The notes under the pieces were generated by a model, which saw nothing but the letters and a program-made list of their open reading frames with translations, ran no database searches and was not told where the DNA came from. A stretch of 64,000 nucleotides of DNA from Heterostelium multicystogenum. Its lineage: Eukaryota > Evosea > Eumycetozoa > Acytosteliales > Acytosteliaceae. Shown one piece after another: positions 1-64,000 of this stretch. The position numbers and the translations under genes are program-made. The DNA lies in the NCBI GenBank assembly GCA_003667245.1, contig RCNN01000041.1:93539-157538 (forward strand). The letters are read 5' to 3'. Numbering within the stretch: the stretch's first letter is position 1; each line of letters opens with the position of its first letter.

Positions 1-236
1 TTGCAGTCATCACCACATCGTCCTGGATCGGCAGAGTGAAAACAATCGTTCATTCTGGTACAGTTACCCCAGCACTTAAAGAGATTTTCACATTTGGTAA
101 TACAGGCTTTATGAGCATCTTCTGGAGTTTTTGGACATTTGGAAAAGCATGACAAATCAAAGTTCTCGGTGGCAGAAACACAGTTAAAGACCAAAGCAAT
201 CAACAAGATTGCAACTAAGAATTTAATTGTATTCAT
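1..236 (-). CDS. Small secreted Cys-rich protein (3' part outside window)
   Basis: The frame opens at an ATG at 236 and runs off the left edge with no stop, so only the first 78 residues are seen. Residues 1-22 are a clear signal peptide: Lys at position 5, a Leu/Ile/Val/Ala core, and a likely cleavage site after Val-Ser-Ala. The mature part has Cys at 30, 34, 45, 49, 55, 59, 65, 74 and 78, with repeated CX3C spacing, and an Asn-Cys-Thr. It is probably a disulfide-rich secreted or extracellular-matrix protein. I do not recognise a family. The frame shows no break in the visible part. Confidence 0.7.
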   Translation of the reverse strand, partial: MNTIKFLVAILLIALVFNCVSATENFDLSCFSKCPKTPEDAHKACITKCENLFKCWGNCTRMNDCFHSADPGRCGDDC

Positions 237-751
237 TTTTAGTTAATGATATTTGATTTGAATTATTTGATCATTTTTACTCTTATTTATACTTGTTTCT
301 TTTGTACTTGATATAATATGTTTTTACAAAATAATCCATAAAAATAAATAAAAAAGATTAATTATGAAATTTCGTAATTGAATCAAGACTTATGTAATTT
401 CCACACTATTCATTCTGATTAACACATGTGTGTTATTAAATTAGGTAAATACAAATTCATATTTTTACAAAAAAGTAAACAATTAGAAATTGAATTACCT
501 ATTTTTATCATTGTTTATTTGTTATTTATGAACAAGTAATACTTTTATGATAAATTAATTTAGGGTGAGGAGGTTTTGATACAGTTGAAGATTTTTCATA
601 ATATACTACAATCTTTATTAAAGTGAATTAATCAATCAATTTAATGAATATTATTTGAATTGAAATAGAAAACTATTATGTATTTTTAGAAAAAAAATGT
701 TTTGTTTATTGTAAAATAGGTTGTTGAGGTCTCAGATACATTTGGGTATGG
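237..751. other. AT-rich intergenic region
   Basis: Upstream DNA of the secreted protein on the left and downstream DNA of the HECT ligase on the right. It holds A and T runs only. I see no coding frame or RNA gene. Confidence 0.6.
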
Positions 752-3700
752 TTATGAGAGATGGAATGATGATTGACCTTCTTTCATGGCGTATAATAGT
801 TTCGATTTCATAATTTCTTTGGTAGAGTAATCTGGAAGTTTGATATAGTTTGTACATGACATAACACTGAGTAATGAATCGTCTGCAGTTGCTGGTGGAT
901 TATTGTGTTTCTTGACAATGGTAAGTCTTGGGTTGAGACCTTTGAATCCTTGGATTGGAGGTGTGGACTACCAGTAATAAAGAGGAGGAACTGCTTTCTT
1001 TCTTCAGGTGTGAAATTTGAGAGAATCTTGAAGAAGTTTTGTACAGCAATACTTGAGTTGGTGTAACCGTGATCACATTTGGTACTTTCCATCAAAGAAT
1101 CTACAGTCCAATCATTATCGGAACCAGTTAATGAACCGCACAATAAAGACTCAACCTCTTGTATTGAGAATGGGTTAAGACTAGAAATTGGGAAGATTTG
1201 ATTGAAACCTTCTTTAAATGAATCAATTTGTTGAATAACACCAGAGTACAAGAAGTTCATAACAACCAAATTCAAATATTCTCCCAAATTATCTAATGTA
1301 ACGCTGATTTTGGATCCATTTTCCTATTGGTTAAATTGAAGTTAGATTATTTTGTCTAAACCACTAATATCATCCATTTAAATCTTACTTTTAATTCCCA
1401 ATTTGGATAACCTGGTAAAACAAAATCTAAACATAAATCTTCTATAGTGGCACCATCTATTCTTAGTTTTGAAAATTTCGGTTTGTTTTTCCTGATCGCT
1501 CAAAAGGCCATTGTTATTGATATCTTTTATCTTGAGTACCAGTTTGTAGAGGTTGGCAAGTGAATTGTAGAGAGATGGCGCTATAACTTGGAGATCTTCA
1601 AACGACAAATCCTTATTGGTCATATATTTATAGAAAGGTTTAGAGAATGGAAGATCCACTAATCTTTGATCGAAAAATGCTTTGGCCACAAAGGTTCCCA
1701 AGAATCTAAAGTAATCAATGACCTTCTTTGGAACGGTACCTGGGATCATTGGCTTGGGGAATAATCCACCTGCATTATATACATAAGGGCTATCGGAAGC
1801 TACATTCTCGGTGTCGCAATACCAGAGATTCAAATCTTTTCTCTGGACCTCTCTCGAAACCAAGGTGAAGAATTCGAGTGTTGGACCCAAACCAGTACCT
1901 ACTTCACCAAAGTATTCCACCTCCAAAATGGACTTAGTCTTTCCATAGAGCTCCATTACCTTTATGGCAGAGTCCAAGATACGGTTTCTATATATTCTAA
2001 CCTTTTGACGTTGAATTCTTCCAACTCTGACCTCACCCTGTTGTCCACTTCTTGAATCGTGGGTCTGACGAATGAGATCTTGTCTTTGTTGAAGAGTGGA
2101 CAGTGCTCTTGCAATACCAAACGAGGTTGAATAGAAGAACAAACGCTTGCATTCGAATGGGAATAAGAATGGACAGTAAGTAAGTAGTTGTTTACACCAA
2201 TCGGGAAGTGCACCTCCACAGAGAGCAAGTGGATCTTGGAGTTGGCGCATAATCTTGGCAGTGAGTTTCTGAGAGACAAACTCTGTTGTGAAATATGGTT
2301 CTGACCGAAACCATAGGTAGGAAGTGTTTGGCTAAAGTTTAGTGTATATAAAATTCTCAACAACGATACAATCTCGTAGGTGTCATTTGAAGACAGTGGG
2401 AATGTATGACCTTCCTCGAGGAAGCTAACCAGACTTGACTCACCTAAACCTTTAATCGATGGCTTGGTAGTAGTTGCAGTAAGTGTCTGTGAATTGGGTT
2501 GCTCCATCTCTGATTGTGTTAAATATCTATACTTTAAAATATGGGTACCTTCCCACAATCTATTTGTTGGAATAGATTCCTTCGTTCCGACTGATCAATA
2601 CCATAGCTACTACTATTATTTTATTATTGTTGCTGGCCACCAATAATGAATTTGACTTGGCAATCTTTGGACAGCTTGGAATATTGTGAGGCTTGGGAGA
2701 AGACGTTGACCATCAACAAAGATTGCTAATTTTCTGGTGTGTGTCCTGCAGGCTGGACATTGGATGAAGATCCTGTCAAGGGAGTATGTGGTGGAGTAGT
2801 AGACATTGGCGAATTTTGGTTGCAACTGAGAGGATGGTGTCGATGGAAGTGCATTGCTTTGTGGTTGTAGTTGTGGTGGTGGAAGTGCTTGTTGGGATAG
2901 TGCCAGATGAGGAAAGCGATGCGTCACTGACTTTTACATCGTGGACAGGCTCTGTCTCTCCTTCATTGGCATCTTCATTATTTGCAACAACTCATCGTCC
3001 TCATAATCATCGTGATAGTCATCATCTTCATCATCTTCCTCAGATTTCTCTTGATACTTGTGGATGAGTGAATTGGGGTATTTGATTTGGGAGATCCAGT
3101 GTCAGTCTTAGTTGGGGTGGTAGGAACAGCATCGGTTTGCTTTTGAATGACACGTGAGGTCAAGAACTCCTCTATTGCTGTGATTGTAGCAAGGGCTCAA
3201 TAAGAACAACATTCAATGAATAGTCTTTGAGAGTATCATCGTTGCTGTCCTTGACCAATTTCAATTTAAATGGTTGAGCTAAATATTTCAATCCAGAGCT
3301 AGTTCCGCCTACTTCATTGATATTGATAGCGAAACGTTTCCACCTGTGGTCAATGCATCATGTAACTTTTGGACTAACAATGATAGAAGAATGGTGTGAC
3401 TGCTCGATGGCTTGATTGGTGAAGATGAAATAGTTCGATTTTCATTCTTGTATGGAACCAAAAATACTTTACAGAAAACACTCTACATGATTTTTGACAT
3501 CACCACGAGTCAAATATGAAAGGATACTGGATACCAAGCCACTGTGAAGGAATTCAAATGCCGAAACACCTTCTTTTGTTGTTAAGCAAGCACTAATCTC
3601 TTGTAATACTTCAATTCCAGCTTCATTATAACATTTGTATAGTCTATCGCTCAGATTCTTGAGTGACTTTAACTCATCAGTTGAAAGACAGTCAATGTCT

Positions 3701-6293
3701 GAGAAATCTTTTGAGTTCAAATATTTCTCTTTGAATTTTCTTGCTTCTTTGCACACAAATGATTTCATATCGTCAGGTGGTGGTGACGATGTACCACTAC
3801 TACCACTGGCTACTGATGTTGAGGTAGTTGTGGTGGGGAGAGGATTGGATGTTGGTGTATTTGGTGGGAATTGCATTGGAGAACCAACAAAGAATGAATT
3901 GGCACCGAATGGAGAACTTGCCAAAGGTGGAGGAATTCCACGCTGTGGAGTGGTGGGAATTGAAATAGGAACTGACGACGAGGCTTGTGATTTTGAAGGA
4001 GATGATGATTGACCTGTCACAACTGTTGTTGACTCTGTATTAATTATTGGCTCCAACTTGGAGAGACGATCGATTTCGTAGGTAACACCTTCTCTCTTGA
4101 AATAACGCTCAAAAATTGTGGGAAGTTTGTCAAGCATCATCTCTGAGATTTTAAGTGCGTTGGATACAATAGTCATATCACGGGAACCAAGCAATCCTGC
4201 CAAGAAAGAACTGAATGCAAAATGTTTCAAAAGCTCAGTCAACATTTCTGGTGTGGAAAATAGAGAATCTTGCAAACTGATCCAAGACATTTGTAACGCA
4301 CTGCTGGGTTGACAGTGGAAGTGAACATTTCAACCAAAACAATAAACAAACCTTTTCCAAGATTGGTTAATAGTTCTGGTTGTTCACGATTAAATTTCGA
4401 TTCTGGCATCTTCTTTGTCTGCGGACTCACGTTTCTTTCTGAGTGAACGTTGGCCCGAAAGTGCACTGAATTCTGCTGGCAAAGGTGGCAACAACTCATT
4501 GATTAATGTGAGTATTTCATAGGATTGCTGATTGGAACGATTCATTGAAGTTGAGTCTCCATCAGGTGGGCAGAGAATAATCTGTATAATATTGGCAATG
4601 TTCTCTTGAAGAACCACTCTGGTCAAAGTTGGGCATCCATGACATATATTCGATAGAATTCTAATTATTTGGGTGTATGTGGTAGCACTAAGTGTAATTG
4701 TACTAGTATTCATTCCACTTAATATTCTAACTAAATGAGGAATCAATCCATCACAAGTAATTATTTGTAATTTGATTCTGAATCATAAAAACTATCGACC
4801 AATCTAGAAAAACATAGGCAAACCAATTCAATAACTTGTAAAGTTTAAGATTAGTAATAAATAATTGTACAATTGATAATATGTTGTTGTTACCTTTTGC
4901 ATCTGAATATGTTAATAAATTTGATAAAATTGGAATACTATCTTTGATCATTTCAAAGCAATCTTGGGGGATTTGACGGCATATATTGGCTGCAGTAGAA
5001 AGTGCCATACGTTGAACTCCAGTCGAGAAAAAGTCAAGATATGAGAGAACGGCCATTAAACCACCTGCACGAAGCACGGCAGTTGGTTGTTCAAGTGAAA
5101 TTTTCTCAAGTGTTTGAAGAGACTGTTCAGCCAAATCAATATATTCAATTGAAAGTAGTTTTCCAATAAGTGTAACGATTCCTCCGTGGTTGACAACGGA
5201 TGAGACGGAACCTGGAAGTGCCTCAATCATATTGGACATTGCACGACAAGCAAGCAACATCATATCGGATTGTGCTCCATATTCAAGAGATTGACTAGTG
5301 CTGGTGCGAATGAATCCGATGGGAATCCTGCCATTGTGTCTTCTGTTGCAATCGATAATAACTCGCACAACTCAATCAGTGACTCCATTTGCGATGACTC
5401 GTCACTGCTCTTCAAACCAGCGAGAATCTGTTTCAATCGTGAACGACCCTCTATCAATGTATTAATCAATCCATCTCGTGATCCTGTTCTAAATCCCTGT
5501 GAATTAGCAAGCTCGTCCATCAAGGCACCAGTGATACCTCTCATTAGGCCCTGTAGTGATGAAGTTGGTGATGTAACATTATTATTGCTGTTATTGTTAT
5601 TTTCTTCTTGCGAAGATGACAAGGTAGTAGTAGTGGTGGTTGTGGCCATACTCTCGTCCTTGTCATCAACCATTGAATTGTCACTATTATCTTCCATTTC
5701 CTTTGATTGTTTCTTTGATGTCATTCTCCTCTTTGCTGGTTGATGGGTTGATTTGTCCTTTGAGGCTTCTGTTGTTGTAGTTGGACCTGCCTTTTTTCTT
5801 TTTGATAAAGCTGGTGATTTCGATGGGGTGGTATTTGTTGTTGTAGTTGTAGTCGTTGATTTCTTTGACTTGTTTTTTCTAATAACAATGAACAAAATGA
5901 TTAGTAATCCAAATTATGTTGATTATTTAATTACTTACTTTTGTTTCTTTGATGAAGCCGAAGAAGATGTTGTGGTGGTTGTGGTGGTAGTAGTTGTTGG
6001 AGTAGACTGGTCTAAACTTTTGTTATTATTGTTGTTGCTATCGATATCTTGTGTTCTAGCAGCTGCATTGGCCGCGGCAGTTTGGGAACGAGTTCTGATA
6101 ATTGAAACAAATGGTGAAGAACTGGTAGTCGTAGTTGTTGTAGTAGTATTATTGATACCTGATGTTGATGATGGCGATGTTGATGTTGATGATGCTGTTG
6201 CAAGTGTATTAGTAGTTGACTCTGTGATGATTTATCGCTAAATGATGACTCTTCAATACCGCTGCTGGATTTGCGTTTCTTCTGTTTGTCCAT
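752..6293 (-). CDS. ufd4: UFD4/TRIP12-type HECT E3 ubiquitin ligase
   Basis: This gene should catalyse ubiquitin transfer in the ubiquitin-fusion-degradation pathway. The start is the ATG at 6293 ([10 protein letters not shown]), followed by a Thr/Ser/Asn-rich N-terminus and an intron near 5.9 kb. Next comes the TRIP12-type armadillo region (about 5.4-3.5 kb), with motifs such as [20 protein letters not shown] and [18 protein letters not shown]. An acidic linker lies near 3.0 kb. The C-terminal HECT domain occupies about 2.0 kb down to 752, including [13 protein letters not shown]. In the last exon the catalytic Cys sits in [15 protein letters not shown] and the protein ends SSFHLS, as in TRIP12. 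An intron lies near 1325-1388. The frame changes at several places (near 6230, 5270, 4800, 2200, 1470 and 965), but the conserved protein continues each time, which suggests sequence errors. Family assignment is firm; exact exon ends are not. Confidence 0.9.
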
Positions 6294-7814
6294 GCAACAC
6301 TAAAATAAATGATCTATCTATTTTCGATTGAAAATATATATTATATAGAGTTATATAACTTTCTTTTCTACTCTAAACACTTCTAACTTGTATACTCCAA
6401 CCTTCAGAGATGGAATACGAAATTAGAGATCTTAAGAATAAAAAGAAACTATTCTGGTTTTTCTATATATTGTATAATATAAGAATAAAGATAAATAAGT
6501 AAGTATTACTTCTATAAAACTAATCAACGAGAATAGAAAGATGTTACAAAAAGACGAGATGTAATAGGAGTGAGTGATAATATTTTAAATACAAACTATA
6601 ATAGTTAGCTTCTAAATATATATTATAATGTGTATGTAATTAAGGTAAAGTAAGGTATGTATCTATGTATGTAGGTATGATGTTAAGATATAAGAACTAT
6701 CATTAAATAACAACTACTATAGGTAGATGACTAAAGAATGATTCAACTAACTTAATTCCAATCTTATTTATAACTTGTGCTTTTGTGAATATCAAAGTTA
6801 TTAAATTAAAATAAATTTAATTTAAATTCTGCCACTTGAAGTTTTTTGTTAACAAAAATTTCCACAAATACAACAACAGGTGTCTTAAGTATTTGACACT
6901 CACCTCCAACAACAAGACTTATCTAAACTAAACTAAAACAAACATACATATGACAAATGTTAACTTTAATTATTTCTTTAGTATTAATTTATTTAGCCTA
7001 TTATTGATTGATTGATTAATTAATTAATTTGACCTATTATTATTATTTGATAGATAGATCTTTATGTTATTGTTTTTTTCATATTAAATGAATGGAAAGA
7101 ATTACTACTACTAAATCAAATAAAAAGGTATTGTATTGAATTGAATTGTACTATACTCCAATATGAATAACAATATAATATCATATCACATAATAATAAT
7201 AAAAACTTACTCGTCTAATTTTAATAAAAATAAATAATTTTACAACAAACAAACAAACAAATATGGAATTAAAAATTAAATATTTATATAATTTTTAATT
7301 TTATATTTAATTTTAATTCTTTTTTGAAATGATGATGATGATTCAATGAAGGTGGTAGGTATGGTTGGGTTGGTCATAATGACACAGTGTACTATACTAT
7401 TATCTAACCAAAGAGATAATAACAATAATCAATAAACAACAACAACAAACATCAATAACATCAACATCACCAAGCAACCAAATCTAAACTAAACTAAACT
7501 AAACTACACCACTAATACATATATATAATAGACGACATTATTATTATCATATGATTATTTATCTATCTATCTATCTATATTCAAACTTTGAATTTCCAAT
7601 TTATTTATTATTTATTTAATAAATTAATTATAATATAATTTATTTATTTTAAATTATTAATTATTGATTGATAGAATTAATAATAATAAATATTAAAATA
7701 ATGGTTGGTTCTGTTCAAGTTTGTTTACCTATCTAATTTTGATAGATCTAGTTTGTTGTTGTTTGTTTGTTATACTATTTGATATTATTTGATTGATTAT
7801 TGATTGATTGATTG
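6294..7814. other. AT-rich intergenic region, 1.5 kb
   Basis: Upstream region of the HECT ligase and downstream of the SR-protein kinase. It contains short tandem runs, for example AAACT repeats near 7485-7505 and TCTA repeats near 7560. No coding frame or RNA gene is seen. Confidence 0.6.
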
Positions 7815-9617
<1,803 letters not shown>

Positions 9618-9785
9618 CTTATCTTTCTTTGCTACTCAAACTATGCTATATATACTTTTACAATTTATATGAAAAACAACAAAAACTAATGAATAATGAT
9701 TGTTACAACCCTTAAAAACCAAATACCAACCAACTGGTAGTATAATCACCAATTCAAATTCATAACGAAATTTTATGAAAATATT

Positions 9786-9974
9786 TTAAAAAAATTTAAA
9801 AAAACTACAATTTGCAAATGCCTTTTTATCAACAAGAAACATCATAATCATGAGTTGTAAGCAATCACCGTGCAAGCCTTGTGCCACTGCTTCACAAGAA
9901 CGTAAATTTGGATGAGAATGTTCTGAAATCATTCTGTTTGGATCATTCATGTCGATACAACAATCGACAACCAT
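9786..9974 (-). CDS. Small Cys-containing protein, possible twin-CX9C type
   Basis: A 62-residue frame, ending FANCSFFKFF. The stretch HPNLRSCEAVAQ.LHGDC resembles the start of COX-assembly (CMC-type) proteins, and shifting one frame in the next stretch gives a C-X9-C spacing (CLQ.HDYDVSC). This suggests a short CHCH protein of the mitochondrial intermembrane space broken by one-base errors. The true start could be the second Met (MNDPNRM). It could also be a chance frame; the length and AT-rich tail argue for caution. Confidence 0.3.
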   Translation of the reverse strand: MVVDCCIDMNDPNRMISEHSHPNLRSCEAVAQGLHGDCLQLMIMMFLVDKKAFANCSFFKFF

Positions 9975-10684
9975 CCAACCAAAACCAAATACAAACTCGG
10001 TCCTAATTTAATTTAATACAACAATAACATGATTATATGTGTATTTGATAATAGTATATATACGTATGGAACAATAACAAATAATAAATGAATAATATTA
10101 GTTAATATTACAATATCTATATATCTAGCTATATATCTATCTATATATCTAACATTATGTCTATATCAAACTACTTATTTATCTTCGATCTATCTCTTCT
10201 AAAAATCATATATCTAGTGTTTGTTCTGAATTAGGTTAAAGTTAAAATTAAGTGAATTGGAGTGAGGTAACAACGTGACATGCAAATATATGATGGGTGT
10301 CATGAATGAATGAATGAAAGAATGGATGATGTTCATCGAAGTCTGTTTTTATTTGAATCTCCGATATCTGCAAATCAAAATCTTAGGCCCCAAAACCAAA
10401 TATAGAAATTCTTTAAATGGTATTTAATTAATTAAAATACTAATAGTATAATCCAATTCAAATTACATGAATCAACAGACTAAAAATACATATTCAACTA
10501 AATACCTATCTATTTCTTAATGAATGAATAATATTCTAATTAATCTCAAGTCTCATTTTGGTAACCCTTCCTTCTGTTCTGTTCTGTTCTGCTGTTCTAT
10601 TCCTTCTATCTGAACAATATCCATCGAATATATATCAATGTGTTTTTTGTTTATTGTTTTTGTAAAGTTAGATCAAATTAATTA
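9975..10684. other. AT-rich intergenic region
   Basis: Holds short TATATATCTA and GAATGAAT tandem runs (about 10100-10160 and 10300-10320). It is probably the promoter side of the helix-turn-helix gene. No RNA gene is seen. Confidence 0.55.
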
Positions 10685-11071
10685 ATGTCTATCTCTGAAG
10701 AATTAAGACAAAAGATAATTGAGAGTTACACAAGGAACGATTCCAAAGCTCAGATTTCAAGAACTTTGGGCATCAGTCGTGGAACTGTCCTCAATACTAT
10801 CGTCAGATACCAACAAACGGAAAGCTTGCACGATAGACAGCGTCCAGGTAGACCTAGAGTTTTTAGCAATCATATTAGAAAAGAAATAAGTCGATTGCTT
10901 ATTTTCAACAAGTGCAAGACTATGCCTCAGGTGAAGGAATATATCCTCGAAAACTACAATGAAAATATTTCTCTGAGTCAAATCCAAAGAATAGTACATT
11001 CCCAAGGATTGTCACACAGGCAAAGAACCAGGTCCGAAATACTCAACAAAGTATCCAAAAAAGAAGCATGA
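10685..11071 (+). CDS. Transposase-derived helix-turn-helix DNA-binding protein
   Basis: A 128-residue intact frame beginning MSISEELRQKIIESYTRNDS. It has the two-part DNA-binding layout of Tc1/mariner transposases: a first helix-turn-helix (AQISRTLGISRGTVLNTI), the linker motif RPGRPRVF (AT-hook-like GRPR), then a second helix-turn-helix (ISLSQIQRIVHSQGLSHR). The protein stops about where the DDE catalytic domain would begin, and no DDE remnant is visible in the following 270 bases. An AATAAA follows the stop at once. It is either a truncated transposon copy or a domesticated DNA-binding protein. Terminal inverted repeats were not seen. Confidence 0.75.
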   Translation: MSISEELRQKIIESYTRNDSKAQISRTLGISRGTVLNTIVRYQQTESLHDRQRPGRPRVFSNHIRKEISRLLIFNKCKTMPQVKEYILENYNENISLSQIQRIVHSQGLSHRQRTRSEILNKVSKKEA

Positions 11072-11344
11072 AGCTACATCAAAAATAAACACTTGTAATT
11101 TCTGCTTGTGTATTTTTAGCTACTTAATGGGTCTCATGGGTATTAATGTACTTTTCCCTCATTGAGTTTGGTTGTATTGTACAATTAATGAGGGATATAT
11201 GAAATTTCATGTAAACTCCTTATTTTTTTCCTCCCTGATCATATCTTTAATTCTTTTATCAAAGAGTAATATAGTTATGATTATTTAAACAAAACAACTT
11301 CAATGATATATTCTTTCTTCAATCATATGTAACTTAAATTTAAA

Positions 11345-12034
11345 ATGAGTAAAAGATCAGTTGAAGATACTATTTTGAAGGTAGAATATTTGAAGAAACT
11401 AAAAGTAGAAGGTGATCAAACCTATAATGAAATAAATTCAATATTGAAAAGTCTAGAAAAGCCAATAGACATCAATGAAAATGTAATAAAGATTTAATAA
11501 TTAAGAAATATTGATTGAGACATATAAATGATAATAGATTCTAATACAAACTTTGCATATCTAGTCAATACAGATAAAGTTTGATCAACTTAATATGTTA
11601 TTTTGTGATACAACTTGGAGTCCATTGCCAACAGTCATGAAAATCGAAATCATAGACCTGACAATGAAAGCACTTTTAAATGATGAGAAATACAACTACA
11701 TTCCGAGAAATCAAATACAATTGATTGATTCTTATTTAATTAAATTGATTATTGAACTTTATCACAAGAATCACACTCTAAGTATGACCCATTCAGATAT
11801 CGCAAGATAAAATACCATTTAATTAACGTAAATCTGGTTTTATTTAAAGCTGAGGTAAAGTTATACTTTGAAGATATAATAAGCCGCTTCTCTACTTCAT
11901 TGAAATTTAAATCAAAAAAAAACATTTTGATAGTCCTATCCAAAACCGTAGCCCAATCAACAAGTCAATACGAATCAATTCTCATACGAATGATGAATAG
12001 TTGTTGGAATGGTGGCTCCAATCTCATATTGTAA
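11345..12034 (+). CDS. Hypothetical protein, two exons with one frame break
   Basis: I do not recognise this protein. Exon 1 (11345-11482) begins MSKRSVEDTILKVEYLKKLK. The intron 11483-11564 (GTAATA...ATCTAG) joins in frame to exon 2 (SIQIKFDQLNMLFCDTTWSP...). That frame stops at 11810, but the next frame is open across the same point and continues about 75 residues (DPFRYRKIKYHLINVNLVLF... to ...GGSNLIL) up to a stop at 12034. The two parts overlap around 11785-11800, so one missing or extra base is the simplest explanation. The protein would be about 200 residues, rich in Ile, Leu, Lys and Asn, with no signal peptide. Confidence 0.5.
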
Positions 12035-15000
12035 CAATAATAATTATTTATCATTGCCACATCATGTATCAACTGACAGTCCAAAAAGAATCAATCATTC
12101 ATTCATCCACAAAATAAAAACAATGCAAATTCTGTTCTGTTCATCGATTTATTTTGTTAAAAGCTTTTGATCATTTGCTTTCTATCTATGGTAACAGTGA
12201 TCTTTGTTTTGTTGGTGTGCTAGTGGTGGTGGTTGGAAGGAGCAAGTGGATGGTTGGTTGTCATCATCAGGCTCCATAAAATTAATAACGTTATTTGCAA
12301 ATTTTATAAAGATATGATATCATCGCAACAAATCTTCTTGAAAATAATCAGCAAAAACTAGCAACAATCGGATATTTTCAATTTCACCTAAAAAGAAAGA
12401 ATTTTGCTTTTTTTCTTATTTTTATTTTTTGATTGATACTTTTTTGTTGGTGAGGTTGTCTCTTACATCATCAACCAAAAAAAGAAACAACATCTTTCTT
12501 TTTTGTTCTCTCCTCGCTCAGCATCTCTATCTTCACTACCAATCACTCTTATTCTATCTTTCAAATATCATTGATATCAATTATCTTTGGTAAAAGTAAA
12601 TAAATATCAACAACATCATCGTCATCATCATCATCATTTTTAAACATACCTAATTATTATTGTTGTTTTTATTTTTTTTCTTTGCTTTGCTTTCATCATT
12701 ACCAACAACAAAACTAAGACTCATTTGTTTGTTTCTTTGTTGTGATGAAATAGCTGATAGTAAATAATATAATAACAACAACCATACCGATAATAAGCTT
12801 GGCATTAGCATCAACAAATCAAGAGGGTCCATCCATCCATTGCAACATCGAGAACCCCACACCCTAACACCATCACCACAAGTTTTATTTATTTACTCCA
12901 CCTCACCTGAAATTTGGATTTTTCTCATATTTGTTTATCTTTATTTTTAAGTTTTTAATTTTTTTCAATACAATCCATATCCAACAATCAATCAACCCAA
13001 TTAAAAATAACTCTTGATTTGTTTGTATTGCTTGTGTTGTGTTTTTTTTTTTAAAAAAAAAAAAATCAAATTAATTTAAAATAAAGAAGAGAACAATAGA
13101 AGTAGAAGTGCCGCATCCAGGACCATAATTGTGTTGTAATGTTAATGTGGAATAGAGTCATCTTTTAGGAAACGTCAGTCAGTCAATCAATCAATCAACC
13201 AATCAACAAAATCTCAAACATCAACAACCATTTTAACTAACTATAAAGGAGAGAAAGTTTTTAAATTTTAATTAATTTTAAAGATACCAATTTATCTCCA
13301 TTGTAGTAGTAGTATTAATAAGAGTAGTAATAGTAGTAGTAATAGCCGTGTAGAAGAAATAGAATAGTAAAGGAGTGGCATTAATAGTAGATAATTAGTT
13401 ATTACTAACAGTAATAATTATAAGTACTTGTATATATAAAATATTTAATCATTTTTTTAAATTCATAGATTGAGAGATTGATAGATAGATAGATAGATTA
13501 GTCGAGTTGTAGCAGCAGAAGTGTACACAGTAGTTAGTTAGGCAGTCGGTCGGTCATCAGTAATTCATTCATTCATTCATTCTAGTAGATCCTAAGTTTT
13601 AAGGTTGGTATTTGGAATAACAATCACAACAATCAATCAATCAATCAATAATCATCATCATCATAAACCATTTGCCATAAAAGGAAGGATTTCATTAGTA
13701 GATTGAAATTCAAATCAATATTGTCAATATCGTTCATTCTTAAGCTTACCTTTAACACCCCCACACCTTATCACAATGTAAAGAAAGAATATTCCTATCT
13801 ATCCCATCCCACCTCAAGTAAAAACGGGTCCACTTTTATAAATATCACCAAGAATCATAAATAATCAAACCCCCACAATCCTATTATTATATTAAAATAA
13901 GTCAATATAACAAACACATACGGATTAATAATCCAGTATTGTAAATTGACAACATGCAAAGAGTATCAGTAGCAGCGTAGTAGTGCGAATATCCTAATAG
14001 TAATAGTAGTAGTAGTATAGAAGAGTGTCTGTCTTTATAACAATTCCTTCGTAAAGTCAATACAATTCTATTAAATTGACAGATCAATACCACAACAACA
14101 TAATGTTAACAATAAAATAATACATCATCAAAACAAATCAACAACAATAACAACAACAATAATAATAATAATAATAACAATTACCACACTTTAATTATTA
14201 TAGCAAACTATATTTTATATGTGGGTGGATAAAGAAAGAATCGTCTGGTTAATAGCATGTAGATAGACCCCTTCAATTTAAATCATTTTGTTGCTTCTTT
14301 AATAATTATTATTTATTTGCTTTGTTACTTTGCATTTCTATTTAAATCAATTTTAGTTTATCATTTACAGCAGCGTAGCACACAACAAATAAATTAATAG
14401 ATAGAGATAAATAGAGATAGATAGTATAGTTAAAAGACACCTCACTATTTTCTACTTTCTTCAATTCATTCACTTATTAAATCACTCACTCCTTCATCAT
14501 TCATTTATTCATTTAATTCATTCACTCTAATTATATGTATTTAAATAAATTGATGAGTTGAGTTTGGTTTGGATTTTTGTTGTTATTGTTGTGTTTTGAT
14601 CAAAAATTAATCAACCAATTTAAATATCTATTATTTTATATCCAACACAAATATACTCCACACCACCACTACCACCACCACAAAATTGATATCAATAAAT
14701 TATAACCCAACTTTTCCTAAGGACACACACAACACATGCCCATATTTTACTACTATTACAAGTATTGGTTTTCCCCCACTCACACACTCAAATGCTTTCT
14801 ATAATTAAACACAAGATATTACAGTTGTCAATTCAATTACCTATCTTTTGATCAAGAATCTACACATCATCAAATAACACATGAATAAATAACCAAACCA
14901 ACAAAGCAAATAGACACCATTCAACTCAATCCAATTCATTTCAGACAATCAATTAATATGATATATACATACCATATACATATATATTCATATTTCATAT

Positions 15001-15615
15001 CCATATTCATTTATTAAATATATAATACTAATAAAGTAGTAATAATAAATACTAATAATAATAATAATAATAATAATAGTAATAATATTAAATTGTCACA
15101 CACCTGACATATTACTACTAATACGACTATATAATAATAGTAATAATAGCATTGTATATTTATATCATTCAATACCACTCCAATAACTATTGTTATAACA
15201 ATAAAAATATCAGTCATTCATTCATTCATAATTCCTATCTACTACCTACTACAAATATAATATAATATACAATAATAAATAATAATAATAATAGTATTAG
15301 TTATCATTTGTAGTTGTCAATCAACAATAGTCTTTTAAAAAAACTAATCATAGGAAATAGTATAGAACTAAGAATCAAATATATTAACTTATTTATTATA
15401 TTTATATTATATAGCTTTGTTAATCAATTAAAAGTAAGGAATCTAGAAAGTAAATAGATAGATAAACTTGTTATTTGTAGTCATCAAATTAAATCAACAA
15501 AACAGTACAGCAAGCAATCAATCATTGTAGTAATATTATAGTAAAGATACACTAGTGAGAAAAGTGAGGCCAGCTTGTGTGTGTGTTGAAACAGAATAGA
15601 TTATTTTAGAAAACA
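12035..15615. other. Long non-coding stretch, 3.6 kb
   Basis: No frame here looks coding on either strand. The sequence is full of short tandem runs: CATCAT near 12615, GTAGTA near 13305-13345, GATA near 13480, ATTC near 13565, AATAAT near 14160 and 15060. It ends at the start of the PP2C-like gene, so part is likely its promoter and 5' leader. Non-coding RNA genes cannot be excluded by eye. Confidence 0.6.
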
Positions 15616-18230
15616 ATGAGTACTCCACTAAAATCATCAACACCCACAATTACATCGTCTCAATCTGGATCATCAGAGTCACTCTATGGTGCAGATGCCA
15701 CACAACGAATCAACTTTTGGAAAGATGAAGCTTCGAAATGGGAGAAACTCAGTATGAAATATATGGCAGAGTCACAGGATCTTCGTGCTAAACTAGATGA
15801 TTTAAAACAAAAATATAATGATTTGTATGTCATCATCACTCAGGGTCTACCCTATTTATCATTGATGTTGTCCACAATCAACAATGTACTAACCTTTTAA
15901 TTCACCATTTTTAGATTAAATAGTGTAGGACAATCACCAGCATCTTTAAATAGTCAAAATAATAGTCTAAATAATAATCATAATCATAATAGTAGTAGTA
16001 TAAATAGTAATAATTATAATAGTTTAAATGTTCATAATAGTAATAATATAAAAGGCAAGAATTCACCTTCATCCTATGGTGTCAGTCCGATGATGATCAA
16101 TGGAAGTGTTGGTAGTGCTGGAAGTTTTTCACAATTGACACTTGCTGGCTCGTTGGATCTGCCTCCATCATCACCTCCACATAAGAATAGCAATGGCAAA
16201 GAATCTACGGCAGCAGGTAGTTTTGGTGGATCGACTGCCCCAATACCTATGAGCAGCAGCTCAAGCAGCTACTCGGGTATCACCAGCAGTAGCAGTGGAA
16301 ATGTATTTACCAACGGAAATGGTAACAGCTATAGTAGCAACGGAAATGGCAACAGTGTCAGTATCAGCAGCGGAGGTGGAAGCAGCAGCAGCAATCTTGA
16401 TCCAAACGGAATGACAAACAATGAAAAGAAGAAGAAAAAGTGGAACCTTATCAAGTTCCTCGATAAGAGCAAAGTCTCCAATAATGGAGCCAGTAAGAAA
16501 GATCCAACCGCTAACCCAGACGGAGATGATCATATTGCAACTGGATTTACATACGATGAGCGTGAATTAAGTACTCATTATCATCATCTACCAAAGTAAG
16601 TGAACTACTCTTGTACAATTTCATCCAAACGATTCATCAAATATTAATATCAAATTCATCTTTAAGATTACAAATTAAACCAATTAGACAAAAAACAAAG
16701 AGTTATGTAAAGTTCTCTGGTCCTGATTATCCTCCACATACAGAGATTAATGTAGTTGCAGGTGGTCCAAAGACATTGTACCAAGTGGCATATGGTGATT
16801 CTATCCATGCTTTGTCGACTTCAACCTATCCTTATTCAAAGGGTTCAGTTGGTAGAGATGGTGATCCTATTGCCGATCGTTACAATTGTGTTGTATATGA
16901 GAATCGTTTAATCACTTGTTTGGCCGATGGTTGCAATTGGGGTGTTCTCCCAAAGGAAGCAGCCCAAAAAGCATCGGAAGCATTCATCGAGCATGTAATT
17001 TCAAAGAATGACACAATGCACGACGTAAAGCAGGTAGGAAAGATTTTGTTTGGTGCATTTGAAAACGCTCATAACTCAATTATGAAGGGTAAAGGTGAGT
17101 ACTGGGAGGCAGGTACAACCACACTACTCGGTGGAATACTGCTGGAGATCAACAAGGGTGATGACAAATGGTCTCCCGAATGGGAGTTTGTTTTGGCATC
17201 TGTTGGTGATTGCAAGGCATATCTCATCACTGAAGGCGAAATCACAGATATCACTGAGGGTAATCGTATCTCATTGGATCCAAAAGACTGTGGTGGACGT
17301 TTGGGACCACATCTTGAGGAAGGTAAACCAGATCTGAGGAACTTGAATATTTTCTGCGCTAGTGTCAACTATGGTGATATCATCTTGTTGGTGACGGACG
17401 GTGTCTATGACAACCTAGATCCTCTCCACCTTGGAAAGACACCTGCAGACATGTCCCGTGAGTTTAATTTGTCTGGCTCAAAGTGGGCTGACGTCGATCT
17501 CTCAAAGGCTGCCCAAGCTAAAACAGCATTCACCACAGCATTCCTCGAAACCATGCTTGCTGGCCTCAAGACACCAGCCGAAATTTCACATCGCTTGATC
17601 AACCACTGTTGGGACACTACCATTTCATCTCGTGAGTTCCTCGAGTCGAATCCAGGCAAACGTTTGCCAACCGACTATGTAACATATCCCGGAAAGATGG
17701 ACCACACCACATGTATTTGTTTCCGAGTTGGTCATTTTGAGATTTTGGGCGATGATGCTGCCAGCACTAGCAGTGCCACCACAGCCAAATCATCGACCTC
17801 CAATCTAACACCTTCGCCAAGCATCACTTCGTCATCGCCAGGACAATCGACAACAACACCATCGCCAACCTCTGTATCTCCAAACTCAACATCACCAACA
17901 CTCCACTCTCAGCTTCTACAACGCGAAATCTCCAACTCTGGTGGATCTCCCCAAAAAGACTGGGTCAAAACCACACCATCCAATCACAAACAAATCATGA
18001 ACACATCCATAAACTCCACACAATCAGTTTCCTTTCTAAAGAAAGAACATTCCTTTGAAAATCAAAATCCACTTTTACCAAACTCCGACACAAACCATTC
18101 ACCAACATCATCTTCAACATTGATACCAAACGGTGCCGATGATAATAATAATAACAATAATAATAGCAATAATAGTAATAATAATAATCTTGTTTCTTCT
18201 CCAGAATCAAGTCCAAGAACATTAAATTAA
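15616..18230 (+). CDS. PP2C-like (PPM-type) phosphatase-domain protein with coiled-coil N-terminus
   Basis: Three exons (15616-15824, 15915-16595, 16667-18230) splice in frame to 817 residues with no breaks. Residues about 30-70 form a charged helical stretch (WKDEASKWEKLSMKYMAESQ), likely a coiled coil. About 70-290 is Asn/Ser/Gly-rich. The PPM domain spans about 315-660: CLADGCNWGVLPKEAA (near 383) replaces the usual DGHGG, LASVGDCKAYL (near 474) matches VGDSRAYL, VTDGVYDNL (near 538) matches SDGLWD, and KMDHTTCICFRVG (near 642) matches DNTTV. The three metal-binding Asp positions are kept. The C-terminal 150 residues are Ser/Thr/Pro/Asn-rich. Activity is likely but not certain because of the unusual first motif. 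Confidence 0.87.
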
Positions 18231-18826
18231 AAAACCTTATTATCCAAACACAGTAAACCCCATATTTTTACAAATAATGTATTAATTAATTAATTATTCT
18301 GTTTTAATAATCAAACCCAAATATATTTATTTTATGATGATTTAAGATAATAATAATAAAATTAATAAAATAAAGACAATTAATTGTTGTTTTATTATTT
18401 ATTTAATTTATTAAATAGAATTCAGTAACAAGTTTGGATTGTTGTAATTAATAATACGAAATAGAGTTTGTTAATTTATATATATTTATATTCTTGATAA
18501 TAATAATTATACTAATTATTATTTATTATTATTTTATTAGTATTATTATTATTACTATTATTATTGATATTAATTTTTAGTATCAAAATATAAACAATTA
18601 ATTGTGGTTAGTTGGTTGTTTGATTGATAGTTTAACAAACTTTGGGGGTGTTAAATAAAAATAAAAAGAAGTAACAAATAAAAAACAAATTATTTTTATA
18701 TTTATCTCTGTAATTAATTAATTAATAACTATTATTATTATTATTATTATTATTTATTTATTTAAGTATTTTTTTGTTTATTATTATTATTTCTTTAATT
18801 AAAATTCTAAATTAACAAAAGAATAA
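18231..18826. other. AT-rich intergenic region
   Basis: Almost only A and T, with ATT/AAT runs near 18480-18560 and 18730-18760. It separates two genes on the same strand. No other feature is seen. Confidence 0.6.
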
Positions 18827-19964
18827 ATGATGAATAATAATTCCAATTCTCATCCCAATTATTTAATACAAAATATCGTTAAGCAACAGAATGATGTAAT
18901 TGGCTTGATAAATAAGTCTGCGGATCAATTGCAAAAGCAAATTCAACAACTTTATTCACTCCAGAGATATCTTATCGATGTATGCTCACAGTTAAATGGT
19001 TGCAACCATAGTTATTCAAATGGTATTATTGGCAACAACGGTGGTCCAATCATCCCAACAAACATCCCAATTACACATTCCTCCAATATAAACAGCAACA
19101 GCAATTGTAATGGGAATATCTCGATGAATTCACATAGCAATGGCAATGGCATGGCAATGCCCAAAGTTACTGGTTTACATGTAAACCATTCTTTGCTTAT
19201 GGAGGATCATGAAGAAGTATTTAATGACAGAGCATTTGTCGAAGATATACTTAAATACCAGATACATAATAAACAACAGGACAGCTCTTGTCCTTTGGTA
19301 CAGCAACATAGCGTGGATCCAGAGGAGTTTTAAAGTCAGATATGTGGCTTCCTTCATTTACTACACCTATTCTTTCTAGTTTCAATTACCACAGTGCAAG
19401 TGGCGCTTCTCAAGTGAATGGTTTCACAAACTACTGTAGGAGTTTCATCATCTTCATCATCATCTTCTTCATCTTCATCATCACCATCACTACCGTCAGA
19501 ATCTGGCTCAGACTATTTGTGTAACTTATGCAGTAAGATTTTTGCTGATATCAATAAGTATAAGTTCCATATTGAAATCGTGTCACTGTCCAGTCGAAGA
19601 TAGAACATGTCAGACTTGTAAATACCAATATACCAACATCAGAGCATTGGAGTATCACCTCAAGAAGGCCAAAGGAGTTTGTACGAAAAAGCCATACTAC
19701 TGGATATCAAAGTCTAAAGTAGATGACAGTTATGACAATGATTACAGTGTTGATTCAGACGAAGCATCTGACCCTGATATTTTAAATTGTACCAACATTC
19801 ACAACAGTGGCAACAAAAAGAGAAAGAAATCCAAAGATATTCAATTAGGAACACAGTCGATTAAAATACAACAACACAAAAGAATTGATCGGTCCTTATC
19901 CTATTTGGTCAATCACCATAGATCTAATCGAATTGGAGCAACAATTGGTCCCAATAAATTATAA
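18827..19964 (+). CDS. Zinc-finger-like protein (C2H2-type motifs)
   Basis: The N-terminus (MMNNNSNSHPNYLIQN) leads into a Gln-rich helical stretch (residues about 17-55) and an Asn/Ser-rich linker. After a break near 19333 the protein continues through an SSSS run to YLCNLCSKIFADINKYKFHIE. After another break near 19590 comes CHCPVEDRTCQTC, then NIRALEYHLKKAKGVC. The Cys-X2-Cys ... His spacing suggests one or two C2H2-like fingers, so a nucleic-acid-binding role is possible. A basic KKRKKSK patch lies before the stop at 19964 and may be a nuclear signal. The gene carries about three one-base breaks, all in simple sequence. Family not identified. Confidence 0.6.
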
Positions 19965-20055
19965 TCACAAACATTCTTTATGTGCATCATTTTATTAATT
20001 TATTTTAAATCCACATTGTTGGTTAGAATTAGTTTTGTTTGCTTTGTTGATGATT

Positions 20056-21497
20056 TCAGTTTGTTCCACGATCTGGTTGATTGTTTTTGCTTGATCTCTG
20101 TTTGATTAACCTGTCGAGCTGCTTATTTAGTTTAGGTATCAATGCAATGAGGTGTAGTCTCGGTGGTTCATTGGCAGATGTTGCCATATCCGCTGCAGAT
20201 GGTACTGGTTGTGGTGGTTGGAAATCGCATCTTACATTGTCATAGAAACAAGATGAATGAATTGTTGATACTCTCAGCTATGACCTGATAGAAATCCTTG
20301 TCCTCGAAGATATTCATTGCTTCATTCAGCAACAGGAAATCCTTGTCTTCGTTTGGCATCAAATAACGACACAGATTGTTTCTATTTTCGATTGATGCAA
20401 ACACCTCCTGCTTTTCGAATTTCTCTCTAATCTTTAAAAACATTTGTAATATATCTTCATATCCTAATAGCTGATCCAATTTGTAACTATAATCTTCAAG
20501 TCAATACAATGCTGTGAGACTCGAGAATAGGTTGAACGATACCTACTCTTTTTAAAACCAATGTAACCTGTTCATTGATTACTTCGACAAACTCACCGAA
20601 TCTCTTCTCGATGATGTGCTTTGATATTGAAAAAGAATTTGTTCTCTGTCTCTGTGCTGATTGGTCTTTTTGGTGCGTCTCCTTCCTCACTGACCGATTG
20701 TCTTACGATTCTCTCGAGATAGCAATATCTTCCAACTAAATTGATTTGTACACGTATGAATAATAATAAAAGTGGCATTATATATAAAGTTGATACAATC
20801 TTTGTTATAACTATGAATGGGAATGAGTTAGTTTGGATTTGTTCTTCGTCATGCTCGATCAACCAATTAGCATACTTGATATCTTTAGTTTATCAGTTAA
20901 ATCCTGTTTAATCTCAGGTGTGGCAGCTGATCTTATCTCACTGATAGATGGTGTCACAACATTCTTGTTTAGATTTCTTCTAGGTTATTTGTTAATAAAT
21001 AGTATAGTTGTCTGGTCACATGTTGCTTGTGTATTTTTAAAAAAAGTAGTTATACTAAAATTGTTGTTGTAGGTTAATTGAATCAACGTCAGTATTAATC
21101 TTAGGAGCATTGATTTGATTCATGGATCGCATGATTGTTTATCATTGTCTATATATGTATGACATACCGTTCATCAGCTAGTTTAATTTGTGATTCATAA
21201 TGTGTTTTGTTTGTTTTATAATATAGATATCCGACACTGCCACCGAGTGACACTAGGAGCAGCTGCAATTTGTGGTTGAATAGATAGGCAGGTGTACTAG
21301 TAATTGCAGAGGAATGTGATCTCAAATAAGTTATCCATGCAATTACTTTGCTTCTGTGATCGCCGGCGGGAGTTGCCTGAAGTCGGAGGTGGAGGAAGCA
21401 GTAGCTCTGCCGGTTGATAATCAGTCAAATATGAATATCTTAATTTATAATATATATTAAATGCCGAATCTTGTATAAAATTAAACAGATTAGACAT
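20056..21497 (-). CDS. pex3: Peroxin-3 (PEX3), peroxisomal membrane biogenesis
   Basis: PEX3 anchors PEX19 and inserts membrane proteins into peroxisomes. The start is at 21497 (MSNLFNFIQDS). A membrane segment, LLLVSLGGSVGYLYY, is coded near 21235, followed by an intron starting at GTATGTC near 21170. The core has ISKYANWLIEHDEEQIQ, the family-typical STLYIMPLLLLFIRVQINLV then GRYCYLERIVRQ, LCRYLMPNEDKDFLLLNEAM, and DFYQVIAESINNSF. These match PEX3 landmarks in order. Frame changes near 21360, 20590 and 20250 break the gene, and the C-terminus (to about 20056, possibly further) is uncertain. The N-terminal 35 residues before the membrane segment are longer than in animals. Confidence 0.8.
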
Positions 21498-22114
21498 TAT
21501 TATTTGATTTGATGTGATTTGATTATTGTTGTAAATAATTGTTATTGTATAAACAACTTAACTTATCAAACACTAATTAACAAATACAGATATCTTCGTG
21601 AAAAAAACAAAAAAAAAACAAAAAAACAACAAACAAAACACAACACCACTTCAACAAATTTTTAATTTAAACAACAATTACAATTATCGATTATATATTT
21701 ATATATATATATATGTATATATTTATGTATTCATTGATTAAAGTATTTATTCATTGTAATTAATTTAATAATAATATGTTGTTCGTTTTACGTCTAAATA
21801 AAATGTAACTAAATAAAACAACAAAAATTGATAGATTATTTTCTTTTAAAGCTACTACTGCCAGCTTTCCTTTCGATGATCATCGAAAACGTTTATTATA
21901 TTTATCTGTTAGGATGATTCATTGAACGTCAAACTTATTTTAAATAATTTGTTGTTAAAAAGAAGATTTGTTATAAAATGAATCTAAGATATCTAGATTT
22001 TAAAACAGTGAAAAATCTGAGCGATGTGTGTATAAAAACTAAGTTGTAGTTGTTTTATTTTTGTTTTAAAGAGTACATGTACATCCACTGTCAATAATAA
22101 TAATAATAATAATA
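21498..22114. other. AT-rich intergenic region between divergent genes
   Basis: Shared upstream region of PEX3 (-) and the ankyrin gene (+). It holds A-runs near 21600-21640 and TATATA near 21700. No RNA gene is seen. Confidence 0.55.
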
Positions 22115-25100
22115 ATGGATCATTTATTTAAATTAGTTTTCAGAAATAAATTATTGTCCAGAGATATATTTAGATATGTTCATTGGATTTCTCAAGATAT
22201 ATATCAGCAAGAAATTCTTACTTGGCAAGAGTTATCGGAATCGGCATTGTATTTGATCAATTATGGCTATGTTGATCAATATCGAAAATTGATTCAATTG
22301 GAGTCTGAAAACTTTTCTAGGAATATTAAGAAGTATTACAAAGATAAAGAACGGTTCGACCCAGTCTTTATGGTATATGTTGAGCCATACTTGACACAAG
22401 CAACCAGACACTTAGCCATATTGAAATTCATTAGAAATGAGTACTTCAAGTGTTCAGCAGTAAGGAATGGCAGGATGTGGCCAAAGAACATGATATCCTA
22501 TGCAGCCATTCACAATAATATTCAAAATAGAGTATATCTTGGAGCATGGTGGTGTTGTATGCACTTCTGTAGACCATTATGAAAATCAAATCAAGCTAGA
22601 GTCAGTGGATGTAGATGATGGTGATGGTTATATCAAGTTTAACACAAGCTATGATGGCATAAGACATGCTTTGAAATATGCTATTAATTCTAGTCATCTT
22701 GATACAGTTCGATATCTATATGAATACCTTGCTGCCAGGCGTCAATTGAAACAAAATTACATTCACTTATACAAATTTTCAAAAAAGTTACTAGTACTTA
22801 TGTAATCCAATACTTATTTTGAAAAGGAAAAGCATTTGGTGACTGCTAAGGAGCTTGTGAATCTTCTGGAAAATACAGCAAATAATAACTTTTTTGACGC
22901 ATACAAACAAATCTTTTGAATTCCTAGCGCAGAGTACTATGAACACACTGGTGGACATGAGCAATAATAAACAGATTCTCCAATCACTGTGTAAATATGG
23001 ACAGCTTGATCTATTGAAACAATTCTTTGGCTATCATGGAAAGAAACAGATATACTTCTCAGAAATGATTGAGTTGGCAGCCTTCCATGGACATCTTCAT
23101 ATCATTAAGTTTATACACGAGACTTCCAGTTTGATTGACAGTGCCAGATCCAAAGCAATCGATATAGCAGCTGAGAGAGGATACAAGGATATTGTCGTGT
23201 TTCTCCACAGAGCCGCATGTGCCATCTGCATGGCGAGAAATAATGGATACATGGAGCCAAATCCATTAAATCTGTGTGTGGGCTTTGGTTTTCATACAGT
23301 AGTTAGTGCATCTCGCTCCGGTGACTTTGAGTTATTTAAGTATATATATAACCATTGTCCAGATACTATAGTTATACAAAAAGTAATGATTGGAGCTGCT
23401 AGTACTGGGTGCTTGGATATCGTGAGGTTCTTGCACGAAAGATACATAGGTCAATATAGCCCGTTAGATCCATTGAAAGAAGCGTCTGCTGGTGGCAGTT
23501 TGGAAGTGGTCAAAATATCTCTATGAAGAGAACATCAACAACTTACCAAAAGCCACTCTCTTAGTATTCACCAGCAATGTTGATATCATCAAATATCTAT
23601 TCGTTGAGAAGGCGAATCCACTAAAATTCTCCTATGAATCCCAACTCAAGATTATTCAACAATATCCAGATACCTTCTTGATGCTTACACAATTGAACTT
23701 AGCCTGGATTACGCCTTCAGGGAGATTCCAAAACTTTTTGAAAATAGCCTCGCAACTCGGCTATATCAATATCGTTGAGCTTCTCCTTAGCAATGAATCG
23801 AAGATCTGGAACCACGAATCAATCAAACATGTATTTGAGAAAGCATTTGAAAGACACCAGTATAAATTAATCAAGCATCTAATTGAACGCTACAATGAAA
23901 ACGAAGGAAACACTATATCTATTTCGTGGATATGTTCACATTTAGGTCAAATCACATAGGTACTCCATATTATTTCGAGAGATTTATCAAGTTATTCCGG
24001 CCAATCAATGGAAAGAAAAGCAATTTTATTTTGTTTTGGGATTATACTGTTATCAAAACATTACTTCCAATGCACCCATATATTTATATCATGCTCAAAC
24101 ACAATGACATTGTTAAAATGGATGACTCTATTCTCGACGATGCGATCAAGGACCGAAATGTTGAAATTGTAGAGTTCTTCACCAAACCAAAGCTGGATAT
24201 CTTCACCCCATTAACCTTACAACTCTCTTGGAATTCATTGTCCATGTTTAAACGGGTACTAGAAGCCTACTGGGACAACCCTAGATTCCACAATATTCAA
24301 ACTAAAAAGATATCAGATATCAATTTTAAATCTTTGATAATACTCGATGCCATCGATGAAAATAATCTTGATATGCTCGAGTATCTCCACAAAGCAACAC
24401 AAACACAGTGAAATGTCGAAATTATTTGGCGAACAAAAAACTATTTGATGAGTCTACAATGGACTATGCAGCAAAAAAAGGAAAGTTGGAAATTATCAAG
24501 TTTCTCCATGAAAAGAGAACTGAAGGGTGCACCAAAGCAGCCATGGACGATGCATGCTCCTACATTGAGAATGATATTGCTCTTCAAATTGTCATGTTCT
24601 TGAACGAAAACAGAACTGAAGGCTGTACAACAGCAGCAATGGACAATGCAGTACTTGCTAACAATCTTGATATTGTCAAGTATCTTCATGAAAACAGAAC
24701 TGAAGGATGTACAACAGCAGCGATGGATAATGCTTCTTCTTGTGAAATTTTGTTTAAATGGTTACATGAAAACAGAACTGAAGGTTGCACGACCTCTGCC
24801 TTAGATAGTATTGCCCGATCAGCCAACTTTGAATTCTTCAAATGGGTCCACTTCAACCGAACAGAAGGATGCTCTCCACAAGCATTGAATAGCGCGGCCT
24901 ATAATGGTAATATCCAATTAGTCACATTCATTTTGGAAAATAGAACTGAGGGTATCATGGAGCAAGCGATCAAGTCAGCAATAATGTCCGACAATGTAAA
25001 GATGCTGGATTTCTTTGGTACTAAATTCCATGAATTTCAGAAGCTGGACAAAATCATTCTAGAGTTCGCAATCATCAACAACAGGATGAAGTGCACCGAT

Positions 25101-25241
25101 TGGATTTTGAAAAACAGATGCAACTTCACTGTTCAAGACCTTGAATACTACTATCAAACATTAGGAAACAAATCAAACCAACCAACACTATTCATTATTG
25201 AAAAGAAAATAAAAGATATGACTAGGACTGCTGCGTCATAA
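22115..25241 (+). CDS. Ankyrin-repeat protein of the dictyostelid NRTEGC family
   Basis: About 1,040 residues if the breaks are ignored. The N-terminus (MDHLFKLVFRNKLLSRDIFR) is the helical head common to a large dictyostelid family. Degenerate ankyrin-like units then run to the end, for example AAFHGHLHIIKFIHE, AASTGCLDIVRFLHE and AAKKGKLEIIKFLHE. The last third has units ending in H-E-N-R-T-E-G-C. Ankyrin repeats bind proteins; no enzyme domain is seen and the partner is unknown. One-base changes break the frame near 22560, 22810, 22900 (an extra T in a T run), 23510 (an extra A), 23945 and 24410. The repeat pattern continues across all of them. The gene seems intronless. Confidence 0.8.
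24510..24960 (+). repeat. Tandem coding repeat, ankyrin units of the NRTEGC type
   Basis: Six consecutive units with R-T-E-G spaced 26-32 residues (about 78-96 bases). The three middle copies (near 24606, 24690 and 24768) share GAAAACAGAACTGAAGG at DNA level, so they arose by recent duplication or gene conversion. Confidence 0.8.
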
Positions 25242-25358
25242 TATACATCACTCATAAAATTATTTATTAGCTTTATTTAATTAATGGCGATTGATTCACA
25301 ATTGACACTGTTGGTAGTTTGAAGGATATATTGTGTTATTGTTTTGTTGGTAATTCCT

Positions 25359-26417
25359 TTAGGTCCAATTATTGGTACTTCTTTTACAATAAAAAATATA
25401 TTTGTGATTGATGTCAACTGAGATGTCACTTGGAATGAATACACCAGGTGGTGATGTCAAAGAAAAAGATGAGACATTAATTTGTTGGTTAGGATTCTCT
25501 GGGTCAAACTTTTGAAGAACAAATTGTTGGAGATAGTGAGAGGGGATATTATTAACCCCCATTACTGGTTGTGGGCAGGCAACTAATTTATATATGCTAT
25601 CGAGATCTATGACTAAATCTGAAGGAATAACTATTGGTGATTTCTTATTCATTGGAAGTTTTGTTGAATTGTTTTTGGAATCATTATTATTTGAAGTTGG
25701 GTGGATCTCATTCATTTCTATTGCTTTTTTAATATCTTGACATCTACGGTACCTCGAAATTGTAAAACTAAAACATACAATGTTTAAGATACTGGAGCAA
25801 ACACAAGTATAGAATCCATAGAGTGGTTTCCATTTGAAAAGTTCATCCTCTCCAATGAGAGAGTTACACCAATGACATTCATCAAAGTCTTTTCTAAAAG
25901 CAGATGGTAGACATACTTCGATCAATACGCAAGCGGAGTGGAGAATGGTTAGCATTATCACAAGTAAATTACTTAATTTGAGACCTGCAGATTCTGGATT
26001 GTAAATTCCATAAATTGTCGAAACTCCCAAGAATACAGTGAAAAAATAAGCAACAATATTCCAGTGCACAGATTGCTATGAAATGTTGAATATGATGAGG
26101 AGTATCGCTGACATAGGTAGAATATTGTATAGTTATAATTTCAAATCCAGAAAAAAGTGAGTTCTAAATAAGTAATTTAATGTTTACATTTCGATTCTTT
26201 AGTAAAAGGCCTCTTATTAATCAGATGATAATATTAATATTACTTTTTCTATTTGTGCACTATATAAGTTAAAAGTGGTTCTGGCATATCCTTCTAAGGT
26301 ATTCTCTTCAATATAGTACCAATTGCTGGCTACTGAAACAATATTAAGAGCAAATAAAAGAAATAAAATAACAAATAGTACAATATCTTTAATTTTATTA
26401 TTTTTAGATTTTCCCAT
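25359..26417 (-). CDS. Four-helix membrane protein, function unknown
   Basis: Two exons, 26244-26417 and 25359-26075, join in frame across a 168-base intron (...SAQIEK/QSVHWNIVAYF...) to give 296 residues. Membrane segments: about 12-31 (DIVLFVILFLLFALNIVSVA), about 63-82 (WNIVAYFFTVFLGVSTIYGI), about 93-115 (LLVIMLTILHSACVLIEVCL), and about 145-165 (YGFYTCVCSSILNIVCFSF). The loop between helices 1 and 2 carries NWYYIEE, and the third loop has the pair CHWC. The C-terminal 130 residues are polar, Asn- and Pro-containing, likely cytoplasmic. The layout resembles claudin-like tetraspans, but no signature motif is clear. A second short intron may remain undetected. Confidence 0.65.
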
Positions 26418-27184
26418 GATGATGATAAATACTTAATATCTTTATATTCTGTTATCTTGGAAGTATTTAACAATTTAAAATAGGACAATTCAAAAAGATT
26501 CGTTATTTCAATACCATATGATGTAAGTATTCAATATGATCAAAATCAATATATGTAATTGTGGTGGTGGTATTGATAATAACTTTGGGGATCAATATAT
26601 TGACCACTAATATATCCGATTATTTGATGATTTTCAACTAATTTGGTGTGATTTTGATGTGATGTTATATAAACACAATCAAATTTAGAATAATGATCAT
26701 ATCATTCTCTATATATATATTAACTAATAGATGTAAATACATTTATTACACCTTCAATTTGTAATTAGTATTCTTGTTATTAAATATATATATATAAAAC
26801 TCAACTGCAATGTTTTGTTGAGTATGATTTAACTTTAGGAATATGATTTTGTTTATCAATGAATTTTAATTCATTCATTTTTGAGAAGGAACAAAAAACA
26901 ACTGGTTTTTGGTATATTTATGAATTTATTAAAATTTCAAACAATTTACTCGGGGCAAAATCAAACTATTACCTTTTATATATTTGCATGGATAGAATAA
27001 AACCTGAGAATACAGCCTAAAATATGCAATGTCAGTGGTTTGAGGTCATGATAGTTTTAAAAAACTTTTCTGACAACTTTTAAAATTCAAATTTTAATTT
27101 GTTGAGCCAAATAGTAGAAATATTAGTTAGAAAGGGATATTGTTAGAGAAAGAGATAGATCTATTTATTAAATATTAAAGAAAG
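26418..27184. other. AT-rich intergenic region between divergent genes
   Basis: Upstream of both the four-helix membrane protein (-) and AP-3 sigma (+). It contains TATATA runs near 26710 and 26785. Nothing coding is seen. Confidence 0.55.
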
Positions 27185-27845
27185 ATGATTAAAGCAATAC
27201 TTATTATAAACAACCATGGTAAAGCAAGATTAACAAAGTTTATGAACACCTTGTACGTCTAGCATACACATATCAATGATGTTTAGTTTGATTAAAGCAA
27301 CAGTATTATTAATTCTTTGACATAAATGTACAGAGTGTAGATAAACAGCAACAGATAATTAGAGACCTTTTCTTGTTAGTTTCAAAGAGATCGGATCGTG
27401 CATGCAATTTCTTGGAGGTTGAAGATATATTCGATAAAGACACAAAGATTATCTATAGACACTATGCTACTCTTTACTTTATCTTTGTAGTAGATTCATC
27501 TGAGAGTGAACTATCAATGATCGATCTTATTCAAACCTTCGTAGAGACTTTAGATAAATGTATGATATGACAACAACCGCAACAATACTTCTAGACAAAA
27601 TCCATTCTAATCAACTTACTTTCATTACAATGATAGGCTTTGAAAATGTTTGTGAATTACATTTGATTTTCCATATCGATAAGGTTCATTATATATTGGA
27701 TGAAATTGTTATGGGTGGACTCGTACTAGAAACAAACCCTAATATTGTTGTATCGAATTATGAAACTCAAAATAAGATGGAGAAATCAGAGAATCCTCTG
27801 TTAGCTGGATTCCAAGGTGTATTACAAACTATTAAACCAAAATAA
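27185..27845 (+). CDS. ap3s1: AP-3 adaptor complex sigma subunit
   Basis: Small sigma subunit of the AP-3 clathrin-type adaptor, which sorts cargo to lysosome-related organelles. Exon 1 (27185-27252) gives MIKAILIINNHGKARLTKF. Exon 2 (from 27334) gives QQQIIRDLFLLVSKR, the sigma signature RHYATLYFIFVVDSSESELS and DLIQTFVETLDK. Exon 3 (27637-27845) completes CFENVCELHLIFHIDKVHYI and VMGGLVLETN. The second intron (27560-27636) is a clean in-frame GTATG...ATAG. The first junction needs one extra base to stay in frame, so a deletion near 27333 is likely. The total of about 167 residues is close to the sigma-3 core; the variable tail is short. Confidence 0.92.
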
Positions 27846-28326
27846 ACTACTAGCAATTCTCAACCAATAGTAATAATAGTAATAACAATCATAATAATTG
27901 ATCAAATAAGCAATCATCATCAACAACTACATTCACAACTTATTTAAATAAACTAGTAATATATCTTAATAATAGACAACACAGAATGATGATTTGCAAA
28001 GCAGATATTTTAATTTTTTATCACATATTTTTTTTTGTTGATCCCAATGATGACTAGGGTTACTGGTCAAGGTAATGATGATGTAATATCATTGAAACAC
28101 TTTAGTTATTTAATTTAAGATCAAATTAATTAAAGTACAATAGATTGAAGATAGATGATTGATTCATAGCTATAATAATAACAAATCAGATATAGATATT
28201 AGATAGATAGAACTAGATACTTTTATAGAGATCAAAAAAGAGTAATATATAATAATAATACTTCTACTCTTGATAGATAAATAGATAGATAGTCAAATTT
28301 TGTATAAATATAAATAGATAATAAAG
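27846..28326. other. AT-rich intergenic region
   Basis: Separates two genes on the same strand. It contains AATAAT and GATAGA runs. No other feature is seen. Confidence 0.55.
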
Positions 28327-29370
28327 ATGACAGGATCTTGGGTATTCTTTGCTATGGGGGCTATAGTTGCCAAGGCTGTGCCTGCAATCACTTTTATAGA
28401 GGGTGGTTGGAGATACATGGGAGTTTGTATTAGATATTCTATGAAACACTTGTTCAGAATAGTCATGACTGATTGTTGTTGATTTTCATTATCATTTCAA
28501 GGGTGCATCTATTGTATTTCACGGTATCAAGACATATGTATTTGGAAAACTGATAAGAACCATTGAATACCCTGATGGTGAGATGGTTTCAATTATCGTT
28601 AGAACAAACAACATAAATAGATTAAAGAACGAGGTATATATAGATATCAAAAAATTCACTCTCAGATGCTTGTTTCATACTAAATCAATATATACTTCTA
28701 TTTAGATTATAAAACAACAACCTGCATTGTTCCCAGGTGTCGAGTTGGATTCATCGGATGTAAAGTTTATTTCGAGATGGACTCCACCTCATTTTACAGA
28801 GCCTTGCACAAAGAATCGTGATTTGAAGATGGTTCCAGATGGAGGTGTATATATTTGGTCGAGATTCGAACCAATACCGAAGCGTAATGTAACTCTAGAT
28901 ATAAAGGACAAGGAGCTGATCAAACTGGATCAAGCTATTCAGTTTGTTCATCGTTTAGGAAAAATCCATTGGAAGTGGTGTCGTTGAGGAGGCTGCACGA
29001 CTTACCGATGTACAAGAGAACGCACTCATCGATTTACTACTGGAAAAAGACGAAGGTGTACTTGCTCTACACCGTAATTTCAATATGTATCCATCACTTT
29101 TTAAAATATCATGCCTTGCGATATCTGACGGCAAAAGGAAAGCTAATAGATAAAGAAGCTACCCAACAACAGCAGATTCAAGCACAACAGACAACAACAG
29201 TTACTACACAGCAAGCACAAGCGAATCAACAGGCTGCGTTACAACAGCAACAAAAACAGCAAGCTGCTCTACAGCAGCAAAAGCAAGAACAACTGAAACA
29301 ACAGAGTCAAGAGCAACAAAAGTCACCAACACAAGCACCTTCTCCACATGAATTAACAAACACCGTATAG
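28327..29370 (+). CDS. Unknown protein with hydrophobic N-terminus and Gln-rich tail
   Basis: I do not recognise this protein. The start at 28327 (MTGSWVFFAMGAIVAKAVPA) is hydrophobic. A short intron ends near 28500 (TTTCAAG) before GASIVFHGIKTYVFGKLIRT, and another lies near 28632-28705. The middle has PGVELDSSDVKFISRWTPPH and VPDGGVYIWSRFEPIPKRN. Near 28965 the frame shifts and the natural continuation is SIGSGVVEEAARLTDVQENA ... HRNFNMYPSLF. Near 29100 it shifts back to KYHALRYLTAKGKLIDKE before a Gln-rich tail of about 60 residues. The globular part looks conserved, because all three frames agree in style and codon use. It may be membrane- or mitochondria-associated because of the N-terminus, which is only a guess. 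Confidence 0.6.
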
Positions 29371-29422
29371 TTTAGTTGCATATGGTGGTTTATTAATAAA
29401 CCGATCGTCTTATGGTTCAAAT

Positions 29423-32120
29423 TTAATGATAAGATTCATAAAGAGAGTAAACTTTAAACTCGATCTGACCAGAGTTGATATCATTCTGTTTTAAACTGGT
29501 ATTGCTGTAATCAGGATAGAACTCAATGGTTTTGGTCTCGGCTTTCAATAGATTGAATCCATTGTCTGAGAATCTGCCTGGAACCGATGCTCTAGCCACA
29601 CGAATAACGCAATCTCTTTGGTACCAATGTCGATTCTTGATACTGATTTCTCAGCAGCTTGCACTCGTTCGATTGCAACGCCCGAAGGTTTTAGATTCAA
29701 GTATTTATATGGACCAAAGAAATAGGTGTTATCTACAAGTTTCTTACCGTCGTTGCACTCCAGCCAGGCATAGAGGAATTGATTTTGTCTACCATAAGCA
29801 TCTGATCTACAACTGCTGTTAAATAAATCATTCAATTTCACAGATTTAACTTTTCCGTTTGAGTATCCCAACCTACTGATTGGCTCTACCAATTCATAGG
29901 TCTTTTGAGAGCTGGTGACACTCCACATCTCTAAATGTAGTTTGCACTCATAGCTTATAGAACTATCATTGGTTACCCATGCCTCAATTTCAGACTGCTC
30001 CTCATTTACAAACATTGAAAGTAGGAGCGGATTATAGAATTTGGTGGAAAAGTAGTGAAGTGCTTTCCAAGTTCCATCGAATTCAATCGATGACCAAGAT
30101 GGACCAACCCATATATCGTTCAACTGCCAATAGAGTGTACCCATGCAATAGGGTGATAGTCTTCTCCAGTGCTCACAACCAGTTTTAATAGAGATGGCCT
30201 GTAGCACTTGGGTTGTGTAGCAAAGATTTTTGAAGCTTGTTGGAACTCTGAAATGGAGGGCAGTGTGTTGCAATAAACCGAGATTACCTGGAGTTGGAGA
30301 CCTCTGTCTACCTTCCATCTCTGGTGATGTAATATTGAGTTGATCTGCTCCAATGACTCTTTGAAGAGCAGCTTCTCTGGGCAATGATTGAAAACCAAAT
30401 TCAGAAAGGAATCTGCTCTTCACTTTAAGATACTCGGTAAATGGCTTGTTGCTGTGCCAAACCAACCAACAATGCTGGTCTCCACGTCCATCTTCATTGG
30501 GATCACCCCACTCATTTACTCCATTGGTAGGAGAGCTTGGTAAAAAGAAAGCGGATGGTTTCATTTTCTGGAGAGTAGGCATAATTGTCTCTATATAGAG
30601 CTTATTATAATCTATGATATAACGAGGTGGGTTTTCTTTTGAAGGCTTCCAAACTGAGATTGCTTGTTCATTCTCATTGTTTCCACACCAAAGTGCAATG
30701 CATGGGTGATGTCCTATCCTGTAAATTTGGTCCTCTACTTCTTGCTTTACATTCTCCAGGAACTCTTTATTGGATGGATACAGCGCACAAGCAAACATGA
30801 AGTCTTGCCAAATCAAGATACCAAACTCGTCACATAAATTATAGAAGGTGTCTGATTCATAGATACCTCCTCCCACACACGTAAGCAATTCATATATTAG
30901 CGTCTACAGTACTTTTCAAAAGTGATTGCATTCTCTGCTCGGTAATTCTGGTCAGGAAGGTATCTGCAGGAATCCAATCGGCACCACGGGCAAATATACG
31001 CTGTCCATTGACAACAATTGTAAGTTGTCCACCAGTAGTATCTACTCTCATATCCCTAATTCCAATTCTTTTCTTGCCAACACATCTGAATCCCTGTAGA
31101 TAATAAGTTCATATAGATTTTTGCTTACCATATCCTGCTGGATACCACAGCTTTGGATTAACAAGTAATTTGGTAGCATGTAGTTTCGTTATATACCCGA
31201 TGCAGTAGAGTCAGTGACAAACGCAACAGATGGCTTGTCTATCGATCGACGTTTAACTGAGTAATCAAGGACCTCAATCGACCACACTGAAGGAGTGGTA
31301 ACTGCAGTTGGGGAGAATATTTCAAAGGTCAAATCAAGCTCGACCTTTTGGCCATCATCACGGTGCTTTTGCTCAATGAGAAGATTTCTTACAACTATTT
31401 CCTTGCCAATGGCTTCTAGTCTGATTGGCTTCTCTATTCCCATGGTACAAAAGCATGGTCCCCAGTCCCATCCAAATGAACATCCATTCTTTCGAATAAA
31501 ATTACGATGGTGAATGCCATTGGGATACTCCCAGAGTGGAATCTCATAGCCACATTCACTGGCCTTCTTCTTACAATAGACTGCCGGTGAGTAGAGGTTC
31601 ACCTGAATGGTATTGGACCCACTTTTTTAGATAGGTAGATACATTGAACCGGTACGACCTGAATTCATTGTCGACATTGGAAACAACGCGATCATTTATA
31701 ATGATCGTTCCAATCGTATCTATAGCCTCACATACCAAATCTACTTGCAAAGACTGCTCCAATGTAGATTGATCCAACTGAAACTCTGTCGAGAATTGCC
31801 AATCCGACAAAGCTATCCATCTATATTCCAACTTTTGACAATGTTTACAATCAAATAAATGTTACCTATTTATATGTATATAGTAGTACTTTACATTTAT
31901 TTTATACTTACTTCTTTTTCACCTATGTATAAGTCTGGAATGATCCCTTTATTCATGAGAGTAAGATGAACATCAGTTGGTATCCTAATGTTGTCGACTT
32001 CGATCAAATGACTGTCGTTGTCTTCTATATAATCCTGCCCATTTCCATTGACCAGCAGACTGCGTCTATTGAGTTGTTTAAGTCTCCACTCTAATTTATC
32101 AAATTCAATGATCTTTCATC
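29423..32120 (-). CDS. Beta-mannosidase (glycoside hydrolase family 2)
   Basis: Removes terminal beta-mannose from N-glycan fragments, usually in lysosomes. The first clear exon codes LEWRLKQLNRRSLLVNGNGQ and PTDVHLTLMNKGIIPDLYIG. An in-frame intron (31832-31911) precedes LEYRWIALSDWQFSTEFQ. Further on are NGCSFGWDWGPCF, then GGGIYESDTFYNLCDEFGIL, the acid/base Glu in ALWCGNNENEQ, and the nucleophile Glu in RFLSEFGFQSLP. The C-terminal beta domain ends ...VYSLYESYH at 29423. Breaks occur near 31600, 31000 and 29545. The start is unsure: 32120 is an ATG followed by a needed one-base shift, and no signal peptide is visible, so a first exon may be missing. Confidence 0.88.
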
Positions 32121-32686
32121 AATAAATTTACAATAATTACTTATTTGTAAATTGTGTGAACCAAAATGATCATTGGAGGAGTCTGATTTAGATTTTAATA
32201 ATAATCAAAAATTTAATTTAAACCAAACCCCTAATGATAAAACAAGCCTTATTAGTTACTAAATATATAAAAACAGAATGGAAGAATTTAATTCTATATG
32301 ATTATACTCAACGATTCATAAAGTTACACTTGTGCATTTTATGATTTCAACCACATATTATTATTAGTTTTGTGTCATATTACAACTACAAAAATATAAG
32401 ACATGATGCATCTGAGATCATCATTTATAATATCTAGTTTTGAGAATGACACTTCGATTTGATTAATCAATTAATTAATATAAATATAAAATTTTTTATT
32501 ACAGATTTATAATAATATAAATATATATTTATACTAAATATTATTAAATAATTACCTGAAAGTTAATATTAATATCTGTGTTAATTTGTATCTATTTAAA
32601 ATATTCATTATTATTATTATATATCATAATATCATTTATTTTTACATTTCTATCCTATTTGATTATTAAGGTTATAGGTATATAAA
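32121..32686. other. AT-rich region between divergent genes
   Basis: Between beta-mannosidase (-) and the ZZ-finger ligase (+), so probably a two-way promoter. A missing first exon of the mannosidase could lie here. No other feature is seen. Confidence 0.5.
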
Positions 32687-35115
32687 ATGGTATGTTTATG
32701 TGCACTTTGTTCTTCAAAATTACATAAAGGTGATGAAAGATATAGATGTTCAGAGTGTATAGATCTATATCTATGTACCAATTGTTATGCTTCATCTTCT
32801 TCAGAAACAGTTCATGTTGACATTGCTCCATTTCCACACCATTGTACCCTAGAAATAAGTAACTACTATCTTTATCTATATCTTGTAAACATTTAATTAA
32901 TTATTCTACAATAGTGTCTGATTATGAATACCATGAAGAAATTGATCTTGGAAATGTATACCTTGCCTTTATGTAAATTATTTACTTGTTATTATAATGG
33001 TGTAAACAAACTAATGCATCAATATAGGAAAGTTTTTCAATATTTCAAACAAAGAAGAGCCATTGCTTATAAACCATCAGGAAATGAGAATTACTCTTGG
33101 ATTACTTATCAAGATATTTATAATCAAGCAGTTAGATATGGGACTGCTATTAAAAAGTTACTACAAAAAGTAAACTATCCAACCATTTTGGTTTTCATCA
33201 ATATAAATATTATTAACTCAATTAATTACCCTAGAAATCAGTAATTGCTCTATTAATGAACATATTACCTGAAATTTATTATATTACTTTTGGGAATCTA
33301 TTCTATGGAATGATAAATCTTATAATGAGTGAACTTGTCCGTAAGTTAGAATAGTTATTTTTTACACAAAATTCAAAAGATATTAATTTCATTTAAATTT
33401 AAGCCAAAAATGATATCAAACATCTATTGGAAAGTACAAATGCCTCAGCAGTAATTGTGTCCAAAAACTTATTCCCCAGATTGGTTTGATGTTTTGGATA
33501 ACCTTCAAAATATTTCTTTGATTATTCATTTTGAAAATGATGTTGATGAATCATTAAGAAATAAGTTACCCAATGATATTAAATTAATAACAATGTCTGA
33601 GCTATTGGATTCTGTAACTTTGAAAAATGTTGAACCACATTCTCCTGATTTGAATGGATTTATGACTCTTCGTATGTCCTATTATTTCTTAATTAATGCC
33701 AATATTCTAACTTTTATTTTTTTTTACAGAGTTTTCAAGTGGATCAACAGGATCTCCAAAATGTATAGGAGTTAAAATACAATCTGATGTGTTTCGAGGA
33801 CTGGAATGGGATAAATTCAAGATATCCACTAGTAATGTGACTTTAAGTAATTATCTTATTCAATATTTTTTGATTGTCTTCTTACCTTTTATATTTAGAC
33901 AATATAACTATGTATATTGATTGTTTCACTTTTCTTAATGGTGGTACCATTTTTATAAACTCATCAAATAATTATGATATTGATGATATGATCCAATCTC
34001 TTTCAAAAAATCAGACCAACCAATATCATAAATAGGCCAAAGTATCTATTCCCCAAAAAACTATTACAATTTTGATATTTATTCATTTTATTTAGCTTTT
34101 GGGACAAAATATTCAAGATTTCAAAAGTATCTTGCCAAGACTAAGGAACAATACCCAGAACTATCTGAAAAAGAAACAGAAGAAATAGCAATAACTGAAA
34201 CAAGGGAGTTATTTGGTGAATAGACTGTCATTAGTATTCTCTGGTACAGCAATACTATCCTCTTCAACTTTAATGTTCATGAAACAATGCTGGGGTGACA
34301 AAGTTGTGGATTCTTATGGTTCTACAGAAACTTTTGCACTTACAATTAACAACTCTATCCTGAAAGAAGTTCAATATAGAATTGAGGGCTTGGAAGGCAC
34401 CACAAATGACAAACCTTACCCAGTTGGTCAGTTGATTGTGAAATCTCCTTATTGTGCAGGATATTATTACAATAATAAGGAAACATCAGAAACCATATTC
34501 AAAGATGGGTGGTTTCACACTGGAGATTTAGTGGAAGAGTTTGAACCTGGAAAAATCCAAGTTATAGGAAGAATCAAGAATAGTTTTTAAAAATCACATG
34601 GGAAAATATATAGTGTAAATATTAAATAGTTAGTTTTAAATACTTTACTCTAACAACTTCTTCCATATAGACCTGATAAAATAGAAGGATACTATAAATC
34701 ATCTTTGATGATTGACAATATATTGATTCATGGTAAATGAACTTCTTATATGTAGTTTCTGTAATCATTCCATCTGAATATGCTCTTAATCGATTCCTTA
34801 TTGATAAAAAGAATACAAATTTGGATGAATGTAAAATACTAAAGGAAGCCATCTTTGATGAAATTAAATTAATTTCCCAAACAAACTGTGTATGTAATAA
34901 TAGTTTAAAAATTAACATCATAATTATTTATATATTTTAATAACTAGATACCAAATTGGGAGATACCAAAGCTAATTTACTTGGACAATACAAAATGGAC
35001 AATGGAAAACAAATTATTAATAGGTGGTTTTAATAAAATCAACAGAACTGCACTTGGTCAATATTATAATCAACAATTGGATTTGATGATGTCTCAACTT
35101 CATTCAAATAACTAG
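32687..35115 (+). CDS. AMP-forming ligase (acyl-CoA synthetase-like) with N-terminal ZZ zinc finger
   Basis: Exon 1 (32687-32858) codes a ZZ-type finger: C-X2-C (CALC), C-X2-C (CSEC), C-X2-C (CTNC) and a closing HVDIAPFPHHC. Introns 32859-32914 and 32973-33027 both join in frame to LGNVYLAFMKVFQYFKQRRA and then to SWITYQDIYNQAVRYGTAI, the start of a long-chain acyl-CoA synthetase fold. Ligase motifs follow in order: FSSGSTGSPKCIGV (P-loop), DSYGSTETFA, GWFHTGDLVEEF, GRIKN, and the C-terminal WTMENKLLIGGFNKINRTAL with the catalytic Lys. Several short exons and two or three one-base breaks (near 33475, 34590 and 34738) lie between. It should activate a carboxylic acid as acyl-AMP; the substrate is unknown. 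The ZZ finger may guide binding to a protein. Confidence 0.78.
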
Positions 35116-35900
35116 CTTGGATTCAAAATTGCCATAAGTTGAATCAATATCATGATCTTTTCACTGATGATTCTTTCACATTTCTTTCCATCATTTTCCA
35201 ACCTTAATAATGATCACAATTAATAAAGTTAAAATCTACAATATATCACTATATTTGATTTAAACATATTTTTAACAATATACAAAATAAATTTGAAGAA
35301 CTCTCTATTGATAAGAGAGATCATCAATTTGAGCTTTACAATGTTTCCCCTAGATAACGCTTAAGTGGTTAAATTAGTAATCTACAAATAAAAAGATCAA
35401 TAATTCACTTTTAAAACTCAATATATATTGTTAGATGTATTCAGGCTGGTTTTCTGTATATGGGATCTCCAAAAATGAAATAATCTAATCATCCACTACT
35501 ACTTTTGCTTTTCTTTTTTTTTTAATTTTACTTTTTGTTAGTTTTATTTGATTTTTTATTTATAGTATGATAATATACTAGATATTTACATCACTAGTTC
35601 AGTCTTGAAGGAATAAGAAATGTTGGCATGTCAGAGACAATGATTGATGACAGTCATTGATAATATGTGAGGTTCTAACCTGCAAAATCACTGAAATATC
35701 AAATTTCATGACTCACCAAATTAAACGTAATTTTTACATGAAATCTACAATTTTATTAATAAAAAAAAATGGGTTAATTTAGACAAACTATAAATAGACC
35801 AATGGCTTGACAGTCTTAAACTAAAAATATATTAGCTAAAAAAAATACATTTATTTAAATAAATAATAAAGAACAAGCAATTAGAAATAAAGAATTAGAG
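35116..35900. other. AT-rich intergenic region
   Basis: Same-strand spacer between the ligase and the NmrA-like gene, with A/T runs near 35510 and 35760. A GATGAC...CTGA pair near 35650-35692 was judged too weak for a C/D snoRNA. Confidence 0.5.
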
Positions 35901-36838
35901 ATGAATCCAAAGAAATTGGTCGTTGTAACACAAGCTTTTAGTAAACAAGGTCAGAGCATTATTAATAGCTTGAGAAAGAATGGAAAATATGCTATTAGAG
36001 GTCTGACAAGCAGAGCCTTGGACACCCCACAGGCATTGAAGTTGAAAGAATCAGGTGTTGAGGTAGTGCAAGCTGACATTGGAAATCAAGATAGCCTGAC
36101 TACTGCTTTCAAAGATGCATATTGTGCATTTGTTGTTCGTCCAATTATTCCTCCAGTTGTTCCAAATATTAAACAAGTTGAGCTTGGTGCCATCAAGTTG
36201 CAAGCCGATGCTGCTGTTTCTGCCAACGTTCAACAAATAATTGTATCGATGACTGATGCTACTGTCGATGAAGACGGTAAGACCGACATTCAACGATTGG
36301 TCGAGCAACTTCCAATCAAGTACGTTTTTCTATGTATCTGCAATTCTTCTATTCCAATTGGGTCGAGTTTACTGCACCAAAGAAGCAAGAAGATGGATCC
36401 TATGTATTTGCATCGCCCATTGATGCACAAACTGCAATTCCATACACTGATGCCTACATCACCACTGGTGAGGTATTTGTCGAATTTTTGGAGAACCCAG
36501 AGAAATACAACAGATCTGCAGTGACAGTGGCAACAGAGTCACTAACTGGACCAGAGATTGCTGCTACTTTCCAGAAGGTTACTGGACTCAAGGCAACTTA
36601 CCGAGAACAAAGCCTTGACCAATTCCTTGAAGCCAGTGGTTTCCACTTGAGTCCCGAATATAAGATGGTTGGAACCGTCATATATAACAACTTTTTAGAA
36701 TCGGTCAAGAATCTGTCGGTATTCAAAAAAGTGCCAACCATTAAGCTTGAAAACCAAAGAACATGGGAGAAGTTCCTCCAAGATACCAAGTGGCAAGGTG
36801 AATCTTTCCAAGATTTTAAGGCCAACAATGGATATTAG
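35901..36838 (+). CDS. NmrA-like NAD(P)-binding family protein
   Basis: About 312 residues. The N-terminus, KKLVVVTQAFSKQGQSIINS, corresponds to the Rossmann dinucleotide loop of NmrA/HSCARG proteins, but the usual GATGxxG has become QAFSKQG, so two loop glycines are missing. ADIGNQDSLTTAFKDAYCAF and VQQIIVSMTDATVDEDGKTD fit the fold. Near 36320 the frame shifts, and the natural continuation is FFYSNWVEFTAPKKQEDGSY, PIDAQTAIPYTDAYITTGEV and GPEIAATFQKVTGLKATYRE, as in the family. The end is at 36838. NmrA-like proteins are often redox sensors rather than enzymes, and the loss of glycines fits weak or no nucleotide binding. The role is inferred from the family only. Confidence 0.82.
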
Positions 36839-36878
36839 ATAGGCCAATTGCTCACACAATAAATTGTATTAGATATAA

Positions 36879-37585
36879 TTATAAATCGTTGAATGTAATA
36901 ACTTTCTTTGGCTTTTGTACACTTTTTCCTCTTCCACTTCTCCTCCTCCTCTTGGAATTAACGATATCCTGTATTGTGTGCGTTACTTTGAGTTTGTTGG
37001 TTGGATTGCCTATGCCACTCTTATCGTTCTTCAGTGCTGTTGACAGTGGATATAATCTACCTTGATTATCTTTTCCTAAACCACCCTGATCTTCATCCCA
37101 TCCATACTTCTCTGTCAATAGCTTATAGCCTCTATTCTGCTGTGATATGTGAAAGTAATTCTTTGGTGGACCGATAATTTTGCTTGCCAATATATGAGCT
37201 GTTGAAGTGATATGTTCTTTTTGATTATCGATCTTTACATTTACATCACAACATTGGCAATAATATAGCTCATATTTATGCTCTTTCACTATCAACTTCT
37301 CTATTACTATCGTTACCATCATCTGTAGATGATGCACCAACAACATAAAGTTTACCCATGTTATCATACATTTCAATTCTCTTTCTTGTTGGATTGAATA
37401 AGCTATCACTATTAGTTTGACCCTTGGATATTTCATCCTGATAGATAGAACTTGCTAATCTACCAGAGTCTTGTGTAATCTGAGCTGTACTCTTTACTTC
37501 ATCAGAGCAACTATCATAGTCATCATCATTAATATCCTTATCAAATCCACTAAAGATAAAAGTTGTCTTTTTTATTGATGCTCAT
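36879..37585 (-). CDS. G-patch and zinc-finger protein (GPANK1-like)
   Basis: The start is at 37585 (MSINKKDNFY). An acidic stretch (DKDINDDDYDSCSDE) leads to a C2H2-like finger (YYCQCCDVNVK ... HITSTAH). The G-patch follows (RGYKLLTEKYGWDEDQGGLG, then QGRLYPLSTALKNDKSGIGN), and then a basic tail (SKRRRRSGRGKSVQKPKKV). G-patches bind and activate DEAH-box RNA helicases, so a nuclear RNA-processing role is likely. The order finger then G-patch matches animal GPANK1, but no ankyrin repeats are seen here. Frame breaks near 37545 and 37290. It is convergent with the NmrA-like gene, only 40 bases apart. Confidence 0.75.
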
Positions 37586-37836
37586 AGCATTCTACTCCTA
37601 AGTATCTTCCAATATATCTATCTTTATCTATCTATATATCTATATATATTGTTTACAACTAGTTTGATAAAAACAACAAAAAATGAAATGAAATGAAAGG
37701 GGAGTCATCTTCTCATTTTCAAAATTTAAACAATCTATTTTATTAAATTTAAATTCTACCATATTTACCTAAAATGAATTGAGTTAGTAGCGGTGCTTCT
37801 TTGAATACTGTGAATGACTTTACTTTATTATGAAAC

Positions 37837-38524
37837 TTACTCTTTTGGTTGATCGGTTGTTGGAAGTGTGACTTGTGCAATCTCCTTGTTCTCCACCAAA
37901 ATATTGTTAAGAATAAACTCAATTTGTTGTTTAACTTGCTCAGGTGTTGCTGATGGATTCTCTTTGGTGACTGCTGCTGTAATGCTTGCGATGAGTGATT
38001 GCTTCGACTTTAGCAGATCATCACGCTTGTCTACGAGTGTCTTTAGATTGTCCCATGCCACGTTGAATTCTGCAGTGGCTGCTGCCTGTCGCCTGTAGTC
38101 TCTGACGAATATGAAACCTGCCAACACCGCACATGCACCCACTATAAGTATCTCCTTTTTAACACTGCTGCCAGTGTCACTCTCACTTTTTGCCATCACT
38201 TTCACTGCTGCCATCAGCAGCTTGCTTTTGTTCTTTCTGTTGCTTTAATAGTTCTTCTTTCTTTTTGATTTCGGCATTGATCTCCTCTACAGACATTCCC
38301 TGAGTCATCTTCTTCAACTCCTCTTGCATAGCGTTGATATCATTCAAGTTATCATTTTTACTTTTCTTTGTCGAGTAACTGCACTTCCCAACGACAGCCA
38401 ACTGACTTCTACAGCTACTACTGCTGCTATTATATAAACTCAAACCACTTTGTTGAACTCCAACAACATTACTACAGACTCTACTACTGTATCGGTATAT
38501 ATATTTAGATGTATTAGATAACAT
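37837..38524 (-). CDS. Probable mitochondrial membrane protein, function unknown
   Basis: The start is at 38524 (MLSNTSKYIYRYSSRVCSNV). The first 55 residues are rich in Ser, Arg and Tyr without acidic residues, a typical mitochondrial presequence. A charged helical stretch follows (MQEELKKMTQGMSVEEINAE, KKKEELLKQQKEQK). After a break near 38190 the protein continues with one membrane segment (KKEILIVGACAVLAGFIFVR) and a helical C-terminus of about 80 residues (LKTLVDKRDDLLKSKQSLIA ...). The total of about 230 residues suggests a single-pass inner-membrane protein with coiled coils on both sides. No family recognised. Confidence 0.65.
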
Positions 38525-38725
38525 ATCTTTGTCAAATGGTGATGCAAAATGCGAATGACTAAAATTTGATGATCAAAAAAAAAAAAGATAAAAATGGAAA
38601 ATCAGGATGGTGGACCTTAATCTTTCTATCTAATTTGTATATATATATATATTTATTTATTTATATTGTATTAGTTATATATGATGGAACATGGCTTCAG
38701 TGATTCCTTGTCAAATTTATCGTTG

Positions 38726-40103
38726 TTAAAAATATTTAGCTAGTGTTTCCACTGATGAGAGTGCAATGTCGGCGTTGTGACGGATAACATAGGACCAGAA
38801 GGTTTCTCTGGAGATTCCTGCCTTGTGGTCGTTGAAACAAAAGAATGATCCCCACTCGTAGTTCTTTCCAATTCCTTTGGATTCAAATCCAGCTGTCTTT
38901 TGTTGGAGTACAACTATTTCCTCCTTATCCTCAATCTCCTCGACAATGGCAATGGTCATCCACTTGCAGTGTTGCTTTGGTGCGCTGACGTCTCCTATCA
39001 AATGGTCACCGACGTAGCAGAATGAAATATTCTCTTTGCTTGAGTTCTTGCGCACTGCGTCTATCAAAATCTGTACATTTCCATTGTGGTAGACGGTAGG
39101 TGTGTTGAATTGGATGGTCTCTACCTTCATTGAATCGGTTAACTCCTTTGGGAAATAGTTGCCATTCAAATCGTAGAATTGGGTTTGTTTTTTGAAGAAG
39201 TCTGGCTTCTTGGCGTCGGCAATGATAACATCGAAAAGTGATTGGAAATCGGGACCATATGCATAGGTCATCAAGAGATGGGTATATTCGGACTTGGAGT
39301 TGGTAATCAAACATACTCTGCATCCATTGCTCTTGAGATTCTTGAGCCATGAAATGCACTCGTCTGTTGCTTTGTATACGAAACGTCCCGGATCCTCTCG
39401 GATCTCACGGAAATAACGTGAGTGGTAAAAGTCTCCAAAGCTGTGGTTAAATGAGACAACTGCCTCCTTGAGGAATCTCATGAGCTCACCATGGTTGTAG
39501 CCACTTCCATCTGAGTTGCCCGACTCTGCAACGAGGTGGTTGATATGTCCGATCCACAAGGGAGTCAAAGGCAACTCGAAAAATGAGTTCAACACAAAGA
39601 AACGATTGTTGTTGGATCCCACTGAATTGTGCAAGTGGACGATTTTCCGGAATGACGTCGGAATGATAGATTTCGTTGATCTTGTCCTTGCTGATTTCCA
39701 AATCACCCAAAAATGCTTTTAGCACATGCTTCTGACTGTCCAATTTCAACATATATCCAGTTACTGTATCGACAACAACACCACGGTGTACTTGATCCAT
39801 ATCGAATTTTGTCTATATCAATCAATCAATCAATTCAATCGGAGATTAACATCGAAATGATTCTTCCAAATGAAACAAACTATAAGATCAACTTACATTG
39901 TATAAATGTGGGAACAATGGACCCAAATGGTCTAACAAACATGAATAGATAAGATGTGAGAATGGTAAATTCTTATAACGAACAATAGTCATATCCATAT
40001 CGAATCCAATACAGTCAAGATGCTTCAACTGTTGATGTAGTTCGATCTCTCTCTTTACTACACTCGATTCGATGGATGGTGAGACTGGTTCATTCGGAAA
40101 CAT
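38726..40103 (-). CDS. NT5DC1-like 5'-nucleotidase domain protein (HAD superfamily)
   Basis: Two exons (39897-40103, 38726-39812) join in frame (...FPHLYN/TKFDMDQVHR...). HAD motif I is CIGFDMDMTIVRY (DxDxT). The middle has FHNSFGDFY-like SFNHSFGDFYHSRYFREIRE, DPGRFVYKATDECISWLKNL, motif II/III KVCLITNS-like VCLITNSKSEYTHLL, ADAKKPDFF and VYHNGNVQILIDAVRK. Motif IV is YVGDHLIGDV. KNYEWGSFF near the end is also typical of NT5DC1. It is likely a metal-dependent phosphohydrolase of unknown substrate; despite the family name, nucleotidase activity is unproven. One frame change near 39650 is needed. About 428 residues in all. Confidence 0.85.
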
Positions 40104-40738
40104 GTTGGCTTCTAGTTATAATGATAGAGTAATGTTAAGTATATTTAGACAATAATAAGCAATAATATGTATGTAATTGTATAAGTTCTAATGTAAAATA
40201 TCTTTTAGTAATAATACGAGGATTTATTAAATTTCCCATCGATGAGATTTATAGGTTTTGCACACTAAAGTAATTTTTAAAAAAACCACAGTTACAGAAA
40301 CATCTAACCACCACCAAAGTAATCTTGGAAAAAACATCCATGATGCATATTGATTAATTTATTAAAAAAACCCCACTAGTGTAAAATTAATGATAAATTA
40401 ACTAACCCTGGTCAACAACATAAAATGAGACTTTAAATTGATCAGTAATATTGATTAAATTTCATCCGAAATAAGAGTCATTGACACCTAATGATGAACT
40501 TAATACGATTTCTAAAAATAGAATAAGATGATTAGTGAAGAGTCGCTTTGCATTTGGGGCAAAGGAATGAATCGAATAAATTCAGAAAATAATTGGAATC
40601 TTTGTGAAGCTTTAATCTTAAAATTAATAAAGTATTAATATTAATATGCCCTGGTTGAAAAAAAGAGATGGATCATTTAAATATAAATTTTGTTATGTTG
40701 ATTATTATTTGTTTATTATTGATTTTGAGTTGATTTGT
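40104..40738. other. AT-rich intergenic region
   Basis: Upstream of the NT5DC1-like gene and downstream of glycine decarboxylase, both on the minus strand. Nothing coding or RNA-like is seen. Confidence 0.55.
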
Positions 40739-43700
40739 TTATTGGTAGTCTGTAAGTGGTGGACATGAACAAACTAAATTACGATCACCAAATACGTTAT
40801 CTACTCTACCAACGGTTGGCCAGAACTTGGATTCTTTGGTGGATGGTGATGGGTAAGCAGCACGCTCACGAGTGTATGGACGATCCCACTTGTCTGCAGT
40901 GATGACATGCTCGGTATGTGGGGAGTTTACTAAAACATTGTTGTTACGATCGGCTTTACCTTGTTCGATTTCGGCGATTTCACCACGGATGGAGATCAAA
41001 GCATCACATAGACGATCCAATTCGTATTTTGATTCGGATTCGGTTGGCTCAATCATGAGGGTGTTTTGGAACTGGCCATGACATGGTTGGACCATGGAAT
41101 CCATAATCTTGAAGACGCTTGCAACGTCCTCAGCTTCAATACCGGTAGTCTCCTTGAATGGACGCAAGTCCAATGATGAACTCGTGGGCAACGAGTCCGT
41201 GGGATCCGGTGTAGAGAATCTTGTAGTGGTCCTTAAGACGTGCAGCCATGTAGTTGGCATTGAGAATGGCAACTTGAGTGGCACGCTTCAATCCGACTCC
41301 ACCCATAAGTTGGAGGTATACGTAAGTGATTGGGAGAATAGAGCTGCTACCCCATGGTGTGGCGGAGATAGCACCGATAGCCTTATCACCTCCAACGTTT
41401 GGAATTACAGAGTGACCTGGGAGGAATGGAAGCAAGTGGCTGGCGACGCAAATTGGACCCATACCTGGACCACCACCACCATGTGGAATACAGAAAGTCT
41501 TGTGGAGATTCAAGTGGCAAACATCAGCACCAATGTCACCTGGACGGCATAGACCGACCTGGGCATTCATGTTGGCTCCATCCATGTATACTTGTCCTCC
41601 GTATGAGTGGATCAAATCGCACATTTCCTTAGCACCCTCCTCGAATACACCATGAGTTGATGGGTAGGTAATCATAAGTGCAGCCAAGTTATCCTTGTGT
41701 TTCTCAGCCTTGGCACGCAAATCGTTTTGATCAACGTTACCAAACTCATCACAAGCAACAACAACGACCTTCATGTTGGCCATGACAGCTGAAGCTGGGT
41801 TGGTACCATGAGCAGAGACTGGAATCAAACAAATATCACGCTTCTCTTGTCCAATCGAACGGAGGTAAGCACGGATAACCATGAGACCAGCATACTCACC
41901 TTGGGAACCAGCATTTGGGTTGCAAAGAGGTTCCAGCGAAACCAGTGATTTCAGCAAGTGATTTAGCAATTGAGTCGAACATCTCACGGTATCCAATAGT
42001 TTGTGAGGATGGGACGAATGGATGGATAGAGTTGATCTCTGGCCATGAAACTGGGTACATTTCTGAAGTAGCATTCAACTTCATGGTACATGAACCAAGT
42101 GGAATCATAGCGGTAGTCAAACCAAGATCCTTCTTTTGCAAACGATGAATGTAACGAAGCAATTCGTGCTCGCTGTGATATTTGTTGAAGACTGGGTGAG
42201 TCATGAAATCGGATTGACGAGTCAAAGCAGATGGGATCTCAGTCTTGTTTCCAATTTGCTTTTCCAATTGCTCTGGAGTGAAGTTAACCTTCTTTCCAGC
42301 AGCAGCGGCAAAACCATCGAAAATAGCATTGATGTCCTTCAATTGAACAGTCTCATCCATTGAGATTGAAACAGTCTGATCGCAAGTCTTTCTAATGTTG
42401 ATTTGTCTCTTTTCCAATTCATCGATAACTTTTTGTGTCTTATCACCTGTAGCAATCTTGATTGTATCGAAGAATGGCACTGATTTTACTGCATATCCAA
42501 GGTTAAGAAGTCCTTCAGCTAAAATGATAGTCCTATTTTAACAACAACCGTTAGAAATACTCCAACTTTTTTTTTTTTGATCATGTCTCCTTTCTTACTT
42601 CTTATGGATTGCTTGTGCAATTTGTTTAATTCCTTTTGGACCATGGTAGACACCATACATGGCAGCCATGTTAGCGAGCAATGCTTGTGAAGTACAGATG
42701 TTACTGGTTGCCTTCTCACGACGAATGTGTTGTTCACGAGTTTGGAGTGCCATACGGTAGGCTCTGTTACCATTGCTATCCTTGGAGACACCAATGATAC
42801 GACCTGGAAGAAGACGACTGTATTTATCAGAGGTAGCAAAGAATGCTGCGTGTGGACCACCAAAACCGAGTGGAACACCGAAACGTTGTGAGTTACCGAG
42901 AGCAATATCGGCTCCCCATTCTCCTGGTGGCTTCAACATTGTCAATGCCATCAAGTCAGTTGCGCAAACAACCAAGGCATTGTTCTCATGTGCCTTTTGG
43001 GCGAGTGAGTGGTAGTCAGAGATGGATCCATCGGTGGCTGGATATTGAACAAGGACACCAACAACGTCTCCCTTTGAGTAGTCGAAATCCTTTGGATCGA
43101 CAACTTCGATTCTGATACCCTTTGGCTCGGCACGGGTAAGAATGGTGTCGATGGTTTGTGGGTGGCAACGACGGTCAACCAAGAAAGCTGGGGTCTTCTT
43201 GGTCTTGGAGATGTTGATGCACATAGTGACGGCCTCAGCGGCAGCGGTGGCCTCGTCAAGCAAGGAGGCGTTGGCCATTGGAAGCTTGGTCAAGTCGGAG
43301 ACCATGGTTTGGAAGTTGATCAATGACTCCAAACGACCTTGAGAAATCTCAGCCTGGTATGGAGTGTATGGAGTGTACCATCCTGGGTTCTCGAGGATGT
43401 TACGTTGGATGACGTGTGGTGTGATCGATCCGTAGTATCCCATACCAATGAATGAACGGAAGACCTTGTTCTTCTTGACTTGCTCACGGAACTCCTGGAG
43501 CAACTCAAACTCACCCTTGATCTTGTTGCCCTCAATATCGAGGTCACGATTCAAACGAATCGACTTTGGGACGGTGTATTCGATGAGTTGGTCGAGTGAT
43601 TGTGGGGTAACCTTTGATTGTTTGGAGGTGGTGATTTCCTTCAACATAACTTTGATGTCGTCTTCGGATGGACCAATGTGACGACGTGGGAAAGTGTCCA

Positions 43701-43827
43701 AAGCAGTGAACACCGATGATGACTGAGTGGAGAACTGACGAATGACATGATTGAATGCTCTAGTGGCCTTTGGAGCAGCTACATTGGCAGTAGTAGAGAC
43801 TACTTTTTGTGAAATGAGTCTGAACAT
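40739..43827 (-). CDS. gcvP: Glycine dehydrogenase (decarboxylating), P-protein of the glycine cleavage system
   Basis: PLP enzyme of the mitochondrial glycine cleavage complex; it decarboxylates glycine and loads the lipoyl arm of the H-protein. The start at 43827 ([20 protein letters not shown]) is an Arg/Ser/Ala presequence. Then come [40 protein letters not shown] and [20 protein letters not shown]. An intron (42533-42598) joins in frame ([17 protein letters not shown]). Later landmarks: [44 protein letters not shown], and the PLP Lys in [17 protein letters not shown]. The C-terminus includes [20 protein letters not shown]. Breaks: an extra base near 41925, one near 41150, and a compensating pair at about 41067-41102, where the shifted frame reads [11 protein letters not shown]. 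About 990 residues, full length. Confidence 0.96.
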
Positions 43828-44559
43828 TCTACGATAGTATAATACTTCTTCTTCTTGTTGCTACTGAGAGATTGATGATGAATGCGAAACTAACGAATGA
43901 TTCGATTGAGTTTGTGTTTGCGTTGGGGTGATATTTATTTAATTTATAAAATTACAATAGAATAACTACTACAACTACAACAACCACAGCAACTACTACA
44001 ACTACAACAACAACAACAAGTAGTGATAATAACTAACTAAAGCAACAAGCAAACAAGAATGAATGAATGAATCACCAAAACCAAAAAAAACTATTTTTTT
44101 GTTTTTTTCTTTTGCTCACAATGAAGAACAGAAGCGGTGCACATTCAATTCACACACCACCTCATATGAGTGAAATTTGATATTTTTTAATCGTTTTTTA
44201 ATTATTTTACTGTAGAGGTGTGTCTTGTGAACAGAGGGTGTTATGATGTGATATCTATGTGGTTTTTTTATGTTTTGGAATTGGTTTTGTTTTTGTAAAA
44301 AAACAAAATGATCATACCAATTTGTGTTTATTTTTATTTTTGACAATCAAATCGAATCGGTGTGCCTGCCAAAAAAATCATGGTCAAAAAAACTTTTTTG
44401 GGGTTTGCAGTGACTTTGGAACCAAGTTTGGATTTGGTTGATTCTCTTATTGAAATGTGTACTTGAACAGTCATATGAATATATTCTAAAGTTAACAATA
44501 TTGTTTGATTGTTTGCTTGTTTGTTTGATTGATTGCTTGTGTTTATTTGGATGTTAATT
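43828..44559. other. AT-rich intergenic region
   Basis: Promoter side of gcvP, with ACAACT/ACAACA runs near 43970-44015 and A/T homopolymers near 44085. No RNA gene is seen. Confidence 0.55.
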
Positions 44560-45868
44560 TTAATTTTGAATATCTTTGAGTTTTAGAAGTGCTTGATTGG
44601 CTTTGTCTAAAACTTCATCTTTTTTACAAAAACAGAAACGTGCATAGTCGAATCCTTCGTTGGCATGCTCTTCACTGTAGAAGGCACTTGGTGGAATGGC
44701 GGCAACACCAATTTCTGTGGTGAGCCAACGGCATACGTTCCAATCACGTAGATGCTTGCCCATGCCGGTGATCGAGGTATTTTGGCCTTGGTCGCCTGTG
44801 AGTTTTGATGTTGCTGGTGTCACCCATGACAAAGTAGGTACCCTCGGGTACAACTGGGTCTAGTCCACAGGCACGAAGTCCGTTGACGAGACGGTCACGC
44901 TTGGCCTGGTACATGGTCCGCAGCTCCTCGTGGTAGTTCAACTTGGGTGCCTCCTCGAGTGCGATGGCAACTGCCTCTTGGTGTGGGGTCGATACGCTGA
45001 ATGGCACATATTGGTGCGACATGGAGATGGCCGATATGATAGGGCGTGGTCCAATGATCCAACCAACTTTCCATCCAGTGATGCTGAATGTCTTGCCAGA
45101 GCTTCCGATGGTGATAGTTCTCTCGTACATGCCAGGGAGGGTGGCAATACGTGTGTGTACAGCATTGTCGTAGGTCATCCACTCGTATACTTCATCGCTG
45201 ATCACTGTGATATTTGGGAATTTCTGTACGATCTCTGAGAATCGCAGCAGCTCCTCGCGTGACCAAACCTTTCCAGTTGGGTTGTGTGGGTTGTTGAGGA
45301 TGATGAGCTTAGTTTTGTCGGTGATGGCTGCTTCCAACTCGTCCCAATTCAATCTCCAGTGTCTTGAGGAACGGTCTTCTCCAGGCTTACGATCCTCCTT
45401 ATACTCACGGAGTGATACATACTTGATGTCAGCTCCAGCCATTTTGACAGCGCCTGTATAGATATCAAAGAATGGTTCAATCAAAACGACTTCGTCGCCC
45501 TTACCAACAATGGTTTGGATGGCGACAAACAGACCTTCTGAAGCACCAACGCTGATCATAACCTCTGATATTGGGTCGATTGTGCGTCCAAACAGTGGGG
45601 AGTATGCAGCAGAGACTGCGTTGACCAGTCTAAGGTGTCCTGCTGATCTGGCATACTGGTTGAATCCAGTGGACTGTGCAGTGCTGACCATCGCATCGGT
45701 GACGAACTTGGGTGGTTCGAAATCAGGGAATCCCTGACCCAAGTTGACTGCCTTATATTTCAAGGCGAGTGGTGAGAACTCAACCCATACAGTTGGACCA
45801 AACGAAGCGGTCTGAGCACTAGGCTTAAAGATGTAGTTCGACATCAGTCCGATCGATTTTCTAAACAT
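44560..45868 (-). CDS. ccbl: Kynurenine--oxoglutarate / glutamine transaminase K-type aminotransferase
   Basis: PLP-dependent class I aminotransferase that converts kynurenine and glutamine to keto acids. The start is at 45868 (MFRKSIGLMSNYIF). Landmarks: AVNLGQGFPDFEPPKFV, STGFNQYARSAGHLRLVNAV, SVGASEGLFVAIQT, LNNPHNPTGKVWSREEL, VISDEVYEWMTYD, the PLP Lys in GSSGKTFSITGWKVGWIIGP, and ARFCFCKKDEVLDKA near the C-terminus. About 430 residues. One frame change near 44825 is needed (MGDTSNIK to LTGDQGQN). The short N-terminus is Arg/Ser-containing and could be a weak mitochondrial signal. It lies next to gcvP on the same strand, 732 bases away, with its own upstream region. Confidence 0.93.
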
Positions 45869-46905
45869 TCAAAGACACTAACTTAAAGTATATATTTATA
45901 GAATGCTAAACTTCTTTCCTTTTTAATAACTAGTTATTAAAAAAGTGGATGTTTGTGATTTTGAAATTGTGATTGATTGGATTAGCCAGTTATTGACTGA
46001 CTGACTGTTTGATATGTTTTGTGCATTGTGTGTGGGGTGTGTTTGTGTGAGATTTGATAACATGAAATTTGGTCAAAAAAGTAATTTATAAATGAACCAC
46101 ACTCACTTCATGATAAAAAGCATTTAGAAACCAAAATAAAACACTTAAAAAAACAAAATGAAAAATCAGCATAGTTTTCTGAAACTTTGGTCTTGACTAA
46201 AATTAAAGATTATTGTAATTTCAGGTGGTCAAGTCCAATTTATGGTTGAAACATTGGATAGTTAACTAAACAATCAAACTTTCTGAATCACAATCTTCAT
46301 ATTAGTTTTACTCTTTCTTTAAACAATTTTATAAACTTCTCAATACTAGTATTTAATTATATATATAACATTCAATTCAAAGATATATATATTTATATAA
46401 TGATTGCTTTTTGTTTTTAAGCCATCATCATTATTATAAACTTAAATAGTAAGTCTAAATTTAATTAATTAGGGGTTTCCTAAATAAGGTGATCACCATT
46501 TCCCAAAAATAATTTCAAATAAAAAAAGGAATTTGTTGTTTTACTTAATCAAAAAATTAACTGAACTTTGCAAAGGTTTAATTTTCCCATTGCTTTCAAC
46601 ATGTTGTGTAATCTTGGCTGTTGCAGATACATTACTTACATCACCAACTCCCACTACTACTTCTTCTTCTTTAACTAAAAACTACCTCCAAAACTAAAGT
46701 TTGAACTAATCAAATATTTTCACCTAAACATAAATAGATAATATTAATAATTTTTAAAATATCATAGATAGATAGATATATATATATATATATAAACAAT
46801 ATTATCATAGTATTAAAATTAGTTAGTTTATACAAAGTTGATTATTGGTTGGTTGTGTTTACTTGCGTGCTTTCTTGCTGTCAAAGTGTCAGTCACCTGT
46901 GAATT
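45869..46905. other. AT-rich region between divergent genes, 1.0 kb
   Basis: Upstream region of both the aminotransferase (-) and the BTB-WD gene (+). It has TATATA runs near 46385 and 46775. No coding frame or RNA gene is seen. Confidence 0.55.
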
Positions 46906-48971
46906 ATGACAAATATTGTAAAATTAAATATTGGTGGTGTAAAATATATTTCCTCTAAGGACTCACTGTGCCAATCTACTTTTTTCAGTGCTTTGCTGGG
47001 TGGCAACTGTGGAAACTCTATAGATGAAGACGGTCACTACTTTATAGATAGAGATGGCGACCTGTTTGGTGTAATCCTCAGCTACTTAAGAACGGGCCAC
47101 TTCAACATCAGCCAATATTCGCGAGGGCAGCTTGGCAGGCTGCTGATCGAAGCCGACTTCTACGGAATAGGTCCACTCACAGAGCTGCTCGATCCTGTCA
47201 ATCAGGGTGGGGGCGAGTACTACATCACCAATATAGACACGCTCGAATCACCAATCAAATGGACCCTTTCAAAGGCCAATATCCTAGTAATAGCTTACCA
47301 GGACGCTACTGTCCAGGTCTGGGTATACAAAGGACTAAACTACCACTGGATTCTGCTCAACCAACTCAAGCTACCGTTTGAGGTTTTAAATGGGATGGGA
47401 CTCTCGATTTCAAAGAACAGCTACAACGAAGTGAATCACATAATCATATGTGCTTTCTCAAATGACAAAGAGCTACAGGTTTGGAAGCTTAAAGTAGATC
47501 ATCTTTTGTATAAATCAATAGTTGTAAGTAGTGATTGTCAGCGAGATGATGGTATTGACATCGGAGTATAGTTAACATGCTATTATATAGACATACGACC
47601 ATAAGATCATAGTAGATCATTATATTCATTTCATACACTTCTTGGTTAATGGGCACTATGTAGCGTTGCTGTCAAAAGTTGGGAAAATGACGATAATCGA
47701 ATTGGGAAAGGAGAATCTTGGTGTAGATGTGCCCATGAAGACATTCAATGTAAATCGTCTCATTTATGTGGTTGCAGACATTGATAATTTCTTATATCTA
47801 GGCTGTGAAGATGGTGTAGTCATGGAGCTGAAGCAGAACTTGCGAGACAATTGGGATTGGAATTTAGATGAAGTCTACAGAATCCTAAAGATTGTATATA
47901 ATAACTCGACATATGTCTCATCCACCATCTTGCAGAATGAATCAAAAAGACTATCAGATCCTGCACGTCCTGCAGATGATCCTGAAATGCTCTCTATTAG
48001 TCAAATGCAAAAGAGTGTCCCACAAGACAAGCAGGCAAGCGTTATCACTGCGATCTCAATGACCCATGTGCATCAGATGAATAACCAGAGAATGGTGATG
48101 GCAATAGGAATGCTTGACGGAACGGTCTATCTTGCATTCCGAAACACTAGGAGGACAGATCCCTATGTGTTTGGCGCATCGCAGCGTGTCACTTCCCGCA
48201 CAGATCCCATCACCAAGATTTTGGTCACTGGTGGAAATGAGGGGCTGTTCATCTCGGTCATTACCAAATCCAATCTCACCAAAACATGGCAATATAAATA
48301 CACCAATCACACCAACCCTCATGCAATCCAATGCATAAGTGTACATCACCCAACAAGCGCCAGCAGCCCATTTTCAACTGCAACCCTGCTACGACATCCT
48401 CAAATTCAAAACATTCCACTATCTCCATTTCCACTCGCTGAAGACACCTCAGCTGGAAAACAACAACAACACTCAGAACACCGGACACCTTTTCAACTCT
48501 AATACACTCGACCAAATTGTCAATGGATCCAGCCCACCAGAGCCTCCAAGGAGCCCTCCAGGCTATACTGGCAACCCTCACTTCACACCCGTTGACACGA
48601 CCAACTCGCGCTACAGTGTGTCAACATACAACCAGATCTACCTGACCTCCGACAACGAAGGAGGAAATCGCGAACTACTCGTCTTTGCACTTTCACACCG
48701 ATGCACAGGAGATTCATTTCCCACCAAAGAGGAGCTTGGCGACCACCTCCAGAAGCCACTGGCGACCATCCCAATGATCGACACATCACCGATTGTCAAA
48801 ATACTGACCAACACCTACGGTGGAGTGGAGCCAAGCATGAGTGACCTCTCCTACATGATAATTACAATCCACGAGAACAACATGATATACTGCTGGGAAT
48901 TGAGGCCTATCGACAGTCTCTTTGGAGCGCAAATCAAACCCGAGAAGAAGAAAAGGAACAACAACATTTAG
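46906..48971 (+). CDS. KCTD3/SHKBP1-like BTB (T1) and WD-repeat protein
   Basis: Exon 1 (46906-47523) begins with a T1-type BTB domain: IVKLNIGGVKYISSKDSL, FIDRDGDLFGVILSYLRTGH and LLIEADFYGIGPLTELL. The intron 47524-47590 (GTAAGTAG...TATATAG) joins in frame (KSIV/TYDHKIIVDHY). Exon 2 has beta-propeller-like strands: HYVALLSKVGKMTIIELGKE, FLYLGCEDGVVMEL, MAIGMLDGTVYLAFRNTRR, DPITKILVTGGNEGLFISVI and TWQYKYTNHTN. After a break near 48350 comes FQLQPCYDILKFKTFHYLHF, then an Asn/Pro-rich loop. The last part is DTSPIVKILTNTYGGVEPSM. Animal relatives act with HCN channels or as adaptors; here a role in protein-protein contact or ubiquitin ligase assembly is inferred only. About 665 residues. Confidence 0.82.
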
Positions 48972-49237
48972 ATATTCATCAATTGATTGATTGATTACGA
49001 AATAAAACATTACACACCAAACCCCTCTTAGTTATTATGCAATTTTACATATATGCATAATTGGTTAATCTGCAAAGATTAATTAACAACCTCCCCCCAC
49101 ACCCACACCCAATTGATGTGTGTCGTGGGTGGTATGAACATCAACAAAAAAGCATTATATTTCATCTTCATCTCATTTTTATTTTTGTTTTGTTTTATCT
49201 GTACAGTTTTATCTGTTTAGTTTATAGTTTTATAGGG

Positions 49238-49978
49238 ATGTCTAAAAAAGGAGAGGATACAGGTGGCATGGATGCAAAGAAGAGATTAGACAATCTGATG
49301 AATAAAGATAGATTGAATAATCAGCAGAAATTCGAAGCAAATCAGCAGCAACAACAACATCAAGCTGCCAATAGCAACAAGCATCAAACGGTTAAGGAAA
49401 AACTGTTTGATACTTTAAATGTTAAGAGGAATGCAGAGGGCTCCTATCGGGTCGGTGAGAATCTAGGTGATTTCTTTAAGAATAGACCGGTCGAAACTAA
49501 TCCAAATGCAACAACACCTAAATTCCAAATCAATGAGTTCTATCGTGGCTTCTTAAAGATGAGTGGATATGCCTGGGGTATGTTAGCAATCTACTAAATG
49601 AGTACTATTTCATATTCTAATCTAAGCCAATATGAACCTTTAGGTTTTGCATTGACATTTGGACTGATATCCTATGCTGTATATCATACATTTACACCAA
49701 AAACTTACCAACCTTCAGATAAAGCAGAAGCAACCAAAAAAGGATCCGCTCTGCCATCATCTTCTTCTTCTTCACCATCGTCATCAATTGACAATAAAGC
49801 AACTTCTAAAATAGCACCATCTCAAACACTTCTACCAACTACTCCAAGCAGAAACGAAACACAAGCAACAACAACAACAAAACCATCTACTTCTTCATCT
49901 GCTCCAACACCAATAATAAACAAATCATCAAGCAGCTCCACCTACACAATTACAACAGAGGCAACAATTAAAAAGTAA
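49238..49978 (+). CDS. Single-pass membrane protein with low-complexity ends
   Basis: Two exons (49238-49577, 49644-49978) joined by a clean intron (GTATGTTAG...CCTTTAG) give 224 residues. The N-terminal 85 residues are charged and Gln-rich (KKRLDNLMNKDRLNNQQKFE). The stretch KFQINEFYRGFLKMSGYAWG then runs across the junction into one membrane segment (GFALTFGLISYAVYHTF). The tail is Ser/Thr/Pro-rich. Two shorter frames here (ending 49597, starting 49598) are splice artefacts: the TAA that separates them lies inside the intron. Small single-pass proteins of this layout are often organellar, but I do not recognise a family. Confidence 0.7.
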
Positions 49979-50924
49979 AAAGTCAAACGTTGCACCTATC
50001 TTGGTCTACTATGGTGGCCCATATTGTTACACTAAAGTAACCAAACCAATGTACATAGAATAATAAACAAGTAATCAAACCAAATATACATACAACCAAA
50101 GAAATAATCAGGCTAATTACCCAATGTTGCCAACATTAATATTATTATGAGTAACGTTTTTGCAAAGACATTGAAGGTTTTCTGGCAGCTATCCAGATTA
50201 TCATTCATTGGTCTGTAGTTTTATTTTTTTTTTCGTTTGTTTATTTTTCAAAAATAAAAAATAAAATAAAATATTGAAAAATAACGAAGCGAATTGAATG
50301 TTAATAAATTCAAGAGATTGTCAAAAGTATAATCGATTATTTTTCATCATTTCCAATTTTATTTAATATTAATTTAAATATAGATAATATTCGTAGTGAT
50401 GTCTGGAGGTAAGAATCACACTGTCCTGCATCACCAAACATCTCTTTATAATCAACGTCGTCATAGTCATAGTCATAAGTCGTCAGTTCAATCACCATTA
50501 TATTATTGATATGATATCTTACATTCATGCCAATGATACGATATGATATGGATGATATGAAATGAATGGAGCGATTACCTACTTCCTTTCAATATACAAT
50601 CAAATCAGAACAATCAGAAAACAGATAGTTTTAATATTCTCGCGATTGGATCTATTCAGCAAGATATTCATAGTTAGGTCTAGAAAATATAAATCACATA
50701 GCAATCAACTAAATAATGGATAATAATTGGATAATAATTAGATAAGAATGTAGATAGTATAATAGAATTTTGATCGATCATCGATATGAATATTTTGATG
50801 AAAGGACAACTATTTTTGGTGTGGTGTGGTGTGACAATGACTGACAATGATGAAACACATTAGTTTTTTAGTGATGTAATCAATCAATTATATTAATATA
50901 AATTATTTTTAACATAATATATAG
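49979..50924. other. AT-rich region upstream of dyskerin
   Basis: Contains the promoter and the still unplaced first coding exon of dyskerin; an ATG within about 70 bases of the 50924 intron end is plausible. No convincing RNA gene is seen. Confidence 0.5.
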
Positions 50925-52598
50925 ATAAAAAGAAATCCAAGTCTTCATCCTCATCAAACACTGAGGAGAAGGAATACTCCATCAAGCCAGAGAAGACCCC
51001 AACTCTCGACACTTCAAAATGGCCACTCCTTTTGAAGAACTACGATCAATTGTTGGTCAGAACTGGTCACTACACTCCAATTCCAAGTGGTAACTCTCCA
51101 TTGAAGAGACCAATCAAGGACTACATCAGATACGGTATCATCAATCTCGACAAGCCATCCAACCCATCATCTCACGAAGTCGTCTCATGGGTCAAGAACA
51201 TCTTGAAGGTCGAGAAGACTGGTCACTCTGGTACTTTGGATCCAAAGGTAACTGGTTGTTTGATTGTCTGCATTGAGAGAGCCACTCGTTTGGTCAAGTC
51301 CCAACAAGGTGCCGGTAAGGAGTATATGGGTATCGTCCGTCTCCACGACGCCATCGAACACACCAGCGATCTCGCCAAGGCTGTCAGCACCCTCACTGGT
51401 GCCCTCTTCCAACGTCCACCAGAAAAGTCTGCTGTCAAGAAGAGATTGCGTGTCCGTACCATCCATCAATCCAAGCTTTTGGAGTACGACGCCGACCGTA
51501 AGCTCGGTTTTGATCTGGGTTGACTGCGAAGCCGGTACCTATATCCGTACTTTGTGTGTCCACATTGGTTTGTTGCTCGGTGTTGGTGGTCAACATGCAA
51601 GAATTGCGTCGTGTCCGTTCCGGTATCATGTCCGAGAAGTCAAATCTCGTCACCATGCACGATATCAAGGATGCCAATACGAATATGACAACAACAAGGA
51701 CGAGACTTTACTTGCGTCGTGTCATCCAACCATTGGAGGGCTGTCTTGACCAACTACAAGCGTATCGTCGTCAAGGACTCTGCCATCAACGCCATCTCTA
51801 TGGTGCCAAGTTGATGATTCCAGGTTTGTTGAGATATGAACAAGACATTGAAGTCAACGAAGAAGTCGTCTTGATCACCACCAAGGGTGAGGCCAATCGC
51901 CATCGGTATTGCTCAAATGACCACCGCCTCTTTGTCCACTTGCGACCACGGTGTTGTTTGCCACCATCAAGAGAGTCATCATGGACAGAGACGTCTACCA
52001 GTCAAGTGGGGTCTCGGTCCAAAGGCCAAGGTAAAGAAGGAAATGATTAGAGACGGAAAGTTGGACAAATTTCGGAAAGCCAAACGAAAACACTCCATCC
52101 GATTGGCAATCAAACTACGTCTACTACAGTGGTGAAAACAAGGACAGCATGAACATTGACACACCAGTCAAGAAGCCAGCTGAAAAGAAGTCAATTGTCC
52201 CAGAAGCCGCCGAAGAGAAGCCAGTTGTCGAAGAGAAGAAGTCTTCCAAGAAGAATGACTCAGACAGCGAGGAAGAGAAGAAGGAAAAGAAAGAAAAGAA
52301 GGAGAAGAAGGAAAAGAAGAGCAAGAAGGACGACTCTGACGACGAAAAGAAGGAAAAGAAGGAAAAGAAAAAGAGCAAGAAGGACGATTCCGACGACGAA
52401 AAGAAGGAAAAGAAGAGCAGCAAGAAAGACAAGAAGGAAGACAAGGAAGACGACAAGAAGGAAAAGAAGAGCAAGAAGAGCAAGAAGGACGACTCTGATG
52501 ACGAAAAGAAAGAAAAGAAGAGCAGCAAGAAAGACAAGAAGCGTTCACACGAAGAAGAATCACCAGCCAAGGATAAGAAGAAGAAGAAGTCAGACTAA
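50925..52598 (+). CDS. nola4: Dyskerin / Cbf5, H/ACA snoRNP pseudouridine synthase
   Basis: Catalytic subunit of H/ACA RNPs; makes pseudouridine in rRNA and snRNA in the nucleolus. The exon opens at the acceptor ATATAG (50924) with [20 protein letters not shown], then [20 protein letters not shown]. The TruB core has [20 protein letters not shown] and the catalytic Asp in [20 protein letters not shown]. Further on: [35 protein letters not shown], and the PUA part ([42 protein letters not shown]). The tail is about 120 residues of Lys/Glu/Asp/Ser repeats, as in nucleolar dyskerins. At least six one-base breaks occur between 51510 and 52140. The first exon is not assigned. Confidence 0.93.
52230..52595 (+). 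repeat. Lys/Glu/Asp tandem coding repeat in the dyskerin tail
   Basis: Repeats of [15 protein letters not shown] and shorter KEKK blocks, coded by near-identical GAAAAGAAG units. It is typical of nucleolar KKE/D tails. Copy number could vary between strains or be miscounted in assembly. Confidence 0.75.
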
Positions 52599-52810
52599 AT
52601 CCATTGAGATAACTCCAATGATCCAGTCCATTCATTAACCTATATTATCAACCCTTTTTTTTTGCAATAACTAAAACTAATATTAAATTAAATAAAACTC
52701 TATTCTAAAACTAAACTAAATTACTAAACATCATCATCATCATCTAGATGGTTGTTGGATCAGGGCCAAGTTGCTTGGACTTTGAAAGCTAGCTCTATAT
52801 ATCATTAAAT

Positions 52811-54546
52811 TTATTCTGTTCTATGATTGATATCTTTTTTCTTGAGTTCTGTAAGGTTGTAGGTCTCTGAGATTCTTTTAAGTGACTCCAGGTTGGAAGG
52901 ATTGGAGTTGATGTGATTGCACAGATATTTGATACATTGGTGTTTGACATCATCGATCAGATATCGATCTGACAAAGACAGTAGTTCAAGTATGTCTACA
53001 TGGTAAAAAGTGTAGCTGTCCAGTGTAAATGTAGTGAATGATTGCCTTGAATGCCTCATATGATACATCTGATATTGTAATGATATCCTCAGTACTTTCT
53101 TTTCATTCCAATTGTAATCATTGCTTTAAAGTGTTCATTTCTAGAGTATAATATACACTGTTGTAGTAATGATGGTCATTATAAAATGGGATGGAGCGAA
53201 GTTAGTAGATGGTAACCATGCCATTGTTGATCAATCCCTATTTGCTTTACCTACTTTATGTGCGTTAATTATTTTATCTTCAACTTTGAATTTTATGTCC
53301 GAGAATATAGGATTGTCTACAAGTGATTCAAAGTTGGTCGATAGCAGTTTAGTGGAGGATTGTGATGCTGTTGGTTGTGGCTGCTTCTTTCTGTCGAGAT
53401 GATAGCGATATATGTCGTTTTCATTGTAGTCGCTCTGTCCTCCAACTATATAGAGTGTGTTGTTGTGGATGACACCCGCTTGCAAAACTGTCGCTTTGAA
53501 GGACGATCATCGAGGTGAAGCTCCTTCCATGTAAGTGTATTCGTGTCAAATTGAAATAGTGAATCGGTAAGATTCTTGTTTCGACCGCCAAATTGGTAGA
53601 TGATTCCGTTCTGTGAGAGTGTGACAGCACCTCGACGAATGACATGTCTTCCATTGGCTGCCATGATTCCTCTCCACACCATTGTATCTAGATTCAGCTC
53701 GTACATGTCGTTTGGACACACCAATCCATCGTATCCTCCAACAATGATAAGCTTATTGCCAATGGCTGCCATTCCATGGTATTGTCGGCCATGAGGAACC
53801 GGCGAAATCTGCGAGTCACGCACTTGTAAATGGTTCCATTCATTTGTTTTAAAATCGTAGCGAAGCACATTGGAAAAGAAGCTAGTTTCATTTATACCTC
53901 CAAAAACATACTAATAATAATAATGGAAGTGATGTTTAGCAGGTTGTACAACAGCAGAGGGATGCTCTATAGTTGTTATACTATACCATTGAGTCACCAA
54001 CGACTAGAGACGTATGTCCCCATCGTGGTTCGGGATTATAATTTCCACGATGGGTAATCTGTGTCCAATTATCGGTTGCAGGCGAATACATCCAAAGATC
54101 GTTATATACGTTGTCCTCCGATCCCTTTCCAATTCCACCAAATATCCATAAGCAACCGTTGTATTCAACGGAAGTATGAGAATGTCTAGGATTGATCTTG
54201 GAATTCATCTTAAAACGGTGCCACTGGCCTGTCAGAATATCGAATCTATTTAGATCGCCAAGATGGACACCACCCAATCCATATCCACCAAAAAATCCAT
54301 ATGGAATCGCCAATTAAAGTACTGAAAAATTAACAAAGTAAATCAGGACAAGTGGTATCACCAGACAAAATTAATAAATTCTCTAAAAACCAAATTAGCC
54401 TGCAATACTTACCAAGAATGGGCATGTCGAGGAACAGGAATCCTTCCAGAAACCATCACGCATTCCCAACAGTCATTCAGCTTGTCAGATCCAATAGTAA
54501 TGGATTCATCAACCAATCCATTACCATTACTATCAATTAATGACAT
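52811..54546 (-). CDS. Kelch-repeat and BTB protein
   Basis: Exon 1 (54413-54546) starts MSLIDSNGNGLVDESITIGS. Exon 2 (53987-54321), exon 3 (from 53910) and a last part follow, with in-frame joins at 54322-54412 and 53911-53986. Kelch units: IFGGYGLGGVHLGDLNRFDI, GCLWIFGGIGKGSEDNVYND, VFGGINETSFFSNVLRYDFK, IIVGGYDGLVCPNDMYELNL, IIYQFGGRNKNLTDSLFQFD and LYIVGGQSDYNENDIYRYHL. A BTB domain follows (NPIFSDIKFKVEDKIINAHK, intron about 53121-53258, then ILYSRNEHFKAM). The end is at 52811. The Kelch-then-BTB order resembles LZTR1-type substrate adaptors of Cullin-3 ligases. Breaks near 54298, 53480 and 53095. Confidence 0.82.
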
Positions 54547-55494
54547 ATCTATATATTATAAAAAACTAAACAAATACCAATCTAACTACCAATCTACCAA
54601 TCGATCAATCTAACAATCTACCTCTCTTATTTTAAACTATTATTATTATTATTATATTATATTATACAATATCTATATAGTTTCTGTTTATTTGTAAAGA
54701 TACAGATTTAAATTATCTAACCTGTAAATCAATATGAAATTGATGTATCATGAAATCAATCAATTTAAGCAATTTTTAGCTTATTTTGCAAATTAAACTA
54801 TCAAAATAAAAAAAACACTTTTTAAAACTGTTCCAAACACCCTAAAAAAAAAAACTTCTGATAATCAGATTATTACTCAAAGTCTTAAATTAGATCACTT
54901 TCTTTTTATTCTGAGTAAAACTTTTCTAGTTTATCACTTTAAACATTTATATATTTATTATTATCACTAATTAGAAATTTTTTATTTGATTTATTTTTTA
55001 ATTTCTTTTAGGCGATTATCATTTTCAAGTTGACTTATATTTCTAATTTAAAAGAAATTTTAAATGAAATATAATAGAGATAAAAAGTTAGTATTTCCTA
55101 CTACCTATACACTCTCTATAACCATATCTATAAATATAATGAATAGTATTTATTACTAGATATGGTTATTTTCAAGTTTATTTCTTAATTTTTAAAATAT
55201 TGGACCATACACAAATAGTTTGAAATTTTTTAAATTAATAACCAAACACAAAAAATTCTCACTTTTTTTTAAAATTGGTTTGCTTCAACCAAAATATCTG
55301 AAAAACAAATTAAATTAAAGATATAAATATATTTGGCCAACTAACTAAAATTTAATCAATCATTTCATTTCACTTATTTGGAAAAATTATAAATAAAGAT
55401 AAAACAAAGATAAAAATTAAATTAAAAACAATCAACAATTTAATTTAGTTAACACACATACACATATATATACACAGATTTTTAAAGATAAAAA
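54547..55494. other. AT-rich region between divergent genes
   Basis: Shared upstream region of the Kelch-BTB gene (-) and the VIT-VWA gene (+), with T/A homopolymers. No coding frame or RNA gene is seen. Confidence 0.55.
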
Positions 55495-58238
55495 ATGTTT
55501 AGTTCTATAAAAAGTAAATTCAGTGGTGCAACCAGGCAAAATTTTCATCATCGTCGTCGTCGTCTTCGACAGGTGTGGATGATGATGCTAGTTACTCAAT
55601 GTTTTTCAAGAAGTTGGAGAGTAATCAAATCAAGAGATGCGGTGGAATGATAGCACCAAAAGTCACAAATCAAGCGGTGTTCCAGTTGACTGACTATCAA
55701 ATCGACGCTGTCGTCAGCGACGCCACCGTCACCACCGTTATGACACAACTCTATTCAAACGACTCACAGACACCCGTTGAAGCCAAGTACGAAAATGCCG
55801 CTCCCACCGTACTCAAGCTGTATCAAAGTTTGTTGTTACATACGAGGGCAAGGTCCTCTTTGCCAAGATCAAGGAGCGCCAAGCTGCCGCTGAGAAATAT
55901 GACGACGCCATCGCAAGTGGCAATCAAGCATTTTTAGTAGAAAAAAAACAGTTCTGGTACATTTTCAACAACCATTGGAAATATTCCACCAGGCAAACAC
56001 GGGTAACAGTCAGTATCACAATAGTCTCTGAAATGGGAACCTACTTGGAAGAACTCCATTTTGGAATGCACAGATACATGTTCCCAGACAAGAAGTTCGA
56101 TTTCAAAATTGAATCTCACTGTAAATTTATCAATACCAATTCAATCCATCACAGCAGACGGATGGACCCTCTCTGAAAATTCAATCCAGAACACACAATG
56201 CAACTGTAAAGATCTCGAGCAAGGAAGGGTGTAAAGAAAAAACATCATCATTTCAATCAAGCCAAAGGGAAACCAAAATATGCCATCATATTTTATAGAA
56301 AAGTCTGATGAAATTGTCTCAGCCACAACAGAGTATGCGCTTGCACTCAATTTCTATCCAAATGTCAAAGTTGCACCAGAGGATGTGGACCAATTCTCGG
56401 AATTTTGTATTTTTTAATCGATTGTTCTGGTTCAATGAGTGGATCTTCAATTCAAAAAGCCAAGTTGGCACTCGAAATACTGATGAGATCACTTACCGAA
56501 AAGTCAAAGTTCAACATTTGGCTTTTCGGTTCTGGACACAAGAGTCTGTTCTCAGAATCACGAGCCTACTCCGATGCTACTTCTCGAGGCAGCCAGTGCT
56601 TTCATCAAAAAAACCGACGCCGATATGGGTGGTACCGAGTTGTTTCCAACCATTAAAGGCTATCTTTGCACAGAAATACGATCCACAATACCCAAGACAA
56701 TTGTTTATTTGTAAGTCTCGCTACATTCCATTCAACATTTAGATTTATATATTTAACATTTAATCTCATATATAGTGACTGATGGTGAGATTTCAGATCG
56801 TGATAGAACAATCGATTTGGCTGCAAAAGATTCAGGATCAACTAGAATCTTCACACTTGGAATTGGTTCTGGAGTAGATAGAAATTTGGTTGTTGGTCTT
56901 TCAAAGTCATGCAAAGGTTATTACGATTTCATTTGATTCTAACGACCAAATGGAGAGTCGTGTTATGAAGTTGATGTCTATTGCAATGGAGCCAATGATT
57001 TCCAACATTAAAGTTGACTGGGCTGATTTGGACGTCGTCCAAGCACCAAAGATCGTTCGTCCCATCTACAGCAAGGAGAGAATGTTAATAAGTGGACTTG
57101 TCAAGTCGATTCCATCAAACTCCCCAACAACAAAGACAATTACTGTCACTGCAGATGGACCAACAGGTGAGAAAGCTAAAGTATGAGATCCCAGTTGATT
57201 TTCTCACAAGCTCAGTCTACTGGAAACTCTCTCCAAACTCTAACTGCTCACTTAATTATTCGTGATTTGGAGCAAGAGGAAGCAAAATCCGGTAAGAAGG
57301 GATCTCAAAAGGAGCAAATTGTTGCACTCGGCAAGAAATACAACTTGGTCAGCAATCACACTTCATTTGTTGTCATTGCAGAGTCGGAAACCCAGTTGAA
57401 GATACTATGAAATCAATCAACATCATGGGGCCAGTCGAAAATAATGACGACTATGAAAATGGAGTTGTTCTAAATAGACGTAGAATGTCAAGTCCAAGTG
57501 GAGGTTCACGTGGAGGTTCAAGTGGAGGTTCACGTGGAGTTTCACGTGGAGGTTTCCTGAAACAATCAATTTCATTATCAAGAAAATCTTCGGTTGCCCC
57601 ATCAGCGAAAGGATATGTCCCAAGTGCTGCATCATATTCACCCACTTCTTCTGATGATGAAGATGAAGATCATGAAGATGATGATCTCGATAGCTCATCA
57701 GGATCAGATTCGGATGGAGGACAGACACAGGAAGCTCTAAAATGTGCACCAAGACAAGTTTCTCTCTACAAAAAGATATGAAGAAGCAGAAGGTGAAGAA
57801 GGTGAAGAAGGAGAAGAAGGAGAAGAAAGAGAGAGAATGCAACGATAAAATGGATGTAGACTCTCGTTTTCGATCTCTCAGAAAATAGTCATTCTTCAGC
57901 TCCAGCTGCTCCACCTGCAGCAGCCAAACCAAAGTCTTTTGTTTCCACTGGTAATCTAATGATGGATTTGATTCGTATGCAGAATGCCAACGGTAGTTGG
58001 AACGGTCCACTTCCATTCGCCACCTCAGCCAAGGTACCAGATGAACTTGCAGGCCTCCCAGACGTCTGGTACACACTCTTGGTCATTGCCAAACTCAACA
58101 AAGATTTCAGTTCAAAGAAGATCGAATGGGCAACAAATCGTTATCAAGGCAATCAAATGGGTCAAATCACAGCTCACCACTGCCTCACTCATCGACAAAT
58201 ATGAGACATTGAAAGGAAAATCAGAAGCAACTGTATAA
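55495..58238 (+). CDS. VIT and von Willebrand A domain protein
   Basis: The start at 55495 is MFSSIKSKFSGATRQ; a break gives a Ser run. The VIT domain follows with YSMFFKKLESNQIKRCGGMI, then GKVLFAKIKERQAAAEKYDD in a shifted frame. The VWA domain has the metal site YFLIDCSGSMSGSSIQKAKL (DxSxS). An intron at 56711-56775 leads to LTDGEISDRDRTIDLAA-like sequence. Then come SRVMKLMSIAMEPMISNIKV and the beta part LLISGL-like MLISGLVKSIPSNSPTTKTI. A Gly/Ser/Arg repeat (57500-57550) and an acidic run precede the C-terminal MMDLIRMQNANGSWNG motif found in many VWA5-like proteins. About ten one-base breaks. D. discoideum has several such proteins; the role is probably adhesion or protein assembly, unproven. 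Confidence 0.8.
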
Positions 58239-58419
58239 TTAGTAAATTAATAAACATGTTATTAATATTAACCAACAACAATATATATATATAGTTTTCT
58301 TTTATTGTAGTTAAATAGTTTGACTATTTTAAAAGATTTTGAGGATGTAGTGTTTGATGATGTTGATGTTGCCAGTCTTTTGGTATGATTCAAATGGTTG
58401 GTTGTGAAGTTAGATTCTT

Positions 58420-59454
58420 CTATTTGTTTTTTAGTTCATCAATTTGTTTCTCATATTGTTGCTCCAAAGACAATCAATAATCAATGATAATCTAATGAAG
58501 TAATATAGTTAATACATACTTTTTGTGAAGACATGAGCTTTTTGAGAGATTCCACTTGTGTTAAGCTTTTAATACGATCATTTAATTGTTTTTCTAATTC
58601 TTCAATCTAATAATAATGTAAGTATATATTATATATTAAATGTTGAATACTATACTTTAGACTCCGATTTTTGTAATTCCTCCGAAAGAATTCTCTTTGT
58701 TTCATTCAAAGCTTTAACATCATTAGTTTTAATCTCAATCAAATCTTTATAGTGACCTTCCTTTTCTAATACTATATTGGAATTAATTTATAGTCTTTAA
58801 ACAATCTAATAAAGTAAGAAAAGAATTAATCATACATTTTCTTGTTGAAATTGGCAAGCTCATCATTTTGTTCTTTCAATTCCAATATCTGATGTTGTAA
58901 ATCAACCGATTGACACATTGAATCATTTTGATATTGATTCAATCATTGAATTGAGTTTCTCAATAGTCTCTTGACTTGATTTCGTTTGTTGACTCATATT
59001 GGTTTCTAATTCCCTAACTTTATCTTGATAAAATTTTGTAAGATTCTCTACTCTCTATTCATTCGATACCAGTTGGTTAGTTAACAATCAATGACAATCA
59101 TTATCACAAGACCTCAAAATAAAGATTTAAACTAACAACATTTAACAGCTGGGTATTCTCATCTTTAGCTTCATAGATTTTCTTTTCAAGGTTGGATATT
59201 GTATTTGGATAATCATTATGCATAATGATAGATTTTTTTAAATTGTGCTACAAGGTTAACCAACAATTGATTAACTTTCAATTATCATGTATAGAACATT
59301 AGTACTTTGTGGATCTATATTTTTATTATTTCAATGTTTGGTAAGACATACCTTCAACATAGTATTGTATTCTTTTGTTTAAGAATTGATTCTCATTTTC
59401 AAGGACAACTACTCTATGGTTGATGGTAGCAGTATCTATTTCTTCATTAATCAT
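58420..59454 (-). CDS. Coiled-coil protein with many small exons
   Basis: This gene is easy to miss because its exons are short. The start at 59454 reads MINEEIDTATINHRVVVLEN; the exon ends at 59352 with GTATGTC. The next exon gives QFKK.SIIMHNDYPNTISNL (one extra A in a seven-A run), then NLEKKIYEAKDENTQLLN. Later exons give VENLTKFYQDKVRELETNMS, QHQILELKEQNDELANFNKK, KTNDVKALNETKRILSEELQ, IEELEKQLNDRIKSLTQVES, and the last ends QYEKQIDELKNK at 58420. The whole length of about 220 residues is heptad-rich Leu/Glu/Lys. No other domain is seen; likely structural or scaffolding. Confidence 0.65.
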
Positions 59455-59809
59455 TTATACAATTATCTATTTGTAGGGTGATAATATATAATAAAATACA
59501 AAAATTTTATCTACAATGTTTGTTTTAAATATAGTCAAATAACTTTAGTTAATTTAAATTATTGACCCCACACCAGATTGACTTAAAATGCCACATGATT
59601 CTATGGAAAATTAAGTCTGTGAAAATACAAAAACTGGATAACAAAAAATGTAACTGTTTCCCTTTGATTAGAATCCCTAAACAGTGAATTATTTTATTGG
59701 TGCGATTTACACTTTGAGACATTTTTTATACATTGGCAATTTGGGCGCCAATGAACCCCATAACTATTTTTATCGGATTTTCATTAAACATATGATTGTT
59801 ATTTCGATA
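59455..59809. other. Region between divergent genes
   Basis: Upstream of the coiled-coil gene (-) and the B-box/MATH gene (+). No other feature is seen. Confidence 0.5.
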
Positions 59810-61237
59810 ATGACTTCAAATACAAATAATATAGCTATAGTGGAAAGACTACAGGATACCAAAAAATGATAGTGCGGTGTGTGCTTGTAACTCTCATGTC
59901 CAGACAATGAACAGAGTGTTGTGTATGGATTGCAATCTCTATGTTTACTCAATTGATGACATAACTGATCTACACTTCAAGCACAATGTATTCTCAAACA
60001 ATTCACTTGACACCTATTTGAGAAAGGAGCACATCATCGATGATCGGTTCAACGAGTTGATGAGGCAGCTCAAGGAAAATGCTGAAACAACTAGTCGACT
60101 ACAGCAGAAAGTGGTGAAGATTACTTCAGTCTTTAAAGATATATATGAACAACTCAGATTAGAGGAATACAAATTACGCAAGCCTATCGAGGAGGAGATA
60201 GAGAAATCTTTGGAATCACTAAAGACTATGTACAGTGAAATCATTCATTACTGGAAAATCAACAAATGGATGAATCAAACAGACAACAAAGAGGAAAACA
60301 ATCCACAAACAAATACGAAGGCAGAGAATAATACTCAATCATCAGCAAACCCTGATGATGCAAGTAACCAGATTAGTGGAGTAAATGGAGTTGAGACTTT
60401 GGATGTTAAAGTCGAAGGTAGCAGTGATATATGGTCTACCAATCTGGAAGAGATAGAGTCGACTCTCAATGAAATGAGAAATACTTTTGAGTATCAGTCT
60501 AAGGGCAACTATATAAAGTTGACAATGGACACCATCCATCCAACGAACATTGAGCACAATATTGGTGAAGAAACAAATGACAGTGAAGATGTATTGGTCC
60601 CAATCATCAACTTCAAGAATGGTCTAATTACATCGAAAATGAAAGAAACTAAACCTCAAGATTTCAACCTTATGGAGGAAATAAGATCGCATCAAGCTCT
60701 TTTATGGAAACTATACTTACAAACGACCGAAGCCAGTGGAACCGATGTTAAACAACAAAATTACCTATCTCCAAAATGGTCTACATAAATTCATTGAACA
60801 AACTCTCAACTCCAAAGTAACAGTGTACATTAAAGTACCAACTAAAAATGAGCCAAACACATTCAGTGAACCATTTATCCTACTAGACCATACTTGGTAA
60901 GTAAATCACAAGTCATCTAGTCCTTTTTATAACTTATATTAATATCAAATCCAACTCTATTATCAGGAAGATTCAAATAAGAAAGAATTTCGATCGAGAA
61001 TGCAATAAGTGGATATCATTGTTTTTATGTTTGGATATGTTCAATGTACCATTAAATGTGGAATTCCAGCTAGAAATTGGTTCGAAATCTCACCTACTAA
61101 ATTATTACTACAATGAGGCCATTGGATTTGGTCTGACAGAGTTCATTTCCGTCACAGACTTTTACAAGAATGTTGAGAACAACTTCGTCAAAGTTACAGC
61201 ATCAATATGCCCCATAGATGGTGACACTGAATTATAA
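59810..61237 (+). CDS. B-box, coiled-coil and MATH/TRAF-like domain protein
   Basis: The start at 59810 (MTSNTNNIAIVERLQDTK) needs one base dropped from an AAAAAA run to continue with SAVCACNSHVQTMNRVLCMD, a B-box-like Cys/His finger ending near HFKHNVF. A long helical stretch follows (ELMRQLKENAETTSRLQQKV, LEEYKLRKPIEEEIEKSLES). After an Asn/Glu-rich linker and a break near 60787 comes a MATH-like domain: WSTNIHKFIEQTLNSKVTVY-type start, PFILLDHTWKIQIRKNFDRE across an intron (60899-60965), KWISLFLCLDMFNVPLNVEF and GLTEFISVTDFYKNVENNFV. Dictyostelids have many B-box/TRAF-like proteins. Ligand unknown. Confidence 0.7.
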
Positions 61238-61323
61238 CATTCATGTTGATTCCAATTGTCTTTTACATATCGAAGCCAATATTTATATGATTATTGGCTA
61301 CAAATAAATACTTTATTAAACTA

Positions 61324-64000
61324 TTAAGAATTGCCTCCGCCACCTTCGTCATTTTGGAATAGTGAAGAGAATGGATCGATTGGTGTGTCTACCTGTTGTT
61401 GATTTTGATTAATACCTCTTTTGGGATGTATTGGCACAAAAGAAGATGAAGGAATAAATTCCTCTAAACAATTGGTATCGACCAAAGGTGGACTGATGAC
61501 TTGTTCATGAGTAGCAGTGTTGCCATGGTAAGGTTCAAAGATATCATCTTGGCACTTCTTAAGATTCTCTCTATCCAGTATGTAGAGTCCCATATCACCT
61601 TTGCCCTTCACAGTAATCGATGCTTTTCAAAAATATATTTCTTACTCAGCAGGTTATATGTATTCTCGCTAACACAAATCTTGTCAGGTATTCCGGAACT
61701 TTCCATTCTGCTAGCAACATTTACTGCGTCACCCCATAAATCAAAAGAGAACCTTTTCTTCCAATAACTCCAGCAATAGCATCTCCAGTATTGATACCAA
61801 TTCTTAGGTGAATATCATATCCATACTTTTGATTTTACTCTTTCAACTAAGTCCAAGAGATTATTGGCAAACATTACAGCCTTATTGGCGTTGTGCATGA
61901 TTTTCTGGTCAGAATAGTTTCCATTTTCTGTTGTATACAAGTCTGGTGAAATAATATGTGAATCATCTGAAGAGCTATGCCAAGGTAGACCACAAACAAC
62001 CATATCTAATATCGTTAAATCAGTAAAATGCCAAAGTAAATAGTTAAATATTCAACTTACATGAGTCACCAATGGTCTTAATCTTTTCTAACTGCATTGT
62101 TTCCGATAGATCGTCGAATACAGAATATAATCGGTTTAACATAAGAACTAGATTTCTTGGAGAGTAATTATTTGTCATTTTGGTAAAATTTACAATATCC
62201 GCAAAGATAATCGATATTCCAGAACACTCCTCTGCAACATAGATTTCTCCTTGTTTCATTTTATTACTAATAGCTGTACAATATATAAAAGTTCCATTAT
62301 TAGTATTTTTTTAATTTTTAATGATAATGGTTTTTATTTACCAGTTGGTAAAAAGTTGAGTTAATTAAAATATCTGATTTTAAATTTCTCCATCTTTAAG
62401 GCTGTAGTTAGTTTTGATAGTTTATCTCTAACTCTTTTATTTACAATCGATGTAATAAGAATAAAAAAAGAAGCACACCATTAATGACATAATTGATATA
62501 TTCTAATTAAAAGTAAACAACAAGTTAGTTATATTTTTAAAATGAGGTGGAATTGATTAACCTACTAAAGCCAAATAGTAATTATTGTCACCTTGAGTGA
62601 ATCCCATATCTTGGTATCGGTAGATGACAGATTGCATTGCAGTTATAATGCATACCACACACTCCTAATCCCATTATCAATGATGAAAGGAGATGTTGTG
62701 AGATGGGTGTTGGAAAAAGCTGTGATATATAGTGCCAGCCAAAGGATGCAAGCCAGGCAATAATAAAAGATAGAATCACTATCCATGCAATCCAATGAGA
62801 AGTTGCATTCATTCTCATCGCCATCATTCCTGTGTAATGCATTCCGAATATTCCAACTGCGAGTAGGAAGCTACCTGCTGCCAATCTAAAAAATGTATTC
62901 CTGTTGTTTGTACCATATACTGGATGATATGAATCCATTGTGAAATATGTATTTTTTAAACTTCATCCACATTGTTTTCTTTTTCTTGGGTATATTTTCA
63001 AAGTTGCTGTTACTACTTATATTATTATTATTACTACTATTATTAGTTTTGTTGTTATTATTAAAATCGACAGAGCTATCTACTAGATCCTCTAATTCAA
63101 AACCATTCATTTGGTTTTTAGGTGAATGTAATGCGCTATTGGTAAATGTACTTTTATATGTGTGTAAATGGGTGAGTTGTGCGTTGACGAGTTTGATATT
63201 GAGAAAAATGAAGAAGATAAATAATTTGGAGTTGGTGTTGGTATGAACAATCGTTATAATAAAATATATTCTCACTGTATTTGTTGTTGGAGAGTTGGGA
63301 TAACTGATGATGCTGTTTGTAATATTATTATTATTTGTTGATTTGGATTTAAATTAAGAATGATTTTTTATTAAAATAATGATTTGTTCTCACCATCATA
63401 GGGGCGGAGTCTGGAGGTTGAAATTTCAGGGGTTGATTGTTCTCGTTCCAGATGAAAGTTAGAGTTTTCATTGAAAAAGGGCTTTACCAAAAAGTTTCGA
63501 TTGAAATAGATTGGCGATGATGTCAATCCATCTTTGAATCTTGTATGGCCTCTATTAAGTCCACTCTCGAAGGATCATCAATATTATTTGTATATTTTTT
63601 CGAATTTGTTATTTGGAGTTGGAATATTTGATCAAAAGTGGGCAATCTTCATCACCTTCCTATAAAGTCAACAAAGCCATTTGGGGAATTTGGTTGTAAG
63701 GAACATTTAGACCAATTCTACATGAAATGACTGCAACCAAACCAGAGAGAATTGTCAGACCAATATCATAGGAAACTGGAGTTCCCACAAAGATACCAAG
63801 CCATCATACCAATGAAATGCATACTCCTAAAAATTCCGAGAGGTAAGTGAAAATTTCAGAGAAGTAATTACCATTTGCATCTCTACTTACCATACTGCAC
63901 ATCCTCCTAAAGATATAGAACTTAATGCTAGATATAATTGCTTGACTATCCTTCCTTTGGGACAGTGACATTTGTGTGTCAAAATCTGGAAGTATGTATA
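61324..64000 (-). CDS. MHYT-domain membrane adenylyl/guanylyl cyclase (5' end outside window)
   Basis: Reading right to left: ALSSISLGGCAV/WSMHFIGMMAWYL (intron 63837-63890) is the first MHYT unit. A polar, Asn-rich insert lies around 63000-63500. GSFLLAVGIFGMHYTGMMAM is the second unit and LIMGLGVCGMHY.AMQSVIY the third. A short helical linker (VNKRVRDKLSKLTTALKMEK) follows, then LPTAISNKMKQGEIYVAEEC. The class III cyclase core has both metal Asp (FADIVNFTKM and KIKTIGDSYMVVC, the latter spliced over an intron), NTGDAIAGVIG, and FDLWGDAVNVASRMES with the Asn and Arg used in catalysis. The Lys of KIKTIG and Asp of FDLWG fit ATP rather than GTP. The C-terminus is polar. One-base breaks near 63763, 62650, 61830, 61750 and 61630. 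MHYT is a membrane sensor domain known mainly from bacteria and fungi. Confidence 0.85.

Follow-up and report, generated by a model that had tools for sequence, protein, structure and literature searches.

Gene content of the contig end

The window analysed here, a 64,000 nucleotide stretch of the Heterostelium multicystogenum genome (C41:93539-157538), ends at position 64000 because contig C41 itself terminates there, at 157538. Next to this end, on the minus strand, lies a gene that would encode a membrane-embedded MHYT module joined to a class III nucleotide cyclase (Table 1). Three-frame translation from 64000 recovers the three MHYT motifs, the linker and the complete cyclase domain, spread over all three frames but in the order, on the strand and at the places originally predicted. 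The last aligned base is 61327, directly followed by a TAA codon at 61326-61324; at the other extreme, the end of the contig means that approximately 36 N-terminal residues, including most of TM1, are absent. This loss of the 5' end, and the many small indels that break the reading frame, were not reported in the original prediction.

The gene structure was derived by frameshift- and intron-aware alignment to PPL_00592, an 836 aa protein of Heterostelium album PN500 (P0001), which yields four GT-AG introns of 55-68 bases each. All four were recovered at four of five penalty settings, and two of the four at an intron penalty of -40. The same four were found when P0002 or P0003, two further relatives described below, served as template, along with one more in the long loop, which these two proteins and P0121 place between approximately 63393 and 63080. 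The three exon junctions named in the original prediction are all in frame; the first intron is present as claimed, although its limits are 63890-63827 rather than 63890-63837.

Two other loci in the window were noted by eye. A convergent neighbour at 59841-61237 (+) is apparently also broken, with open frames of 315, 71 and 110 aa, and an open frame at 10682-11068 (+) contains a helix-turn-helix resembling the N-terminus of a Tc1/mariner-type transposase.

Table 1. Features of the MHYT-cyclase locus, in window coordinates
Feature	Position	Strand	Basis
MHYT-adenylyl cyclase gene (predicted), 5'-truncated by the contig end	61324..64000	-	Alignment to P0001 residues 37-836 of 836; contig end; sequence
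Intron 1 (GTAAGT..TTTTAG), directly before SMHFIGM	63827..63890	-	Same intron with P0001, P0002, P0003 and P0121 as template
MHYT motif 1, SMHFIGM, C-terminal end of TM2	63805..63825	-	Helix position taken from P0001
TM3 region, GTPVSYDIGLTILSGLVAVISCRIGL; several frameshifts after	63660..63803	-	Three-frame translation, alignment, P0001 hydropathy
Low-complexity long loop TM3-TM4, predicted cytosolic	62960..63660	-	132/219 residues as in P0001; exon borders inside uncertain
MHYT motif 2, GMHYTGM, end of TM4	62825..62845	-	Pfam E 2.4e-12 on 62645-62962
MHYT motif 3, GMHY(T)AM, end of TM6	62635..62656	-	Gly to Ala, adjoining a frameshift
Intron (GTAGGT..AATTAG)	62503..62565	-	Templates P0001, P0002, P0003, P0121; not placed with P0001 at intron penalty -40
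Intron (GTAAAT..GTACAG), before AISNKMKQGE	62274..62341	-	Templates P0001, P0002, P0003; not placed with P0001 at intron penalty -40
TM7, then helical linker / cyclase-transducer segment (SIVNKRVRDKLSKLTTALKMEK-SDILINS-LPT)	62250..62500	-	25/28 linker residues as in P0001; hydropathy
Class III cyclase catalytic domain, split by intron 62060-62006	61580..62235	-	PF00211 profile 3-182/183; 183/207 residues as in P0001; AC9 alignment
Intron (GTAAGT..TATTAG) at TIGDS/YMVV	62006..62060	-	Intron-aware alignment

Domain composition

A read-through of the gene, in which each frame break is translated as X, was used for Pfam and protein searches. It matches PF03707 (MHYT) in two stretches (E 5.4e-25, 87.6 bits against a cut-off of 21), P0001 scoring 118.2 bits in three, and PF00211 (Guanylate_cyc) at E 6.6e-52 over profile positions 3-182 of 183, corresponding to a complete catalytic domain. 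The window contains three repeats of the M-H-Y/F-T/I-G type (SMHFIGM, GMHYTGM and GMHY(T)AM), the third having Ala in place of Gly; here the window reads TAM where P0001, P0002 and P0003 have TGM, the third repeat of P0002 being LLHYTGM. Hydropathy analysis of P0001 identifies seven hydrophobic segments, of which TM2, TM4 and TM6 each end in an MHYT motif. Six or seven membrane helices are typical of MHYT proteins, a range into which P0001 falls; the window copy lacks most of TM1.

The cyclase domain carries FADIVNFT (metal Asp), EKIKTIGDSYM (Lys and metal Asp) and FDLWGDAVNVASRMES (Asp, Asn and Arg), all within one domain and identical in P0001. When aligned to the C2 domain of mammalian AC9, the Lys, Asp, Asn and Arg residues correspond, and the purine-site Lys and Asp are the pair found in adenylyl cyclases; the metal-binding, purine-site and transition-state roles given to these residues are the ones we assume for class III enzymes. 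The closest PDB sequences are the membrane cyclases AC9, AC8 and AC5, followed by single-domain cyclases. In none of the 58 PDB profile matches does the best stretch reach the MHYT motifs, all beginning at profile position 383 or later, equivalent to P0001 residue 481, behind motif 3. A bacterial MHYT protein (P0129) matches no PDB chain at E <= 1. Among NCBIfam models, the MHYT regions of six orthologues and relatives match a histidine-kinase subfamily far below its cut-off, and P0239 and P0122 match cyclase fusions weakly, again below cut-off.

Orthologues and the unity of the gene

Of the 7992 proteins scored in the search with the read-through, at least 558 reached E <= 0.001, and the best five all contain both domains. 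P0001 is the best match (E 1e-255), followed by Acytostelium subglobosum SAMD00019534_102120 (P0002); in each case the annotation is that of a hypothetical protein. Next comes EukProt P0003, which from its sequence similarity we take for a dictyostelid protein. Residues 37-836 of P0001 align to the window, with 559 of 736 identical (76%); for P0002, 295 of 591 aligned residues are identical. The match to PPL_00592 is far beyond chance, its alignment score being 2482 by default and 2258-2566 over five penalty settings, compared with 52-84 for five shuffled proteins. Identity to P0001 varies between parts of the protein: MHYT repeat 1 (69/78), MHYT repeats 2-3 (116/140), the linker (25/28) and the cyclase domain (183/207) are more alike than the loop (132/219) and the tail (34/64).

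P0001, P0002 and P0003 are single proteins that carry both domains in the same order. In P0001 and P0002 the correspondence extends along the whole length, the difference being that their frames are intact, whereas the window copy has frameshifts and lacks the first 36 residues. As intact orthologues hold the MHYT and cyclase domains in order, the claim that both belong to one gene is strongly supported, and the locus is almost certainly one real, selected gene. Two database models of relatives are less complete. That of Cavenderia fasciculata DFA_00676 (P0121) comprises three MHYT repeats followed by the linker and breaks off at ...SDVLLNSILPIRMSNF, before the cyclase domain and a few residues beyond the junction between exons that precedes the cyclase in the window; as it keeps the linker and stops just beyond that junction, it is probably a cut annotation of the same gene. 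The P0005 model is broken in the middle, where it lacks the second and third MHYT repeats as well as the beginning of the cyclase. The idea that neighbouring genes for an MHYT protein and a cyclase were wrongly run together, for which the MHYT-only P0121 and the broken P0005 could be cited, is so improbable in the light of the three intact orthologues, the near-identical linker in the window and the apparent truncation of P0121 behind a retained linker that it was rejected.

Origin of the frameshifts

Between 18 and 29 frameshifts are needed to align the window to P0001 across approximately 2.2 kb of aligned codons, depending on which of five penalty settings is used; 16 are needed for P0002, 18 for P0003 and 14 for the shorter P0121. 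These are most likely assembly errors, because a contaminant gene in the same assembly also needs eight and because 195 of the 202 columns that are invariant in P0001-P0003 and readable in the window are kept. Variable columns, by comparison, agree with P0001 in 236 of 322 cases. Such retention is the pattern that purifying selection would leave in a gene read with errors. The contaminant gene, a Pseudomonas-like sequence on contig C136, requires eight frameshifts in approximately 2.1 kb against each of six relatives and has no stop, sharing 560 of 684 residues with P0163 and 564 of 678 with P0169. A glycine dehydrogenase (GcvP) gene at 43860-40742 (-) in the window is similarly split into four pieces in different frames, with at least three breaks in approximately 3.1 kb, which again points to indel errors in this assembly.

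The alternative, that the frameshifts are real mutations in a decaying pseudogene, draws on differences between the locus and these comparisons. The locus has two to three times the indel density of the C136 gene and also exceeds GcvP in this respect, and the scored sign is mostly opposite: at the default setting, 24 of 28 indels in the window are extra bases, as against six of eight scored as missing bases in the control. The sole account offered for both differences is the position of the locus at a contig end, where coverage may often be low. Yet the aligned codons contain no stop, although one alignment shows a single stop within a part of the tail that is left unaligned; a pseudogene with enough time to accumulate at least 18 indels would be expected to have kept fewer of its conserved residues; and other genes of this assembly carry indels too. 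Decay is therefore very unlikely, although, given how many indels there are, the copy in this strain might be a young pseudogene.

Elsewhere in this genome, MHYT matches were found on C136 alone. This locus was rejected as kin, the contig being a contaminant of 63% GC with a Pseudomonas-like MHYT-GGDEF-EAL gene. The region C136:20500-30400 holds this gene, which is 82-83% identical to Pseudomonas proteins, and frames that by eye resemble efflux-system genes.

Phylogenetic relationships

The cyclase tree comprised 53 rows, from which a same-genome domain on contig C19 (below the length filter), a domain on C76 and the broken P0005 model were left out. The window gene forms a clade with P0001, P0002 and P0003 (100/100), and six other cyclase domains of the same genome lie elsewhere; taken with its architecture, this supports the view that the gene is distinct from the known dictyostelid cyclases. 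Holding the four MHYT-cyclases together with those six domains gave p 0.031 in the AU test, a weak result because the six are themselves mixed. In the MHYT tree of 31 rows, the window gene groups with P0001, P0002, P0003, P0005 and P0121 (99/99); a branch supported at 95/88 has all 15 bacterial rows to one side of it.

MHYT repeats joined to PF00211 also occur beyond the dictyostelids, in Acrasis kona P0242 and EukProt P0239 and P0240, as well as in P0004, P0238, P0241 and P0122. The former resemble the window gene in this combination, but their cyclase domains are on another branch, where six Acrasis-like MHYT-cyclases form a separate group (84/30). P0122 is placed near the guanylyl cyclases on a long branch; its purine-site motifs, KVETVGD and FQLFGD, look more guanylyl-like. 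A single clade of dictyostelid and Acrasis-like forms had p 0.407 for the cyclase domains (ten rows), 0.233 with P0122 included, and 0.136 in the MHYT tree, so a common origin of the two is neither shown nor rejected by these sequences. Among the 120 matches listed for each of three protein searches, one list omitting P0003 and P0004 although both are in its query alignment, there is no Dictyostelium MHYT-cyclase, and none of the listed proteins with both domains (5/120, 4/120 and 7/120) is a fusion with a bacterial name.

Comparison with known cyclases and MHYT proteins

AcaA, AcgA and AcrA are, like the window gene, class III cyclases of this group of organisms, and feed PKA. According to the accessible text of PMC4758236, AcaA has two cyclase domains and two sets of six helices. 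By contrast, the read-through and P0001-P0003 have a single cyclase domain. AcgA, as we understand it, has a CHASE-type extracellular sensor between two helices, and AcrA presumably histidine-kinase-like and receiver modules. No Pfam match to CHASE, histidine-kinase-like or receiver domains was found in the read-through or P0001-P0003, the CHASE matches of this genome being on contigs C411 and C29 rather than C41. Elsewhere, contigs C203, C70 and C19 each have two cyclase matches at one locus, which would fit three ACA-like genes as in Polysphondylium pallidum.

The PDB entries 7yzi and 5o5k, both named 'Adenylate cyclase', share with the window gene a helical transducer followed by a single cyclase domain (profile match to 7yzi, E 2.3e-55), but their membrane part is not MHYT; we take both to be mycobacterial homodimers. 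The N-terminal half is instead comparable to CoxC of Afipia carboxidovorans, in which a membrane MHYT sensor likewise precedes an output domain. CoxC is a bacterial MHYT-LytTR protein, a CO sensor with a DNA-binding output in place of the cyclase. One source, as far as its accessible sections go, describes the MHYT domain of CoxC as sensing CO and needing copper, places MHYT motifs near the outer face in bacterial MHYT proteins, and reports that a change in the second MHYT motif of MucR abolishes the response to nitrate (PMC11347149).

A candidate mechanism

The gene probably represents an overlooked type of dictyostelid adenylyl cyclase, acting as a homodimer in which the MHYT module gates cAMP synthesis through a copper-bound gas. 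Its predicted product is a single chain in which three MHYT repeats and a linker precede a complete catalytic domain. The seven helices would be oriented with the N-terminus outside, leaving the TM3-TM4 loop (approximately 280 residues in P0001), the linker and the cyclase in the cytosol; with the cyclase cytosolic, this arrangement should bring all three MHYT motifs to the outer face, at the ends of TM2, TM4 and TM6. The Lys of EKIKTIG and the Asp of FDLWGD suggest ATP as the substrate, and the enzyme very probably makes cAMP. As each monomer has both metal Asp residues and the transition-state Asn and Arg, two identical subunits could form two active sites. By analogy with bacterial sensors, it is likely that this activity is under the control of the MHYT module. 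Met, His and Tyr side chains would bind copper, to which a diatomic gas (O2, CO or NO) would bind in turn, and the resulting movement, transmitted by TM7 and the linker, would alter the production of cAMP, a step presumably upstream of PKA. Such gating by gas and copper is a hypothesis carried over from CoxC to a eukaryotic protein, and we give about an even chance to the ligand being a copper-bound diatomic gas.

Alternatively, the protein might be a guanylyl cyclase, or a cyclase regulated through its cytosolic loop or by G proteins, with the MHYT domain a mere membrane anchor or dimeriser. The TM3-TM4 loop is indeed long, with partly conserved segments (132/219 residues as in P0001), and the MHYT domain of CdgB is described as responsible for its membrane localisation in the accessible part of PMC11347149. 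However, the purine-site residues are those of adenylyl cyclases, and the MHYT motifs persist in P0001, P0002, P0003 and P0121, a conservation that a simple anchor would not require; in the P0005 model repeats 2-3 are missing. These alternatives are accordingly unlikely, and MHYT-gated synthesis of cAMP is preferred.

Relation to dictyostelid cAMP signalling

The architecture is real, conserved and apparently undescribed, and combines two known domains. Literature on MHYT, cyclases, dictyostelids, amoebae, Naegleria and eukaryotes, searched also with the two locus tags and covering subscription papers thinly, yielded no description of an MHYT-cyclase. Publications that join MHYT with cyclase and Dictyostelium, amoebae or eukaryotes are bacterial by title, and there is no mention of an MHYT-cyclase in the accessible portions of PMC4758236, PMC4931340 and PMC5055082. 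The surprise comes mainly from the setting, as cAMP signalling in dictyostelids is a heavily studied, textbook system. Dictyostelia are credited with 'their three adenylate cyclases' (PMC9922732), counted as AcaA, AcrA and AcgA (PMC9922732, PMC9583560), and the cyclases named in P. pallidum are Aca1-3, AcgA and AcrA (PMC9583560), in each case in the text accessible from these sources. An additional type, equipped with a sensor of its own, would alter the count in P. pallidum.

This species is of particular relevance, since we take H. album PN500 to be the same strain as P. pallidum PN500; the same gene is thus apparently present in a species in which the known cAMP-making genes have been knocked out. 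Some fruiting bodies remain in the P. pallidum triple aca mutant, for which its authors, in the accessible text, point to ACG as the other source of cAMP, and the acra-acga- mutant is reported in the corresponding part of PMC4399386 to sporulate without encysting. A further cyclase is therefore evidently insufficient for encystation in that mutant. It could contribute to the residual fruiting and sporulation, although the authors attribute these to the Aca enzymes or ACG.

More speculatively, MHYT-adenylyl cyclases might be old eukaryotic copper-based receptors for O2, CO or NO that make cAMP, predating the split between amoebozoans and heteroloboseans, retained by some dictyostelids but perhaps gone from Dictyostelium itself. 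They would couple oxygen or another gas to PKA-driven encystation or fruiting, and would account for some of the cAMP still present in P. pallidum once the known cyclases are deleted. We consider this broader scenario unlikely. A single divergent membrane adenylate cyclase, AKO1_008377, is named in the A. kona genome paper, and the term MHYT is absent from the main text of that paper as far as accessible. Because the activity of this eukaryotic MHYT protein would give a simple enzymatic readout, what MHYT senses in eukaryotes becomes directly testable.

Other eukaryotic outputs may be joined to the same module. MHYT-histidine kinases were seen in two chytrids (P0125 and P0126), and P0123, with MHYT repeats, an RGS domain and a weak PAS match, has the appearance of a eukaryotic MHYT receptor with a G-protein output.
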